From the NCBI GenBank assembly GCA_018780645.1, contig JADMJJ010000024.1, positions 124,001 to 188,000 of the forward strand: a stretch of 64,000 nt of DNA, written 5' to 3'. Positions 1 to 64,000 of the stretch are shown here, piece after piece. A program made the translations under genes and the position numbers. Each line of letters starts with the position of its first letter. Positions within the stretch are counted from its first letter, which is position 1. This stretch comes from Burkholderiaceae bacterium. Lineage in GTDB: Bacteria > Pseudomonadota > Gammaproteobacteria > Burkholderiales > Burkholderiaceae_C. Under the pieces are notes generated by a model. The model was given only the letters and a program-made list of their open reading frames with translations. It made no database searches and was not told the DNA's origin.

Positions 1-1179
1 GCCATTGGGCGCGAAGCTGGGGCTTTCATCGTCATTCGTATCGCTGATCTGCTGCACCGTGCCGCTGACCAGGTCCATCGTGCAAACGCGGAAGGCACCG
101 CCTGTGCGCGTCACGAAGGCCATCACCCGGCCGTCCGGGCTGATCGTCGGGCTGATGTTGTAGTTGCCATTGAAGCTGACGCGCTCGGCATTGCCGCCGG
201 CCACCGGCATGCGGTAGATCTGCGGGCCGCCGCCACGGTCGCTGACAAAGAACAGGCTGCGGCCATCGGGGGCGAACACCGGCTCGGTGTCGATCGCCGA
301 GGTCTGCGTCAGCCGGCGCACATTCTGGCCGTCACGGCCCATGATGAAGAGCTGGGTGCCGCCATCGCGCGACAGGCTCAGGGCCAGCTGTTGACCGTCC
401 GGAGAGAAGGCCGGCGCACTGTTGGTGCCGCGGAAGTTGGCCACCATGCGGCGCTTGCCGGTGGCCACCTCCTGCACCCAGACCACCGCCTTGCGGGTCT
501 CGAAGGACACGTAGGCCAGCTCCCGGCCGTCGGGCGACCAGGCCGGCGAGATGATGGGCTCGGGGCTGGCCAGTGCCACCTGGCCGCCCTCGCCGTCGGC
601 GTCGGTGACGCGCAGGTTGTAGCGGCCGCCGGCCTTGGTCACATAGGCGATGCGGGTCGAGAACACGCCCTTGTCGCCGGTCAGCTTCTCGTAAATCGTG
701 TCGGCAATGCGGTGGGCGGCCAGGCGCACATCGTCGGGCGCCACGGCATGGCTTTCGGCCGCCAGCTCCTGGCCGCGCACCACGTCCCATAGCTTGAAGC
801 GCAGGTCGAAGCGGCCGTCGGCTAATCTGGTGACCGAGCCTGCCACCAGGGCATCGGCGGCGCGGGCGCGCCAATCGGCCCAGACAGGCACGCTGCCCTC
901 GAACAGGGCACCCGGCGCCTCGAACGGCCGCAGCTGGCCGCTGCGCTCCAGGTCGGCCCGGATGATGGCGCCAACCGGCTGGCCCGAGCGAGCCTCGTCG
1001 CGGAAATCGGCCACCGCCAGTGGCAGTTGGGTCGCGCCGACACCGGAGATCTCGACCCGGAACTGGGCCAGGGCATTCAGCGGCAAAGACATCGCTGCAG
1101 CACCTGTCAGCAGGCGGCGGCGGGTCAAGGGAGACACGGGGGAGGAAGTCAAGCGCTGATCAGTCATCGGGTTCGACAT
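1..1179 (-). CDS. tolB: Tol-Pal system protein TolB (C-terminus cut by window edge)
   Basis: Periplasmic beta-propeller of the Tol-Pal envelope complex, which links the outer-membrane lipoprotein Pal to the inner-membrane TolQRA machinery. The frame has no stop before the left edge. It has 393 codons where the family has about 430, so only the last ~35 residues are missing. The N-terminus carries a twin-arginine-like export signal (RRRLLTGAAA followed by an ALA cleavage site). An N-terminal TolB domain (about residues 35-170) precedes repeated PD40 blades such as SPAWSPDGRELAYVS, APAFSPDGQQLALS and SPTISPDGRVMAFVT. Start ATG at 1179; a second in-frame ATG lies four codons downstream. The usual pal partner would lie beyond the left edge. 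The protein family is secure; the Tat reading of the signal is inference. Confidence 0.95.
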   Translation of the reverse strand, partial: MSNPMTDQRLTSSPVSPLTRRRLLTGAAAMSLPLNALAQFRVEISGVGATQLPLAVADFRDEARSGQPVGAIIRADLERSGQLRPFEAPGALFEGSVPVWADWRARAADALVAGSVTRLADGRFDLRFKLWDVVRGQELAAESHAVAPDDVRLAAHRIADTIYEKLTGDKGVFSTRIAYVTKAGGRYNLRVTDADGEGGQVALASPEPIISPAWSPDGRELAYVSFETRKAVVWVQEVATGKRRMVANFRGTNSAPAFSPDGQQLALSLSRDGGTQLFIMGRDGQNVRRLTQTSAIDTEPVFAPDGRSLFFVSDRGGGPQIYRMPVAGGNAERVSFNGNYNISPTISPDGRVMAFVTRTGGAFRVCTMDLVSGTVQQISDTNDDESPSFAPNG

Positions 1180-1221
1180 GGCACCTAGTTAGGGCTGGCA
1201 ACGCGCATTTTGCCTCAGCCG

Positions 1222-1252
1222 TTGACCCGGATCGCTGGCCGCTGCCTATGAT
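1222..1252 (+). promoter_or_regulatory. Possible sigma-70 promoter for the peroxidase-related gene
   Basis: In the 121-bp divergent gap between tolB and the next gene there is a TTGACC hexamer (1222-1227) and a TATGAT hexamer (1247-1252). The 19-base spacer is longer than ideal. This is seen by eye only and is weak support. Confidence 0.3.
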
Positions 1253-1300
1253 GAGTCGTCAGACACCCGAAAATTGCAACAGAGCACTACGGAGACCCCG

Positions 1301-1888
1301 ATGATCGCCCCCATCTGCCGCTACCCGGTACCCGAGCTGAACGAACTGCCCGAAGACATGCGCCAGCGCATGCTGGATGTGCAGGAGAAGGCCGGCTTCG
1401 TGCCGAATGTGTTCCTGGCCCTGGCCCGCCGGCCGGACGAATTCCGCGCCTTTCTGGCCTATCACGACGCGCTGCTGCTGCGCGAATCGGGCCTGAGCAA
1501 GGGCGAGAAGGAGATGATCATCGTCGCCACCAGCGGCGCCAACCAGTGCCTGTATTGCGTGGTCGCCCACGGCGCAATCTTGCGCGTCTATGAAAAGGCG
1601 CCGATGCTGGCCGACCAACTGGCCACCAACTATCTGAAGGCCGACATCACGCCGCGCCAGCGGGCGATGCTGGCCTTTGCGCTGAAGGTCTGCCAGGACT
1701 CGGCCAACGTCGGTGACACCGATCTGGCCGCGTTGGCCGAACATGGCTTCAGCGACGAGGACGCCTGGGACATCACCGCCATCACTGCGCTGTTCGGCCT
1801 GTCGAACCGGCTGGCGAATGTAATTTCGCTGCGGCCCAACGATGAGTTCTACCTGATGGGCCGCCTGCCGCGCGCCGCAAAGTCATGA
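1301..1888 (+). CDS. Peroxidase-related / AhpD-like carboxymuconolactone decarboxylase-fold protein
   Basis: A 195-residue all-helical protein of the peroxidase-related (alkylhydroperoxidase AhpD-like) family. It carries the redox-active motif CLYCVVAHG near residue 78, in which two cysteines spaced CxxC precede a histidine. Members of this fold reduce peroxides through a cysteine pair. The start ATG at 1301 is chosen because a GGAG Shine-Dalgarno sits 6 bases upstream; a TTG nine codons earlier lacks one. It is transcribed divergently from tolB and appears monocistronic. Its real substrate cannot be read from sequence. Confidence 0.85.
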   Translation: MIAPICRYPVPELNELPEDMRQRMLDVQEKAGFVPNVFLALARRPDEFRAFLAYHDALLLRESGLSKGEKEMIIVATSGANQCLYCVVAHGAILRVYEKAPMLADQLATNYLKADITPRQRAMLAFALKVCQDSANVGDTDLAALAEHGFSDEDAWDITAITALFGLSNRLANVISLRPNDEFYLMGRLPRAAKS

Positions 1889-1986
1889 GCCTATAACAGG
1901 TGTAAACACGCTCAACGGCGCATGCCGGCTGGCCGTAGCATGGATCCTCCAAACCCATGTTCACGTCTCAGCCGAAAGGATTTCGC

Positions 1987-2871
1987 ATGCGTTCTTCCAT
2001 TTTCGTGGCCCTCGCTCTGCTGACGGGCAGCAGCATCCAGGCGCAAACGCCGCTGACCCTGGACAAGGTCAAGGCCAACGGCAGCATCACCCTTGCCTAT
2101 CGCGAATCGTCGATCCCGTTCTCCTACCTCGGCGGTGATGCCCAGCCGACCGGCTTTGCCTGGGAGATCTGCGGCAAGATCGTGGATCAGGTGAAGAAGG
2201 CCACCGGCCGCGCCGACCTGAAGCTGGCCACCCAGGCCGTGACCTCGCAGAACCGCATCCCGCTGCTGCAGAACGGCACCATAGACATCGAGTGCGGCTC
2301 AACCACCAACAACAGCGACCGCGGCAAGCAGGTGGCCTTTGCCACCAACTACTTCTACACCGGCACCCGGTTGCTGGTGAAGACCGGTGCGCCGATCAAG
2401 ACCTTTGCCGACCTGAAGGGCAAGAAGGTGGTGTCCACCATCGGCACGACCAACTTCCAGGTGCTGCGCAAGCTCAACACCGAGCAGAACCTGGGCTTCG
2501 AGCTGCTGGGCGCCAAGGACCATGCCGAATCGGCACTGATGGTGCAGCAGGGCCGCGCCGATGCCTTCGGCATGGACGACATCCTGCTCTACGGCCTGCG
2601 CGCCAGCTCGCAGAACCCGGCCGAGCTGTCGGTGGTGGCCGAGGCCATCCAGGTCGAGCCCTACGCCATCATGCTGCGCCGCGATGACCCGCCGTTCAAG
2701 AAGCTGGTCGACGACACCCTGGCAGGGCTGATCGCCAGCGGCGAGTTCGAGACGCTGTACAAGAAGTGGTTCCAGTCGGCGATCCCGCCCAAGGGCATCA
2801 ATCTGAATGCACCGATGAGCAAGGAGCTGGTGGACAACCTGAAGTTGTTGTCCGATAAGCCGGCGTTGTAG
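1987..2871 (+). CDS. Periplasmic amino-acid-binding protein (GltI-like, ABC transporter family 3)
   Basis: A 294-residue extracellular solute-binding protein with a clear signal peptide (MRSSIFVALALLTGSSIQAQ). The mature part shows family 3 landmarks: LAYRESSIPFSYLGG near the N-terminus, the ligand-loop region IDIECGSTTNNSDR and the hinge segment DLKGKKVVSTIGTTNFQ. This architecture resembles glutamate/aspartate-binding GltI. Start ATG at 1987 follows an AAAGGA Shine-Dalgarno; an ATG ten codons upstream has none. No permease or ATPase gene is adjacent, so it is an orphan binding component here. Substrate preference is inferred from family resemblance only. Confidence 0.88.
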   Translation: MRSSIFVALALLTGSSIQAQTPLTLDKVKANGSITLAYRESSIPFSYLGGDAQPTGFAWEICGKIVDQVKKATGRADLKLATQAVTSQNRIPLLQNGTIDIECGSTTNNSDRGKQVAFATNYFYTGTRLLVKTGAPIKTFADLKGKKVVSTIGTTNFQVLRKLNTEQNLGFELLGAKDHAESALMVQQGRADAFGMDDILLYGLRASSQNPAELSVVAEAIQVEPYAIMLRRDDPPFKKLVDDTLAGLIASGEFETLYKKWFQSAIPPKGINLNAPMSKELVDNLKLLSDKPAL

Positions 2872-2879
2872 TGATTTGC

Positions 2880-2915
2880 GGGACAGACCTGATGCGAAAG
2901 CATCTGCTCTGTCCC
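2880..2915. terminator. Hairpin with GAAA tetraloop between convergent genes
   Basis: Bases 2880-2887 pair with 2908-2915 (GGGACAGA/TCTGTCCC) and 2891-2895 pair with 2900-2904 (GATGC/GCATC), around a GAAA tetraloop, with a small internal mismatch. It lies between the binding-protein stop and the rng stop, so it could act for both strands. There is no trailing T tract, so intrinsic termination is uncertain; a REP-like repeat is the alternative. Confidence 0.5.
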
Positions 2916-2922
2916 CAACTGA

Positions 2923-4410
2923 TCAGAGCAACACGATGTCGTAGCTCTCCGGCCAGCCGTTCGGCTCGGCCGTGAGCGAGATCGGCTTGCCGATGAAGTC
3001 CGACAGGCCGGTGAGATGCTGGCTCTCCTCGTCGAGCAGCATCTCGACCACCGAGGCCGCGGCAACGACGCGGAATTCCTTGGGGTTGAACTGGCGGGCC
3101 TCGCGCAGGATCTCGCGCATGATGTCGTAGCAGACGGTGCGCGCGGTCTTGACCTGGCCCTTGCCCTCGCACACCGGGCAGGGCTCGCACAACATCCTGG
3201 CGATCGATTCGCGGGTGCGCTTGCGGGTCATCTCCACCAGGCCCAGCTGGGTGAAGCCGCTGATGGTGATCTTGGTGCGGTCGCGCTGCAGCTGCTTGCG
3301 GAATTCGGACAGCACCGAGTTGCGATGGTCCTCGCGCACCATGTCGATGAAGTCGACGATGATGATGCCGCCCAGATTGCGCAGCCGCAGCTGACGGGCG
3401 ATTGCGCCGGCCGCTTCCAGATTGGTCTTGAAGATGGTGTCGTCGAAATTGCGTGCGCCGACGAAACCGCCGGTGTTCACGTCCACCGTGGTCATCGCCT
3501 CGGTCTGGTCGATGATCAGGTAGCCGCCCGACTTCAGATCGACCCGCCGCGCCAGCGCCTTGGCAATCTCGGCATCGATGTTGTAGAGGTCGAAGATCGG
3601 CCGCTCGCCGCTGTAGTGCACCAGTTTCTGCACCGAGCTCGGCGTATAGAGCTCGCCGAACTTGTGCAGCACGTCGAACTGCATCTTCGAGTCTATGCGT
3701 ATCGACTGAGTGCGCTCGTGGGCCAGGTCCCGCAGCACCCGCTCGACCAGGCTCAGGTCCTGGTGCAACAGGCTGGCCGGCGGCGACTTGAAGCTGCGCT
3801 CGCGTATCAGCGCCCAGGCCTTGCGCAGATAGGCAATGTCGGCGGCCAGTTCCTCATCGGTCGCGTCCTCGGCATTGGTGCGCAGGATGAAGCCGCCACC
3901 GCCGCCCTCCTCGGCCGTGCCGACCAGGGCCAGCATGCGCGCGCGCAGCTGCTCGCGCAGCTCGTGCGAGCCGATCTTCTGCGAGATGCCGATGTGCTCG
4001 TCCTGCGGCAGATAGACCAACAGCCGCCCGGCGATGCTGATCTGCGAGGACAGGCGCGCGCCCTTGGTGCCGATCGAGTCCTTGATCACCTGCACGGTCA
4101 AGGACTGGCCCTCGAACACCCGCTTCTCGATGGGCACGGCCGGCGCATTGGCGGCATCGTGATGGTGGTTGCGCGGCGTGGAGCCGGCATCGTGCAGATC
4201 GGCCACATGCAGGAAGGCGGCGCGCTCCAGGCCGATGTCGATGAAGGCGGACTGCATGCCCGGCAGCACGCGCACCACCCGGCCCGAATAGACATTGCCC
4301 ACCAACCCCCGTTCCAGGGTGCGCTCGACATGCAGCTCCTGGACGGCGCCGTTTTCCACCACGGCCACGCGGGTCTCCTGGGGAGACCAATTGATCAGAA
4401 TATCTTCCAT
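2923..4410 (-). CDS. rng: Ribonuclease G
   Basis: Endoribonuclease of the RNase E/G family, 495 residues (the E. coli enzyme is about 490). It matures the 16S rRNA 5' end and takes part in mRNA decay in the cytoplasm. The N-terminus MEDILINWSPQETRVAVVE leads into an S1 RNA-binding domain (about residues 35-125). The two metal-binding aspartates sit in MTTVDVNTGGF and GGIIIVDFIDM, and the zinc-link cysteines in CEPCPVCEGKG. It lacks the long RNase E scaffold tail. Start ATG at 4410 matches the family N-terminus; an in-frame upstream ATG at 4467 would add 19 low-complexity residues. It is the last gene of the maf-rlmH-rsfS-nadD-hemF run. Confidence 0.96.
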   Translation of the reverse strand: MEDILINWSPQETRVAVVENGAVQELHVERTLERGLVGNVYSGRVVRVLPGMQSAFIDIGLERAAFLHVADLHDAGSTPRNHHHDAANAPAVPIEKRVFEGQSLTVQVIKDSIGTKGARLSSQISIAGRLLVYLPQDEHIGISQKIGSHELREQLRARMLALVGTAEEGGGGGFILRTNAEDATDEELAADIAYLRKAWALIRERSFKSPPASLLHQDLSLVERVLRDLAHERTQSIRIDSKMQFDVLHKFGELYTPSSVQKLVHYSGERPIFDLYNIDAEIAKALARRVDLKSGGYLIIDQTEAMTTVDVNTGGFVGARNFDDTIFKTNLEAAGAIARQLRLRNLGGIIIVDFIDMVREDHRNSVLSEFRKQLQRDRTKITISGFTQLGLVEMTRKRTRESIARMLCEPCPVCEGKGQVKTARTVCYDIMREILREARQFNPKEFRVVAAASVVEMLLDEESQHLTGLSDFIGKPISLTAEPNGWPESYDIVLL

Positions 4411-4498
4411 AGCCTTCGGTTGCTTGCCGGCCCGGGGTCGGGCACAAGGCGCTGAACACTCTCGCAAACCTGTTTCTCTCGGCTTGCGGCAATGCTCT

Positions 4499-5107
4499 TC
4501 AGAACTTCACGCCACCCTCGGTCAGCAACTGGGCCGTCTCGAACAGCGGCAGGCCCATGATGCCGGAGTATGAACCTTCGATGTGGGAAATCCACGCCGC
4601 CGCCTGGCTTTGGATCGCATAGGATCCCGCCTTGCCGAAGGGCTCTCCGCTGGCCACGTAGTGCTCAAGCTGGGCCGGGCTGACCGGCGCGAACTTCACC
4701 TTGGAGATGCTGACGGCCAGGCGCTCGGCCCGGCCCGAGGAAAGGGCCACGGCGGTGATGACGCGATGAGTGCGGCCGGCCAGGCTGGTCAGCGTGGCCA
4801 GTGCATCGGCGGCGTCAAGCGGCTTGCCCAGGATCTTGCCGCCCAGCGCGACAGTGGTGTCAGAGCACAGGATGGGCGCGGCCGGCAGACCACGGCTGCG
4901 CAGACGCTTGCGGGCGGCCGCCAGCTTGGCCAGCGTCACGCGCTGCACATAGGCTTCTGGCAACTCGCCCCGGATCTCGACCTCCAGCGCCTCGGCATCC
5001 TCCTCGGGCCCGGGCAGCAGCAGCTCATGGCGCACGCCCAGTTGGTCGAGCAGTTGACGGCGCCGCGGGCTTTGCGAGGCGAGGTAGATGAACGAATGCG
5101 ACTTCAC
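4499..5107 (-). CDS. maf: Maf family nucleotide pyrophosphatase (YhdE type)
   Basis: A 202-residue Maf/YhdE-like nucleoside triphosphate pyrophosphatase, predicted to hydrolyse dTTP/UTP or modified nucleotides to monophosphates as housecleaning or in cell-division control. The signature N-terminus [19 protein letters not shown] contains the SxRR substrate-binding motif, and [16 protein letters not shown] carries the catalytic aspartate region. It begins with GTG at 5107, seven bases after the rlmH stop, so it is co-transcribed with rlmH upstream and rng downstream. The subtype call rests on the SQSPRR form and on the rlmH-rng context. Confidence 0.93.
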
Positions 5108-5113
5108 AAGGAC

Positions 5114-5581
5114 CTATTCGCGATGGTAGGGGTGGCCGGTCATCACCGTCCAGGCGCGGTACAGGCCCTCGGCCAGCAGCACGCGGGCAAAGGCATGGGG
5201 CAGGGTCAGATCGGACAGGCGCAGCGTCTCGTCGGCCGTGGCCTTCAGTGGCGCGGCCAGGCCATCGGGCCCGCCGATCAGCAGGGCCACATCGCGGCCG
5301 TCGCCCATCCAGATCTTCATCCGCGCGGCCAGCTGCACGCTGGTCAGGCGGTCGCCGCGTTCATCGAGGATGACGCGGCGCACGCCGCGTGGCAGAGCCG
5401 CCTCGATGCGCTGGGCCTCGGCGGCCATCAGCTGCTCGGCTGATCTGCTGCCCCGTGTTTCGGCCTTGACGGCCTTCAGCTCCAGCCGCATCTCGGGTGG
5501 AAAGCGCTTGGCATAGTCCTCATAGGCCGTGTCGGCCCACGCCGGTTGGCGCTGACCGACGGCCACAAGCAGCAAACGCAT
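5114..5581 (-). CDS. rlmH: 23S rRNA (pseudouridine1915-N3)-methyltransferase RlmH
   Basis: A SPOUT-class methyltransferase of 155 residues, the normal length, that methylates pseudouridine 1915 in helix 69 of 23S rRNA on the assembled ribosome. The N-terminus [15 protein letters not shown] is typical. The trefoil-knot SAM site is visible as [12 protein letters not shown] and [23 protein letters not shown], and the protein ends in HPYHRE as in the family. It lies between rsfS and maf, an arrangement common in proteobacteria. Confidence 0.97.
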
Positions 5582-5601
5582 GCCGTCAGCTCAGCGAACG
5601 C

Positions 5602-6318
5602 TCAAGCGGCGCGCTTGCGGGCCGGGGCCGCCTTCTTGGCCGGCGCAGCCTTCTTCACGCCGACGGTACGCGACACGGTGCCGCGCACGGGCGCCTTCTT
5701 CTTCGGCGCCTCGGACTTGCCGACGACCATGGTCTTGATCGGTGCGGACGTGGAGGTAGACTTGGCCGCTACCTTCTTGGCCGGAGCCTTCGCACCGGCC
5801 TTCACGACCACCTTCTTGGCCGGAGCCGGCTTGGCCGCCGTCTTGCGGGCCGGGGCCTTGGCAGCGGATTCGGCGGCCAGGGTCTTGGCGCTGGGCTTCC
5901 GGGACGTGGTCTTCTTCTTGACCGGCTCGTCGTCCTGCGGCTCTTCCGAGGCCTTGACCAGCCTGACGGTTTCGTCGCCCAGCTTCATCTTGACCGGCTT
6001 GCCGCCCCAGATCTCTTCCAGGTGGTAGTAGTCGCGGATGGCCGGCTGCATGATGTGGGCCACGGCGGCGCCGCAGTCCACGATGATCCATTCGCCGTTT
6101 TCCTCGCCCTCGGTGCGCATGACATCCATGCCCTGCGATTTGACGGTGGTTCTGACGCTGGCTGCCAGTGCCTTGGTCTGTCGGTTGCTGGTGCCCGAAG
6201 CGATGATCACGCGCTCAAACAGCGGTGACAGGTGCTCGGTGTTGAAGACCACAATCTTCTGGGCCTTCACATCTTCCAGGCCATCGACGATGGCGCGTTG
6301 CAGTTTGCGTATATCCAT
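5602..6318 (-). CDS. rsfS: Ribosomal silencing factor RsfS with a histone-H1-like basic tail
   Basis: Residues 1-125 form a standard RsfS/Iojap domain (MDIRKLQRAIVDGLEDVKAQ, SGTSNRQTKALAASV, WIIVDCGAAVAHIM, YYHLEEIW). It binds ribosomal protein uL14 and blocks subunit joining when nutrients fall. The E. coli protein is about 105 residues; here the chain is 238. The extra ~110 residues are almost entirely Lys, Ala, Pro and Arg in AKKAAPAKK-type repeats, resembling bacterial histone-H1-like tails. The reading frame is continuous to a normal stop, so this is not a frameshift artefact. The ATG abuts the nadD stop. The core function is secure; the tail's role (RNA, DNA or ribosome binding) is inference. 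Confidence 0.94.
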   Translation of the reverse strand: MDIRKLQRAIVDGLEDVKAQKIVVFNTEHLSPLFERVIIASGTSNRQTKALAASVRTTVKSQGMDVMRTEGEENGEWIIVDCGAAVAHIMQPAIRDYYHLEEIWGGKPVKMKLGDETVRLVKASEEPQDDEPVKKKTTSRKPSAKTLAAESAAKAPARKTAAKPAPAKKVVVKAGAKAPAKKVAAKSTSTSAPIKTMVVGKSEAPKKKAPVRGTVSRTVGVKKAAPAKKAAPARKRAA

Positions 6319-6957
6319 TCAGTACTCGTGTGTCGTCTCGTAAAGACGGTGGAGAGCAATATACTCCGCCACCGCGTCGCCCACCAAGGGGCGGATGTTC
6401 TCGCCGCGCGACACGCTTGCGCGCACCCCGCTGGACGAAATACTCATGGCCGGCATCTGCAGCCGCACCATGTCGTGCTCAAAACCTTGCAAGGCCGCTG
6501 GCGCGTTGACCACCTCGCCGGCCCGTGCGGCCACCGCCAGGGTCACGCTGCGCAACAACTCTTGCCAGCAGTTCCAGGTGTGCAGCCGCGCATACTGGTC
6601 CTGGCCAATGACCAGAAACAGCTTCGCTGCCGGCGTGGACGCTGTCACTGCTCGCACCGTGTCTATCGTGTAGCTCGCGCCCGGGCGCCGCAGCTCGATG
6701 TCGTCCAGCACAAAGCCCCGCTCACCGGCGATCAACAACTCGATCATGGCCGCGCGATGCCGGCCCTCGGTAATCGCCCGACTCGTTTGTCCTGTCTTTT
6801 GCCATGGCTGGCCGGCCGGCTGCCATCGCAGCTCGCCCAGGCCCAGCTCATCGAATGCGCTGCGCGCCAGGGCCAGATGAGCCAGATGGACGGGATCGAA
6901 ACTGCCGCCAAACAGGCCGATACGAGGTCGGCGCGCGAGGCGGGAGTCTAAGCCCAT
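6319..6957 (-). CDS. nadD: Nicotinate-nucleotide adenylyltransferase
   Basis: Transfers AMP from ATP to nicotinate mononucleotide in NAD biosynthesis. It is 212 residues, normal for the family. The nucleotidyltransferase signature [18 protein letters not shown] near residue 14 carries the HxxH pair, and the C-terminal [14 protein letters not shown] matches the ISSTxIR motif. Its start overlaps the hemF stop region by 10 bases and its stop abuts the rsfS start, so the three genes read as one operon. Confidence 0.96.
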
Positions 6958-7898
6958 TGGGGCTCGGGCTTCTCATGCGCCCAATCGCGCGGGCGCAGGA
7001 AGTCGCTGTACAGCTTCGCCTCGGCCGTGCCCGGCTCGGGTGCCCAGCTGTAGCGCCACTTCACGATGGGCGGCATCGACATCAGTATCGACTCGGTGCG
7101 CCCGCCCGACTGCAGGCCGAACAGCGTGCCCCGGTCGAACACCAGATTGAACTCCACATAGCGGCCGCGCCGGTAGGCCTGGAAGTCGCGCTCGGCCTCA
7201 CCATAGGCCAGCTTCTGCCGCCGCCCGACTATCGGGAGGTAGGCTGGCAGAAAGGCATCGCCCACCGCCTGCATCATCGCAAAGCTGCCATCGAAACCCA
7301 GTTCGGCGAAGTCGTCGAAGAACACGCCGCCGATGCCGCGCGGCTCATGGCGATGCTTCAGGAAGAAGTATTCATCGCACCAGGTCTTGAAGCGCGGATA
7401 CAGCTCGGGGCCGAACGGTTGCAGCGCCTGCTCGCAGGTCTGATGGAAGTGCTGGGCGTCGGTCTCGAAGCCGTAGTAAGGCGTCAGGTCCATGCCGCCG
7501 CCGAACCAGACCACCGGGGCCTGATCGGCCGGGAATGCGGCGAACATGCGCACATTCATATGCACCGTCGGCACAAAGGGGTTGTGCGGGTGCAGCACCA
7601 GCGACACCCCCATGGCCTCGAACGGCGCGCCGGCCAGCTCGGGCCGGTGCTGGGTGGCCGAGGGCGGCAAGACGCGGCCCTTGACGTGAGAGAAGTTGCA
7701 GCCGCCGCGCTCGAACAGGGCGCCGCCCTCGATCAGCCGCGTCTGGCCATCACCCTCCAGCCGGCCGCCGGGCTCGCGAGTCCACGAGTCGAGCAGGAAG
7801 TCGTTGCCGTCGGCCGTCTCCAGTGCGCCGACGATGCGGGCCTGCAGGGCCAGCAGGTACTCGCGCACCGCGCTCATCTTCAGTTCGGCTTGGTTCAT
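6948..7898 (-). CDS. hemF: Oxygen-dependent coproporphyrinogen III oxidase
   Basis: Oxidatively decarboxylates coproporphyrinogen III to protoporphyrinogen IX in haem synthesis, using O2, which implies aerobic growth. It is 316 residues. Family blocks are visible in order: [68 protein letters not shown] and [13 protein letters not shown]. It follows the acyltransferase gene with a 4-base overlap and precedes nadD. Confidence 0.97.
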
Positions 7899-8503
7899 GG
7901 TTTGAGTCGTACCGGTGAGGCCATCGTCGGTCGTTTGCCCTGGCGCTGGCCGAGATGTTGCTCGATCAGCGCGAAGTCGCGTTTCGGGTCGCCGCTGAGT
8001 GTGATGAACTCGCGCAGGCCCACCGTTTTAGTCTTGAAATCGAAATACGCCAAGCCCAGGGGCACCTGGCCCTGCACCGCCACATGGTAGGTGCCGGAGC
8101 GCCAGCCGTCGGTCAGCGAGCGCGTGCCCTCGGGTGCGGCCACCAGCCAGAACAGCTCGCCGCGCTCGCGCGCCGCCTGCATCTCGGCCACCGTGTCACC
8201 GACCAGGCCACGGGCGCTGCCGCGATCGACCGCAATGCCGCCCAGCCAGCGCAGCCAGGTGCCGAACAGCGGCACCTTGAACAGGCTGCTCTTGCCCCAC
8301 CAGCGCGCCGGCAGGCCCATCGCCCATTTGGCGAACACGCCGACGATGAAGTCCCAGTTCGAGGTGTGCGGATAGACGACGATCACGCCCTGCCGCGCCG
8401 GCAGGCCGCTCCAGTCCACCCGCCAGCCGAACAGGCGCATCAGGCCGCGCGCCAGCGCACTGCCCTTGAAGGTCACCGGCCTGGCGGCCAAATCGATGTC
8501 CAA
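7895..8503 (-). CDS. PlsC-family 1-acyl-glycerol-3-phosphate acyltransferase-like protein
   Basis: A 202-residue lysophospholipid acyltransferase-like protein. The catalytic HxxxxD motif appears as HTSNWD within [17 protein letters not shown], and the phosphate-binding motif as APEGTRSL. Family enzymes acylate lysophosphatidate or related lysolipids at the inner membrane. It is shorter than canonical PlsC and is of the compact type often found beside purD/hemF in this order. It ends by overlapping the hemF start, so co-expression is likely. The acceptor is unknown. Confidence 0.85.
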
Positions 8504-8523
8504 GATCGGGGCGTCTCCGCGGT

Positions 8524-9816
8524 TCAGCGGCGCACGGCGCGGTGGCCGATGTCCTGGCGGTACTGCCGACCGTCGAACTGGATTGACTGCGCGACCTCAT
8601 AGGCCCGTTGCTGGGCCAGCTTGACCGATTCACCCAGCGCGGTGACGCACAGCACACGCCCGCCGCTGGTCTGCAACTGACCATCGACCTCGGCCGTGCC
8701 GGCATGGAAGACGAAGGCGTCCTCGGTGGCGGCGGGGATGCCCGTGATCGCATCGCCCTTGCGCGGCGTCAGCGGATAGCCGTGAGCGGCCAGCACCACG
8801 CCCAGCGCCACGCGGCGGTCCCATTGCAACTCGACCTGGTCCAGCGTGCCATCGGTGCCATGCATCAGCACATCGAACAGATCGCTCTTCAGCCGCATCA
8901 TGATGGGCTGAGTTTCGGGGTCGCCCATGCGGGTGTTGAACTCGACGGTGCGCGGCTGCCCGTGCTCGTCGATCATCAGGCCGGCGTAGAGGAAGCCGGT
9001 GAACGGCCGGCCGTCCTTGGCCATGCCGTTAACGGTCGGCAGGATGATCTCGTGCATCACCTTGGCATGCACATTGGGCGTGACCACCGGTGCGGGCGAA
9101 TAGGCACCCATGCCGCCGGTATTGGGGCCCAGATCGCCGTCGAGCAGGCGCTTGTGGTCCTGGCTGGTGGCCAGCGAGACCACGTTCTTGCCGTCGCACA
9201 GGACGATGAAGCTGGCCTCCTCGCCGTGCAGGAACTGCTCGATGACGACACGCGCCCCGCCCTCGTTGTGCTGCACGCCCAGCTTGTTGCTGTCGAGAAT
9301 CCAGTCGATGGCCTCATGGGCCTCGGCCAGCGTCATCGCCACGACCACGCCCTTGCCTGCCGCCAGGCCATCGGCCTTGATGACGATGGGCGCGCCGGTG
9401 TTTCCAACTTCGGCGTCAACGTAAGCATGGGCCGCGGCGGCATCGGTGAAGGTGTCGTAGGCCGCGGTAGGGATGCCGTAGCGCTTCATGAAGTCCTTGG
9501 CATAGGCCTTGGAGCTTTCCAGCTCGGCGGCAGCCTTGGTCGGACCGAAGATGCGCAGGCCGCGGGCGCGGAATTCGTCCACCACGCCGGCGGCCAGGGC
9601 CACCTCGGGGCCGACCACCGTCAGGCCTATCTTCTCTGCCTGGGCAAAGTCGGCCAGCGCCTTGACGTCCGTGATTGCCACATTGTGCAGATGGGGGTCA
9701 CGCGCGGTGCCGCCATTGCCGGGCGCCACATGGACGGACTGCACCTTGGGGCTTTGCGCCAGCTTCCAGGCCAGCGCGTGTTCACGGCCGCCCGATCCAA
9801 TCACCAAAACCTTCAT
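8524..9816 (-). CDS. purD: Phosphoribosylamine-glycine ligase
   Basis: Second step of de novo purine synthesis: ATP-dependent joining of glycine to 5-phosphoribosylamine, giving GAR. It is 430 residues, normal length. The N-terminus [19 protein letters not shown] is diagnostic. The ATP-grasp core follows ([29 protein letters not shown] [45 protein letters not shown]). Its start overlaps the yebC stop by 4 bases, so purD is translationally coupled to the YebC regulator. Confidence 0.97.
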
Positions 9817-10538
9817 TCGTCCAAGCCCGCGTTGTGATAGACCTCTTGCACATCATCCAGGTCTTCCAGCACGTCCAGCAGCTTTTGCATGCGGACGGCG
9901 TCGTCGCCGGTCAAATCGATCGTGTTCTCGGCACGCATCGTCACCTCGGCCATCGCCGGCACCAGGCCGGCCGCCTCCAGCGCATTCTTCACCGCCTCGA
10001 AGCCGGCCGGCGAGGTCAGCACCTCGATCGCGCCGTCGTCGTCGGTAATCACGTCCTCGGCGCCGGCTTCCAGCGCCACTTCCATGACCTTGTCTTCGTT
10101 GGCACCCGGCGCGAACACGATCTGGCCGCAATGCTTGAACTGGAAGCTCACCGAGCCATCCGTGCCCAGGTTGCCGCCATGCTTGCTGAACGCATGGCGC
10201 ACTTCGGCCACGGTGCGCACGCGGTTGTCGGTCATGGTGTCGATCATCACGGCCGCACCGCCGATGCCATAGCCCTCGTAGCGGATTTCCTCGTAGCTCA
10301 CGCCCTCGAGGTTGCCGGTGGCCTTGTCGATGTTTTTCTTGACGGTGTCCGACGGCATATTCGCCGCCTTGGCCTTCTCGATTGCCAGCCGCAGGCGCGG
10401 ATTCTCCTTCGGGTCACCGCCGCCCTGGCGCGCCGCGACCATGATCTCCCGGATCACGCGCGTCCACACCTTGCCGCGCTTTTCGTCTTGCCGACCCTTG
10501 CGGTGCTGAATATTGGCCCATTTGGAATGACCCGCCAT
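9813..10538 (-). CDS. yebC: YebC/PmpR family DNA-binding regulator (TACO1-like)
   Basis: A 241-residue YebC-family protein. The invariant N-terminus [18 protein letters not shown] fixes the start at 10538; an in-frame upstream ATG at 10628 would add 30 non-family residues. Other landmarks are [17 protein letters not shown] and [14 protein letters not shown]. Members act as transcription regulators, and recent work also links them to translation of polyproline stretches. It is the first gene of the long minus-strand housekeeping run and is divergent from the HerA-like gene. Confidence 0.96.
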
Positions 10539-10651
10539 CGCTGGAACTCCTCGCGGGTGCGCTCCATGGCGCAAACCCGTTGTATTTGTTGGATAGACTG
10601 CGATTTTACTTGCCCCCGGGCCCTTCACCCTTTATCCGGAGTTTTCAAGCC

Positions 10652-12226
10652 ATGGCCGACCCCATTCTGATAGCCCGCCACGGTGAGATCGAGTGCCTGC
10701 TGCTGCCCGCGCTGGCCAACCGCCACGGCCTGATCACCGGCGCCACGGGCACCGGCAAGACCATCAGCCTGCAGACCCTGGCCGAATCCTTGAGCCGCAT
10801 CGGCGTGCCGGTGTTCATGGCCGATGTGAAGGGCGACCTGACCGGCATCTCGCAACCCGGCAAGCCCAGCGACAAGCTCAAGGCCATCCTGGCCGAGCGC
10901 GGCATCGAGCTGCCCGAGCCCAAGTCCTGCCCCACCACGCTGTGGGACGTGTTCGGCGAGCAGGGCCACCCGGTACGCGCCACCGTCTCCGATATGGGGC
11001 CGCTGCTGCTGTCGCGGATGCTGGCGCTGAACGAGACCCAGCAGGGTGTGCTGCAACTGGTGTTCAAGATCGCCGACGACAACGGTCTCTTGCTGCTGGA
11101 CCTGAAGGACCTTCGCGCGATGCTGCAGCATGTCGGCGACAACGCGGCGCAATACCAGACCGAGTACGGCAATGTCAGCGCCGCCAGCGTCGGCGCGATC
11201 CAGCGCGGCCTGTTGCAGATCGACGAGCAGGGTGGCGACAAGTTCTTCGGCGAGCCGATGCTGAATATCGCCGACTTCATGCAAACGGATGGCGGGAGTG
11301 GTGTGATCAACATCCTCGCCGCCGACAAGCTGATGAACGCGCCGCGCCTGTACGCCACCTTCCTGCTGTGGATGCTCAGCGAGCTGTTCGAGCAGCTGCC
11401 CGAGGTCGGCGACCTGGACAAGCCCAAGCTGGTGTTCTTCTTCGACGAGGCCCATCTGCTGTTCAAGGACGCCCCGGCGGCTCTGGTCGAGCGCATCGAG
11501 CTCGTCGTGCGTCTCGTGCGCTCCAAGGGCGTGGGCGTCTATTTCGTGACGCAGAACCCGCTGGACATCCCCGACAGCGTGCTGGCCCAGCTGGGCAACC
11601 GCGTTCAGCATGCGCTGCGCGCGTTTACCCCCCGCGATCAGAAGGCCGTCAAGGCGGCGGCCGACACGATGCGCGCCAAGCCCGGCCTGGACATCGCCAC
11701 CGCCATCACCGAGCTGGCCGTTGGCGAAGCCCTGGTCAGCCTGTTGGACGAGAAAGGCCGGCCCAGCGTCACCGAACGCGTGTTCGTGCTGCCTCCGGGC
11801 AGCCAGATCGGGCCGATCACACCCGAGCAGCGCCAGGCGCTGCTGCAGGGCTCGCTGGTGGCCGGCGTCTATGAAAAGACGGTCGATCGCGAATCGGCTT
11901 ACGAGAAGATCAAGGGCCGGGTGTCGGTGTCCACCGATTCCCGTCCCGAGCCGCGCACCACCCCCAGCATGGCCGACGAGGCCATCGCCGCGACGCGCGG
12001 TGGGGCCGCCGACGCGGCCAAGGACGCGGCGAAGGAAGCCGGTGGCGGCCTGCTCGGCGGCCTCAGCGACGTGCTGTTCGGCAGCACCGGCCCGCGCGGC
12101 GGCAAACACCCCGGCCTGGCCACCACCATGGCCACCTCGGCCGTGCGCAGCATAGGCAGCGCCGTGGGCCGCGAGATCATCCGCGGCGTGCTGGGCTCCA
12201 TCCTGGGCGGCAGCAGACGCCGCTGA
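10652..12226 (+). CDS. DUF853 / HerA-like ATPase (YjgR type)
   Basis: A 524-residue P-loop NTPase of the HerA/FtsK superfamily, DUF853 (YjgR) subgroup. Walker A is [16 protein letters not shown] near residue 33 and Walker B is [12 protein letters not shown], followed by an arginine-finger region ([18 protein letters not shown]). The C-terminus is a glycine/alanine-rich tail ending GGSRRR. Relatives are hexameric DNA-translocase-like enzymes, but YjgR itself has no settled function. Start ATG at 10652 has a GGAG box upstream; an earlier in-frame ATG at 10580 would overlap the yebC promoter gap. It appears monocistronic. Confidence 0.9.
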
Positions 12227-12529
12227 ATCGCCGTTTCAAGCACCGCGGTGCCCGTGCCCGCGTTCCGGATCCATGGTGATCGCCAGATGCGGCGGGCCGA
12301 GATCGGGGCTCGCCATGTCCGGACGACCGCGAATCGAGTGGAGACATGGCGTCATACGCACTAACTAAGTGCAAATGCTGCGCCTTCCGCCAGGCCATAC
12401 AGATGACTACGCTGGAGACAGCTCCACTTCGGGAGCCGTCAGCCTTGCGGCTGGTATCGCCGCAAGTCCTTCGCCAGCCTCATCAGGCCTAACGGCCTGC
12501 CGAGCGCGGGCTCAGACACGGAGTCCATC
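12227..12529. other. Gene-free gap upstream of the MFS exporter
   Basis: About 300 bases without a credible gene. It holds a 12-bp perfect palindrome (GCACCGCGGTGC, 12240-12251) just after the ATPase stop, and the short hairpin repeat at 12449-12479 described separately. Promoters for the exporter must lie here, but I could not pick one with confidence. Confidence 0.6.
12449..12479. repeat. Copy A of a short dispersed repeat (24-bp core, hairpin stem)
   Basis: Bases 12454-12477 are identical to 40559-40582. In this copy GGCTGG (12449-12454) pairs with CCAGCC (12474-12479) around the shared loop. On the minus strand the same bases read LAKDLRRYQPQG followed by a stop (12439-12477), almost the same peptide as in copy B. 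Confidence 0.6.
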
Positions 12530-13987
12530 TTGAAACCCTCTCTCGCAAGACCCGATGTAACAGCCGCCGACCGCAGCGCGGCCGGTTCAGCGTCGATTCG
12601 CTGGGTGCTCGCCAGCCTGTCACTGTCCATGCTGCTGTCCTCGCTAGGCACCAGCATTGCCAATGTCGGCCTGCCGACCCTGGCGACGGCTTTCAACGCC
12701 TCGTTCCAGCAGGTGCAGTGGATCGTGCTGGCCTATCTGCTGGCCATCACCAGCCTGATCGTCGGCGTCGGCCGGCTTGGCGACCTGATCGGCCGCCGCC
12801 GCCTGCTGCTGGCCGGCATCTCGCTGTTCACCGTGGCCTCTGCCCTGTGCGGCCTTGCGCCCTCGCTGGGCCTGCTGATCGCCGCCCGGGCGCTGCAGGG
12901 CCTCGGCGCGGCCATCATGATGGCCCTCACCATGGCCTTTGTCGGCGAGGCGGTGCCCAAGGCCAGGACCGGCAGCGCCATGGGCCTGCTGGGCACCATG
13001 TCCGCCGTGGGCACCGCCCTGGGCCCGACCCTGGGCGGTCTGCTGATCGCCGGCTTCGGCTGGCCGGCCCTCTTCCTTGTCAACGTGCCGCTGGGCCTGC
13101 TGACGCTCTCGCTCGCGCACCGCCACCTGCCCGCCGATCGCCGTCGGACCCGGACCGAACGGCCCGGTTTCGACCCGCTGGGCACGCTGCTGCTGGCCCT
13201 GACGCTCGCCGCCTATGCCCTCGCGATGACCCTGGGGCACGGCAGTTTCGGCCGCCTCAACCTGGCCCTGCTGCTTGCCGCAGCCTCGGGCCTCGGCCTG
13301 TTCCTGCTCGCCGAGGGGGGCGCAGCCTCTCCGCTGATTCGCCTGGCGATGTTCCGCGATCCGGTGCTGAGCGCCAGCCTCGCGATGAGCGCCCTGGTGT
13401 CGACGGTGATGATGGCCACACTGGTGGTCGGTCCCTTCTACCTCTCCCGTGCGCTGGGGCTCGAGGCGGCGCTGGTCGGGCTCGTCCTGTCGGTCGGCCC
13501 GCTGGTGGCGGCACTGACCGGCGTGCCGGCCGGCCGCCTGGCGGACCGTTTCGGCGCCGCGCGGATGACCATCGCCGGGCTCGCGGCGATGGCGGCCGGC
13601 GCCTGCCTGCTGCCCATGCTGCCGACGAGCTTCGGCGTGCCGGGCTACGTCGGCCCGCTGGTCGTCATCACCGCCGGCTATGCGCTGTTCCAGGCCGCCA
13701 ACAACACGGCCGTGATGACGAATGTCGGCGCTGACCAGCGGGGGGTGATCTCTGGCTTGCTCAATCTGTCGCGTAATCTCGGGCTGATCACCGGCGCCTC
13801 GGTGATGGGCACCGTGTTTGCGTTCGGCGCCGGGGCCAGCGACATCATGACCGCCCGGCCCGAGGCGGTGGCCACCGGCACCGGCATCACCTTCATCGTC
13901 GCAGCGATGCTGATCGCCATGGCCCTGGTCATTGCCATCGTTTCGACCGGCCGCGCTCAGGAGGATGGCCGTGACCTGGCTGCATAA
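12530..13987 (+). CDS. MFS drug/solute exporter, DHA2 (14-helix) type
   Basis: A 485-residue major facilitator with about 14 hydrophobic helices. Motif A is GRLGDLIGRRRLLLAGI after helix 2, and an antiporter-type motif lies in ARALQGLGAAIMMALTMAF and GLLGTMSAVGTALGPTLGG. This pattern fits DHA2-family proton antiporters (QacA/EmrB group), inner-membrane exporters of drugs or other small molecules. The start is TTG at 12530, six bases after a GGAG box. It overlaps the following barrel gene by 17 bases, suggesting the two make a coupled inner/outer-membrane export pair, although no adaptor protein is encoded alongside. Substrate unknown. Confidence 0.9.
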   Translation: MKPSLARPDVTAADRSAAGSASIRWVLASLSLSMLLSSLGTSIANVGLPTLATAFNASFQQVQWIVLAYLLAITSLIVGVGRLGDLIGRRRLLLAGISLFTVASALCGLAPSLGLLIAARALQGLGAAIMMALTMAFVGEAVPKARTGSAMGLLGTMSAVGTALGPTLGGLLIAGFGWPALFLVNVPLGLLTLSLAHRHLPADRRRTRTERPGFDPLGTLLLALTLAAYALAMTLGHGSFGRLNLALLLAAASGLGLFLLAEGGAASPLIRLAMFRDPVLSASLAMSALVSTVMMATLVVGPFYLSRALGLEAALVGLVLSVGPLVAALTGVPAGRLADRFGAARMTIAGLAAMAAGACLLPMLPTSFGVPGYVGPLVVITAGYALFQAANNTAVMTNVGADQRGVISGLLNLSRNLGLITGASVMGTVFAFGAGASDIMTARPEAVATGTGITFIVAAMLIAMALVIAIVSTGRAQEDGRDLAA

Positions 13988-15278
13988 ACTCCGCGTCGGC
14001 GGCGCCCTTGTGAGCGGCCTGCTGGTTTGCGCCGCTGCGGCGCCCGCCGTACCGCTCAAGGCCATGCCGCTCGGCGGCGAGGCCTCGCTGACGCTCAGCG
14101 CCGAAGCCCGCCTGCGCTACGACGCCCATGAGCAGGGGCAGCTGGTGCGGGGCAACAGCTACCGGCAGGGCCTGTTCCGCGGCATTCTGGGCGCAGACCT
14201 GCGCTTCAACCCCCAGGTCCGCGTCTATGGCGAGATCGGCACCGGCCAGGTCGATGGCCGCCGCAACATAGCCACCGCCAACTTCCAGAACACCGTGTCG
14301 CTGCAACAGCTGTTCGTCGAGGCCCGCGGCCGGCTCGGTCCGGCGCAGGTGGGCGCGATGCTGGGCCGCCAGGAGTTCGCCGACGGCCCCCGGCAGTTGA
14401 TCAGCCTAAGCGACGGTCCCAATCTCCATCGCAGCTGGAACGGCCTGCGCGTCTACGCCCAGGATCGGGGCCTGCGCGTCGGGGCATTCGACCTGCGGGC
14501 GACGCGTCCGGGGCGTGGCGGCTTCGATGAAGCCGTCAATCACGCCGAACGCCTGCAGGGGCTCAACGCCAGCTGGCTTGTGTCGGCGGACGGCGAGCCC
14601 AACACCTATCTCGACCCGTTCTTGATGCACAGCGAGAACCCGAGCTTTCGCTTCGGCGGTCAACTGGGCCGCGACGTTCGAGACACCTGGGGCCTGCGTC
14701 TCTGGGGGCGCAAGGGCGGCCTGCGCTTCGATTGGACGCTGGCCCATCAGACCGGTCGCTACCGCGGGCGGGAAGTCGCTGCCTGGGGCCTGTTCGCCGT
14801 GCACAGCCTGGCGCTTTCCGACCAAGGCTGGAAGCCGCGGCTGACGGCGCATATCGATATCGCCACCGGCGGCGGCGCCTACGGCAGCGGCAGGCTCGAG
14901 GGCTTCAACCCCCTCTATGCCAGTTCCGCCTATCTGGGCGAAGGACAATTTCTGGCCCTGAGCAATCTGCTGATGATCGCGCCAGGCCTGTCGGTCTCGC
15001 CAACACCGGCAACGACACTCTCGGTCGAATACGGCTTCGCGCGGCGTTTCGACGCGCACGATGCAGCCTATGCCGGCGGCATGCGCGCCTACGCGGGCAC
15101 CCAGGGTCTGCCGGGTCGGCAGATCGGCGGGCTGCTGCGCGTCGTCGGGACCTGGTCGCTCAGCGCGCAACTGAGCCTGTTCCTCAACCACGAACGCTTC
15201 GACGCCGGCGAGCTGCTCAGGCGCGCGGGGCTGCCCTCGGGTCGCTACAGCCATGTCGGCGCCACTTGGCGCTATTGA
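13971..15278 (+). CDS. Outer-membrane beta-barrel, alginate-export (AlgE-like) family
   Basis: A 435-residue barrel with a signal peptide (WLHKLRVGGALVSGLLVCAA). The mature sequence alternates hydrophobic and polar strands, and it ends in an aromatic residue (GATWRY) as outer-membrane barrels do. Segments such as AEARLRYDAHEQGQ, LGRQEFADGPRQLIS and SWNGLRVYAQDRGL resemble the alginate-export domain. GTG at 13971 is preferred because an AGGAGG box ends 6 bases upstream; the ATG two codons earlier touches that box. It overlaps the exporter stop, so translation is probably coupled. The family call is moderate, the cargo unknown. Confidence 0.8.
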   Translation: MTWLHKLRVGGALVSGLLVCAAAAPAVPLKAMPLGGEASLTLSAEARLRYDAHEQGQLVRGNSYRQGLFRGILGADLRFNPQVRVYGEIGTGQVDGRRNIATANFQNTVSLQQLFVEARGRLGPAQVGAMLGRQEFADGPRQLISLSDGPNLHRSWNGLRVYAQDRGLRVGAFDLRATRPGRGGFDEAVNHAERLQGLNASWLVSADGEPNTYLDPFLMHSENPSFRFGGQLGRDVRDTWGLRLWGRKGGLRFDWTLAHQTGRYRGREVAAWGLFAVHSLALSDQGWKPRLTAHIDIATGGGAYGSGRLEGFNPLYASSAYLGEGQFLALSNLLMIAPGLSVSPTPATTLSVEYGFARRFDAHDAAYAGGMRAYAGTQGLPGRQIGGLLRVVGTWSLSAQLSLFLNHERFDAGELLRRAGLPSGRYSHVGATWRY

Positions 15279-15295
15279 GGGAGCGGCAATGTAGC

Positions 15296-16129
15296 CTAGG
15301 CCCGTGCGTGCCGTGCCAGCGCGGCCAGCAGAGCATCTATTGCCGCCTTGGCGCGGGCAAAGCCGGCGTTGGGCTGGTGGGTCTGCACATTCATGTACAG
15401 CGAGCGCTTGATCTCGATCTGCACCGCGTGGCAGTGGCGCGCCGGCTGGCCCGAACGGCGGATGATCTCGACGCCCTTGAACGGGTCATTTCGGGCGACG
15501 CTGTAGCCGTGGGCGCGCAGCGCCCCCTCGAGCACCAGCATGGTGGTGGCGTCGGCACAGCTGCCGTCCAGATCGCCCAGCACGAAGTCGGCCAGCTGCT
15601 GCTCGGGCAGGCCCAACTGGGCATAGGAATCGTCGGGCATCGAGTGCACATTCAGGTGCCAGCGCTTGCCGAAGCGCTGGTGGGCCTCGTCCAGGGCCGC
15701 GTTCAGGGCCTGGTGGTAGGGCTGGTAGCAGCGCGCAATGCGCTGCTCGACCTCGGCAACGCTCAGGCGACGCTCGTAAATCGGCAGCCCCTCCCCCATC
15801 TGTCGCCACACCAGGCCTATGCCAAGCCGGGTCTTGGTGCTCTCGGTCACCGGACCCGGCCAGGGCGCATCCAGCAGCGCCTCGTCAATGTCCTCCAGGC
15901 TGCGGTTGGGATCGATGTAGACGCGCGGGAAGTTGGCCGTCAGCAGGCTGGCACCGGCCGCCGGTGCGCCGGCCCAGAGCTGGTCGACAAAGGCATCCTC
16001 GCCCTGGCGCAGCCGCCACAGCGGCAACCCCGCGTCAAAATCTCCGGGGTAGTGTCGGCCGCTGTGCGGGGAGTCCACGACGATGGGCATTTCGGGGCCG
16101 GTCGGGCGGGTGAGTTCGTAGGCGCGCAT
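15296..16129 (-). CDS. N-formylglutamate amidohydrolase family protein
   Basis: A 277-residue zinc hydrolase of the N-formylglutamate amidohydrolase (HutG-like) family, which releases formate and glutamate in one branch of histidine breakdown. Landmarks are VVDSPHSGRHYPGDF near the N-terminus, RVYIDPNRSLEDID, and the downstream WHLNVHSMPDD and VQIEIKRSLYMN. No other hut gene is nearby, so a role outside histidine use is possible. Convergent with the barrel gene, 17 bases apart. Confidence 0.92.
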   Translation of the reverse strand: MRAYELTRPTGPEMPIVVDSPHSGRHYPGDFDAGLPLWRLRQGEDAFVDQLWAGAPAAGASLLTANFPRVYIDPNRSLEDIDEALLDAPWPGPVTESTKTRLGIGLVWRQMGEGLPIYERRLSVAEVEQRIARCYQPYHQALNAALDEAHQRFGKRWHLNVHSMPDDSYAQLGLPEQQLADFVLGDLDGSCADATTMLVLEGALRAHGYSVARNDPFKGVEIIRRSGQPARHCHAVQIEIKRSLYMNVQTHQPNAGFARAKAAIDALLAALARHARA

Positions 16130-16335
16130 TGCTGGGTGGAATCAATTTCGGCCATTCTCACCGATCGCGGCGGCCTTGGCGGCATCAGCCTGGCCGCATT
16201 TGGCGCCCGGTCGCCGACGCTTCGCGCCCCTAGGCCGCCGACCATCGCATCATGATCGCGCCCTGGCGCAGGGCCGGGCAGGATGCGTCCGTCGCTGCCA
16301 ATCACAGACAGCCCCTACCGCGAAAGGCCACAGCC

Positions 16336-16863
16336 ATGATCCCCTTCTCCATGCTCCAGCAAGTCGTTGACCACACGCCCGTCTATGTCTGGGGCCTGCT
16401 GATGTTCTGCCTGGTGATGGGCGTCAAACAATCGCAGGATCAGCAGCTGTCGCGCCAGCGCCTGCTGATCGTGCCGGCGATCTGGACCGCCTTCGGTCTG
16501 TGGGGCGTGGCCTCGGCCTTCGGTCTGCAGGCACAGAACCTGGCCGCTTGGGCGCTGGGTCTGGGTCTGGTGATCGCGACCCTGCGCCAGACGCCATGGC
16601 CGCGCGGTGTGAGCTTCGATCGCCGCAGCGGCCTGTTCCATGTGCCCGGCAGCTGGGGCCCGATGGTCATGATCATGGCCATCTTCATGGCCAAGTACCT
16701 GGTCGGCGCCAGCCTGGCGATGCTGCCGCAGCTGGCCCAGGCAACGGCCTTCGGCCTCGCCGTCAGCGCCTTGTACGGCGCGCTCAGCGGTCTGTTCATT
16801 GCCCGCTCGCTGAGCATCCTGCGCCATGGCGGCGGCGCAGTGGCCAGGCTGTCGGCGGCATGA
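16336..16863 (+). CDS. Small integral membrane protein (DUF6622-like)
   Basis: A 175-residue membrane protein with about five hydrophobic helices (for example VYVWGLLMFCLVMGV, LLIVPAIWTAFGLWGVASAF and MVMIMAIFMAKYLVG). It resembles the uncharacterised DUF6622 group; I do not know a function. ATG at 16336 has an AAAGG box upstream; an ATG at 16252 opens a non-membrane leader. Its stop overlaps the first possible start of the kinase gene (ATGA), so it probably belongs to the same operon as the LytS-type kinase and LytTR regulator. Confidence 0.75.
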   Translation: MIPFSMLQQVVDHTPVYVWGLLMFCLVMGVKQSQDQQLSRQRLLIVPAIWTAFGLWGVASAFGLQAQNLAAWALGLGLVIATLRQTPWPRGVSFDRRSGLFHVPGSWGPMVMIMAIFMAKYLVGASLAMLPQLAQATAFGLAVSALYGALSGLFIARSLSILRHGGGAVARLSAA

Positions 16864-18023
16864 GCGACGCTGCGGGACAATACCGCCCCATGAACAGCAT
16901 CGCCGAACCGAATCCGCGCAAGACCGTCTGGCTCGGCCCGCACCCGAACGCGCTGCTGCGCTGGCTGGGCTTCCAGGTCTCGCTGCTGATCGGCATCGCC
17001 CTGGCGGTTGCCCTGGTGCTGGTGCTGACCGGCAACCAGCGTTGGGGCACCACGCTGGTGTTCAGTTTTTGCATCACCTTCTGCTGCGGCTTCTTCATAC
17101 AGGCCGGCCGGCTGCTGACATCTCATTTCTGGGTCCATCGCCGCCAGGCCGAGCCCTGCGCCGACAGCCGCAGCTACTGGCCCGGCTGGCCCCTGATGCT
17201 GATGGTGCTGGTGCTGGGCACACTGGCCGGTTTCAGCACCGGCGTGGCCCTGGCCAACTGGATCACCGGTTTCAACGAGCCCAGCCTGCGCGATGTGGGT
17301 CTGCGCAAGGCCGGTTCGATGATGCTGTTCTCGCTGATCCCCGGCCTGGGCCTGACCCTGTACTTCCTCGCCCAGTCCCGTCTCAGCGATGCCACCGCCA
17401 AGCTGGCGACGGCCCAGCGCCAGGCGGCCGAAAACCAGCTGCGCCTGCTCGAGTCGCAGCTGGAGCCCCATATGCTGTTCAACACGCTGGCCAATCTGCG
17501 CGTGCTGATCGCCATGGACCCGCAACGGGCGCAGCAGATGCTGGACCAGCTGATTGCCTTCTTGCGCGCCACGCTGCAGGCCTCGCGCACCGGCAGTCAT
17601 CCGCTGAGCGCCGAGTTTGCCCGGGTCGAGGACTATCTCGCACTGATGAGTGTCCGCATGGGCAGCCGACTGCAAAGCGAGCTGAGCCTGCCGCCCGAGC
17701 TGGCTGGTTGCCTGCTGCCGCCGCTGCTGCTCCAGCCCCTGGTAGAGAACGCCATCAAGCACGGGCTGGAGCCCCATGTGGACGGCGGCCGGCTGGAGAT
17801 CAGCGCGCGGCGCGAGGGCGACAGCCTGCTGCTGCAGGTGCGCGACACCGGAGCCGGCCTGGGCAACAGCCCCAATCCCGGCACCCAGTTCGGCCTGCAG
17901 CAGGTGCGCGAGCGCCTGCACACCCGCTATGGCGCGGCCGCCAGCCTGAGCCTGGAGCCCGCCCCGGACGCGCGCGGCGGCGCCCTCGTCACCGTGAAAC
18001 TGCCCATCGAAATGCAAACATGA
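16860..18023 (+). CDS. LytS/YehU-family sensor histidine kinase
   Basis: Up to 387 residues. The N-terminal half has four hydrophobic helices (VSLLIGIALAVALVLVL, LVFSFCITFCCGFF, LMLMVLVLGTLAGF, LIPGLGLTLYFLAQ). The cytoplasmic part has the HisKA_2-type phosphoacceptor block QLEPHMLFNTLANLRVLI and an ATP-binding domain (LLLQPLVENAIKHGLE, VRDTGAGLG). The upstream gene's stop overlaps ATG 16860; ATG 16890 is an alternative start, ten codons later, with a modest GGGA box. The 3' end overlaps the response regulator start by 4 bases. The signal it senses is unknown. Confidence 0.9.
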   Translation: MSDAAGQYRPMNSIAEPNPRKTVWLGPHPNALLRWLGFQVSLLIGIALAVALVLVLTGNQRWGTTLVFSFCITFCCGFFIQAGRLLTSHFWVHRRQAEPCADSRSYWPGWPLMLMVLVLGTLAGFSTGVALANWITGFNEPSLRDVGLRKAGSMMLFSLIPGLGLTLYFLAQSRLSDATAKLATAQRQAAENQLRLLESQLEPHMLFNTLANLRVLIAMDPQRAQQMLDQLIAFLRATLQASRTGSHPLSAEFARVEDYLALMSVRMGSRLQSELSLPPELAGCLLPPLLLQPLVENAIKHGLEPHVDGGRLEISARREGDSLLLQVRDTGAGLGNSPNPGTQFGLQQVRERLHTRYGAAASLSLEPAPDARGGALVTVKLPIEMQT

Positions 18024-18841
18024 AGCCCGTGAACCGCCCAACCGCCCTGATCGCCGAAGACGAAACCCTGCTGGCCGAGAACCTGCGCCTGGAGCTGCAA
18101 AGGCTCTGGCCAGAGCTGGACATCGTCGGCATGGCCGCCCATGGCCAGGCAGCGCTGCAATCGGCGCTGCAGCTGCGCCCGCAGATCCTGTTCCTGGACA
18201 TCCGCATGCCCGGCATGACCGGCCTCGAGGCCGCCCATGCGCTGGCCGAGGACTGGCCCGAGGATGCACCCTTCCCGCTGCTGGTCTTCGTCACCGCCTA
18301 CGACCAGTACGCGCTGCAGGCCTTCGAGCATGCGGCGGTGGACTATGTGCTCAAGCCGGTGCAGCCCGAAAGACTCGCCCAGACCTGCCAGCGCCTGAAG
18401 ACGGCGCTGGCCGCCCGCGAGGCCGCCCCCGCCCCGGCCGGCATGCAGGCGGCCGTCGACCAGCTGCGCCAGCTGCTGGGCGCCACCGGCCTGGGTGCCG
18501 CACCCGCGCCAGGCGCACCGCTGCGCGTGCTGCAAGTCGCGGTAGGCAACAACATCCATATGGTGCCGGTGGACGAGGTGCTGTACCTGGAGGCGGCCGA
18601 CAAGTACGTGCGCGTCATCACCACCGAGCGCGAGCACCTGGTGCGTGCCTCGCTGCGCGAGCTGCTGCCCCAGTTGGACGGCCAGCGCTTCTGGCAGGTG
18701 CACCGCGGCACCGTGGTGCGCTCCGACGCTATTTGCCTGGCCCAGCGCGACGAGGCCGGCAAGCTGACACTGCAGCTGCGCGGCTGCAAGGACCGCTTGA
18801 GCGTCAGCCGCATGTACGCGCATTTGTTCAAGGCGCTGTAG
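18020..18841 (+). CDS. LytTR-family response regulator
   Basis: A 273-residue AlgR/LytR-type regulator. The receiver domain (residues 1-125) has the acidic pair in LIAEDETLLAEN, the phosphoacceptor aspartate in ILFLDIRMPGMTG and the conserved lysine in VDYVLKPVQPE. An Ala/Pro linker precedes the LytTR DNA-binding domain (VDEVLYLEAADKYVRVIT, FWQVHRGTVVRSDAI). It overlaps the kinase stop by 4 bases and is its evident partner. Targets are probably local genes including the 2TM protein downstream; that is inference. Confidence 0.93.
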   Translation: MKPVNRPTALIAEDETLLAENLRLELQRLWPELDIVGMAAHGQAALQSALQLRPQILFLDIRMPGMTGLEAAHALAEDWPEDAPFPLLVFVTAYDQYALQAFEHAAVDYVLKPVQPERLAQTCQRLKTALAAREAAPAPAGMQAAVDQLRQLLGATGLGAAPAPGAPLRVLQVAVGNNIHMVPVDEVLYLEAADKYVRVITTEREHLVRASLRELLPQLDGQRFWQVHRGTVVRSDAICLAQRDEAGKLTLQLRGCKDRLSVSRMYAHLFKAL

Positions 18842-18980
18842 GTGCGAGTCGCGCCGCGCCGCTGACGTTTCACGCGCTGCGCTGGTCGTCCGTCGCAAGC
18901 CCGTGGCCGCGACGGCAGGCGCCGGACATGATGCCTCCCATGCACTGCACATCGCAGCGCCCCACCACCAGGAGAGCACC

Positions 18981-19277
18981 ATGAACACCACCGACACCAA
19001 TATGAACGAAGCTCAGCTGCGCAGGACGGCCAAGCGTCGCGTCAATCTGAAGATGGGCTTTCTGATCCATCTGCTGGTGTTCGTGGCCGTGAACGGCGGC
19101 CTGTGGCTGATGACCACGATCACCGGTGGTGGTGGCTGGCGCGTGTTCCCGCTGTGGGGCTGGGGCCTGGGCCTGGCCATCCACGGCCTGGTGACCCTGG
19201 TCAATCTGCAGGGTCAGGGCCTGCGCGAGCGGATGCTGGACAGCGAACTGAAGGCCCTGCGCCAGCGCCAGCTGTAG
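18981..19277 (+). CDS. 2TM-domain membrane protein
   Basis: A 98-residue protein with a basic N-terminus and two hydrophobic helices (GFLIHLLVFVAVNGGLWLM and VFPLWGWGLGLAIHGLVTLV), the layout of the 2TM domain family. In other bacteria this domain is often fused or adjacent to LytS/LytTR proteins, as here. ATG at 18981 follows an AGGAGA box. Its TAG stop is the first arm of the inverted repeat at 19275-19317. Function unknown; a role in sensing or stabilising the kinase is inference. Confidence 0.82.
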   Translation: MNTTDTNMNEAQLRRTAKRRVNLKMGFLIHLLVFVAVNGGLWLMTTITGGGGWRVFPLWGWGLGLAIHGLVTLVNLQGQGLRERMLDSELKALRQRQL

Positions 19278-19317
19278 CCCGGATGGCGATCCGGGGCCCC
19301 GGATTCCATCCGGGCTA
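19275..19317. repeat. REP-like inverted repeat spanning both convergent stop codons
   Basis: TAGCCCGGATGG (19275-19286) is the exact reverse complement of CCATCCGGGCTA (19306-19317), with a nested 16-bp palindrome at 19289-19304. The left TAG is the stop codon of the 2TM gene and the right CTA is the stop codon (TAG) of acrR on the minus strand. The arms match the widespread GTAGCCCGGAT repeat type. It probably also terminates transcription from both sides. Confidence 0.8.
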
Positions 19318-20028
19318 CGGGATCGCAGCAGTTTTCACCGCCATGCACACCGGCGCCGAACCCAGTGCCGCCCTGGCGGCCTCGCTCAGCGGCGGCAGCA
19401 GGGCCGTCTGGCCGGTGGCTTGCAGGCTGTTCAGGAAGGCCTCGACCGTGCCCTGGCCTATCTCCATCAGATCGAAGGCCGTGGGGTCGAGTATCCAGTT
19501 CTGTATCAGGCCATCGACCAGTGACATCAGCGCCAGCGCGGCCATGCGCGTGCGCACAGTGGACGGCAGCTGGCCCAGGGCCACGGCCTGTTTCAGACCG
19601 CGCTCCAGTTCGTCCAGGCCATGGTTGCGCACCGCCAGATGGCGGTCGCGCACGGCCAGCAACTCCTCCACGTATTCGACCCGGTGCATGGCGATCTCGA
19701 ACACGCGGCGGGTGCGCTCGTTGTGCACGGTCGAGTGGAAGGCGTTCAGCAGGCCCCAGCGCATCTGCTCCAGCGGCCGGTCCTGGGTGTAAAGCAGGGT
19801 GGACTCCATGGCCTGCTCCAGCGGCATGGTGGCACGCTCCATCATGGCATTGAAGAGCTCGGCCTTGTCCTTGAAATGCCAGTAGATGGCGCCGCGCGTG
19901 ACCTGCGCCTGCTGGGCGATGTCCTGCAGCGAGGTGCGCGACACCCCGCGGCGCTGGAACAGGATTTCCGCCGCATCGAGGATGCTCATGCGCGTCTCCA
20001 GCGCTTCCGACTTTGTTTTGCGTGCCAT
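19315..20028 (-). CDS. acrR: TetR-family repressor of the RND pump (AcrR/TtgR type)
   Basis: A 237-residue TetR regulator. The N-terminal helix-turn-helix is TSLQDIAQQAQVTRGAIYWHFKDKAELF (about residues 33-60), and the rest is the ligand-binding helical domain. Length and motifs match AcrR/TtgR repressors that release their operator on binding drugs. It is divergent from acrA with a 148-bp gap containing a palindrome almost identical to the E. coli AcrR box, which strongly supports local repression and autoregulation. Confidence 0.94.
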   Translation of the reverse strand: MARKTKSEALETRMSILDAAEILFQRRGVSRTSLQDIAQQAQVTRGAIYWHFKDKAELFNAMMERATMPLEQAMESTLLYTQDRPLEQMRWGLLNAFHSTVHNERTRRVFEIAMHRVEYVEELLAVRDRHLAVRNHGLDELERGLKQAVALGQLPSTVRTRMAALALMSLVDGLIQNWILDPTAFDLMEIGQGTVEAFLNSLQATGQTALLPPLSEAARAALGSAPVCMAVKTAAIP

Positions 20029-20051
20029 GGTGTGTTTGATTCTATATCACT

Positions 20052-20075
20052 TACATACATCCGTGGATGTATGTA
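20052..20075. promoter_or_regulatory. AcrR-type operator palindrome
   Basis: A 24-bp palindrome: TACATACATCC, central GT, GGATGTATGTA. The outer 9 bases on each side agree with the 24-bp AcrR box described upstream of E. coli acrAB as I remember it. It lies in the acrR-acrA gap and abuts the -10 hexamer of acrA, so bound repressor would block the polymerase. Confidence 0.85.
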
Positions 20076-20081
20076 TATAAT
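20076..20081 (+). promoter_or_regulatory. -10 element of the acrAB promoter
   Basis: A perfect TATAAT lies directly after the operator palindrome, 96 bases before the acrA GTG. A matching -35 would fall inside the palindrome (about 20051-20058, TTACAT), consistent with repression by occlusion. Position inferred from sequence only. Confidence 0.65.
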
Positions 20082-20176
20082 GCGGGTCATCCCTGACACA
20101 AGTGCTTACCTCGGCTAGGATGGCCGGCGCTTGACCTACCTCAAATCAAATTCACTCGATCCGAGAGGCTTTCATC

Positions 20177-21439
20177 GTGATCTGCTCTGCTGCAAACCTG
20201 AAGAACCCACCTTCCCCGCAAACCGTCAGCCGCACGCTGTACCTGCTGCCCCTGGTGCTGGCATTGAGCGCCTCGCTGGCCCTGCTGAGCGGCTGCGGCG
20301 ACAAGGCCGCCGCTCCCGCCGGCGGCGCAGGCGGCATGCCGCCGCCCCCGGCCGTGGGCGTGGTCACCACCGCACTGAGCGCCGTGCCGCTGCAGATCGA
20401 GCTGCCGGGCCGTGTGGAGCCGGTGCGCGTAGCCCAGGTGCGGGCCCGCGTCAATGGCGTGGTGCTGAAGCGCCTGTTCACCGAGGGCAGCGAGGTCAAG
20501 GCCGGCCAGGCCCTGTTCCAGATCGATGCCGCGCCCTACCAGGCCGCCTTCGAGAGCGCCCAGGCCGGTCTGGCCCGCGCCCAGGCGAATCTGGCCCAGG
20601 CGGCAGCCCAGGCCGAGCGCTTCAAGCCGCTGGTCGAGGCCAATGCCATCAGCAAGCAGGACTATGTGGCCGCGGTGGCGGCACAAAAGGTCGGCGAGGC
20701 CGATGTGGCCAGCGGCAAGGCCGCCGTGCAGACGGCCCGGCTGAATCTGGAATACGCCCAGGTGCTGTCGCCGATCTCCGGCCGCATCGGCCGCTCGCTG
20801 GTCAGCGAAGGGGCGCTGGTCAGCGCCGCCGAGGCCACCCAGCTGGCCCTGGTGCAGCAGACCAGCAGCGTCTATGTCAACTTCACCCAGTCCAGCAACG
20901 AGGTGCTGCAACTGCGCAGGGCCATGGCCAACAAGCAGCTGCGCAGCTCTGGCGAGAACGCCGCCCTGGTGCGCATCGTGATGGAAGACGGCACCGAACT
21001 GCCCCGCCCCGGCAAGCTGCTCTTCACCGATCTGAGCGTCGATGCCACCTCGGGCCAGGTCACCCTGCGTGCCGAGGTGCCCAATGGTGATGGCCTGCTG
21101 CTGCCCGGCCAGTATGTGCGCGTGCGCCTGAGCCAGGCCGAGGTGCCCAACGGCATCCTGCTGCCGCAGCAGGCGGTGACGCGTTCGGCCACCGGCGACA
21201 CAGTGCTGGTGGTCGGCGCCGATGGCAAGCCGACACCCCGCCCCGTCAAGGTCGGTTCGGCCCAGGGCAATCAATGGGTGGTGCTGGATGGCCTGAAGCC
21301 CGGCGAGCAGGTGATTGCCGACGGCTTCCAGAAGATGTTCGTGCCCGGCGCACCGGTCAAGCCCGTGCCCTGGACGCCGACGGCCGCGCCGTTCTCGGCG
21401 GCATCGGCCGCGCCGGCTGCCTCCGCCGCCAGCCGCTAA
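20177..21439 (+). CDS. acrA: RND efflux periplasmic adaptor lipoprotein (AcrA/MexA)
   Basis: A 420-residue membrane fusion protein that joins the inner-membrane RND pump to the outer-membrane channel. A lipobox LLSGC places the lipidated cysteine at residue 40. The biotinyl-lipoyl-like halves (VRARVNGVVLKRLFTEGSEV and VLSPISGRIGRSLVSEG) flank an alpha-helical hairpin rich in Ala/Gln (AQAGLARAQANLAQAAAQ). Start GTG at 20177 follows a GAGAGG box. It is the first gene of an acrA-acrB-outer membrane factor operon under the AcrR operator. Confidence 0.95.
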   Translation: MICSAANLKNPPSPQTVSRTLYLLPLVLALSASLALLSGCGDKAAAPAGGAGGMPPPPAVGVVTTALSAVPLQIELPGRVEPVRVAQVRARVNGVVLKRLFTEGSEVKAGQALFQIDAAPYQAAFESAQAGLARAQANLAQAAAQAERFKPLVEANAISKQDYVAAVAAQKVGEADVASGKAAVQTARLNLEYAQVLSPISGRIGRSLVSEGALVSAAEATQLALVQQTSSVYVNFTQSSNEVLQLRRAMANKQLRSSGENAALVRIVMEDGTELPRPGKLLFTDLSVDATSGQVTLRAEVPNGDGLLLPGQYVRVRLSQAEVPNGILLPQQAVTRSATGDTVLVVGADGKPTPRPVKVGSAQGNQWVVLDGLKPGEQVIADGFQKMFVPGAPVKPVPWTPTAAPFSAASAAPAASAASR

Positions 21440-21457
21440 GCGACAAGGACTCACACC

Positions 21458-24400
21458 ATGGCTCGCTTTTTCATCGACCGCCCGGTCTTCGCCTGGGTGA
21501 TTGCGCTGTTCATCCTGGTGTTTGGCGGCGTCGCCATCACCAAGCTGCCGGTGGCGCAATACCCGACGGTGGCACCGCCCTCGCTGGTCATCAACACCGT
21601 CTATCCCGGCGCCTCGGCCAAGACCCTGGACGAGAGCGTCATCTCCGTCATCGAGCAGGAGCTCAATGGCGCGCCCGGCCTGGCCTATATGGAATCGGTC
21701 AGCCAGGCCAATGGCACGGGCGCGATCACCGTCACCTTCGAGCCGGGCACCAATATCGACCTGGCCCAGGTCGAGGTGCAGAACCGCCTGTCCCGCGCCA
21801 CGCCGCGCCTGCCCTCGGCGGTGACGCAGCAGGGCGTGCGCGTCGACAAGGCACGCAGCAACTTCCTGCTGTTCGTCACGCTGTCGTCCAAGGACGGTTC
21901 GCTGGACCCGGTGGCGCTGGGCGACTATGCCTCGCGCAACATCATTCCCGAGATCCAGCGCCTGCCCGGCATCGGCCAGGCCCAGCTGTTCGGCACCGAG
22001 CGGGCGATGCGCATCTGGCTGGACCCGGCCAAGGCGCTGAGCTTCAACATCAGCCCGGCCGAGGTGAATGCCGCGATCCGCGCGCAGAACGCGCTGGTGC
22101 CAGCCGGCGTGATCGGTGACCTGCCGAATCTGAGCAGCCAGACCATGTCGGCCACCGTGGTCGTCAAGGGCCAGCTGGAGAGCGTCGAGCAGTTCGGCAA
22201 GATCGTCTTGCGCGCCAACACCGACGGTTCGACCGTGCGGCTCAAGGACGTGGCCCGCATCGAGCTGGGCGGCCAGAGCTACGGCTCCTATGCTCGGCTG
22301 AACGGCAAGCCTTCAACCGGCATCGGCGTGCAGCTGTCACCCAGCGGCAATGCGCTGGCCGCCGCCAGCGCGGTGAAGACCCGCATGGAAGAGCTCAAGC
22401 GCTACTTCCCCGAGGGCGTGATCTACGAGATCCCCTACGACTCGTCGAAATTCGTCAAGATCTCGATCTCGCAGGTGGTCGAGACCCTGCTGGAGGCCAT
22501 CGCCCTGGTGTTCCTGGTGATGTTCCTGTTCCTGCAGAATTGGCGCTACACCCTGATCCCGACCCTGGTCGTGCCGATCGCGCTGCTGGGCACCTTCGCC
22601 ATCATGCTGGGCATGGGCTTCTCGATCAATGTGCTGACCCTGTTCGGCATGGTGCTGGCGATCGGCATCCTGGTCGATGACGCCATCGTCGTGGTCGAAA
22701 ACGTCGAACGCATCATGAGCGAGGAAGGACTCTCGCCCCGCGACGCCACCAAGAAGGCGATGAGCCAGATCTCGGGCGCCATCATCGGCATCACCGTGGT
22801 GCTGATCGCCGTGTTCGTGCCGATGGCCTTCTTTGCCGGCTCTGTGGGCAATATCTACCGCCAGTTCTCGCTGGCCATGGTGGCCTCGATGTCGCTGTCG
22901 GCGGTGATGGCGCTGAGCCTGACGCCTGCGCTGTGCGCCACCCTGCTCAAGCCGGTCGAGGCCGGCCACCACCACGCCAAGAGTGGCTTCTTCGGCTGGT
23001 TCAACCGCGGCTTCTCGCGCACCGCCAAGGGCTACGAAGGCTGGGTCGCCAAGCTGCTCAAGCGCGGCGGCCGCATGCTGATCATCTATCTGGCCCTGGT
23101 GGCCGGTGTCGGCTATCTGTACCTGCGCATGCCGACCTCCTTCCTGCCCAACGAAGACCAGGGGTACCTGATCGTCAATGTGCAGCTGCCCCCGGGCGCC
23201 ACGGCCAACCGTACCGAGGCGGCCGTCAAGGCGGTGGAAGACTTCATGCGCAAGCAGCCCGAGGTCGAGGCCACCATCGGCGTGATCGGCTTCTCGTTTT
23301 CCGGTCAGGGCCAGAATGCCGCCCTGGTGTTCGTGCCGCTGAAGCCCTGGGAAGAACGCGTGGGCCCGCAGCACAGCGCCAGCGCGCTGGCCGGCCGCGC
23401 CTTCGGCGCGATGATGGGCGGCGTGCGTGATGCCTTCATCTTTCCGCTGAGCCCTCCTCCCATCCCCGAGCTGGGCACGGCCACCGGCTTTGCGCTGCGC
23501 CTGCAGGACCGCGGCGGCCTCGGCCACGAGGCGCTGCTGAACGCACGCAACCAGCTGATGGGCATGGCCAGCAAGAGCAAGGTCATCACCGGCATGCGCC
23601 CCGATGGCCTGGAAGACGCCCCGCAGCTGCAGATCGACATCGACCGCGACAAGGCCAACGCGCTGGGCGTGGCCTATGAGTCCATCGCCGCCGTGATCTC
23701 GACCTCGCTGGGTTCGGCCTATGTGAACGACTTCCCCAACCAGGGCCGTCTGCAGCGCGTGGTCGTGCAGGCCGAAACCGGGGCGCGCATGCAGCCCGCC
23801 GATGTGCTGCGCCTGAACGTCAGCAACAAGCAGGGTGCAAGCGTGCCGCTGTCGGCCTTCGCCTCGACGCGCTGGGTCAGCGGCCAGATGCAGGCGGTGC
23901 GCTACAACGGCTATCCGGCGATGCGCCTGGCCGGTGACGCGGCCGCCGGCGCCTCGACCGGTGCGGCCATGGCCGAGCTGGAGAAGATGGTGGCCCAGCT
24001 GCCGGCCGGCATCGGGTTTGAGTGGACAGGCCTGTCCCGCGAAGAAAAGCTGTCGGGCTCGCAGGCGGGCATCCTGGTCGTGTTCTCGCTGCTGGCCGTG
24101 TTCCTGTGCCTGGCCGCGCTGTACGAGAGCTGGTCTATCCCGCTGGCCGTGCTGCTGGTGGTGCCGCTGGGCCTGCTCGGTGCGGTGCTTGGCGCCACCT
24201 TCCGCGGCATGCCCAATGACGTCTACTTCAAGGTCGGGATGATTGCCATCATCGGCCTGTCGGCGAAGAACGCGATCCTGATCATCGAGTTCGCGAAGGA
24301 CTTGCAGGCCCAGGGCAAGGGGCTGATCGAATCGATTCTGGAGGCCTGCCATCTGCGCTTCCGGCCCATCATCATGACCTCGGTGGCCTTCATCCTGGGC

Positions 24401-24646
24401 GTGATGCCCTTGGTGTTCGCCACCGGCGCCGGCTCGGCCAGCCAGCGCGCCATCGGCACCGGCGTGATGTACGGAATGATCTCGGCCACCGTGCTGGCCG
24501 TGCTGTTCGTGCCCATCTTCTTCCTGCTCGTGCGCAAGCTGTTCAAGGGCAGCGAACGCCAGCGCCGCATGTACGCGCATGAACTCGATCAAACCAAGCC
24601 CGCTGCGCCCGGACCGGGCCACACTTCGGGAGGGCCACTGACATGA
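21458..24646 (+). CDS. acrB: RND multidrug efflux transporter (AcrB/MexB)
   Basis: A 1062-residue HAE1-type RND permease, a trimeric proton/drug antiporter. The N-terminus MARFFIDRPVFAWVIALF is typical. Proton-relay residues are visible: the aspartate pair in GILVDDAIVVVENVERIM (helix 4) and the lysine in GLSAKNAILIIEFAKD (helix 10). Two large periplasmic loops follow helices 1 and 7. It begins 18 bases after acrA and overlaps the outer-membrane factor gene by 4 bases. Substrates are presumably hydrophobic drugs; specificity is not visible. Confidence 0.97.
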   Translation: MARFFIDRPVFAWVIALFILVFGGVAITKLPVAQYPTVAPPSLVINTVYPGASAKTLDESVISVIEQELNGAPGLAYMESVSQANGTGAITVTFEPGTNIDLAQVEVQNRLSRATPRLPSAVTQQGVRVDKARSNFLLFVTLSSKDGSLDPVALGDYASRNIIPEIQRLPGIGQAQLFGTERAMRIWLDPAKALSFNISPAEVNAAIRAQNALVPAGVIGDLPNLSSQTMSATVVVKGQLESVEQFGKIVLRANTDGSTVRLKDVARIELGGQSYGSYARLNGKPSTGIGVQLSPSGNALAAASAVKTRMEELKRYFPEGVIYEIPYDSSKFVKISISQVVETLLEAIALVFLVMFLFLQNWRYTLIPTLVVPIALLGTFAIMLGMGFSINVLTLFGMVLAIGILVDDAIVVVENVERIMSEEGLSPRDATKKAMSQISGAIIGITVVLIAVFVPMAFFAGSVGNIYRQFSLAMVASMSLSAVMALSLTPALCATLLKPVEAGHHHAKSGFFGWFNRGFSRTAKGYEGWVAKLLKRGGRMLIIYLALVAGVGYLYLRMPTSFLPNEDQGYLIVNVQLPPGATANRTEAAVKAVEDFMRKQPEVEATIGVIGFSFSGQGQNAALVFVPLKPWEERVGPQHSASALAGRAFGAMMGGVRDAFIFPLSPPPIPELGTATGFALRLQDRGGLGHEALLNARNQLMGMASKSKVITGMRPDGLEDAPQLQIDIDRDKANALGVAYESIAAVISTSLGSAYVNDFPNQGRLQRVVVQAETGARMQPADVLRLNVSNKQGASVPLSAFASTRWVSGQMQAVRYNGYPAMRLAGDAAAGASTGAAMAELEKMVAQLPAGIGFEWTGLSREEKLSGSQAGILVVFSLLAVFLCLAALYESWSIPLAVLLVVPLGLLGAVLGATFRGMPNDVYFKVGMIAIIGLSAKNAILIIEFAKDLQAQGKGLIESILEACHLRFRPIIMTSVAFILGVMPLVFATGAGSASQRAIGTGVMYGMISATVLAVLFVPIFFLLVRKLFKGSERQRRMYAHELDQTKPAAPGPGHTSGGPLT

Positions 24647-26025
24647 CGACGATGATGATGAAAACGAGTTTGATCGCGGCGGCTGCAGCCCTGGCCCTGG
24701 CCGGCTGCGCCAGCACCACGAGCTATGAGCGACCCGCCGCGCCGGTGCCGGCCAGCTGGCAGGACGCCAGCACGGCCGCAGCCGCAGCACCACTGCCCTG
24801 GCAGCAGTTCTACACCGATGCCCGGCTGCGCGAGCTGATCACCCTGGCGCTGCAGAACAACCGCGATCTGCGCGTGGCCCTGCTGAATGTCGAGCAGGCC
24901 CGTGCCCAGTCCCGCGTGCAGGACGCCAGCCTGCTGCCCACCGTTGGCGCAGGCGTCACCGCCAGCCGCACGCCGGGCAGCAATGGCGTGGTCAACAACA
25001 GCTACCAGGCCGGCGTGCAGATCTCGGCCTACGAGGTCGATCTGTTCGGCCGTCTGCGCAGTTTGAGCGGCGCCGCGCTGGAGCGCTATCTGGCCGGTGT
25101 CGAGGGCAGCCGCGCGGCGCAGATCAGCCTGGTGGCCCAGATCGCTAGCAGCTATCTGAGCCTGCGGGCCAACGAAGAGCTGCTGAGCCTCGCCGAGCAG
25201 ACGCTGAAGACCCGCGACGACTTCTACCGCCTGACCAAGCTGAAGAGCGACAACGGCGTCGCCTCCGGCCTGGACATGAGCGCGGCGACCTCCCAGGTCG
25301 AGGCGGCCCGCGCCAGCCTGGCCCAGCAGCAGCGCCTGCGCGCGCTGGACCTGAATGCGCTGCAGCTGCTGGTGGGTCAGCCCCTGCCGCAGCTGTCGGG
25401 TGGCACGGCCTGGAATGCGCAGGCGAATTTTCCAATGCTGGCCGATGTGCCGGCCGGCCTGCCGTCCGAGGTGCTGGTCAACAGGCCCGACATCCTGCAA
25501 GCTGAAGGCTTGCTGAAGGCGGCCGAGGCCAATATCGCGGCGGCGCGGGCGGCCTTCTTCCCCAGCCTGACCTTGACCACCAGCCTGGGCACCGCCAGCT
25601 CGGAGCTGTCCAAGTTGTTCAGCAACACGGTCTGGAGTTTTGCGCCGCAGCTCTTGATGCCGATCTTCGACTCGGGCCGCAACAAGGCCAATCTGGCCTC
25701 GGCCCAGGCCGGGCGCGACATCGCCGTGGCGCAGTACGAGAAGGCGATACAGGTGGGCTTCCGCGAGGTCGCCGATGCGCTGGCCGGCCGCGCCACCTTG
25801 GCCGAACAACTGCGCGCCACCCAGGCGCAGGCTCAGGCCGATGAGGACAGACTCAAGCTGGTGGATCTGCGTTTCCGCGCCGGTGCGTCGAACAGCCTGG
25901 AGCTGCTGGACGCCCAGCGCTCACAGTTCGCGGCACGCCAGGCGGTGGTGCAGTTGCAGCTGGCCAGGGCCCAGAACAGCGTGCTGCTGTACAAGGCCCT
26001 AGGAGGCGGCTGGGCCGCGCAGTAG
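24643..26025 (+). CDS. oprM: RND efflux outer-membrane factor, NodT/OprM family lipoprotein
   Basis: A 460-residue TolC-superfamily channel that completes the tripartite pump. The lipobox LAGC puts the acylated cysteine at residue 22. Two OEP repeats are present, with helical barrel segments such as NNRDLRVALLNVEQARAQSRVQ and, in the second half, RPDILQAEGLLKAAEANI. The ATG overlaps the acrB stop (ATGA), so the three pump genes form one transcription unit. It ends four bases before the convergent secreted-protein gene. Confidence 0.95.
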   Translation: MTTMMMKTSLIAAAAALALAGCASTTSYERPAAPVPASWQDASTAAAAAPLPWQQFYTDARLRELITLALQNNRDLRVALLNVEQARAQSRVQDASLLPTVGAGVTASRTPGSNGVVNNSYQAGVQISAYEVDLFGRLRSLSGAALERYLAGVEGSRAAQISLVAQIASSYLSLRANEELLSLAEQTLKTRDDFYRLTKLKSDNGVASGLDMSAATSQVEAARASLAQQQRLRALDLNALQLLVGQPLPQLSGGTAWNAQANFPMLADVPAGLPSEVLVNRPDILQAEGLLKAAEANIAAARAAFFPSLTLTTSLGTASSELSKLFSNTVWSFAPQLLMPIFDSGRNKANLASAQAGRDIAVAQYEKAIQVGFREVADALAGRATLAEQLRATQAQAQADEDRLKLVDLRFRAGASNSLELLDAQRSQFAARQAVVQLQLARAQNSVLLYKALGGGWAAQ

Positions 26026-26029
26026 ACGA

Positions 26030-26386
26030 TCAACGGCCGTGGTGGCGGTGCGGCTTGTTGTCGCGCCACTCACTGCGGCGGTGGTCGCGCCGGTCCCAGT
26101 GCGGGTGATGGCGATGGCCGTGGCCGTAGGCCGGATAGACCACCGGCGCCGGGTAATAGACCACCGGGGCCGGACGGTATTGATAGACCGGTTGATATAC
26201 GGGTTGATAGGCGGGCTGATAGACCACCGCCTGGCCCGGGTAGTTGCCCACCACGGTGCCCACATGGCCCACGCCGTTCAGCGGCGCATTGATGCCGACA
26301 CTCCAGTAGACATCTCTTGCCTGGGCGCTGCCGCAGGCCAGGCCGGCGGCCAGGACGGCGGCGGCGATGAAGGGGGTCTTGCTCAT
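26030..26386 (-). CDS. Small secreted Tyr/Pro/Val-repeat protein with a His/Arg-rich tail
   Basis: A 118-residue protein with a clean signal peptide (SKTPFIAAAVLAAGLACGSAQA). After a short folded-looking segment (RDVYWSVGINAPLNGVGHVG) come repeats of the type YQPVYQP and PAPVVYY, then a tail very rich in His, Arg and Asp (GHGHRHHPHWDRRDH). Similar proteins are common and uncharacterised in Burkholderiales. The start is fixed by an AGGAG box; longer in-frame starts run into the glnS leader. Histidine density suggests metal binding, which is inference only. Confidence 0.75.
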   Translation of the reverse strand: MSKTPFIAAAVLAAGLACGSAQARDVYWSVGINAPLNGVGHVGTVVGNYPGQAVVYQPAYQPVYQPVYQYRPAPVVYYPAPVVYPAYGHGHRHHPHWDRRDHRRSEWRDNKPHRHHGR

Positions 26387-26547
26387 TTTGTGCAACTCCT
26401 TTGGGAAAGCCGGGCGCCCCAGCCTGCGGCGCCTGGGTGACCCAACGCGGGCCGGGGCCTGGCGGTTCACAGTGCAGAAGTAAAGCCTTGTAAGCGGCGT
26501 TCGCCCGGGCGCGGCGTCATAGCCTGCGTAAAATCGCGCAAACCCCA

Positions 26548-28401
26548 ATGGATTCCATGAACACGCCCAAGAAAACCCCTGGCGCCGATGCGGCGGCCGA
26601 GCACAAGCCCACCAACTTCCTGCGCAGCATCATCGAGCGCGATCTCGAGGCCGATGTCTATGCCGGCCGACAGTGGGGTGGCCAGCCCGGTGACGCGGCG
26701 CTGCACCAGGCGGGCCAGCCCGATGTGGCCAAGGTGCGTTTGCGCTTCCCGCCGGAGCCCAATGGCTATCTGCATGTGGGCCATGCCAAGAGCATCTGCC
26801 TGAATTTCGGCCTGGCCAAGGACTATGGCGGCGTCTGCCATCTGCGCTTCGACGACACCAATCCTGAGAAGGAAGAGCAGGAGTACGTGGACTCCATCAT
26901 CGACTCGGTCAAGTGGCTGGGCTTCGACTGGGAGTTCAACCAGCAGAGCCATCTGTTCTACGCCAGCAACTACTTCGACTTCATGTACCGGGCGGCCGAG
27001 TACCTGATCACGGCCGGCCTGGCTTACGTCGATGAGCAGACGCCCGACGAGATGCGGGCCAACCGCGGCGACTTCAACAGGCCCGGCACGGACAGCCCAT
27101 TCCGCGCCCGCAGCCCGGACGAGAACCTGGCGCGCTTTCGCGAGATGCGCGATGGCAAGCATGCTGATGGCGCGATGATTCTGCGCGCCAAGATCGACAT
27201 GGCCAGCCCGAATATCAATCTGCGCGACCCGGCCCTGTACCGCATCCGCCGCGCCACCCACCACAACACCGGCGACACCTGGTGCATCTACCCGATGTAC
27301 ACCTACGCCCACCCGATCGAGGACGCGCTGGAGCAGATCACGCACAGCATCTGCACGCTCGAATTCGAAGACCAGCGCCCCTTCTACGACTGGCTGCTGG
27401 AGCGGCTGGCCGAGGGCGGCCTCCTGGCCCATCCGCTGCCCAAGCAGTACGAATTCGCGCGCATGAACCTCACCTATGTGATCACCAGCAAGCGCAAGCT
27501 GCGCCAGCTGGTCGAGGACCAGCATGTCAGCGGCTGGGACGACCCCCGCATGCCCACCATCGCCGGCATACGCCGCCGCGGCTACACGCCCGAGGCGCTG
27601 CGCCTGCTCGACACCCGCACCGGTGCCAGCAAGAACAACACCTGGATCGACTACGCCTGGCTGGACATCGCGCTGCGCGACGATCTGGAGTCCAAGGCCC
27701 ATCGCGCCATGGTCGTGCTGGACCCGATCAAGCTGGTGCTGACGAACTGGGCCGAGGTGTTCGGCAGCGAAGACCATCTCGAGGCCTGCAGCGCCCCGAC
27801 GCTGCCGCCCAAGCCCGATGTGCCCGAGCTGCCGAAGCGCGAGTTCAAGCTGGGCGGTGAGGTCTGGATCGAGCGCGAAGACTTCATGGAAGTGCCGCTG
27901 AAGGGCTACCACCGCCTCAGCCCGCCCCGCTACGACGGCGAGGGCAAGAGCATCGCCGGCAGCATGGCGCGGCTGAAGTACGGCTATGTGATCCAGTGCA
28001 CCGGCCTGCGCAAGAACTTCGACGGCACGGTCGCCGAGATTCACGCCAAGATCCTGCCCGAGACCAAGAGCGGCACGCCGGGCGCCGACAGCGTCAAGGT
28101 CAAGGGTGTGCTGACCTGGGTCAGCGTGGCCGAGGGCCTGCCGGCCGAGGTGCGGCTGTACGACCGCCTGTTCACCGAAGCCCAGCCTGACCAGGGCGGC
28201 CGCGACTTCCTGACCGTGCTCAACCCGGACAGCAAGAAGACTGTCACCGCCTATATGGAGCGCACCCTGGCCACCGCCAGGGCCGAGGACCGCTTCCAGT
28301 TCGAGCGCCACGGCTACTTCGTCGCCGACCAGAAGGATCACCGGGCCGACAAGCCGGTGTTCAACCGCATCACCGGCCTCAAAGACGGCTGGGCCAAGTA
28401 A
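26548..28401 (+). CDS. glnS: Glutaminyl-tRNA synthetase
   Basis: Charges tRNA-Gln with glutamine. It is a class I synthetase of 617 residues, longer than the E. coli enzyme (about 554) because of an N-terminal extension and spacers. The HIGH motif lies in RFPPEPNGYLHVGHAKS near residue 72, the KMSKS-equivalent is VITSKRKLRQLV, and FDDTNPEKEEQEYV and WCIYPMYTYAHPIED are typical GlnRS blocks. The C-terminus holds the two beta-barrels. Start ATG at 26548; a second ATG three codons later is possible. Confidence 0.97.
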   Translation: MDSMNTPKKTPGADAAAEHKPTNFLRSIIERDLEADVYAGRQWGGQPGDAALHQAGQPDVAKVRLRFPPEPNGYLHVGHAKSICLNFGLAKDYGGVCHLRFDDTNPEKEEQEYVDSIIDSVKWLGFDWEFNQQSHLFYASNYFDFMYRAAEYLITAGLAYVDEQTPDEMRANRGDFNRPGTDSPFRARSPDENLARFREMRDGKHADGAMILRAKIDMASPNINLRDPALYRIRRATHHNTGDTWCIYPMYTYAHPIEDALEQITHSICTLEFEDQRPFYDWLLERLAEGGLLAHPLPKQYEFARMNLTYVITSKRKLRQLVEDQHVSGWDDPRMPTIAGIRRRGYTPEALRLLDTRTGASKNNTWIDYAWLDIALRDDLESKAHRAMVVLDPIKLVLTNWAEVFGSEDHLEACSAPTLPPKPDVPELPKREFKLGGEVWIEREDFMEVPLKGYHRLSPPRYDGEGKSIAGSMARLKYGYVIQCTGLRKNFDGTVAEIHAKILPETKSGTPGADSVKVKGVLTWVSVAEGLPAEVRLYDRLFTEAQPDQGGRDFLTVLNPDSKKTVTAYMERTLATARAEDRFQFERHGYFVADQKDHRADKPVFNRITGLKDGWAK

Positions 28402-28414
28402 ACCGGGAAGCTTC

Positions 28415-29269
28415 ATGCGCATAGACATCGGCCAGGGCGTACGCCTGTTTGTTGACATCCAGGGCCCGGGTCTCGTGCCCGACGGACCGACGTTGCGCGA
28501 GAAGCCGACACTGATCTTGCTGCATGGCGGGCCGGGCTTCGACCACTCGGGCTTCAAGCCGGCCTTCTCTGCGCTTTCCGATATCGCCCAGATCGTCTAC
28601 TACGACCACCGCGGCCACGGCCGCAGCGACCGCCGGCCACGCGAGGAATGGACGCTGGACACCTGGGCCGATGACGTGGTGCGGCTCAGCGATGCGCTGG
28701 GCATCGTCAAGCCCATCGTGCTGGGCCAGTCCTTCGGCGGCTTTGTCGCCCAGCATTACCTGGCTCGCCACCCGGGCCATGCGGCCAAGGTCGTGCTGTC
28801 CAGCACCTCGCCGCATATGGCGCTGGAGCGCAAGCTGGCCATGTTCGAGCGCTTCGGGGGCCTGCGCGCCCGCGAGGTGGCGCAGCAGTTCTGGACCCGC
28901 CCCACGACCGAAACCTGGGCTCCGTACTGGGACGTCTGCCACACGCTCTACAACCAGAAGCCGCCACCGAACGGTGACGCCGCGGCGCGGACCATCCACC
29001 ACAACGACATCCTGTTCCACTTCGCCGGCGGCGAAATGCAGACGCTGGACCTGCTGCCGGGCCTGGCCCGGGCGCAATGCCCGGTGCTGGTGATGGCCGG
29101 CGAGCAAGACCCCGTCTGCCCGCTGGCCGACTCGCAGGACATTGCCGCGGCGCTGCCGGCGCATCTCAGCCAGCTCGCCACGTTTGCCGGTTCAGGTCAC
29201 GGCGCCTGGCGCGACGAGCCCGAGGCCGCGTTTGCATTGCTGCGGAGATTCATCCTGGCCGGCGACTGA
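28415..29269 (+). CDS. Alpha/beta-fold hydrolase (prolyl aminopeptidase-like)
   Basis: A 284-residue alpha/beta hydrolase. The oxyanion motif HGGPGFDHS is characteristic of the proline iminopeptidase group. The nucleophile elbow is GQSFGG, the acid is probably in GEQDPVCPL and the catalytic histidine in GSGHGAWRD. It starts 13 bases after glnS and may be read through from it. The last 73 bases overlap the convergent SRPBCC gene. Peptidase versus ester/haloalkane hydrolase cannot be decided from sequence. Confidence 0.88.
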   Translation: MRIDIGQGVRLFVDIQGPGLVPDGPTLREKPTLILLHGGPGFDHSGFKPAFSALSDIAQIVYYDHRGHGRSDRRPREEWTLDTWADDVVRLSDALGIVKPIVLGQSFGGFVAQHYLARHPGHAAKVVLSSTSPHMALERKLAMFERFGGLRAREVAQQFWTRPTTETWAPYWDVCHTLYNQKPPPNGDAAARTIHHNDILFHFAGGEMQTLDLLPGLARAQCPVLVMAGEQDPVCPLADSQDIAAALPAHLSQLATFAGSGHGAWRDEPEAAFALLRRFILAGD

Positions 29270-29736
29270 GCCCGCGGATAGCCCCGCTGCTCGATATCGT
29301 CGCGGTCCTCCAGCGCCGCGGCGGTCAGCTCCTTGCGTATCTGCGCGGCCAGCAGCGGCCGTAGCAGACCGCCGATCACCGGCGGTAGCGGCAGGCGGAT
29401 GACGATGTCCACCAGGGTGCCCGCGCGCCCTGACTGCATCTCGGGCAGAAATCGGAACTGCAGCGAGCCGCCGGCGTTGAAGCCTTCGACCGAGCGGTCC
29501 AGCATGCTGCCGTCGGCCTCGATCCGGCGCTCGAACACATCGCGCTGCTTGATGCCCAGCAGTCGCACCTCCTGCACGTAGCGGGCGCTGGAGCCTTGCC
29601 GCTCCAGAACCTCGAAGTGCAGCTTGGGATGCACATTGGCGTGGATGTGATGGTCCAGATCGGCGAACTGGGCGCGCACGGTGGCCGGGGGCGAGGCAAT
29701 CCACTGCTGGTGTTGCACTTCGACGAATTGGGGCAT
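29197..29736 (-). CDS. SRPBCC-family (START-like) protein
   Basis: A 179-residue protein with the START/polyketide-cyclase-like layout: an N-terminal strand (VEVQHQQWIASPPATVRAQFADLDHH), central beta strands (RYVQEVRLLGIKQRDVFERR) and a long C-terminal helix (LLRPLLAAQIRKELTAAALE). Such domains bind hydrophobic ligands; no function is assigned. The C-terminal ~30 residues overlap the convergent hydrolase gene and look disordered. Confidence 0.7.
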   Translation of the reverse strand: MPQFVEVQHQQWIASPPATVRAQFADLDHHIHANVHPKLHFEVLERQGSSARYVQEVRLLGIKQRDVFERRIEADGSMLDRSVEGFNAGGSLQFRFLPEMQSGRAGTLVDIVIRLPLPPVIGGLLRPLLAAQIRKELTAAALEDRDDIEQRGYPRAQSPARMNLRSNANAASGSSRQAP

Positions 29737-29788
29737 GGCGGGCTCCTTGGCTGAAAAGTAGGGGCTCAGCGAATACGAGGCCAGGGGC

Positions 29789-29822
29789 GATCCGGATTCA
29801 TCAAGCGGTTTGCATCCGGATC
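29789..29822. promoter_or_regulatory. Pair of palindromic ATCCGGAT sites upstream of the cupin/ECF cluster
   Basis: Two copies of the palindrome ATCCGGAT lie at 29790-29797 and 29814-29821, extended to the exact inverted arms GATCCGGAT (29789-29797) and ATCCGGATC (29814-29822). They sit 25 bases before the first cupin start, where a promoter/operator is expected. No protein can be assigned. Confidence 0.4.
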
Positions 29823-29846
29823 GTGCTTGGCTTCGTAGTAGCTCCC

Positions 29847-30242
29847 ATGAGCACGCCCAAGCCCCCCGCCGCCCTCAAGCAACGCCTGCTAGACCGGGTG
29901 GCCGACACCGACGACTCGCACCTGACGATTGCGCTGGACGATGGCGGCTGGCAGCCGTGGCTCGACGGCGTCGAGATCAAGCCGCTGCACGAGGTGGACG
30001 GCGTGCTGTCCTATCTGCTGCGGCTGGCCCCCGGCGCCACCCTGCCCGCGCACCGCCATCCGATCGATGAGGAGTGCATCGTGCTGGACGGTGTGCTGCG
30101 CGTAGGCAGCCATATCGAACTGGGCCCGGGTGGCTACCACCTGGCCCACCAGGGGGCGCTGCATGCACGCATCAGCACGGCCAGCGGGGCGACGATCTTC
30201 TTGCGCGGCGCGATACCGCAGGCCTGCCATGTGCTCGGCTGA
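29847..30242 (+). CDS. Single-domain cupin (ChrR-like) protein
   Basis: A 131-residue protein resembling the cupin half of ChrR-type anti-sigma factors. Its metal-binding cupin motif is PAHRHPIDEECIVLDG, followed by the second motif region GGYHLAHQGALHARI. No zinc anti-sigma motif (HxxxCxxC) is visible. The gene is 117 bases upstream of an ECF sigma factor and is followed beyond it by a second cupin regulator, so a role in controlling that sigma factor is likely but inferred. Start ATG at 29847; an earlier in-frame start at 29823 is less likely. Confidence 0.78.
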   Translation: MSTPKPPAALKQRLLDRVADTDDSHLTIALDDGGWQPWLDGVEIKPLHEVDGVLSYLLRLAPGATLPAHRHPIDEECIVLDGVLRVGSHIELGPGGYHLAHQGALHARISTASGATIFLRGAIPQACHVLG

Positions 30243-30359
30243 CTCGGCCGATGGCGGCCCGGCCCTTGCGCCCGAGGCCATACCGAGCGACGATGCGCCA
30301 GCCGCGTTGATCGTTGACACGCAGCGGCGCCCCGGCGCCCCAACCGATGAGACGGCTCC

Positions 30360-31100
30360 ATGAACGCCACATCCTCTGTTCACACCCGCCTGCGCAGCCC
30401 GCCCCAACGGGCCAAGCTGGGCGATGCCGAATCGCCAGACCCGTTAGAGGCGCTGTTCGACGACCCGGCCGATCACCCGACTCCGGAGCTTCAGCACCAG
30501 CCGCCCGCCGGCTGCAAACCCTGTGCCGACGATGCCCAGCTGACCGCCTGGATGGCACAGATCGCCGAGCGCGACGAGCGCGCGCTGTCGGCGCTCTACG
30601 ACGCCACCCTGAGCCGTGTCTACGGCCTGGTGCTGCGCATCGTGCGCCGGCCGGCCTGGGCAGAGGAGGTGGTCGAGGACACCTATTTCCAGGTCTGGCG
30701 CCAGGCGCTGCGTTTCGATGCCAGCCGTGGCCGCGCACTGACCTGGCTGCTGGGCATGGCCCGCTCGCGCGCCATCGATGCGCTCCGCCGCGAGTCCCGT
30801 TTCGATCACGACACCCTGGACGACGACGAGGCCCCGGCCCTGGTGGACACCGGCCTGCGCGGGCTGGATGAGGTGCTGGACCTGAGCCAGGGCCAGGCCA
30901 CCCTGCAGCGGGCGCTGCTGGCCCTGGGCGCTCAGCCCCGGCAGCTGGTGGCCCTGGCCTTTCTGCGTGGGCTCAGCCACGAGGAGATAGCCGCCCGGAC
31001 CGAGCTGCCGCTGGGCACAGTAAAGTCGCAGATCCGCCGCGCGCTGATCAGCCTGCGCGAGCTGCTCAACGAGCCCGGCGCCCAGGCGCTATCGGCCTGA
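30360..31100 (+). CDS. ECF-type RNA polymerase sigma factor
   Basis: A 246-residue extracytoplasmic-function sigma factor. Region 2 spans LYDATLSRVYGLVLRIVRR through AEEVVEDTYFQVWRQA and TWLLGMARSRAIDALRRE. Region 4 is LGAQPRQLVALAFLRGLSHEEIAART with PLGTVKSQIRRAL. It is longer than usual because of about 60 N-terminal residues rich in Pro, Asp and Glu. It sits between two cupin proteins and ends 8 bases before the second, an arrangement like RpoE-ChrR, whose members answer oxidative or metal stress. Confidence 0.93.
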   Translation: MNATSSVHTRLRSPPQRAKLGDAESPDPLEALFDDPADHPTPELQHQPPAGCKPCADDAQLTAWMAQIAERDERALSALYDATLSRVYGLVLRIVRRPAWAEEVVEDTYFQVWRQALRFDASRGRALTWLLGMARSRAIDALRRESRFDHDTLDDDEAPALVDTGLRGLDEVLDLSQGQATLQRALLALGAQPRQLVALAFLRGLSHEEIAARTELPLGTVKSQIRRALISLRELLNEPGAQALSA

Positions 31101-31108
31101 GAAACACC

Positions 31109-31960
31109 ATGAGCAAGCCACCCACCAATCCCTTGATGACTATCCGGCCGGCGCCTGATCCACTGGCCCATGAGCTGGGCACCCTGCTGGCCGAGCCGCT
31201 GGCCCAGGCCTGGCTGGCCCCTGAGCCGCCTTCAGCGCTGCGCCAACGGCTGCAAGAGCGCCTGGCCGCGGCACGCCAGGCAGAGGCCGCCATGTTCACC
31301 GTGCGGCGGCGCTCGGCTCCGCGCCAGCCCCTTGCCCCGGGCGTGACGGCGCAGACGCTGTACCGCGCCAAGGCCGGCCAGCCGCTTCGCCCCGGCGAGC
31401 CGCTGGGTGCGACGCTGATCGAGCTGGCCGCCGGCGCGAGCTTCAACCCGGCCATGCTGAACAATGCCGCTCTGCACCGCGAGTGGTTGCTGCTGTCGGG
31501 CAGCACGATGCGGGGCGGCGAGCCGCTGTCGCAGCGCGACTATCACGTCACCCCGGCCGGCCATGGAGCGGCGCCATGGTCATCGGCCGAGGGCGCGTTG
31601 CTGTTCCTGCGCGAGTGCGACCTGCCGGCGCAGCCGGGCGATCAGCCCCTGACGGTGCGCGATGCCGAGGCCGGCTGGCCCGAGTTCGCGCCGGGCATAC
31701 GCCGGCGCGTGCTGTGGCAGCGCGACGGCCAGGCCGCGCTGCTGTACTTCGCCGAGGCCGGCGCCCAGGTGCCCAATCACCGCCATGGCCATGACGAGGA
31801 ATGCCTGATGGTCCAGGGCGAGCTGTTCCTGGACGACATCCTGCTGCAGACCGGCGACTATCAACTGGCCCCGGCCGGCACCGGCCACACCCTGACAGAA
31901 ACCGATACCGGCGTGGTCATCTACGCCCACGGCGATCTGGATCTGCAGTTTGTCGGCTGA
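31109..31960 (+). CDS. Double-cupin ChrR-like regulator of the ECF sigma factor
   Basis: A 283-residue protein with a short helical N-terminus (PPSALRQRLQERLAAARQ) and two cupin-like domains. The first (about residues 90-180) has lost most metal ligands. The second has an intact motif, PNHRHGHDEECLMVQGE, and GDYQLAPAGTGH. The zinc-binding anti-sigma motif of true ChrR is absent. Position directly after the sigma gene argues for a regulator or sensor; whether it binds the sigma factor is unknown. Confidence 0.8.
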   Translation: MSKPPTNPLMTIRPAPDPLAHELGTLLAEPLAQAWLAPEPPSALRQRLQERLAAARQAEAAMFTVRRRSAPRQPLAPGVTAQTLYRAKAGQPLRPGEPLGATLIELAAGASFNPAMLNNAALHREWLLLSGSTMRGGEPLSQRDYHVTPAGHGAAPWSSAEGALLFLRECDLPAQPGDQPLTVRDAEAGWPEFAPGIRRRVLWQRDGQAALLYFAEAGAQVPNHRHGHDEECLMVQGELFLDDILLQTGDYQLAPAGTGHTLTETDTGVVIYAHGDLDLQFVG

Positions 31961-31968
31961 GCGTCGCC

Positions 31969-32199
31969 CTATCTACCGTGCCGGCTCTTGGCCTTGCGGC
32001 CATCCAGCTCCAGCAGCTGGGTCTTCAGCAGCGACAGCAGCACGCGTGCGGTCTCTTCGGTAAAGAGCAGGGCGCTGGTGGGTGCCTTGTCTTCGGGTGT
32101 GACGGCGGGCGCGATCAGGGCGTCCACATGCAGCTTGATCAGGCCATGGGCAAAGCTCTGGCTCTTCACCTTCTGCACTTCGATGTTGTAGGTCTTCAC
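31969..32199 (-). CDS. Conserved small hypothetical protein
   Basis: A 76-residue protein starting with GTG after an AGGA box. The sequence (KTYNIEVQKVKSQSFAHGLIK, then LLFTEETARVLLSLLKTQLLELD) is well ordered, with strand and helix predictions, no signal peptide and no known motif. It is convergent with the cupin gene. I recognise it only as a small Burkholderiales-type hypothetical protein. Confidence 0.6.
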   Translation of the reverse strand: MKTYNIEVQKVKSQSFAHGLIKLHVDALIAPAVTPEDKAPTSALLFTEETARVLLSLLKTQLLELDGRKAKSRHGR

Positions 32200-32242
32200 G
32201 GTGCGGTCCTAGGCAAAGCGCGAAGGTTACCGCAGGGACACC

Positions 32243-32506
32243 TCACCAGGCTTGATGACTGCCCATTCGGAAGCTCTCCACGCGCTGGCGTTCGGCCTCG
32301 CGCTGAGCCTTGGCCTCCAAATACATCCAGCATGGGGCGTTGATGTCGTCCAGCGTGTGCTCGCTCAGCTCGGTCAGCGCCAGGAGCTCGGTCTTCTCGC
32401 GCTGGCGCGCGCGCATTTGCGTCCACCGGCTCAGCAGACCGTTCAGCCAGCCGGCGGTCACCGGTTGCGGCGAAAGGGCTGGGCAGGTGCTTGCGGTGCT
32501 GGTCAT
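32243..32506 (-). CDS. DUF1127-like small protein
   Basis: An 87-residue protein whose centre (TELLALTELSEHTLDDINAP) matches the DUF1127/YjiS pattern of a leucine-rich helix followed by LxDIG-like residues. The rest is a charged helix. Start ATG has a strong AAGGAG box. It is divergent from a GcvA-like LysR gene, a pairing seen elsewhere for DUF1127 genes, so it is probably the regulator's target. DUF1127 proteins have been tied to RNA metabolism and phosphate or carbon physiology; no function is claimed here. Confidence 0.65.
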   Translation of the reverse strand: MTSTASTCPALSPQPVTAGWLNGLLSRWTQMRARQREKTELLALTELSEHTLDDINAPCWMYLEAKAQREAERQRVESFRMGSHQAW

Positions 32507-32530
32507 AGTCGGCTCCTTGGATAGTTCGTG

Positions 32531-32605
32531 CTGGTAAGCTTAGCCATCCAAAGTTAGCAATGGAATCGACTTGTTCTGCACTGGCTGGTCAGCTATGCTT
32601 ACCAG
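32531..32605. promoter_or_regulatory. Inverted 14-bp repeats in the DUF1127-LysR gap
   Basis: CTGGTAAGCTTAGC (32531-32544) and GCTATGCTTACCAG (32592-32605) are inverted copies with 13 of 14 bases matching, 61 bp centre to centre (about six helical turns). The right copy ends just before the LysR ATG at 32606, the left lies 25 bases upstream of the DUF1127-like start. Likely LysR sites controlling both genes. Confidence 0.6.
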
Positions 32606-33538
32606 ATGAGCCGATTGCCGCTGCACACCCTGCCCGCCTTTCGCGCCGTGGCCCGGCTCGACAATCTGCGCGCCGCGGCCGAAGAGCTGTACCTGACGCA
32701 CAGCGCAGTCAGCCAGCAGATCAAGCTGCTGGAGGAGCAGCTGGGCTTCGAGCTGTTCGACCGGCGCGGCCGGCGCATCGTGCTCAACGCCGCCGGCGCG
32801 GCCCTGCTGCGCGCCGTCGAGCCGGCGCTGACCCAGCTGGACGAGGGGGTGCGCGCCGCCGCGGCGGCCGCCAGCGGCACGGCGCACCGGCTGCGCGTCA
32901 CCGTGCTGCCCTCGTTCGCCCAACGCTGGCTGCTGCCACGCATGGGCCACTGGCGCGAGCAGCACCCCGACATCGCGATGGAGCTGCACACCTCGCAGCA
33001 GGTGATCGATCTGAAGCGGGAGGGCTTCCATGCCGCGCTGCGCCAAGGCCAGGGGCCGTGGCGAGGGTTGGAGGCGCAGCGGCTGATCGAGTCGCCGTCG
33101 GTGGTGCTGGGTTCGCCGCGTGCCGCCCACAGGCTGCTGAGCGGCGACCCCGCAACCCTGGCCGCCCGCCTGGCCGACGAACCGCTGCTGGGCAATGTGT
33201 CGCGTTGGGAAGCCTGGTTTGCGCTGGCCGGTGTGCGCTGCCGGGTCAACCCCGTCGCGGCCTTCAATGACGCCGGCATGATGCTGCAGGCCGCCGAGCA
33301 GGACCTGGGCATCACGCTGAGCCGCGAACTGCTGGCCGCCGATGCGCTTCGCGAAGGCCGGCTGGTGCGGCTGTGTGAGCTGATACTTCCCGATGACGAG
33401 CATGATTCGTTCTGGCTGGTCCATCCGCCCGAGTTGCGCGACTGGCCGCCGCTGCAGGCGCTGCGCACCTGGCTAGTGGCCGAGCTGGAGCGCTCGGAGC
33501 AGAAGTTGCTGACCTCGACAAACCCCGGAACACCGTGA
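32606..33538 (+). CDS. LysR-family transcriptional regulator (GcvA-like)
   Basis: A 310-residue LysR regulator. The N-terminal winged helix LPAFRAVARLDNLRAAAEELYLTHSAVSQQIKLLEEQLG is of the GcvA/AmpR subgroup, and the C-terminal effector domain contains VTVLPSFAQRWLLPRM and the GALGIALS-like EQDLGITLSRELL. There is no Shine-Dalgarno; an operator-like repeat ends at the ATG, so initiation may be leaderless or autoregulated. It overlaps the following methyltransferase start (TGATG). The effector is unknown. Confidence 0.93.
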   Translation: MSRLPLHTLPAFRAVARLDNLRAAAEELYLTHSAVSQQIKLLEEQLGFELFDRRGRRIVLNAAGAALLRAVEPALTQLDEGVRAAAAAASGTAHRLRVTVLPSFAQRWLLPRMGHWREQHPDIAMELHTSQQVIDLKREGFHAALRQGQGPWRGLEAQRLIESPSVVLGSPRAAHRLLSGDPATLAARLADEPLLGNVSRWEAWFALAGVRCRVNPVAAFNDAGMMLQAAEQDLGITLSRELLAADALREGRLVRLCELILPDDEHDSFWLVHPPELRDWPPLQALRTWLVAELERSEQKLLTSTNPGTP

Positions 33539-34152
33539 TGCCACAAGCCCCAAGACCGCTGAACGCCCCCGCCGCAGAGCGCAACAGGCAGCCCATTCTG
33601 GAAGTCTTGCAGCGGGTGCTGCCGACACGGGGCGTGGCGCTGGAGATCGCTAGCGGCACCGGCCAGCATGCGGCGCATTTCGCCGCCGGATTGCCCGGCT
33701 GGACCTGGCAGCCCAGCGAGTACGAAGCCGCCAACCTGGCCTCGATCGCCGCCTGGACGGCCGAGCTTGCGAATGTGCTGCCGGTCATACAGCTTGATGT
33801 GCTGGCGGCCATCTGGCCTCTGCCAGCGGCGGCGCAGACCCTTGACGCCATCTTCTGCGCCAATATGCTGCATATCTCGCCCTGGGCCTGCTGCGCGGCG
33901 CTGATGCAGGGCGCGGCGCGCCACCTGGCGCCGCAGGGGCATCTGCTGACCTATGGACCCTATCGGGTGCCAGGTCTTGCCACCGCGCCGAGCAACGAGA
34001 CCTTCGATGTCGACCTGCGCGCGCGCAACCCGGCCTGGGGACTGCGCGATCTGGGTGACGTCGCGGCCGAGGCACAGCGCGCCGGCTTGCAGCTGATCGA
34101 GCAGATCAGCATGCCCGCCAACAATCTGTTGCTGGTGTTCGCCCGAAGCTGA
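33538..34152 (+). CDS. DUF938 SAM-dependent methyltransferase-like protein
   Basis: A 204-residue class I methyltransferase-fold protein of the DUF938 family. The SAM-binding motif I is ALEIASGTGQHAAHFA, followed by FCANMLHISPWACC and LLTYGPYRV. DUF938 proteins are widespread and uncharacterised. The ATG overlaps the LysR stop by one base (TGATG); a GTG one codon earlier is possible. It is convergent with the UPF0149 gene, 1 base away. Confidence 0.88.
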   Translation: MPQAPRPLNAPAAERNRQPILEVLQRVLPTRGVALEIASGTGQHAAHFAAGLPGWTWQPSEYEAANLASIAAWTAELANVLPVIQLDVLAAIWPLPAAAQTLDAIFCANMLHISPWACCAALMQGAARHLAPQGHLLTYGPYRVPGLATAPSNETFDVDLRARNPAWGLRDLGDVAAEAQRAGLQLIEQISMPANNLLLVFARS

Positions 34153-34153
34153 A

Positions 34154-34771
34154 TCAGCCGGGGAACTTGCGCCGGTAGAGCAAGACCACAGCGTCAAGTA
34201 CGGCGCGGCTGAGCTGGTCACGCACCTCCAGGTCACCCAGGCGCTGAGCGTCTTCGGGGCTCAGATCCTCCTCGTCGCCGCCCAGCAGCGCGATCGGCAC
34301 CAGGGCCGCGCCGATCTCGGCGTCATCGAACAGGGCACCCCAGCCCTCGGGGTCCAGCGCCACGGCCTGCAGAAAGCCTATGCACCAGACCTCGGCATCG
34401 ACCAGATCGCGGTCATCGACCTCGGCCACGCTGAAGATGGGCTGCCAGGCCTCGCCCTTGTCGCGCAGCTCGATGGCCACGCTTTGCAGATGGCGCAGCA
34501 CCAGCAGCGTGGCCCGCTTGCGCTGCTTGTTGCTCGGAAACGGGGCATTGCCCTCCCCGTCCCCACCCCAGACAGCCGGCAGCCAGTCGGCGCTGGGCCG
34601 CTGGCTCAGGTCACCGGGGCCGACCAGCAGGGCGGTCAGGTAGCCATCCATCGCCTCGATATTCATCGCCTCGTCGGCGGGCAGCTCTTGCAGCAAATCG
34701 TCCAGCGCATTGAGCTCGTCGTCACTCAGCGGGGCATTGTCGGTTTGCGGGTTGTATTGGGGGTAGTCCAT
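34154..34771 (-). CDS. UPF0149 (YecA/YgfB) family protein
   Basis: A 205-residue UPF0149-family protein: an acidic helical protein with the family start LSDDELNALDDLLQEL and the block AMNIEAMDGYLTALLVGP, then LPAVWGG and WCIGFLQAVALDPEGW. The C-terminal SEC-C zinc motif found in some YecA proteins is missing. Function unknown in this form; E. coli YgfB relatives affect peptidoglycan-linked resistance in Pseudomonas. Confidence 0.87.
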   Translation of the reverse strand: MDYPQYNPQTDNAPLSDDELNALDDLLQELPADEAMNIEAMDGYLTALLVGPGDLSQRPSADWLPAVWGGDGEGNAPFPSNKQRKRATLLVLRHLQSVAIELRDKGEAWQPIFSVAEVDDRDLVDAEVWCIGFLQAVALDPEGWGALFDDAEIGAALVPIALLGGDEEDLSPEDAQRLGDLEVRDQLSRAVLDAVVLLYRRKFPG

Positions 34772-35169
34772 GGGCGGGGCCGGTTCGAATAGGAATGCAG
34801 GTACGCGAGCCTAACTCAGCGGCGGGTTGAGGTGGCAGAGGCGGCGAGTCCGAGCGGTCTGGCCAATGCCTTGATTCAGTCCAGGGAGCGAAACGCTGCC
34901 AAATGAACATGATGAAACCAGTCAAGGCCCTGTGGCCAATCTTCTGAAGCCCTGGACCAATACTGGCTCACCTTGATTCATGTGCATTCGAAGCTTGCTT
35001 GGCGTAGCGAACAACCCGATTCGCGATCATCGACGAGCAGCGATGCCAGCTTGTCGCCTGCATGGCAATCAAATTGACAAGCCTTGACCAGCAATCTCTT
35101 GAAGACACGGCCTACGTTGAACCGCCACGGACTTGAATCCCTTGTCGGAGATGACGCCCTACCCGATGC
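34772..35169. other. Gene-free stretch of about 400 bases
   Basis: No open frame with protein-like composition or a good ribosome binding site was found on either strand. Base composition is visibly lower in G+C than the flanks (runs such as CAAATTGACAAGCCTTGACC near 35070). It could hold an untranslated leader, a decayed gene or foreign DNA; I see no tRNA or repeat. Confidence 0.5.
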
Positions 35170-35715
35170 TTATTTACTGGGATATTGAAGATCTGCCCGA
35201 CGATTCTGCCCCCAGTCGGCTTCGTCATGCCCCCTGAACTTCGGCCGCTCCTTGCCCCAACTGACGGCTTCCATCTGCGCATCCTTCACGCCGTACACCT
35301 TCAAGGCGCTGCGCACAGCTTCGGCACGCCGTTGGCCTAGCGCCAGGTTGTATTCGGCGCCCCCGCGCTCATCGGTGTTGCCCTCGATGCGGATTGCGAG
35401 TTGTGGGTTGGTCTGCAGATACTTGCTATGTCGCTCCAGCAAGGACAGAGCATTGGCCTTGACGACGGACTGGTCGAAGTCGAAGTAGACGCTTCGGGCC
35501 GTTGCAATTTCGCTCTTCGGGTCGAGGTGTGCCGGAATTGTCACCGTGGACACTTTGGATTGGGCTACGGGGGCGGGCGCCATGGGCTTTGCCGCAGGTG
35601 CTGCTGCGGCAGTTGCCGGCTGAACGGCAGGTGGTGGGGTCACCGGCGTGCTGCTGCAAGCCCCCAGCAGGCCAGCAAGGATCAGCAGCGTGGTGTAGTT
35701 TGTGGCGGTCGTCAC
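35170..35715 (-). CDS. Pal-like OmpA-family peptidoglycan-associated lipoprotein (second copy)
   Basis: A 181-residue lipoprotein. The lipobox LLGACSS is preceded by a signal peptide, then a Pro/Ala-rich tether (TPPPAVQPATAAAAPAAKP). The OmpA/Pal domain contains SVYFDFDQSVVKANALSLLE, IEGNTDERGGAEYNLALGQ and AEAVRSALKVYGV, all peptidoglycan-binding landmarks. GTG at 35715 is chosen for its GGAG box. The canonical pal should follow tolB beyond the left window edge, so this is probably a paralogue. It lies beside, but is separated from, the NarL-type kinase. Confidence 0.9.
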   Translation of the reverse strand: MTTATNYTTLLILAGLLGACSSTPVTPPPAVQPATAAAAPAAKPMAPAPVAQSKVSTVTIPAHLDPKSEIATARSVYFDFDQSVVKANALSLLERHSKYLQTNPQLAIRIEGNTDERGGAEYNLALGQRRAEAVRSALKVYGVKDAQMEAVSWGKERPKFRGHDEADWGQNRRADLQYPSK

Positions 35716-35900
35716 TCTTGATTCTCCAGTCGTCGAGTTGGGCCCGCGCGCAGCATGCGCGTTCATGGGCCGCGCCGTATCGGCGCTTGCCGCATGACTT
35801 TAGAGGGGGTCTGGCAACCACAATAGTGCGGGTGGTCACTACCCGACAATGTCTTTCGTCACATCCCGCCCGCGGAATGGGCGCCATTGCAAGTTGCAGC

Positions 35901-37718
35901 TCAGTACTCGAACTCGATGGTGACTGCGGTGCCCTGTCCCGCCTGGCTGGAGATACAAATTTTCGCGTCGATCAGCGCCGCTTGCTCGTGCATGCCAAGC
36001 AGCCCGAAGTGGCCTGGATGGGCGCCCAGCGGGTCGAAGCCGATGCCATCGTCGGCCACCTCCAGGAGGGCTCTTGTCGGTTGGCCGAGTGCATCCACAC
36101 CGGCTTCGGACAAGGGTATGCGGCGAAGCTGAACACGCACGGTTCGTGACTTCGCATGTCGCTCGACATTGCGCAAAGATTCTTCGACTATGCGGAACAC
36201 CGTTTCCGCGCGTTCATCCAGCCAGTTGGCGGACAAGGGATCGGTTTCAATGGTGGTGGCCACGCCCGTGCGCTGAGCAAAGCGCCGCGCCAGATCGTGC
36301 AATGCCGGACCGAGGCCGGCATCCCGCACGCCGTTGTCCCGCATCTGCTTGATGGCGGCGCGTGCCTCCGTCAGGCCGGTGGCCGCGACTGCCTCCGCCT
36401 GCGCGAGTTCGGTCTCGAGCGTTGTGGTTTCCATGCGGGCGCGAAACTTGCGGATCATGCGGATCTGAGTCAGCAGCGCCATCAGGGAATGCGCCAGCGT
36501 ATCGTGCAGATCGCGCGCCATCCGCAGCCGCTCTCGCGTGACGGCCGCATGGCGAGCTTCTTTCGCCAGACGTTCGATGCGCTGGGTTCGCTCGATCACG
36601 CGCAGGTCGAGCTCGGCGTTCAGGGTTTGCAGCGCCTGTTTCTCGGACTGCAGAAAGTCAACCACTTGCGCCAGCGTCGCGCCAATCCTGCTGACCTCAT
36701 CAGCGCCCGGCGGCGGCAGCAATCTGCGCTGTTGGCCGCGCTGGACGGCCTCGGCCTCTGCGGCCAGGGCGGTGAGGCGGCGTGTCAACAGGCCGGTCGC
36801 CTGAACCGCGACAGCCGCCGCCATCAGGCCCGCCAGGAAGACGATCGAGAACACCGTTCTGCGCGTGGTCCTAACGGGCGCCAAGGCAAGGTCTGCACGC
36901 TGGCGCACCACGGCGGTCCAGCCCAGGCCCAAGCCTTGGGCCAATCGCAGTTGCGCGCGGCTGCCGGCCAAGTAGGCGCCGCCCTCGGCAATATCGCTGT
37001 CCGAGGTAATGGCGCGGCCCAGCCAGGCTTGCGGTCCCAGCAGCACGCTCCCGTCGCGGGCGGCAAGTATCACTTCGAGTTCGCGATGCCTAGTGAAGGC
37101 AGTTTGCATTCTTGCAACCACCAATTCAACCCAAGACCAGGACACCTCTGCGGCGATCACCCCGCCCGCAGGGCCGAGTGAAGGATCGAGCGGGATGGAC
37201 ATGTCGATGGAACGGCCCGAAAGCCCCGCGCCGGCGGCCAAGGTCGCTGCGACGTCGCGCGACTGGGGGCGCGCATCGCTGACGTAGGGTTGAGCGCTAG
37301 ACTCATGGAACCATGGCACTTGCGACACATCTGTGCCCGGCGGGATACGATCCGTGTCCACGATCATCCGACCTGCTCCGCTCGCAATCCCAAGCCACGA
37401 ATACTCCGGGTACTGGGCCTGCAGCGCACCAAGCGCGCGGCTTAGCGTGCGGGCGCTCCGGTCCTCCGACGCGGCGATCTGCGTCGCCGTGGCCTGCAGA
37501 AGTGCACGCCGTGTTTCCAGGTGCATGGACAAGGTGTCACGTACCTGGGTCGCAAACTCCGCAAGCAAACTCTCGGCATCTGAGCGAGCACGAAGCTCCG
37601 CCTGTTCTGCGGCCAGATGCGCGGCGATCAGGGCCGCCAGCGTTACCACGGCGAACACGGCCCAGCCCATCGCAGCAGCCAGGTAGAGCCGAGGATTCAA
37701 TCGGAGTCTCAGAGTCAT
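35901..37718 (-). CDS. NarL-type membrane sensor histidine kinase with periplasmic Cache-like domain
   Basis: A 605-residue kinase. Helix 1 (LAAAMGWAVFAVVTLAALIAA) is followed by a ~250-residue periplasmic domain with Cache-like features (YSWLGIASGAGRMIVDTD). Helix 2 follows (FSIVFLAGLMAAAVAV), then a HAMP-like linker, coiled coil, the HisKA_3 box MARDLHDTLAHSLMALLTQ and an ATP-binding domain (VFRIVEESLRNVERHA, DDGIGFD). Its partner is the NarL-type regulator at 38114, transcribed divergently. The ligand is unknown; Cache domains often bind small organic molecules. Confidence 0.92.
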   Translation of the reverse strand: MTLRLRLNPRLYLAAAMGWAVFAVVTLAALIAAHLAAEQAELRARSDAESLLAEFATQVRDTLSMHLETRRALLQATATQIAASEDRSARTLSRALGALQAQYPEYSWLGIASGAGRMIVDTDRIPPGTDVSQVPWFHESSAQPYVSDARPQSRDVAATLAAGAGLSGRSIDMSIPLDPSLGPAGGVIAAEVSWSWVELVVARMQTAFTRHRELEVILAARDGSVLLGPQAWLGRAITSDSDIAEGGAYLAGSRAQLRLAQGLGLGWTAVVRQRADLALAPVRTTRRTVFSIVFLAGLMAAAVAVQATGLLTRRLTALAAEAEAVQRGQQRRLLPPPGADEVSRIGATLAQVVDFLQSEKQALQTLNAELDLRVIERTQRIERLAKEARHAAVTRERLRMARDLHDTLAHSLMALLTQIRMIRKFRARMETTTLETELAQAEAVAATGLTEARAAIKQMRDNGVRDAGLGPALHDLARRFAQRTGVATTIETDPLSANWLDERAETVFRIVEESLRNVERHAKSRTVRVQLRRIPLSEAGVDALGQPTRALLEVADDGIGFDPLGAHPGHFGLLGMHEQAALIDAKICISSQAGQGTAVTIEFEY

Positions 37719-37896
37719 GGCCGAAGCATGCAGCGTTTGTCTTGGACCTTGACTGCCAGGCCGGTCGTCGTGACCTCAACATGGCCGAAGTCACTGGTGG
37801 ACAGCGATGGCAGCGGGCTATGCTCCGCAGCATGTGTTTCCATCGCCTTCGCCATTGCCACCTCTATTGCCATTGCTGTTGGCGCTTGAATACGAC

Positions 37897-38112
37897 ATGC
37901 CCGGTATGGTCATGATGAACGAACTGATTGACGCTGTTGAGCGATCCGCAGACCTGTCTCCCCAGCAGGCCACAGAAGCGGTCGGCGGCATGTTGCGGTT
38001 CCTTGCATCCAGGCTGCCTTCGCCCTTGTTCGGCGAACTGCAGTCACGCCTAAACACTTCCCTCATGCAGGACGTCCTCGCTCCCGAGTCCGCACAACCG
38101 CCGGTTGAGTGA
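37897..38112 (+). CDS. Small protein, possibly DUF2267-like
   Basis: A 71-residue protein (MNELIDAVERSADLSPQQ, AVGGMLRFLASRLPSPLF) whose helix pattern resembles DUF2267-type small proteins, but the match is by eye only. It is one base upstream of the response-regulator start, so co-translation is likely. No good ribosome binding site is visible and the start is uncertain (37897 or either of two ATGs 3 and 4 codons later). Confidence 0.5.
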   Translation: MPGMVMMNELIDAVERSADLSPQQATEAVGGMLRFLASRLPSPLFGELQSRLNTSLMQDVLAPESAQPPVE

Positions 38113-38113
38113 A

Positions 38114-38863
38114 ATGAATGCCACAGACCTTGCCGCACGCAACTTGCGCCTGCTGATTGTCGATGACCAGCCGATGATCCGCAGAGGGATGGCGATGATA
38201 CTGGCCGCTGAGGCAGGCCTTGAAGTGGTGGGGCAGGCCGCCGATGGCTTGGAAGCCATCGAGCAGGCCATGGCCTTGACGCCGGATGTCGTCCTGATGG
38301 ACCTGCAGATGCCAAGAGCCAGCGGCGTTGTCGCAACGCGAGAAATCATGGTGGGTCTGCCACAGACCAAGGTGGTCGTGCTCACCACGTACGACGACGA
38401 CGAACTGGTCTTCGAGGCTATCCGGGCCGGTGCGCATGCCTATCTTCTGAAGGACGCCTCTGAGTCTGAAGTGCTCGACACGATTCGGGCCGTCTGCCGC
38501 GGCGAGTCCCGACTCTCACCGTCGGTGGCGCGCAAGGTGATGGAGCAATTCCGCACGTTCGACGGGAGGCACGGGGCTGCCAAAACTGGTCCGATGGCAG
38601 ACCGCGCGGATACGAGATTGGATACCGCCGTGGCCGCTGAGACCGCAAACTCAGCTCCACTTGATGCCCCTCAGGAGCGGCTGACCGACAAGGAGATGCG
38701 CATCTTGGATTTGCTGGCCGAAGGGATGAGCAACAAGCAGATCGCGGCTACGGTGTTTCTTGCTGAAGGCACGGTCAAGAACTATGTGAGCCGGATCATG
38801 GACAAGCTGCATGCCGGCAGCCGCCTCGAGTTGGCCGTTCGGGTGGTGGCACGTACGAGATGA
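38114..38863 (+). CDS. NarL/FixJ-family response regulator
   Basis: A 249-residue response regulator. The receiver has LLIVDDQPMIRRGMAM, the phosphoacceptor aspartate in VVLMDLQMPRASG and the lysine in AYLLKDASESEV. The LuxR-type DNA-binding domain is LTDKEMRILDLLAEGMSNKQ and LAEGTVKNYVSRIMDKL. The linker is about 30 residues longer than typical NarL. ATG at 38114 directly follows the stop of the small protein; a TTG three codons upstream is an alternative. It pairs with the divergent kinase at 35901-37718. Confidence 0.94.
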   Translation: MNATDLAARNLRLLIVDDQPMIRRGMAMILAAEAGLEVVGQAADGLEAIEQAMALTPDVVLMDLQMPRASGVVATREIMVGLPQTKVVVLTTYDDDELVFEAIRAGAHAYLLKDASESEVLDTIRAVCRGESRLSPSVARKVMEQFRTFDGRHGAAKTGPMADRADTRLDTAVAAETANSAPLDAPQERLTDKEMRILDLLAEGMSNKQIAATVFLAEGTVKNYVSRIMDKLHAGSRLELAVRVVARTR

Positions 38864-38966
38864 ATCAACCGTGAAGTGCGATCAGTAGCACGCGGGCCCG
38901 CCTCAACCAGTCAATTGGGGCCTGCCAGTGTCTCCGCACCTTCTATCTACCGAATTCAGCAATGTC

Positions 38967-39320
38967 ATGCAATCCGTGAACCTATCGCTGCACTGGCGCC
39001 ACCGCGCCGACCGACTACCGACGCAGGCAGTAGTCGTCCGTATTGACAGAGCCCAGTGTCAACGCCTTGGCGTCCGGCCCATCGACGTCGATCAACTTCT
39101 GGCCGCGATTCAAACCCATACGCTAGAGACTCGGCTTGGCGTGTACGACGGCTGTGCATGTCTGCCCGAGGATACGCGCGTCTATCTTTTTTCGTCGGAC
39201 GCGCGCGCTTTGGCTGCAGCAATCTTGCCCGTGATCGAAGCGCATTGTGCTCACCCATGCACGACCTTGCACCTCTGCGACAAGCCAAAGCGTGGCGCCT
39301 GGCGGGACATCAAGCGCTGA
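38967..39320 (+). CDS. Hypothetical protein (ORFan-like)
   Basis: A 117-residue protein with no signal peptide. The sequence has plausible secondary structure (AVVVRIDRAQCQRLG, DVDQLLAAIQTHTLETRLGVYDG) and a cysteine-rich C-terminus (EAHCAHPCTTLHLC). I recognise no family. ATG at 38967; a GTG at 38928 would add 13 residues. Neighbouring composition (less G+C than the flanks) and the absence of a familiar neighbour suggest an accessory gene. Confidence 0.5.
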   Translation: MQSVNLSLHWRHRADRLPTQAVVVRIDRAQCQRLGVRPIDVDQLLAAIQTHTLETRLGVYDGCACLPEDTRVYLFSSDARALAAAILPVIEAHCAHPCTTLHLCDKPKRGAWRDIKR

Positions 39321-39381
39321 ACCGGGGACGAACGGCAGAGCCGGACGTTGTCGAGCGCAATCTGGGATCAATCACGTGTTC

Positions 39382-40398
39382 ATGAGCCGCGCGGTCATTT
39401 CTACTTTCTTGCTGATGATTTTGTCCAACGGAGCAATTTCCTCAGATCTCACTCGCCAAAGGATGCCGTGTCTGGAGAAGCTCTGCGTCGGCGACGACAT
39501 ACTCCGAATCGAGAACGTTGAATGGCAGACCGCAGTCAATCCGGCAAATGGGCTGCCACTGTCAAAGAACCGCACTTCGGACAAGTATGCTCACGGCCTG
39601 AAAGCAATCCTGCGAGGTGCTGGGGCTGCCATCGTGGCTGTTGCACCGTACTGGTACTTGCGCAGGTTCGACGCCGATGGCCTACGCGTGTTGAGAGACA
39701 TTCATGCCGTATGTGACCCGCTTGGAGTTTCCCAACGCCTTCGCGCAGAATACCGGGACAGGCAAGGCAATCGGGTCGTCGTTCATTTCGCTCCTACCGC
39801 CACCGATGACGGGAGAGCCCAGCGCTTTCTTGTGACCATGATTCGCCGCCACTTCAGCGAGATTACACAGCCCTGGCAGCTGAAGGCGATGGGCGATCAA
39901 CTTGGTGCGCGGTATGAAGGCTTCGGGGCCTACGCGAGCGAGACCAAACCGGGTGTGGTGTGGAATCCTCACGCGAAGCAGGGACCAAATATCACACTGC
40001 TTGCCCCGTTTGGAGACTCGTCAGAACAGGCAGAGAAACTGCGAATGCATCCGGCTTGCGCCACCTCCGTCGGGGCTGAGGTCCGAGGACTTCCTGTTCC
40101 CGAGTCGCATGCGCCGCTCGCCATTTCTTGGGACGCTTGCCACGGCAGCTTCGCGGAAGCAAGAGCGGAGGCAGGTGTCACACAGGCCTTAACTGTCGCT
40201 GCAGGCCAAAGGTCAGCGGCGCATGTGAGCAACGGGCACGCACCGAACGATCGTGCGGCGGCAACGGGTCGCCATGAGCCCGTCGCAGCGCGTGGAAGGC
40301 AAGGTCCCGCACCCTCACCCGAGGGGCAGCCGTTCCGACTATCGCCGACGCTCGGGCCAGCCCAGGCCGCTCACCGAAACGTCGGCTTGACGGAATAA
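39382..40398 (+). CDS. Secreted hypothetical protein, possibly extended or broken at its C-terminus
   Basis: A 338-residue protein with a signal peptide (SRAVISTFLLMILSNGAISS). The first ~240 residues look folded (CLEKLCVGDDILRIENVEWQ, VVVHFAPTATDDGRAQRFLV, MGDQLGARYEGFGAY). From about residue 265 the composition changes to Ala, Arg, Pro and Gly with no pattern, as if the frame runs into non-coding DNA after loss of the original stop. No family recognised. It begins 62 bases after the preceding ORFan and is followed by a repeat-bearing gap. Confidence 0.5.
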   Translation: MSRAVISTFLLMILSNGAISSDLTRQRMPCLEKLCVGDDILRIENVEWQTAVNPANGLPLSKNRTSDKYAHGLKAILRGAGAAIVAVAPYWYLRRFDADGLRVLRDIHAVCDPLGVSQRLRAEYRDRQGNRVVVHFAPTATDDGRAQRFLVTMIRRHFSEITQPWQLKAMGDQLGARYEGFGAYASETKPGVVWNPHAKQGPNITLLAPFGDSSEQAEKLRMHPACATSVGAEVRGLPVPESHAPLAISWDACHGSFAEARAEAGVTQALTVAAGQRSAAHVSNGHAPNDRAAATGRHEPVAARGRQGPAPSPEGQPFRLSPTLGPAQAAHRNVGLTE

Positions 40399-40682
40399 AT
40401 CGTAGCCCCGGTCGCCGCCTGCGATCGGGTCCCAACGCAGCATCAGCGCCAGCGGGCCACCCCCAGTGGTTCGCCCGCTCCGCCGCAGCCGCCTCCGCAC
40501 GCTCAAGCGGATCGCCGGAGCGCGCATCGCAGCGAGGACTGCCTCAGCCGGTCGGCTTGTATCGCCGCAAGTCCTTCGCCAGGCTGAGGCTGGACACGGG
40601 CAGTCCTGAGGACGGCTCGTGCCTGCCGAAGGCCAAGGCCTATGGCCGAGGCACAAGCCCCTTCCGGGCCTTGTGTCCGGGC
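40399..40682. other. Gap with remnant-like sequence and short repeat
   Basis: No convincing gene. The minus strand reads protein-like fragments (for example LALMLRWDPIAGGDRGYDLF at about 40380-40440) without an intact start. The gap contains copy B of the short repeat. It looks like the debris of a former gene or insertion. Confidence 0.45.
40541..40590. repeat. Copy B of the short dispersed repeat
   Basis: Bases 40559-40582 are identical to 12454-12477. Here the stem is longer: GCCTCAGCC (40541-40549) pairs with GGCTGAGGC (40582-40590). The minus strand reads LAKDLRRYKPTG then a stop (40544-40582), parallel to copy A. Confidence 0.6.
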
Positions 40683-41267
40683 TCAGAGACTCGGCCAGAT
40701 GCCGGCTGGTACGTCCAGGCGCAGGTACCAGTCGGACGGCAGCGTGCCGGCCCAGACCAGGTTGTGATGGGGCAGCAGGCGCCGCTTGGCAAAGGTCATG
40801 CGGGCATCGGCGAGGGTCAGCAGGGTGCTTGCCTGCCAGTCCTGATTGGGCGGGCTGGCGGCCACGCCTATGGTGGCGGTCAGCGGGCGCAGGCCCCCTA
40901 GTTGGGCCAGGGCTGAGGCAATGCGGTCACGCAGGCGCTCGGCCAGTTCGGCCGCGGCGGTCAGGCTGGTGTCGGGCAGTATCAGCACGAACTCGTCCGC
41001 ACCGAGGTAAGCGAGGGTGGCGCTGCTGGGTTGCAGCTGCTGCAGCAGCATCGCCAGCTGCGTCAGCACCTGTTCGGCCTGTGCCGGGCCGTGTTCGTCC
41101 TGATAGTCCTTGAAGTGATCGATGTCGAGGGTCAGCAGGGCCAGCGACCGGCCGGACGCGCGCGCGGCCTGGGCGATAGCCTCGAACACCTGCTGCATCG
41201 CCTGGCGGTCCAGGACGCCGGGCAGGGCCCGCAGGTCGGCATGGGCAATAGCGTGTGCAACGGTCAT
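40683..41267 (-). CDS. Small GGDEF-domain protein with altered active-site motif
   Basis: A 194-residue stand-alone GGDEF domain. The metal/substrate block LALLTLDIDHFKDYQDEHGP is intact. The signature motif reads LGADEF where active cyclases have GGDEF, the usual arginine before it is replaced, and no RxxD inhibitory site is seen. It may be a weak cyclase or a c-di-GMP/GTP sensor. Start ATG at 41267 follows a GGGGAG box. Monocistronic; not part of the oxidoreductase operon upstream. Confidence 0.82.
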   Translation of the reverse strand: MTVAHAIAHADLRALPGVLDRQAMQQVFEAIAQAARASGRSLALLTLDIDHFKDYQDEHGPAQAEQVLTQLAMLLQQLQPSSATLAYLGADEFVLILPDTSLTAAAELAERLRDRIASALAQLGGLRPLTATIGVAASPPNQDWQASTLLTLADARMTFAKRRLLPHHNLVWAGTLPSDWYLRLDVPAGIWPSL

Positions 41268-41386
41268 GGGTACTCCCCGGTGGCGATGCCCCATGCTAGC
41301 CAAGGGCCGGGACACCGCTCATGCTCCATAACCCGGGGTGCGTCGCCCCGCCTCTCGGCGACGCCCCGGCCAATCCCGACCGCCTT

Positions 41387-42763
41387 CTAGAGCCGAACAT
41401 CCTCGATGGTGCGTTGCAAGCGGCTGCGCTCGGCGGCAAAGGCCATCAAATGGCTCTCCACAGAGGCATCGATCGGCGAACTCAACAGCGCCGGATTCTG
41501 CTGGCCCACGGCCTGCACCCAGTCACGCACCATCGGGTGATCCCCGCCGCCGTGGGCATCGGTCTTCATGCGCCAAGTGCGGCGCTGGCCGGTCTTGAAT
41601 GTGGTGAGTGTGAAACTTTCCATGTCACCCGTCACGTCGCCCAAGGAACCCATGATGCGCGTGCGCCGACCCTCGTAGGATACGAAAGCCTCCATCGAAA
41701 ACGCCGCCGTGACACCATTGCGAAACAGGATGTTGACGGTCAGGTGGTCGGGCTGGTCGTTGTCCATGCGGTAGACGCAGCGGCCGTAGTCGGTAGTCTT
41801 CAGCGCCTGCAGGATCGTGGCATCCCACAGCGTGCTGTCCTCCGGCAGGTCGAACACGTACAGGCGCTTGCGGTCGCGCAGGTAGATCTGCAGTGCCGAA
41901 TAGGGACACTCGTGCTCGACCGCGCAGCCGTCTGTGCAACGCTCGGTGCTGCCCTCGGGCGCATTCGCGTCGGTGAACCACTTCAGGTTGCCAAAGCAGT
42001 GCACGTTGTCGGCATGGTCGCCCACCAGCCAGCGGATGATGTCGGTATCGTGGCAGCTCTTGGCCAGGATGATGGGCGTGCTGTTCGCGCTGTTGCGCCA
42101 CAGGCCGCGCACGTACGAGTGGCTCATGTGCACGTGCTCGATAGGCTCCAGATGCTGCATGCTGATCAGTTCGCCGATCAGGCCCTTGTCCAGCAGAGCC
42201 TTGAGTTCCCGGAAGTAGGGTGTGTAGCGCAGCACGTGGCACACCCCGACCAGCCGCCCTGTGGCGTGGGCCTTGGCCAGGATCGCGCGGCACTCGGCCT
42301 CGGTCGGCGCGATGGGCTTTTCCAGCAGCACGTCGTAGCCCTGGTCGAGTGCGCGCAGGCACGGTGCGCTGTGCAGCGGATCAGGGGTGGCGATGATGAC
42401 CGCATCGGCCAGCCTTGCGCCCTCGAAAACCTGTTCCCAGCTGTCAAAACAGCGCTCGGGTGCAATGCCATGCAGTCGGGCCAGGCGGTCGCGCCGGTGG
42501 CGGTTCGGGTCGGCCACCGCCACCACCCGCATCTCGGTGGGGTTGCGGGCGGCAAAATTGGCGTAAATGGTGCCGCGGTGGCCTGCGCCGATGAGCACCA
42601 CCGTCACCGGCCGCTCCAGTGGCCGATGCAGCGGGTTGGCGTACAGATCCTCCTGCAGCCCCAGGGTGCGTGCCGTCTCGCTCCAACCGTGGACGACACC
42701 GTCCTTCACCGCGGTCAGCGCCCGGGTCAGCGGGCGAAGTGACATGAACTGTCTCAGTGACAT
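41387..42763 (-). CDS. Gfo/Idh/MocA-family oxidoreductase
   Basis: A 458-residue NAD(P)-dependent sugar/polyol dehydrogenase-like protein. The Rossmann motif is VTVVLIGAGHRGTIYANFA (near residue 53), the catalytic EKP block is VLLEKPIAPTEAEC, and ILAKSCHDTDIIRWL holds the downstream histidine-aspartate pair. An unusual cysteine-bearing insert (RCTDGCAVEHECPYSA) lies between about residues 280 and 300, and the chain is longer than the usual 330-390. It is the third gene of an operon with the fused transferase-phosphatase and the symporter. Substrate is likely a sugar or sugar acid related to that pathway (inference). Confidence 0.88.
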   Translation of the reverse strand: MSLRQFMSLRPLTRALTAVKDGVVHGWSETARTLGLQEDLYANPLHRPLERPVTVVLIGAGHRGTIYANFAARNPTEMRVVAVADPNRHRRDRLARLHGIAPERCFDSWEQVFEGARLADAVIIATPDPLHSAPCLRALDQGYDVLLEKPIAPTEAECRAILAKAHATGRLVGVCHVLRYTPYFRELKALLDKGLIGELISMQHLEPIEHVHMSHSYVRGLWRNSANSTPIILAKSCHDTDIIRWLVGDHADNVHCFGNLKWFTDANAPEGSTERCTDGCAVEHECPYSALQIYLRDRKRLYVFDLPEDSTLWDATILQALKTTDYGRCVYRMDNDQPDHLTVNILFRNGVTAAFSMEAFVSYEGRRTRIMGSLGDVTGDMESFTLTTFKTGQRRTWRMKTDAHGGGDHPMVRDWVQAVGQQNPALLSSPIDASVESHLMAFAAERSRLQRTIEDVRL

Positions 42764-42818
42764 GGCCTCATCGTCCCATCATGGCGCCCCGTGCGGTAGG
42801 CGGCCATGCGCGACCGGC

Positions 42819-44399
42819 TCATCGCACACCCAACCAGGTCGCCAAGCCCGCCATCGCGGCGGCCCAGACCAGCAGCAAAGTGATCGAGCCGCGCTGCTGG
42901 GGCAAGCCACGGCGCAGCACGGCGGCGTCCAGCGTGGTGCCCAGCAACTGCGCCGGATCGGGAGCCGCCATGAAGCGGCTGAGCACCACGGTCACCCCCG
43001 CTGCGACCACCAGGCCACTGATGTTCCACCACATCCAGAACAACGCCGCCCCCAAGTAGGCCGCGAGCACCAGGTTGATGACCAGCCCCGCCGCCACGCC
43101 GACCAGAACCGCGAGCCCGCGCGCACGGCGGTCCAGGATGCCGCAGAGAAAGGCCGCCAGCAGCGGACCGTAGAACAGCGCGCCAATGCGGTTGATGCCT
43201 TCGACCACGCTGCTGGCCAAGCCGCCCACCGAGAGGGCGAAGCCCACCACGACCAAGCCCCAGGCCAGCGTCACCAGCCGCCCGTTGCGCAGGGCACGGG
43301 TCACCCCCATGCGAGGCTCGACAAAGTCGCGCAGCGTGGCCGCCGACAGGCTGTTCAACGCCGAGTCAAGGCTTGACATCGCTGCGGCCAGGATGGCAGC
43401 GACCAGAAGCCCCCGGGTGCCGCTGGGCAGATAGAGCTCGATGAAGCGTGGCACGAGCAGGTCCAGACGATCGGCGGGCACGGCTTCGCGCAGCGCCGGT
43501 TGCTGCATGGCCACGGCGCCGATCGCCAAACCAAGGCCGGCGTAGGCCAGCGTGAGTGGAAAGCGCAGCACGCCATTGAGCACCAGCGCACGCTGCGCGC
43601 CGGGCACGTTGATGGCCGACAAGGTGCGCTGGGCCTGGCTCTGGTCAACGCCGTAGTAGCTGATGTAGAGCACCAGTCCGCCGGCAACAAAGCCCCATAA
43701 CGGCGCCCGCGCGCCATCGCCCACGCCGTGTGCCCATTCGATGGCGGCCAGGCGGGCCGGGTCATGCGCGGCGATGATGGCGGCGCCGCCGCCGGCCATG
43801 TCCCAGGCGATGACGGCGCACAAACCGATGCCACCCAACAGGACGGCCATCTGCACGACGTCGGTCCAGACCACGGCGCGCATGCCGCCCATCGTGTCGT
43901 AGACCACCGTGATGCCCCCCATCAGTACGATGGCCCATGGCAGCGACAGGCCGGTGCTGACCTGCACCACCAAGCCCGCAGCGTACAGGGCCACGCCGGT
44001 GGCCATGCCGCGAGACAGCAGAAACACGACGCTGAGCCACACTCGCGTGCGGCGGTCGAAGCGACGCTCCAGGTATTCATAGACGCTGATCACGCCCAGG
44101 CCGCGCAGCACCGGTACCAGCACCAGCATCACCACGATCATGGCCATGGGCACCATCAGCTCGTACTGCAGCCAGGTCAGTCCACCACCGGGCACCAGGG
44201 CCACATAGGCGGGGATGCCTATGAAGGAGTTGGCCGATGACTGCGTGGCCAGGATCGAAATGGCCAGAGCCCACCAGGGCAGCGTGCGCCCGCCGACGTA
44301 ATAGTCGGCGGCTGTTGTCTGCCGCCGCGCCAGCCAGGCCGAAAGGCCCAGCGTGCCCCCCAGATAGCCCGCGATGACCCACCAGTCCAGGGCCGACAT
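42819..44399 (-). CDS. Sodium:solute symporter (SSS family)
   Basis: A 526-residue inner-membrane symporter with about 13-14 helices. SSS landmarks include DYYVGGRTLPWWALAISILA near the N-terminus, FIGIPAYVAL, and AAILAAAMSSLDSALNSLSA, which carries the sodium-site serines. This family moves sugars, amino acids or organic acids with sodium. Its start overlaps the upstream gene's stop by one base (TGATG), tying it to the GT81/HAD fusion. It probably imports or recovers the operon's substrate or product (inference). Confidence 0.93.
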   Translation of the reverse strand: MSALDWWVIAGYLGGTLGLSAWLARRQTTAADYYVGGRTLPWWALAISILATQSSANSFIGIPAYVALVPGGGLTWLQYELMVPMAMIVVMLVLVPVLRGLGVISVYEYLERRFDRRTRVWLSVVFLLSRGMATGVALYAAGLVVQVSTGLSLPWAIVLMGGITVVYDTMGGMRAVVWTDVVQMAVLLGGIGLCAVIAWDMAGGGAAIIAAHDPARLAAIEWAHGVGDGARAPLWGFVAGGLVLYISYYGVDQSQAQRTLSAINVPGAQRALVLNGVLRFPLTLAYAGLGLAIGAVAMQQPALREAVPADRLDLLVPRFIELYLPSGTRGLLVAAILAAAMSSLDSALNSLSAATLRDFVEPRMGVTRALRNGRLVTLAWGLVVVGFALSVGGLASSVVEGINRIGALFYGPLLAAFLCGILDRRARGLAVLVGVAAGLVINLVLAAYLGAALFWMWWNISGLVVAAGVTVVLSRFMAAPDPAQLLGTTLDAAVLRRGLPQQRGSITLLLVWAAAMAGLATWLGVR

Positions 44400-45967
44400 C
44401 AGGCCGCCGCCTGCTGGGACTGCGGCACATGCACCAGCAATTCGTCGAAGCTGCTGACCACCGTCAGTCCGGGCACCTCGGCAAGGAGCGGCGACTTCGG
44501 CTCGATGGCGAAGGCCCTCTCTGCGCCGCGCAGCATGCCCAGGTCATTGACGTTGTCGCCCACCGCCCAGCACTCGACCACGCGCGGCTCGCTGCGGTCT
44601 TCGCGCAGGCGGCGCAGCACACGGCTCTTGCAGATCGCAGGGCCGGCGTCACCGTTGCGCGGCAGGAACGCCGCATTCAGGCGCAACTGGCCGGAGCAGA
44701 CCTCGGCCTCGAACTGCAGCATATGGGCCAGGGCAAAGTCGGCGAACAGGCGCCGGCGAACGATATCGGCGGCGACGAAGTAGCTGTCGCTCAGCAGACC
44801 GACCATGAAGCCGGCCCGACGCATGCGGTTGACGAACTCAATTGCGCCGGGACGCAGCACAAGCCCATGGGCGACGCGTTCGAAGTCGCGCTGATGCACG
44901 AATTTGAACAGGGCTGCGATGCGCTCGCTGCGCGTGCCCGCGTCGTCGCTGGGGCCGTCGAGCAGGGCCATCAGCTCGGTCTCGCGCCCGGTCGCGCGGG
45001 CCAGTTCGACGGCAAAGCGCGAACCCGTGACCGTGCCATCCATGTCCAGCAGCAGTACCCGTTGACGGCCGCGGCGGCGGGTGAGGATGTAGTCCAGCTC
45101 GGCCTGGGCCTGGCGCTGCGTCTCGTACATGGCGATCACCTGCTCGACATGCAACCGTCCAGCGGCGCGCGCGCGGGCATAGATCACGCGCGAAACTTCA
45201 TTGGCCATCAGGGTCAGGTCGAGCAGCGGCTGGCTGTCGTGTTCAAGCGAACCGATGTCCACCTCGGCAAGCCGCGCTCCGGCGCGCTGGGCGTCCAGCA
45301 GCAGGCCAATGTCCACGCCATATCCGCTCTCGAAGCTGAGCGAGCGCAGCAGGCAGCGACGCGCGGCGATGATGCCCCCCAGCGGCTGCGCGAAGTGCGC
45401 CACCTCCGGGAAGAAGACCTTCAGCATAGGCTTGGCCGTCAACTCAGTGACACGCCCGCCGCCGCGACCGAAGCGGGCCTTCACGAAGTCGGCATCGCCA
45501 CGCAGCAGCGGCCGGCACAGGTCGCTGATGATGCCCGGCCGCAGGCCCGACAAATCACCGTCGAGAAAGACCAGCAACTCCTCCCCCGCCGCGGCTACGC
45601 CGTCGCACATCGAAGCGCCCTTGCCCAGCATCGTGCTGGTGATCACGCGTGCGCCGGCCTCGCGGGCCAGACGGACGGTGTCATCAATCGAACTGTCGTC
45701 GACGACCAACACCTCGGACGTGGCTTCGTCGGCGAGCGCGTAGGCCACCACATCCGCGATACGACGCGCCTCGTTGAGCGCCGGTATCACGACGGTCGCA
45801 TAACGCGACATCGGCAACGACAGGGTTGCCGCCCTATCGGCCGCGCCGATGCGGTTGACGGGCTCGGCTGCGCTTGTCGCACTGCCACGCCGCAGTCCCA
45901 GGCTGGCGCTGACTTTCAACCACCAGGCTCGTAGTCGGCGGACAATCCAACGGGTTGGGGTGTTCAT
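44399..45967 (-). CDS. GT81-like glycosyltransferase fused to HAD phosphatase (candidate glucosyl-3-phosphoglycerate synthase/phosphatase)
   Basis: A 522-residue fusion. Residues ~53-285 are a GT-A transferase: VIPALNEARRI (61-70), the metal motif DGD (136-138), GGGRVTEL (169-176), QPLGG (194-198) and GYGVDIGLL (215-223). The RVTEL/QPLGG/GYGV series is characteristic of GT81 glucosyl-3-phosphoglycerate synthase (GpgS). Residues ~304-505 are an HAD-IB phosphatase: LLDMDGT (306-312, Asp308/Asp310), SDS (393-395), Lys447 and GDNVND (470-475). Together they could make a glycosyl phosphoglycerate and dephosphorylate it in one protein. Start ATG at 45967; an ATG at 46108 opens a non-homologous leader. 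The family assignment is from remembered motifs, the reaction is inference. Confidence 0.82.
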   Translation of the reverse strand: MNTPTRWIVRRLRAWWLKVSASLGLRRGSATSAAEPVNRIGAADRAATLSLPMSRYATVVIPALNEARRIADVVAYALADEATSEVLVVDDSSIDDTVRLAREAGARVITSTMLGKGASMCDGVAAAGEELLVFLDGDLSGLRPGIISDLCRPLLRGDADFVKARFGRGGGRVTELTAKPMLKVFFPEVAHFAQPLGGIIAARRCLLRSLSFESGYGVDIGLLLDAQRAGARLAEVDIGSLEHDSQPLLDLTLMANEVSRVIYARARAAGRLHVEQVIAMYETQRQAQAELDYILTRRRGRQRVLLLDMDGTVTGSRFAVELARATGRETELMALLDGPSDDAGTRSERIAALFKFVHQRDFERVAHGLVLRPGAIEFVNRMRRAGFMVGLLSDSYFVAADIVRRRLFADFALAHMLQFEAEVCSGQLRLNAAFLPRNGDAGPAICKSRVLRRLREDRSEPRVVECWAVGDNVNDLGMLRGAERAFAIEPKSPLLAEVPGLTVVSSFDELLVHVPQSQQAAA

Positions 45968-46097
45968 GGCAGGACTCTTTCCTTTGCGCCGATTCGAGAC
46001 GTATTCGCGGCCAACACGGGTACTGATGTCATCGGCATAGGCAGCAGCGCCGAACGTCGAGCGTACAACGGCTGCCCCGACTTCCGGCGCAGGGTCG

Positions 46098-46772
46098 TCA
46101 CCGCCCAAACACCTTCTTCAGGATCGCGCTGCCGGTGCCAACCGGGTCCTGGCGGATCTTGTGCTCCTCTTCAGCGATCATCAGATAGAGGCCGTCCAGC
46201 GCGCGGCGGGTGACGTATTGCTGGACATTGGCGTCCTCATCCTTGACCAGGCCGAACCTGGCGGCCTTGGCGGCGACGGCGTTGTACTTCTCGGCAGCGG
46301 ACACCTTCTGCGTGGCCTTGGTGACGATGGGCAGGAACTTGGCGCTCAGCGGCTGGCGGGTGTTGCGGGCAAAGAAGTCGGTCACCGCGGTGTCGCCGCC
46401 GCGCACGATCAGCAGCGCATCCTTGACCGAGACGTTCCTCACTGTCTGCACCAGCAGGGCCTTGGCCTCGGGGATGGCGGCCTCGGCGGCGCGGTTCATC
46501 GCGGTGATCAGCTCATCGACCCTTTTCTGCTGGCCGGTGGCACGCAAGAGCTTGGCCGCATCGTTCAGTGCACCGGGCAAGCCTATGCGCACCTTTTCGT
46601 TGCCCAGAAAGCCGTCCTGCCTGCCCAGCAGGGCCACGGCAGCAATGGCGCCGCGCTCCAACGCCGCGCGTACTCCGGAGGCGGCATCGCGCTCGGACAG
46701 ATCGGCCGCCCACAACGGCAGGTGAACAAGGCCCAGCGCACTGAATTGGCTGAACTGGCGGCGGCTGATCAT
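46098..46772 (-). CDS. DUF4197 domain protein, exported
   Basis: A 224-residue DUF4197 protein. The N-terminus (MISRRQFSQFSALGLVHLPL) is an export signal with paired arginines. The mature part has family blocks ASGVRAALERGAIAAVALLG, VRIGLPGALNDAAKLL and the C-terminal ALDGLYLMIAEEEHKIR. Function unknown. ATG at 46772 follows an AGGAG box. Divergent from the NADH dehydrogenase gene. Confidence 0.88.
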   Translation of the reverse strand: MISRRQFSQFSALGLVHLPLWAADLSERDAASGVRAALERGAIAAVALLGRQDGFLGNEKVRIGLPGALNDAAKLLRATGQQKRVDELITAMNRAAEAAIPEAKALLVQTVRNVSVKDALLIVRGGDTAVTDFFARNTRQPLSAKFLPIVTKATQKVSAAEKYNAVAAKAARFGLVKDEDANVQQYVTRRALDGLYLMIAEEEHKIRQDPVGTGSAILKKVFGR

Positions 46773-46940
46773 GGGCTTCTCCTGTTGGCTTGACGGCCAT
46801 GATGCCAGCTGTTGCCGACTTGGCATCGGGCCATGTCGGGCGCTCATATCAGGCCGGCAACCGGTCATTTGCCACCCGGGTGGCAGCACTCCCGCACAGA
46901 GTCTGCTTGAATCGGGTGGAACAACAACAGGAGGACTGCA

Positions 46941-48263
46941 ATGAGTGGCAAGGCCCGGGTGCTGGTGATTGGTTGTGGGTTTGGCGGTATCGAGGCGGTG
47001 CGCGCGCTGTCCAGGGCGCGGGACGAGGTGGAGATCACGCTAGTCGACCGCACCAACCACCATCTGTTCCAGCCCCTGCTCTACCAAGTGGCCACCGCGG
47101 GCCTGAGCGCACCGGCGATCTCGGGACCGATACGCCACATCCTGCGGCCACAGATGCGGCGCGGCAATCTGACGATTCTGCAGGCCGAGGTCAAGGCCAT
47201 AGACGCGCCGGGCCGCAAGGTCACCCTGCATGACGGCGAGCAGCTCGCCTACGACCATCTGATCGTCGCCGCCGGCGCCACCCACAGCTATTTCGGCCAC
47301 GACGAATGGGCCGCCCACGCGCCGGGGCTGAAGACGCTGACCGATGCCTTCAATATCCGCCAGCGCGTCGTCAATGCCTTCGAACAGGCCGAGCGCTGCG
47401 AGGACCCCACCCGACGCCAAGCCTGGCTGACCTTCGTCGTTATCGGCGCCGGGCCCACCGGCGTCGAGATGGCCGGCACCTTGAGCGAGATGGCCCGCCA
47501 CACGCTGGTCAGCGAGTTCCGGCGCATCGATTCGCGCGAGGCCCGCGTGGTGCTGGTCGAGGGCTCGGACAGGGTGCTGGGCAGCTTTGTGCCGGCGCTG
47601 TCTCAGCGCGCCGCCGAGCAGCTGCAAAAGCTGGGCGTGGAGCTGCGCACCGGCTGCCGCGTCACCCATATCGATGGCCACAGCGTGCGCTTCGAGTCGA
47701 CAGCCGGCACCGAGACCCTGCCCAGCCACACCGTCGTCTGGGCCGCCGGCGTGGCCGGCTCGCCGCTGGGCCGGGCGCTGGCCGACAGCGCCGGCGCGAC
47801 ACTGGACCGCGCCGGCCGCGTGCTCGTGCAGCCCGATCTGAGCCTGGAAGGCCACCCGGAGATCAGCGTCATCGGCGACCTGGCCGCGGCCAAGAGCTAC
47901 GCGCCCGGCGCCGAGCCCAAGCCGGTGCCCGGCGTCAGTCCGGCGGCCAAGCAGATGGGGCGCAGCGTGGCGGCCAATCTGCTGCGGCGGCTGAAAGGGC
48001 AAGCCACCCTGCCCTTCCGCTATGCCGACTACGGCAACCTGGCCACCGTGGGCCGCAAGGCGGCGGTCGTCGATCTGGGCGTGCCGGGCCTGGGCGCCCT
48101 GCGCTTCTCGGGCTATTTCGCCTGGCTGTTCTGGCTATTCGCCCACATCTACTTCCTGATCGGCTTTCGCAACCGGCTGATCGTGCTGATCGACTGGGCC
48201 TGGGCCTACTGGACCTTCGAGCGCAATGCTCGGGTCGTGCCCCAGGCCCAGGATCATCCCTAA
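46941..48263 (+). CDS. ndh: Type II NADH dehydrogenase
   Basis: A 440-residue FAD-dependent, non-proton-pumping NADH:quinone oxidoreductase at the cytoplasmic face of the membrane. Two dinucleotide folds are visible: VLVIGCGFGGIEAVRAL at the N-terminus (FAD) and VVIGAGPTGVEMAGTL near residue 172 (NADH). The quinone-side motif VSPAAKQMG is present, and a hydrophobic C-terminal segment (FAWLFWLFAHIYFLIGF) anchors the enzyme. It ends with a 4-base overlap with the convergent dusC. Confidence 0.94.
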   Translation: MSGKARVLVIGCGFGGIEAVRALSRARDEVEITLVDRTNHHLFQPLLYQVATAGLSAPAISGPIRHILRPQMRRGNLTILQAEVKAIDAPGRKVTLHDGEQLAYDHLIVAAGATHSYFGHDEWAAHAPGLKTLTDAFNIRQRVVNAFEQAERCEDPTRRQAWLTFVVIGAGPTGVEMAGTLSEMARHTLVSEFRRIDSREARVVLVEGSDRVLGSFVPALSQRAAEQLQKLGVELRTGCRVTHIDGHSVRFESTAGTETLPSHTVVWAAGVAGSPLGRALADSAGATLDRAGRVLVQPDLSLEGHPEISVIGDLAAAKSYAPGAEPKPVPGVSPAAKQMGRSVAANLLRRLKGQATLPFRYADYGNLATVGRKAAVVDLGVPGLGALRFSGYFAWLFWLFAHIYFLIGFRNRLIVLIDWAWAYWTFERNARVVPQAQDHP

Positions 48264-49219
48264 GCAGCGAGAGCCAGTTCGGCGTCGAAGCTCTGGTACA
48301 GCCTTGCCCGCACCAGGGCCGGATCATTGACCGTGCGCACATCGGCATACACAGCCTCGGCCTCCGGGTAGAGCCGGCGCAGGTAATTCAGCCATTGCTT
48401 GAGCCGGCCGGCGCGGTGGCGGGGCTCGATATGCGTGTCAATCAGGCCCCAGAAATGCTGAATGAGCGGCAGCAGCTGATCCCAGGCCAGCACGCCCGCG
48501 CCGGGCTGCAGAATGCTCAGCGCCAGGCCCGGGTTGACGACCATGCCGCGGCCCAGCATCAGCGGATGGCAGCCCGATTGCTCGCGGCAGCGGGCGGCAT
48601 CCTCGGCGGTCCATATCTCGCCGTTGGCGATGACGGGAATTCTCAAAGTGGCGCGGATCTCGGCGATGCGGTCCCAGTAGGCCGGCGGCTTGTAGCCATC
48701 GGCCTTGGTGCGGGCATGGACCACCAGCTCGTCGGCACCCGCCGCTTCGATCGCCAGCGCGCAATCCATGGTCCGGCTGGTGCAGTGAAAACCGAGCCGC
48801 ATCTTGGCCGACACCGGCATCGGCTGCGGCACGGCCATGCGCACCGCCGAGACGATCTGCTGGATCAGCTCCGGATCGTCCAGCAACGCCGCGCCGCCGC
48901 CATGGCGGTTCACCACCTTGGCTGGACAGCCGAAGTTCAAGTCTATGCCGGCCGGCCCCAGCTCGGCCAGCTTGGCGGCGTTCTCGGCCAGGCAGGCAAT
49001 ATCTGACCCCATCAGCTGCGCCCGCACCGGCACGCCCGAGGGCGTGCGCCCGCCATTTAGCAGCTCGGGCACGATGCGGATGAAGGTGCGATTCGGCAGC
49101 AAGGTGCCGGTGACGCGAATGAACTCCGACACGCAGCGGTCGATGCCGCCCACGCGGGTCAGCACATCGCGCAGCGTGAAGTCGAGCAGGCCTTCCATGG
49201 GGGCGAGCAGTATCGTCAT
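48260..49219 (-). CDS. dusC: tRNA-dihydrouridine(16) synthase DusC
   Basis: A 319-residue FMN-dependent enzyme that reduces U16 in the tRNA D-loop. N-terminus MTILLAPMEGLLDFTLRDVL, catalytic cysteine block IDLNFGCPAKVVNRHGGGAAL, and the FMN-phosphate region IPVIANGEIWTAED mark the DusC subgroup. Its ATG overlaps the stop of the upstream GT41 gene by 4 bases, so the two are coupled. Confidence 0.93.
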   Translation of the reverse strand: MTILLAPMEGLLDFTLRDVLTRVGGIDRCVSEFIRVTGTLLPNRTFIRIVPELLNGGRTPSGVPVRAQLMGSDIACLAENAAKLAELGPAGIDLNFGCPAKVVNRHGGGAALLDDPELIQQIVSAVRMAVPQPMPVSAKMRLGFHCTSRTMDCALAIEAAGADELVVHARTKADGYKPPAYWDRIAEIRATLRIPVIANGEIWTAEDAARCREQSGCHPLMLGRGMVVNPGLALSILQPGAGVLAWDQLLPLIQHFWGLIDTHIEPRHRAGRLKQWLNYLRRLYPEAEAVYADVRTVNDPALVRARLYQSFDAELALAA

Positions 49220-51174
49220 CGCGACTGCCCCTCACACCAGGCGCGCCAGGTGTGGCGCAGCACCGCGTTGAAATGGCCAGCGAAGCGCGGCGCATCGCAC
49301 AGCGGGGATTCCAGCAAGCGATCACGCAGGCCAGCGCGCAGCGCGGCCAGGGCCTGCAGATCGCTGGCATGGGCGACAGCACGGGCCAGATAGTCGTCCT
49401 CGTCGGTCGCCACCCAGTCGGGCAGGCCGAGGTTTTGCAGCAGGCTCTCGCCCTGGCGCGACAGGGCCGCGGCGCCACGCAGGCTCAGCACCGGCACGCC
49501 CATCCACAGGCCCTCGACGCTGGTCGTGCCGCCCGGGTAGGGAAAAGGGTCCAGTGCAATATCGACTCGGTTAAACGCGGCCAGATACTCGGCGCGTGGT
49601 GAGGCGCCCTCCAGCAGCAGGCGCTCAGCGGCGATGCCATGCCGGGCAAAGCGCTCAGGCACGGTGGCCTGCGCGCCGCCCTTCAGCTGCAGCCGGCTTC
49701 CCGGCACCGCCAGCAGCACACGCGCCCACAGCGCGACGACTGCCTCGTTCATCTTCAGCGGCTTGTTGAAACAGCCGAAGGTGATGTGGCCCTGCTTCAG
49801 CGCCGGCAAGGGCCCGACCGCGATGTCCAGGGCCGGTGGCGTGAAGCACAGAAAGGTCTCGGGCAGACGCAGCACCGGCTCGACGAACCGGGCCTCAGCG
49901 CCGGGCGGTGTGATCCAGGGGTCGCCGACAAAGGCGTCCATGGCGGCGAGCCCGGTGCTGGCACAGTAACCCAGCCAGCTCAGTTGAATCGGCGCCGGCT
50001 TCCAGGCAAGCACCGGCAGCCGGTTGTGGGCGGTGTGGCCGGCCAGGTCGATCAGCACGTCGATCGCATCTGCGTGGATCAGCTGCGCCAGCGCTTCGTC
50101 GCTCAGCGCCCGCACACCATGCCAACGCTGGCAGTGGCTGCGGATGGCTATTGACACCGCATCGTCATTCGCGTGATTGGCATAGACGATCAGGTCCACC
50201 TCGCGGCCGAGTTCGGCCAGCACCGACTGCGCGAAATACCCGACCGGATGGTTGCGCAGATCGGCCGACACCAGGCCCACGCGCAGGCGCCGGCGGGCAT
50301 CGGGCTCGCAGTTCCAGCTCGTGAACGGGTGCGCCACCTGCGCCGCCAGCGCGCCGAACTGCCGCGCCTCGTCCAGCGCCCCAGCCTGATCGGGCAGGTA
50401 GTTCAGCATGAACAGCAGATTGCTGCGCGTCTCGAAGTTCAGCGGCTCCAACGCCAGCGCGCGGCGATAGCTGGCCGCAGCCTCGCTGAAGCGACCCAGC
50501 TCCTTGAGCGCAAAGGCCAGGTTGCTATGGAACAGCCCATGGCCGGGCTGCAGCCCGATCGCGCGCTGGTAATGCGGCAGCGCCTCGACGGCACGGCCCA
50601 GCGCCTGCAGGGCATTGGCCAGGCTGCCATGTGCCTCCGCGTGGTCGGGCTGAAGTTGCAGCGCATTGCGATAGCTGGCGGCGGCGGCCTCCTGCTGGCC
50701 CAATTCGGCCAGAGCGATGCCCAGCTTGAAATGGGCTTGAACGAGCCTGGGGTTGTGCTGCAGCACGCGGCGGTAGCTCGCGGCCGCGTCTGTCCAGCGC
50801 CCCTGCAAGGTCAGCACATTGCCCAGATTCAGATGGGCCACGGCAAACCCGGGCTGAAGCGTCAGCGCGCGCTGCAGGCAGGCGGCGGCCTCGTCCAGGC
50901 GGCCCAGGCCGGTCAGGGCCAGGCCGAGATTGCTGGCCAGATCGGCATCGCCGGGCAGCAGCGCCGCGGCCTGCTGCAAGGCTTCGAACGCCGGCTTGTC
51001 CTGAGCCAGCAGGGCCACGCTCAGGCCCTTCCAGACCTCGCCGGCCTGCGGAAAGCGCGCCAGCAGCGCCCGGGCGTGGGCCTCCATTTCGGCAAAGTGC
51101 CGAGCGCTGAACAGATCGAACAGTTGCTTCAGTTCGACATGGGGAACGACGGTAACGGCAGGCGAGGAACTCAT
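49216..51174 (-). CDS. TPR-containing SPINDLY-type (GT41) glycosyltransferase
   Basis: A 652-residue protein. Residues ~15-270 are about seven tetratricopeptide repeats (for example AVAHLNLGNVLTLQGRWTDA and AHFKLGIALAELGQQEAAAA). The C-terminal half is a GT41 O-GlcNAc-transferase-like domain: LRVGLVSADLRNHPVGYFAQ, IDVLIDLAGHTAHNRL, IQLSWLGYCASTGL and DPFPYPGGTTSVEGLWMGVP. Such proteins glycosylate proteins or act in flagellin/adhesin modification; the acceptor is unknown. No strong ribosome binding site precedes ATG 51174. It is coupled to dusC by a 4-base overlap. Confidence 0.9.
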   Translation of the reverse strand: MSSSPAVTVVPHVELKQLFDLFSARHFAEMEAHARALLARFPQAGEVWKGLSVALLAQDKPAFEALQQAAALLPGDADLASNLGLALTGLGRLDEAAACLQRALTLQPGFAVAHLNLGNVLTLQGRWTDAAASYRRVLQHNPRLVQAHFKLGIALAELGQQEAAAASYRNALQLQPDHAEAHGSLANALQALGRAVEALPHYQRAIGLQPGHGLFHSNLAFALKELGRFSEAAASYRRALALEPLNFETRSNLLFMLNYLPDQAGALDEARQFGALAAQVAHPFTSWNCEPDARRRLRVGLVSADLRNHPVGYFAQSVLAELGREVDLIVYANHANDDAVSIAIRSHCQRWHGVRALSDEALAQLIHADAIDVLIDLAGHTAHNRLPVLAWKPAPIQLSWLGYCASTGLAAMDAFVGDPWITPPGAEARFVEPVLRLPETFLCFTPPALDIAVGPLPALKQGHITFGCFNKPLKMNEAVVALWARVLLAVPGSRLQLKGGAQATVPERFARHGIAAERLLLEGASPRAEYLAAFNRVDIALDPFPYPGGTTSVEGLWMGVPVLSLRGAAALSRQGESLLQNLGLPDWVATDEDDYLARAVAHASDLQALAALRAGLRDRLLESPLCDAPRFAGHFNAVLRHTWRAWCEGQSR

Positions 51175-51249
51175 GCGGCGCAGGGATGGCAGGCGCGCAT
51201 TATTGCCCGCCTGCCCTGCACGCACCGCACTGCGGCGAGAGGTAAGCCT

Positions 51250-52500
51250 CTACTTGCGCTGCTTGCGCGCGGCCGCGCCCAGGGCCAGCAGGCCGCTGAG
51301 CATCAGCGCCCAGCTTGTGGGCTCCGGCACAGGGGCCAGCGCGCCATCGACCGAGAAGGCGATGAACTGGGTCTGCTGGCTGGCGGCGAAATTGTTGTCA
51401 GCCACCAGCACCAGGGTCTGCTTGCCGTTGACGACCGGGCCGAAGGTGATGCCCTCGACGTTGTCGAGCAGCAGTGCCGAGCCGTCGTCGTTCTTGACCG
51501 TGCCCAGATCCAGCAGCAGGCTCTTGCTCATCGCCTGGTAGTTCTGACCGCTCAGCGCAGCCAGGCCCGAGACATCGCTGGCCCCGGCGGTCGAGCTCAG
51601 ATAGATGCGGATGTTGTTGCCCACGCCGGTCGAGAACGAGCGCTCGACGGCCAGGAAGTGGCTGTCGTCGATCGCCAGCAGCTCGACCAGGCCGTTGGTG
51701 GCAAAGCTGCCCGCCGGGTTCGGCGCGTCGGTGACCGCATCGGTCAGATAGACGTATTCACGCTCGCGCTGGCCGCTGGCCACATTGAACTGGGCCACCC
51801 GCGACGGCGAGGCCACACCGACCGCAGCGGCCGGGCCGTCCTGGGCCAATGCATTCTCGGTCGCCACCCAGGCGGTCTTGCCGTCCTTGGAGACGGTCAG
51901 GCTCTCGAAGGCCAGGTTGTTGCGGATGCCCGTGTCGCCGGCTTCGGCGCCCGAGCTGCTGCCGGTGGGCAGATAGGCCGCCGGCACGCTGAAGTCGCGC
52001 AGATGGCCGCCGTCGAGCGCCGCCTGGCGCAGGGTCGGGCTCTGGAAACCGCCCGCCGAGCGCTGGCCCTCGTTGGTCCACAGCAGGGTCGGGCCGCTGG
52101 CGCCGGGCAGGAGGCGGATGGACTCCGGGTCCACCGTCAGTGCGCCGAAAGCGCTGCCGCCGGCCGTCAGCAGGGTGGTGACCTGGTTGAAGGCCACACC
52201 GGCCGAGCCTGGGGTGTTGGAGCGCTGAAATTGGGCCAAATCGAGGTTCAGGCCATAGAAGCGGGCCGGGTTGAACTGGCTGCGGTCGTCGCTGATCGCG
52301 AAATAGCCACCGGTGCGGGCGTTGTAGTCGATGCCGGACAGGCCGCCGACCTGGGTGCCCGCAAACTGCGTGCCGGTGGCCAGCGTCTGCTGGCCCAGGT
52401 AGTTGAGGCTGGCGGCGTGGCTGCCGCCATGGGCGGCGATCAACAGGCCGGCCAGCAAGGCCAGGCCGAAGCGGCCATGGGAAGAGGACGCGAGATTCAT
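51250..52500 (-). CDS. Phytase-family esterase-like protein with PEP-CTERM anchor
   Basis: A 416-residue exported protein. Signal peptide: FGLALLAGLLIAAHGGSHAA. The body matches the esterase-like activity of phytase (beta-propeller-like) family (VGGLSGIDYNARTGGYFAI, PESIRLLPGASGPTLLWTNE, NLAFESLTVSKDGKTAWVAT, DNVEGITFGPVVNGK). The C-terminus is a textbook PEP-CTERM signal: VPEPTSWALMLSGLLALG followed by a basic cluster. Exosortase would cleave it; no exosortase gene is in the window. Confidence 0.9.
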   Translation of the reverse strand: MNLASSSHGRFGLALLAGLLIAAHGGSHAASLNYLGQQTLATGTQFAGTQVGGLSGIDYNARTGGYFAISDDRSQFNPARFYGLNLDLAQFQRSNTPGSAGVAFNQVTTLLTAGGSAFGALTVDPESIRLLPGASGPTLLWTNEGQRSAGGFQSPTLRQAALDGGHLRDFSVPAAYLPTGSSSGAEAGDTGIRNNLAFESLTVSKDGKTAWVATENALAQDGPAAAVGVASPSRVAQFNVASGQREREYVYLTDAVTDAPNPAGSFATNGLVELLAIDDSHFLAVERSFSTGVGNNIRIYLSSTAGASDVSGLAALSGQNYQAMSKSLLLDLGTVKNDDGSALLLDNVEGITFGPVVNGKQTLVLVADNNFAASQQTQFIAFSVDGALAPVPEPTSWALMLSGLLALGAAARKQRK

Positions 52501-52752
52501 GGGGGACTCCTACTGCATTGAACACAAGGCAGACGGAGTCTGGCCCGGGCCTGTGTCAGCATCGGGGCGGCCCACAGGCCGAACGGACTACGCCCTCCCC
52601 GTGACCGAGTTCACGACGGCGCTGGCGCCATGGTCAGGGCGAACCCGCAAGCCACCGATACTGCTGGGCGCAACATCGACACCCATGACGCCACGGCTTT
52701 TTCCGATCACCATCGGCTGTGCATGCAGCCACCCCAACAAGCCTGAAGGCTG

Positions 52753-55248
52753 ATGGCAGATTCCAATCCCATGGACCCCACCCCGGCTGGCCATGCCTGG
52801 TGGCAGCGCTTCCATCGCGCCCACCTATTCGACTACAACGCCAAGGCCACCCGCTTCTGGTCTGCGCTGGCGCTGGGTGGTCTGCTGGCCATGGGCTTCG
52901 CGCTGTGGCGCCTGACGCAGTTGGACAGCGCCGCGCTCTGGCAGGTGCTGGGCTGGACGGGGCTGACGATGGTCGCTGCAGCGTTTCCTATCCCCATCCC
53001 CCGCAGCAAGCTGTCGATCTCGACCGGCGATGTGCTGATCTTTCTGCTGCTGGCCCTGCATGGCATGCCGGCGGCGGTGTTCGCCGCCGGGCTGGAGGGG
53101 CTGCTGGGCTCGATACGCACGTCCAAGCGCCTGAGCAGCCGTGTCGGCAGCCTGGCCGCTGCCTCGCTGGGCATGACGCTGGCCGGGGCGCTGTTCGTCT
53201 GGCTACAGTCGCTCTTGCAGACCGCAGGCCTGGCTCAGGCGGCCGCCCATCTGGCCGCGCTGGCGGCCGCAGCCATGCTGCACTTCTTTGTCAGCACCTG
53301 GGCCATGACCCAGGTACTCTACCTGAAGCGCGGCCTCAGCCTGGCTCTTGGCGAGTGGCTCTCCAGCATGAGCTGGGTGGGTGCGCTGTTCCTGGCTTCA
53401 GCCACGGTGGCGGGTCTGCTGTCGCTGAATGCGCAGCAGTTCGGCCATGCGGCGCTGCTGGTGGGCGTGCTGGCCATGGGCGGCTCGCTGGCCCTGCTGC
53501 GCGCGCACTTCCACCGCCAGAGCGTCGAGCATGAGGCCCAGGAGGCCCGCGTGGCGGCGGCCGAGCTGGAGGCAGGTCACCATCTGCGGCGCTTTCACGC
53601 TGCCTTCACCCAGGCCTCGATCGGCATGGCCATCGTCGCCGCCGACAGTAGGGTGCTGCAGGTCAACCAGGCGCTGTGCACGCTGCTGGGCTACACGGCC
53701 GAGCAGCTGCAGCAGCGCAGCTTTCGCAGCCTGCTGCATGGCGGCGATGCGAGCCTACTGGACCGCCATGTGCAGAGCTTGTCCGCGCACAGTCAGGACA
53801 GCTTCTCGATGGAGCTGCGCTGCTGCCGTGCGGATGGCAGCGAGACCTGGGTCTCGCTGCACTGCGCGCGCTTCGACGACGCTGACGCCAGCGCGGCGGG
53901 TCTGATCTTCCAGCTTCATGACATCAGCTCACGTCGCCGCGCCGAGGGGGAACTGCAGCACATCGCCTATCACGACAGCCTCACCGACCTGCCCAACCGC
54001 AACTGCTTTCTGGAGCGGCTGGAGGCTGCCGTGCGGCATGGCCGCAGCGAGCCGAAATACCGCCTTGCCCTGCTGGTGCTGGACCTGGATCGATTCAAGA
54101 GTGTCAACGACAACCTCAGCCATGCGGCCGGCGACGAGTTGCTGAAAGAGGTGGCCCAGCGCCTGGGCGCCTGCTTGCGGCCCTGCGACCTGGTCGCGCG
54201 CCTGAGCGGCGACGAGTTCGCCATCCTGATCGACGAGCCCGAGGACGAGGGCGAGGTGTTGGCAGTCGCCGCGCGCGTGCTCGCTGCGCTGGAGCAGCCG
54301 GCACACATCCACGGCACCGAACTGCGGCCGCAGGCCAGCCTCGGGCTGTGCTTCGGCTCCCAGGCCTACCGCGCGGCCGACGAGATGCTGCGCGATGCCG
54401 ATCTGGCCCTGTACAAGGCAAAGGCCGATGGCAAGGGGCGGCTGCAGGTGTTCGACGCCAGCCTGCACGAGCAGTTGGACCGCCGGCTGCAGCTGGAGGC
54501 CGATTTGCGCCATGCCATCGACGCCGGCCAGCTGAGCCTGGTCTATCAGCCGCTGTATGGGCTGCAGGAACGGCGCCTGATCGGCTTCGAGGCGCTGGCG
54601 CGCTGGACCCACCCGGTCCGCGGCCCCATCAGCCCGGCGGTGTTCGTCGCCCTGGCCGAGGAAACAGGCTGCATTCAGGCGCTGACGGCCTGGGCCATCG
54701 CCGAGGCCATGCGCCAGCTCGCCGCCTGGCGACGCGAGTCACCGGCCTGCGACGGCCTGGTGATGCATGTCAACGTCTCGGGCAAGGACCTGTCGCGGCC
54801 GGCCCTGGTGCCCCATGTGCGCGAGCTGCTGCAGCGCCACGCCCTGCCCGCCCATCTGCTGACACTGGAGATCACCGAGAGTGCGCTGATGGACCAGCGC
54901 GAGCTGGCGCTGAGCACCTTGCACGAGCTGCGCGCACTGGGTGTCAAGCTGGGCATCGACGATTTCGGCACCGGCTACTCCTCGCTGGCCTATCTGAGCA
55001 CCCTGCCCTTCGACTGCCTGAAGATTGACCGCTCCTTTGTGATGGGCATGGCCCAAAGCCAGCAGAACGTCGAGATCGTGCGCACCATACTGTCGCTGGG
55101 CCGCTCGCTGAACAAGCAGGTCGTGGCAGAGGGCATCGAGACCGATGACCAGTTGCTGCGCCTACAGGAAATGGGCACGCCCGTCGGCCAGGGCTATCTG
55201 CTGGCGCGGCCGCTGAACCCGGAGCAGGTCATCGCACTGCTGGATTGA
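52753..55248 (+). CDS. Membrane GGDEF-EAL c-di-GMP turnover protein
   Basis: An 831-residue protein: an N-terminal membrane sensor of about six or seven helices (residues 35-260), a coiled-coil linker, a PAS domain (HLRRFHAAFTQASIGMAIVA), a GGDEF domain and an EAL domain. The GGDEF motif reads ARLSGDEFAIL with an upstream RPCD inhibitory-type site, so cyclase activity is possible. The EAL part keeps the catalytic residues: FEALARW, NVSGKDLS, LEITESALMD, DDFGTGYSSL, LKIDRSFV and VAEGIET. It is likely a bifunctional or phosphodiesterase-dominant enzyme. Monocistronic. Confidence 0.93.
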   Translation: MADSNPMDPTPAGHAWWQRFHRAHLFDYNAKATRFWSALALGGLLAMGFALWRLTQLDSAALWQVLGWTGLTMVAAAFPIPIPRSKLSISTGDVLIFLLLALHGMPAAVFAAGLEGLLGSIRTSKRLSSRVGSLAAASLGMTLAGALFVWLQSLLQTAGLAQAAAHLAALAAAAMLHFFVSTWAMTQVLYLKRGLSLALGEWLSSMSWVGALFLASATVAGLLSLNAQQFGHAALLVGVLAMGGSLALLRAHFHRQSVEHEAQEARVAAAELEAGHHLRRFHAAFTQASIGMAIVAADSRVLQVNQALCTLLGYTAEQLQQRSFRSLLHGGDASLLDRHVQSLSAHSQDSFSMELRCCRADGSETWVSLHCARFDDADASAAGLIFQLHDISSRRRAEGELQHIAYHDSLTDLPNRNCFLERLEAAVRHGRSEPKYRLALLVLDLDRFKSVNDNLSHAAGDELLKEVAQRLGACLRPCDLVARLSGDEFAILIDEPEDEGEVLAVAARVLAALEQPAHIHGTELRPQASLGLCFGSQAYRAADEMLRDADLALYKAKADGKGRLQVFDASLHEQLDRRLQLEADLRHAIDAGQLSLVYQPLYGLQERRLIGFEALARWTHPVRGPISPAVFVALAEETGCIQALTAWAIAEAMRQLAAWRRESPACDGLVMHVNVSGKDLSRPALVPHVRELLQRHALPAHLLTLEITESALMDQRELALSTLHELRALGVKLGIDDFGTGYSSLAYLSTLPFDCLKIDRSFVMGMAQSQQNVEIVRTILSLGRSLNKQVVAEGIETDDQLLRLQEMGTPVGQGYLLARPLNPEQVIALLD

Positions 55249-55251
55249 GCG

Positions 55252-56478
55252 TCAGACCCGCCAGGCAAACCAGCCCGCAGCCAAGAGCAGGCTCAGCAGC
55301 CCCACCGGCACGCCCACCCGCGCATGCATGCGCCAGTCGATCGCGATGCCCTGGCGGCGGGCGGCATCCACCACGATCAGGTTGGCGATCGAGCCAACCA
55401 GCAGCAGATTGCCGGCCAGGGTGCTGACCAGGGCCAGCATAGGACCGGCCCAGGGCTCCCTGGCCAGCGGCAGCAAGAGCATCACCGCCGGCACATTGGA
55501 GACCAGGTTGGACAGCAGCAGGGTCGAGGCGAACAGCGGCGCGGGCTGGCTCAGATCGACGCCCGATTGCGCCAGCGCCGCCACGCCACGGGCGCTCAGG
55601 CCCGTCAGCTCCAGCGCATGGTTGACGACGAACAGGCCCATGAACAGCACCAGCAGCTCCCAGTCGATCTCGCGCATCACCTTGCTGGAGTGAAAGCGCT
55701 GGCTCAGCAGCAAGAGCCCTGCCCCGACCAGTGCCGCCACGTCGCGCGGCCAGTCGGTGAACAGGAACACGGCCAGCAATGCGGCGGCCACGGCCACGCC
55801 CTTGGCGCTTTGCCAGCGGTCCAGCGCGATGCAGTCATCGCCTGCAGCCATCGACGGCGCCGGCGTGTGCGGCCGGGACAGCCCGCGCGCCAGCCAGGCC
55901 CACAGTGCCAGCAGGCTCAAGCTCACCGGCACCAGCGCCTCCAGCAGATAGGCGCCGAAGGGCAGCTTCAGCGTCTCGCCGATCAGCATGTTCTGCGGAT
56001 TGCCGATCAGGGTCAGCGCCGAGCCGATATTGGCGGCGCAGGCCAGGGCCAGCAGAAAGGGCACCGGGTTCAGACGCTTGCGCGCGCAGGCATCGGCCAG
56101 CATCGGTGCCATGGCAAGGCAGACGATGTCGTTGCTGAACACCGCCGACAGCAGGGCCACGACCGCAATCACCACGCCCAGCAGGGCCGCAGGTCCCAGC
56201 TTCAGACCTGACACCGCCGCCGTCACCCAGCCGTAGAAGCCGCCCAGTCGCAGCTGGGCCGAGACGACCATGAAGGAGAACAGCAGCAGTATCGTCGGCA
56301 GGTGGATGGACCGGGCCGCCGCCTCGGGCGTCATCACCCCCAGGCCGACGACGGCGATGGCGCCCAGCAGGGCCACGCCGGTGCGATCCAGATGCAGGCG
56401 CGGCAGCCCGCCCAGAATCATGCCCAGATAGACGATGGCGAAGATCGCCAGCACCCAGGCGTCCATCGCCAGCGTCAC
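55252..56478 (-). CDS. SLC13/ArsB-like anion transporter
   Basis: A 408-residue ion-transporter superfamily permease with about eleven helices. Landmarks: LLLFSFMVVSAQLRLGGFY, FSNDIVCLAMAPMLADAC, ACAANIGSALTLIGNPQNML (with the conserved NIGSxxTLIGNPQN), and in the second half LLLSNLVSNVPAVMLLLPLA and TLAGNLLLVGSIANLIVV. This internal repeat is typical of the ArsB/NhaD/SLC13 superfamily. GTG at 56478 begins one base after the DUF808 stop. Substrate (arsenite, sulfate or dicarboxylate) cannot be read; no ars gene is present. Confidence 0.88.
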   Translation of the reverse strand: MTLAMDAWVLAIFAIVYLGMILGGLPRLHLDRTGVALLGAIAVVGLGVMTPEAAARSIHLPTILLLFSFMVVSAQLRLGGFYGWVTAAVSGLKLGPAALLGVVIAVVALLSAVFSNDIVCLAMAPMLADACARKRLNPVPFLLALACAANIGSALTLIGNPQNMLIGETLKLPFGAYLLEALVPVSLSLLALWAWLARGLSRPHTPAPSMAAGDDCIALDRWQSAKGVAVAAALLAVFLFTDWPRDVAALVGAGLLLLSQRFHSSKVMREIDWELLVLFMGLFVVNHALELTGLSARGVAALAQSGVDLSQPAPLFASTLLLSNLVSNVPAVMLLLPLAREPWAGPMLALVSTLAGNLLLVGSIANLIVVDAARRQGIAIDWRMHARVGVPVGLLSLLLAAGWFAWRV

Positions 56479-56479
56479 C

Positions 56480-57381
<902 letters not shown>

Positions 57382-57382
<1 letters not shown>

Positions 57383-57879
57383 CAGTCGTTTCCTTTGGGT
57401 TGCATGTCTCGGTGGGTCAGGTACAGGCGCAGATCGAACTCCAGCTGGTGGTAGTCCGGCTCCATGTGCTGGCATAGCTGGTAGAAGGCCTTGTCATGCT
57501 CGCGCTCCTTCAGATGCGCCAGTTCGTGCACGACGATCATCTTCAGGAAGGCCGCCGGCGCCTCACGGAACAGCGCATCGACGCGGATCTCCCGCTTGGC
57601 CTTGAGCCTGTTGCCCTGCACCCGCGACACCGCCGTGTGCGTGCCCAGGGCATGCTTCATCACCTTCAGCTTCTGGTCGTACTGCACCTTGACCAGCGGC
57701 TCGGCGCTGCGCATGAAGCGGCTCTTCAGCGCCTGGGTGTAGTCGAACAGCGCGCGGTCGGTGCGTACCTCGTGCGGTTCGGCATAGCGCTTGGCCAGCA
57801 TCTCGCCCAGCCGGCCCTGCGCAATCAGCTCGCGCACCTGGGCCAGCAGGGTTTCGGGATAGCCCAGCAGATACTTCAC
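57382..57879 (-). CDS. YgjP-like (WLM/M48-type) metallopeptidase
   Basis: A 165-residue metal-dependent hydrolase of the YgjP/DUF45 group, zincin-like. The catalytic HExxH-type block is [17 protein letters not shown] near residue 122, in which the third ligand is likely the histidine seven residues on. No signal peptide, so it acts in the cytoplasm. GTG at 57879 overlaps the M3 peptidase stop (GTGA), so it is translated with it. Confidence 0.88.
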
Positions 57880-59747
57880 TGCACCGCCGCAGGCGCCTGG
57901 TAGCGGGCATCCACCCAGTGCTCGAAGCGCTCGCACATCGCCTCCTCACCGGCGCTGCTGTCGGCCAGCAGCTCGGCGCCGTGGACGACGCGAATCAGCG
58001 CATCGAGCCTCTGCGGATGCTCGGCGGGATAGACGCGCTGCGCAGCCTCCCGCATCGTGGCTTGCGCCTGGGCCCAGGCCTCGGCCACAGACAGATTGCA
58101 CTCGGCGGCCAGATGGCGGGCACTGAAGCCCTCGCCGGTCAGGCTGACGAGGGTGGCGTCATGGTCGATGCTGTTGCCGGGCGCCCAGTAGTGCTGGGCC
58201 AGCAGGGGGCCGATCTGCGGGTTGTCGGTCAGATAGCCGAAACGCTTCAGGAAGTAGGCCCGCGTCTGATAGACCGCCATATGGGCCAGCAGATAGCCGT
58301 GATAGGAGCAGGCCGACTCCTGATTCAGCAGATGCGGAATGGCCAGCAGCGGGCGCGGGCTGTGCATGCCCAGCACCTGCTGCTCGCAGCGGCGTGCCAG
58401 GGCCAGCAGGTTCTCGGCCGTCAACTCGTCATCGTCCAGCGCATAGACCGCCGCCTCGAAGTAGGACACCAGGGCGATCGAGCGCTCGTTGAAGGCCATC
58501 ATCGGCTGGGTGCTGGCGATGCGCTCGTGTATCAAGTCGTCGGGCATGGCCTGACCCTGGGCATCGAGCGCATAACGCTTGAGCCAATCGGCATCGTTGA
58601 GCAGGGAGTCACAGAACATCGACTGGGTCTCGGCATAGGCGGCCGAGGTCGGCGCGAACTCCTGCGAGAAGCAGGGCGAGTTCTGCGTCACATTGGCGAA
58701 GTGGGCTGCGTGGCCGCCCTCGTGGAACAGGGTGGCAATGGCGCGCAGGCCGCTGCCCACCTGGTCGGGCTTGGCCTCGGCGGTGAAGTTGATCTGGCCC
58801 GGCACCCATTGCCCCTGCGCATCGAAGTAGGCCGGGATGGGCCCGTGGCAGAAACCGTTCTGGTACTTGCCCTTGCGCTCCAACAGGTCCAACTGCATCG
58901 TCGCACCGCGGTACTGGATGCCCAGGCGCCGGAAGCTCTGCACCCAGCGCTGCAGGCCCTTGCCAAACGGCAGGAAGGGGTCCATGCGGCGCACCACGTC
59001 GCCATTGGTGAAGAAGCGCAGGTTCCAGGGCTGCAGCGCCGCCTCGCCATGCGTGGCCTTGACCTCGGCCAGCGCGCGCTCGTTGGCACCGGCCGTGCGG
59101 GCCACGAAGTCGTCGAGGATGGCAAACAAGGCCGCCGGCGTCATGCGCTCGGTCTTGCGCAGCTTGAAGTCGAAGTAGTCGGCAAAGCCCTGGGCACGGG
59201 CAAAGCGGTTGCGCAGCTTGACCAGGTCCAGATAGCCATTGGCCAGCACCCAGCGCTCCAACTCGGCAAACGCAGCGTACGAGCTTCGGCGGTGCGACTC
59301 GACCGGGTTCATGGCCAGATTGGTGGCCAGGCCACTCAAGGTGGCGTCTTCGCGCTCGCCCTGCTCGTTGACGTGCTGCAACACCAGCGCCTGGCGCTTG
59401 GCGAACAGCGCGGCCTCGGCGGCGATCAGCTCGTCCAGCAGCGCAGCGGCCTCGGCGCTTTCAAGAATATTGGCATCGAAAACCGCCAGCCAGCCCTTCA
59501 GGCCATGAACCAGGGCATCGCGCTGTGCACCGGGGGCGGCCGCCTCGGCCAGGGCCAGGTGCTCGCGCGTGGCGCGCAGCCGGGCCGGGTCGGCGATGAA
59601 CTGCTTGTAGGCCTGCTCGGCGCGGGCAAAGCCGGCATGGTCCTCGCTGGTGGCCATATAGGTGGCCCAGAACAGGTCTTCCTTGGTCTTGTGAACCTGC
59701 AGATAGTCGCTGTTGAGCTGGTCAAAAAACGCTTGTGACGATTCCAT
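57876..59747 (-). CDS. M3-family metallopeptidase
   Basis: A 623-residue zinc peptidase of the M3 (oligopeptidase/PepF-like) family. The active site is LFHEGGHAAHF (HExGH type) near residue 378, and a downstream glutamate-bearing stretch (AYAETQSMFCDSLL) fits the family. Predicted cytosolic oligopeptide degradation. ATG at 59747 is the first that is not in the AT-rich promoter; an in-frame ATG at 59867 would add 40 unrelated residues. First gene of the operon M3 peptidase, YgjP-like, DUF808, SLC13-type. Confidence 0.9.
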   Translation of the reverse strand: MESSQAFFDQLNSDYLQVHKTKEDLFWATYMATSEDHAGFARAEQAYKQFIADPARLRATREHLALAEAAAPGAQRDALVHGLKGWLAVFDANILESAEAAALLDELIAAEAALFAKRQALVLQHVNEQGEREDATLSGLATNLAMNPVESHRRSSYAAFAELERWVLANGYLDLVKLRNRFARAQGFADYFDFKLRKTERMTPAALFAILDDFVARTAGANERALAEVKATHGEAALQPWNLRFFTNGDVVRRMDPFLPFGKGLQRWVQSFRRLGIQYRGATMQLDLLERKGKYQNGFCHGPIPAYFDAQGQWVPGQINFTAEAKPDQVGSGLRAIATLFHEGGHAAHFANVTQNSPCFSQEFAPTSAAYAETQSMFCDSLLNDADWLKRYALDAQGQAMPDDLIHERIASTQPMMAFNERSIALVSYFEAAVYALDDDELTAENLLALARRCEQQVLGMHSPRPLLAIPHLLNQESACSYHGYLLAHMAVYQTRAYFLKRFGYLTDNPQIGPLLAQHYWAPGNSIDHDATLVSLTGEGFSARHLAAECNLSVAEAWAQAQATMREAAQRVYPAEHPQRLDALIRVVHGAELLADSSAGEEAMCERFEHWVDARYQAPAAVQ

Positions 59748-59867
59748 CGATCGGGCCCTGCTGCAATGACAAGCCCGGGAGGATAGCGGTTTGCGCGGCT
59801 CGGGGGACTGGGGAGCTGGGGTCGCCGCCGTTGGCATTGCCCCCAACACCCCAACAAACAATATCAA

Positions 59868-59882
59868 CTATTCAATAAATAG
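59868..59882. promoter_or_regulatory. Short inverted repeat in the AT-rich divergent promoter
   Basis: CTATT and AATAG flank a CAATA spacer in an AT-rich block (about 59860-59915) between the M3 peptidase and TetR genes. Such AT richness is unusual in this GC-rich window and suits a promoter/operator. Assignment to the TetR regulator is a guess. Confidence 0.35.
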
Positions 59883-59920
59883 ATGCATAATTAATTAATA
59901 CGATAGCAAGTACACATAAC

Positions 59921-60661
59921 GTGCGCACTTCCAAATCACAGCAGGACAAGACCCGGCGCTTGATACTCCGCACCGCGGTCGATCTGATGACCGCCCAGGG
60001 CATCGACGGCACGACGATGAAGCAGATAGCGCGTGCCGCCGGGCTGGGAGACGCCACGATCTACAACTACTTTCCGAGCAAGGAGAAGCTGGTGTTGGCC
60101 TACTTCGAGCTGCAGGCCGGCGAGGCACTGGCTCTGATGGCCGGCACCAAGGGCCAGCAGGCCTTCGCGCTCCAGGAGCGCATGCAGTTGCTGATCGACA
60201 GCCTGCTCGAACTGCTGCAGGCCGACCGCGAGTTCGTCGCCATCGCCCACCAGATGGTGCAGCGCGCACCGATGCTGCTGCTGGGGCAGGCCATGCCGGG
60301 CAAGAAGCTGCTCCAGCAGGCCTTTGTCGACATGCTGGAGCAGGCCGAGGCCGCCGGCGAGATCGCCCCCTGCGCCTTCACGCCCAGCCTGGGCGGCCTG
60401 CTGGCCGACTATGTCTATGGCATCGCCGCCTACTGGCTGAAGGACGAATCCGATGAATTCGGCAACACCACCCAGCTGATTGACCTGAGCCTCGGAGTGC
60501 TGGTGCTGGCACTGCAGAGCGGCATCATCAACAAGCTGCTGGACCTGGGCGGCTTCATGCTGCGCAGCCAATTGGCGCGGCTGCTGCAGGACCAGGGCGG
60601 CGGCCTGCTGGACTTGCTCGCCCTGGCCAGGCGCGGTCTCTCGGCGGGGGTGCAGCGATGA
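59921..60661 (+). CDS. TetR-family transcriptional regulator
   Basis: A 246-residue TetR regulator. The helix-turn-helix is TTMKQIARAAGLGDATIYNYFPSKEKLV near residues 30-57. The C-terminal part is long and helical. Start GTG at 59921 (no good Shine-Dalgarno). It overlaps the next gene by 4 bases (ATGA), making it the head of a three-gene operon with a membrane protein and an AarF-type kinase, which it probably represses. Confidence 0.91.
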   Translation: MRTSKSQQDKTRRLILRTAVDLMTAQGIDGTTMKQIARAAGLGDATIYNYFPSKEKLVLAYFELQAGEALALMAGTKGQQAFALQERMQLLIDSLLELLQADREFVAIAHQMVQRAPMLLLGQAMPGKKLLQQAFVDMLEQAEAAGEIAPCAFTPSLGGLLADYVYGIAAYWLKDESDEFGNTTQLIDLSLGVLVLALQSGIINKLLDLGGFMLRSQLARLLQDQGGGLLDLLALARRGLSAGVQR

Positions 60662-61113
60662 GGGCCGACGTCAACGGCTGGCTGCTGCTGGCAGCCGCCC
60701 TGAGCGGCATCGCCGGGGCGCTGCACGTGCTGATCGTGTTCGGCGGGGCGCGCTGGTACCGCTTCTTCGGTGCCGGCGAAAGCATGGCCCGCATGAGCGA
60801 GGCCGGCCATTGGTGGCCGCCGCTGCTGACCAGCGGCATTGCCCTGGTGCTGGGGCTTTGGGCGCTGTACGCGCTGACGGCCAGCGGCGCCTGGGCGCCG
60901 CCCGAGTCGTTGGCATGGCTGCTGCCCTGGCCGCGCCTGGCGCTGGCCCTGATCACCGCCATCTACTGCCTGCGCGGCCTGGCCCTGATTCCCTTGCACT
61001 GGTTCGCCCCTGCGCAGGTGACGCCCTTCCTGATCTGGAGCTCGCTGATCTGCCTGGGCTACGGTGTGGCGCATCTGATCGGCTTGATCCAGGTCTGGGA
61101 GCGGCTGGGATGA
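60658..61113 (+). CDS. Four-helix membrane protein of unknown function
   Basis: A 151-residue protein with four hydrophobic helices (LLLAAALSGIAGALHVLIVF, PLLTSGIALVLGLWALYAL, LALALITAIYCLRGLALI, IWSSLICLGYGVAHLIGLI). No motif is recognised. It overlaps both neighbours by ATGA junctions, so it is fixed in the TetR-AarF operon and likely acts with the kinase at the membrane. Confidence 0.8.
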   Translation: MRADVNGWLLLAAALSGIAGALHVLIVFGGARWYRFFGAGESMARMSEAGHWWPPLLTSGIALVLGLWALYALTASGAWAPPESLAWLLPWPRLALALITAIYCLRGLALIPLHWFAPAQVTPFLIWSSLICLGYGVAHLIGLIQVWERLG

Positions 61114-62435
61114 GCAGCAAAGCCCCGCACAGCGGCCGCCTGGCCCGTGGCGCCATAGCAGGCACGGCCGCAGTCAAGCTTGGCCTGGCTTCCTTGGCGC
61201 GCAAGGCACAGGTGCTGACGCAGTCGGACGATGCCGGCACGCAGGCCCACGCCGCCCACGAGGCCAAGCTCGGCCGCATCCTGTTTGGCGCGCTGAATCA
61301 GCTCAAGGGCACGGCATTGAAGGCCTCGCAACTGCTCAGCCTGGAGCTGGGCCTGCTGCCCGAAGGCATGCGCAGGGAGCTGGCCCGCGCCCACTACCAG
61401 GTCACGCCACTGAACCGGGCACTGGTGATCAAGTTGCTGCGCCAGGAGTTCGGCGCCGGGCCGGAGGACCTGTACGCCGGCTTCGAGCCGCAGGCCTTTG
61501 CCGCCGCCAGCCTGGGCCAGGTGCATGGGGCCACGCTGCACAGCGGCGAGGCCGTCGCCGTCAAGCTGCAATACCCCGGCATGGCCGCCTCGATCGGCAG
61601 CGACATGGCCTTGCTGCGTGGGCTGCTGCAGGGCCTGGCCCTGGGATCGGCGGCACTGCCGAGGGCCGAGGTGGTGGGGCGCGTGATGGCCGACATTGAA
61701 CTCAAGCTCGCCGAGGAGCTGGACTACCGGCACGAGGCCGAGCAATTGCGCTGGTTCGGCCGGCATCTGGCTTCGATGCCCGATCTGGTCGTGCCCCGGC
61801 CGGTGGCCGAGCGCAGCAGCCAGCGCGTGCTGACGATGACGCGCCTGCAGGGCCTGCACCTGGACGAATGGCTGGCCACCGGGCCCGGCCAGGCCGAGCG
61901 CGACCGCTATGGCCAGCTGATCTTCGACCTGTTCCTGCACTGTGTCTTCGTGCTGGGGTGCCTGCAGGCCGACCCGCATCCGGGCAACAGCCTGTTCATG
62001 CCGCAGGGGCGCCTGGGGCTGCTGGACTTCGGCTGCACCCAGACGCTGTCACCCGCCTTCTGCGCGGGGCTGAGGGCCTCCTGGAATGCGCTGCTGCGTC
62101 AGCCAAGCGACCACCGGGCCTTGCAACAGGCCTATCTGGCCCTGGGCCTGATCTCGCCCGAACTGGGCGCCGACCGCTTTCGCGATGAGCTGCTGCCGGC
62201 CTTGCAGCCCTTCCTGGCCTGGCAGGTCCAGCCCTTTACACGGGCGGTGTTCGACTTCGGCCAACACCCACCGCCGCCCAGAACCCATGCCGACCGGCAA
62301 CGCACCGCCCTCACCCACTTGCAGGCCATGGCACCCGACATGCCCTATTTCGACCGCAGCTATCTGGGCCTGCTGCAGACCCTGCGCAGAATGGGAGCGC
62401 GGGTGCGCACCACCAACCGATGGATTCATGCATGA
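61110..62435 (+). CDS. ABC1/AarF (UbiB-like) atypical kinase
   Basis: A 441-residue UbiB-family protein. The N-terminal motif that is usually KxGQ reads KASQLLSLELGLLP. The Ala-rich loop is FAAASLGQVHGATL, the nucleotide lysine is in AVAVKLQYPG, the glutamate region in AEELDYRHEAEQL, the catalytic loop QADPHPGNSLF and the metal motif LLDFGCTQ. UbiB proteins are ATPases/kinases affecting lipid or quinone handling. Distinct from the housekeeping UbiB (about 510-540 residues). Function here unknown. Confidence 0.9.
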   Translation: MSSKAPHSGRLARGAIAGTAAVKLGLASLARKAQVLTQSDDAGTQAHAAHEAKLGRILFGALNQLKGTALKASQLLSLELGLLPEGMRRELARAHYQVTPLNRALVIKLLRQEFGAGPEDLYAGFEPQAFAAASLGQVHGATLHSGEAVAVKLQYPGMAASIGSDMALLRGLLQGLALGSAALPRAEVVGRVMADIELKLAEELDYRHEAEQLRWFGRHLASMPDLVVPRPVAERSSQRVLTMTRLQGLHLDEWLATGPGQAERDRYGQLIFDLFLHCVFVLGCLQADPHPGNSLFMPQGRLGLLDFGCTQTLSPAFCAGLRASWNALLRQPSDHRALQQAYLALGLISPELGADRFRDELLPALQPFLAWQVQPFTRAVFDFGQHPPPPRTHADRQRTALTHLQAMAPDMPYFDRSYLGLLQTLRRMGARVRTTNRWIHA

Positions 62436-62493
62436 ACGGGCAAGCCACCGCCACGCCGGCATAAACGGCTGCCGATGAGTGGACGCCTGACGC

Positions 62494-64000
62494 TCAGAAG
62501 CTTTCCCAGTCATCACCCGCGGCACCGGCCGCTGCCGGGACGGCAGCCTTGCTGGCGGTCGGCTTGGGCATGGCGCGCGGAGCAGGTTTGGGCGAGGCCT
62601 TGGGCGCAGCGGGCTTGATGGCGCCCGGCTTGGCGCTGAAGCTGGGGGTGACGGCGCGCGGTGCCGGCGCAGGCGCGGCAGGGCCGCGGGTCTCTCCGCC
62701 CAGGCTGAACACGCTCACCGCTGCCACCAGCCTGGAGGCCTGCTGGCTCAGGCTGTCGGCCGCGGCGGCACTCTCCTCGACCAGTGCGGCGTTCTGCTGC
62801 GTCACCTGGTCGAGCTGCGTCACCGCATCGCTGACCTGGCCAATGCCCGCCGTCTGCTCGATGGTGGCGGCACTGATCTCGGCGATCAGGTCATTGACGC
62901 GCTTGACCTGGGCCACGATGTCGTCCATCGTGCGGCCGGCCTCGCCCACCTGCTGGCTGCCGGTCTCTACATTGACGACGCTGTCATTGATCAGCACCTT
63001 GATCTCCTTGGCCGCCTCGGCCGAGCGCTGGGCCAGGCTGCGCACCTCGGAGGCCACGACGGCAAAGCCGCGGCCCTGCTCACCGGCCCGCGCCGCCTCG
63101 ACGGCAGCATTCAGGGCCAGGATATTGGTCTGGAAGGCGATGCCGTCGATCACGCCGATGATGTCGCTGATCTTCTTGCTGCTGGCGGTGATGGCATCCA
63201 TCGTGCCCACCACCTGCCCCACCACCACGCCCCCCTTGGCGGCGGCGACGCTGGCCGAACTGGCCAGCTGCGTGGCCTGGCGGGCGGTGTCGGCGTTGTG
63301 CCTGACGGTCGCGCTGAGCTGCTCCATCGAGGCCGCAGTCTGTTGCAGATTGCTGGCCTGCTCCTCGGTGCGCTGCGACAGATCGGCATTGCCGGTGGCG
63401 ATCTGGGCCGAGCCGGTGGCGATCGAGTCGGAACCCTGACGCACCGTGCCAACCACATCGATCAAGCTGTCGTTCATGGCCTTCAGCGCTTGCAGCAGCT
63501 GGCCGGTCTCATCCTTGCTGTTGATGGTGATGTGCGAACCCAGGTCGCCGGCGGCCACCGTCTGCGCCACCTTCACCGCCTGAGCGATCGGCACGGTGAT
63601 CGAACGTGCAATGAACCAGCCCACGGCGGCGCTGCCGGCCACCATCGCGGCCAGCAGGCCCAGCATCAGCGCCATCGCCTGCTTGTAGTGAGCCTCTCCG
63701 TCGGTCGCGGCCTTGTTGATCAGCGCAATCTGCTGGTCCTTGAAAACGTCGAGCTGCTTCATGTACTCGAGCTGCACCGGACGCAGCTTGTCAACCAGCA
63801 GGGCCTTGGCTTCGTCGCGCTGGCCCTTGGCAATCATCTCCGCGAGCGCCAGCTGCACCGGCACATAGGCCGCACGCGCGGTCTGCACGGCCGCCAACTG
63901 CGCCTTGCCCTCGGCCGACGTGACGGTCGGGGCAAGCTGGTCCAGCACCTTGCCGATGGTCTCACGTGACTTGGCAACCAGGTCCAGCGCGGTGCGCTGC
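62494..64000 (-). CDS. Methyl-accepting chemotaxis protein (N-terminus cut by window edge)
   Basis: At least 502 residues; the frame is open to the right edge with no start. From the visible end: a four-helix-bundle-type periplasmic domain, membrane helix [20 protein letters not shown], a HAMP domain ([20 protein letters not shown]) and a long signalling domain whose tip holds [20 protein letters not shown] and [20 protein letters not shown]. After a Pro/Ala/Lys linker the C-terminus ends DDWESF, which resembles the NWETF CheR-binding pentapeptide, so it is probably a high-abundance receptor. Ligand unknown. Confidence 0.95.

Follow-up and report, generated by a model that had tools for sequence, protein, structure and literature searches.

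A GT81-type glycosyltransferase fused to an HAD-IB-like phosphatase, a predicted one-protein route to a hexosylglycerate, among exchangeable transporter genes in Burkholderiales

Two separate enzymes, a synthase and a phosphatase, produce the osmolyte glucosylglycerate, and a paper on the mannosylglucosylglycerate enzyme of Rhodopirellula is said to report separate enzymes as well. Single chains are described in the accessible parts of two publications: MgsD from Dehalococcoides mccartyi is a bifunctional mannosylglycerate synthase/phosphatase that uses GDP-mannose (PMC8490865), and some Marinobacter carry a fused glucosylglycerol-phosphate synthase/phosphatase (PMC10873239). The fusion protein analysed here resembles MgsD, as far as described there, in that one chain is predicted to act as both synthase and phosphatase, with 3-phosphoglycerate and a nucleotide sugar as substrates and a hexosylglycerate as product, and it resembles the Marinobacter protein, whose product is glucosylglycerol, in joining both activities for a predicted glucosyl osmolyte. 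The synthase of MgsD belongs to GT55 and its phosphatase is of the HAD-IIB type, unlike the families found in the fusion; the model for mannosyl-3-phosphoglycerate phosphatase, TIGR01486, gave the fusion 12.5 bits at a cut-off of 164.75, and we infer that MgsD and the GT81-HAD fusions arose separately. An earlier note, made from the DNA alone, knew of no described example with this set of genes, and we found no description of a GT81-HAD fusion in the open-licence PMC literature accessible in excerpts, subscription papers being outside the scope. The fusion is not unique, as 67 further loci encode it.

The window, i.e. the whole analysed stretch of 64,000 nucleotides, contains the fusion gene followed on the minus strand by genes for an SSS symporter and a Gfo/Idh/MocA oxidoreductase (Table 1). 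All three frames lie where the earlier note had placed them, and the spacing it gave also holds: the stop codon of the fusion and the start codon of the symporter gene have one base in common, and a gap of 55 bases follows the symporter gene. Searching the minus strand for terminator-like sites revealed none between the three genes, the three sites detected (45591, 43551 and 43166) each lying within a gene. The ATG at 45967 was taken as start of the fusion, with a later start in some relatives, and the N-terminal extension, which varies among relatives in alignments, comprises a helix at residues 5-22 and a segment with pLDDT <50 at residues 24-47 of the predicted structure.

Table 1. Positions of the three genes and of the parts of the fusion protein in the window
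Feature	Position	Strand	Basis
Fused GT81-type glycosyltransferase/HAD-IB-like phosphatase, 522 aa	44399-45967	minus	profiles and predicted fold
GT81-like domain, residues 57-290 of the fusion	45098-45799	minus	
HAD-IB-like phosphatase domain, residues 301-515; D308/D310, S393, K447, D471/D475	44423-45067	minus	
N-terminal extension of the fusion, residues 1-52	45812-45967	minus	pLDDT and alignments
SSS sodium/solute symporter, 526 aa	42819-44399	minus	TIGR00813, PF00474
Gfo/Idh/MocA oxidoreductase, 458 aa	41387-42763	minus	PF01408, PF22725

The symporter scored 194.3 bits with TIGR00813 (cut-off 184) and 134.5 bits with PF00474 (cut-off 22.8), placing it in the SSS family, and its closest solved structure is 5nv9, a putative sodium:solute symporter; it is likely co-transcribed and probably imports a solute coupled to sodium. 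The oxidoreductase matched PF01408 (67.5 bits) and PF22725 (37 bits) of Pfam, reached no model's cut-off in an NCBIfam scan, and may oxidise a sugar. By eye, a Cys-rich stretch, RCTDGCAVEHECPYSA, was spotted at about residues 275-292 of this protein. Two neighbouring genes, one for a GGDEF diguanylate cyclase located after the operon in the same orientation (40683-41315) and an upstream 263-aa gene (46098-46889), were rejected as conserved parts of the arrangement, neither having a match in the other 67 loci. Elsewhere in the window a 669-aa frame (49216-51225) appears by eye to encode TPR repeats and an O-GlcNAc-transferase-like (GT41) domain.

The GpgS-type motifs that the earlier note had read in one 522-residue frame are all present in the transferase half, GGGRVTEL at residues 169-176, QPLGG at 194-198 and GYGVDIGLL at 215-223. 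Its assignment to GT81 rather than GT2 withstood the profile check that the note had suggested: this half matched the NCBIfam GpgS profile with an E value of 1.5e-54 and solved GpgS-type structures with 6e-30 to 3e-29, and its predicted fold is that of GpgS. Pfam provides only broad models for this half, e.g. PF00535, and a GT2 lipid-linked transferase was rejected on NCBIfam scores and predicted fold, sequence and fold both matching GT81 enzymes better. Mycobacterial GpgS (GT81) matches only this half of the fusion, and the GpgS equivalog model NF010496 gave 185.1 bits (186.7 in a second run) at a cut-off of 262.

We took the ligand contacts of GpgS from the accessible part of PMC2581804, transferred them to the fusion family by our own mapping, and counted residues in 67 copies, excluding L075, in which the HAD motifs are visible by eye. 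Residues E66, K116, D136, D138, R172, V173, T174, L196, D219 and M254 (fusion numbering) are identical in 67/67 copies, and Glu54, Lys114, Asp134/136, Val186/Thr187, Leu209, Tyr229 and Met269 of GpgS are kept throughout, save for a Phe at the Tyr229 position in L079. Six contacts differ: Ser81 corresponds to Asp91 and Glu232 to Asp219 in all 67 copies, Glu212 to Ile199 or to Leu, Val or Met, Arg256 to Leu241 (59) or Ile (8), Asn260 to Ser245 (66) or Cys (1), and Arg261 to Gln246 (65) or His (2). Because of these six differences the fusion was not classified as GpgS itself. Moreover, the metal-side His243 is Asn in 6/67 copies, and the stretch ahead of GGGRVT is shorter than in GpgS. The catalytic residues of GpgS are kept, yet several donor and acceptor contacts differ across the family, and the substrates given below are predicted ones.

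The phosphatase half contains the motifs DMDGT (308-312), SDS (393-395), Lys447 and GDNVND (470-475), which together with 49.7 bits for PF12710 (cut-off 27) place it in the HAD superfamily. Its predicted fold is that of phosphoserine phosphatase (SerB), an HAD-IB enzyme, whereas the SerB model TIGR00338 gave 44.3 bits at a cut-off of 144.15, and Arg317 of the fusion lies opposite Glu20 of the M. jannaschii enzyme. The complete HAD-IB active site claimed for the window copy thus stands as far as motifs and fold are concerned; the HAD-IB model TIGR01488 reached 34.3 of 45 bits, and since the score falls short but the fold agrees with SerB we use the label HAD-IB-like. Glucosyl-3-phosphoglycerate and phosphoserine have the 3-phospho-propanoate skeleton in common and are told apart by C2, making a phosphoserine-phosphatase fold a natural source for a second step.

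With the catalytic residues of both halves present in the window copy, we propose that the fusion by itself carries out two steps towards a hexosylglycerate, with glucosylglycerate as the likeliest product, which would serve against ionic or osmotic stress, a reading to which we assign a probability of roughly 65%. In this scheme a nucleotide sugar would supply a hexose, in the likeliest case glucose, for the GT81-like half to attach to 3-phosphoglycerate at its 2-OH, after which the HAD-IB-like half would strip the phosphate to yield the osmolyte. What we infer from these comparisons is the donor, the acceptor, the product, how both steps are coupled, and the stress role. The genome itself also contains a gene of the trehalose-phosphatase family, so that the fusion is not its sole possible osmolyte route; PF06339 (ectoine route) had 0 matches in this genome, where the control also matched nowhere.

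A serious rival, if an unlikely one, overlaps with this explanation and has the same two-step chemistry run with GDP-mannose, or with both sugars, giving mannosylglycerate. Mannose is possible as donor since MgS, which uses GDP-mannose, has an Asp at the position of Asp219 of the fusion. The mannosyl-3-phosphoglycerate synthase of Rubrobacter xylanophilus (GT81; 3f1y, 3o3p), solved with GDP-mannose in 3o3p, has the same fold as the transferase half and has the TELTAKP stretch and the Gln at the Arg261 position in common with it; its 387-residue chain matches fusion residues 57-274 only. On the other hand, PLGG also occurs in M. hassiacum GpgS (7p5l, 7pdo), and GpgS sequences scored slightly higher (105.6 bits) than the Rubrobacter enzyme (97.6 bits), arguing for glucose.

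Searching for homologues yielded at least 2196 at E≤1e-3, scoring being limited to the candidates with most words in common, and the 120 matches listed among them are 67-95% identical; 22 of these 120 and the protein of the window made up a set of 23 (A1). The locus search returned 69 loci, 67 of which match both halves, including partial matches in L082 (residues 57-419 only) and L069 (residues 1-461 only), and two from Corynebacterium (L089, L090) whose match is confined to the GT part. The fusion was recovered as a single frame by script in 66 of the 67 other loci and by translation in L075, and given these relatives it is no assembly artefact of the genome under study. Judged by record title, most hosts belong to Burkholderiales (Rubrivivax, Limnohabitans, Polynucleobacter, Paucibacter, Inhella, Methylibium and Zwartia, to name some), and three Methylomonas and three Planctomycetes records are also included. 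Ten other genomes of the window's family also match, the matches in G219 and G062 each having one internal TGA, and 11/399 family genomes, own genome counted, carry the fusion at E≤1e-40, a threshold at which it is absent from both other genomes of the genus. This patchy occurrence would fit horizontal spread or repeated loss; spread by plasmids was rejected, no plasmid record covering 80% of the query.

The two halves are not equally conserved. At least one of D308, D310, S/T393, K447 and D471 is missing from 14/67 copies, and the altered state requires at least 10 changes on a quick GT-only tree (67 rows; 17/64 inner branches starred, 29 open). Two copies each are found in four assemblies (L030/L051, L026/L066, L050/L056 and L027/L062), an intact phosphatase being paired with an altered one in three of them and both being intact in the fourth; the alterations in L082 and L069 may be sequencing errors. 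From the one-protein route to a phosphoglycerate-derived glycoside that the earlier note proposed, the single-chain synthase-phosphatase architecture therefore remains, but removal of the phosphate by the same chain does not extend to the whole family. As the checked GT residues are unaltered, the GT step may be the constant function of the family, as the alignments suggest. Altered HAD residues beside constant GT residues would also fit another acceptor than 3-phosphoglycerate, a related phosphorylated or free carboxylate (e.g. glycerate or phospholactate), with the HAD half acting on the product or being a regulatory remnant. Such an acceptor would agree with the shortened stretch ahead of GGGRVT and with the replacement of Arg256 and Asn260, which shift upon ligand binding in GpgS according to the accessible part of PMC2581804. 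It is nevertheless quite improbable, as all 67 copies have the same Val-Thr pair, which binds the carboxylate, and the same Arg ahead of it, and the checked HAD residues are intact in 53/67, with Arg317 in 52/53 and Arg346 in 53/53 of these.

The proposed role in ionic or osmotic stress draws on the gene neighbourhood, which we compared in 68 mutually related loci (67 plus the window), using Pfam and NCBIfam scans on representatives and assigning the remaining loci to these by tblastn. Adjacent to the fusion (≤350 bases) we found SSS in 19/68 and ClC in 14/68 loci. Within 2.9 kb there are ClC (19), Gfo (13), NhaD (4), a PF07399 antiporter (6), an Na/Pi cotransporter (3), a PF00999 exchanger (5) and a GntP-like permease (5; labelled by eye, without Pfam hit). 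At least one of seven transporter families lies within 2.9 kb at 41/68 loci and farther away, up to 10 kb, at 8/68, while 27/68 loci, some of them short contigs, have none within 2.9 kb; the seven families were picked after the neighbours were known and the loci are kin, so that the p-value of the following comparison is overstated. In this family-blind comparison 47/126 direct neighbours have at least six predicted TM segments, versus 51/402 genes that lie at least four genes off (Fisher odds ratio 4.1; p 5e-9, overstated also because the gene caller is simple and the TM threshold was our own), and at 38/68 loci a gene of this kind lies directly beside the fusion. More weight falls on the repeated presence of transporter families that are unrelated to one another. 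Regulator and stress genes within 2.9 kb comprise MarR (21/68), CRP-type (6/68) and Usp (7/68) genes.

Further neighbours named by Pfam are VIT1 (L035), a chromate transporter (L070), CNNM (L086), and CorA with Usp in L102, the same genes being recognised by eye in L103. In two other genomes of the family (L104, L105) the transporter queries matched nothing. There, a PEP-mutase-like gene lies next to a fusion of 50% identity (L104:6360-7175, PF13714; L105:10280-11071, similar sequence, by eye). Two Zwartia loci and a relative (L059, L064, L069) have an SSS gene of another type upstream, its match being split in two pieces in L069, and a MATE-type gene downstream (PF01554 for L059). Candidate ClC-GT81-HAD triple fusions, frames of 734-968 aa in L025, L026, L030, L033, L043, L053, L054, L072 and L078, were rejected, as BLASTP matched none of them to the ClC proteins from other loci, and tblastn places a ClC gene of its own there, over which the added segment is only a shadow frame.

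The neighbourhood search that the earlier note had suggested for the triplet found fusion, SSS and Gfo in this order in 12/68 loci, window counted, and on the GT-only tree at least 8 (ClC), 9 (SSS) and 5 (Gfo) neighbour changes are needed. The SSS-Gfo pair, described earlier as the fusion's own transport and redox arm, is thus present in the window but is one exchangeable partner set and not the core. A mainly catabolic or cell-surface operon, in which a sugar acid enters through the symporter and is oxidised by the dehydrogenase while the fusion modifies an intermediate, is very unlikely, for although both genes directly follow the fusion in the same order in the window and 11 other loci, the ordered pair is missing from 56/68 loci, many with unrelated ion transporters nearby, and so cannot define a common function.

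The transporter neighbours would tie the fusion to salt or osmotic stress, as in the preferred two-step route. More tentatively, it is possible that the fusion is an undescribed one-protein GT81 plus HAD-IB sugar-glycerate pathway, spread in Burkholderiales, Methylomonas and Planctomycetes, which forms the core of 'ion plus osmolyte' operons with swappable transporters (ClC, SSS, NhaD, other Na+/H+ antiporters, CorA, VIT1, chromate) and whose phosphatase site was lost again in several lineages and in second copies; in cells without it the solute would then keep its phosphate and its charge and be a product in its own right. If the two-step route is true, a single-chain route built from families other than those of MgsD would mean that synthase-phosphatase fusion arose more than once, and would offer a compact enzyme for producing the solute. 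Limnohabitans, Polynucleobacter, Rubrivivax and other betaproteobacteria would also be indicated as users of an osmolyte, on which we found no report in the accessible parts of the open-licence PMC literature. Given the tie to ion transporters of several kinds, ion-coupled synthesis of solutes could then be tested in strains that grow in culture.
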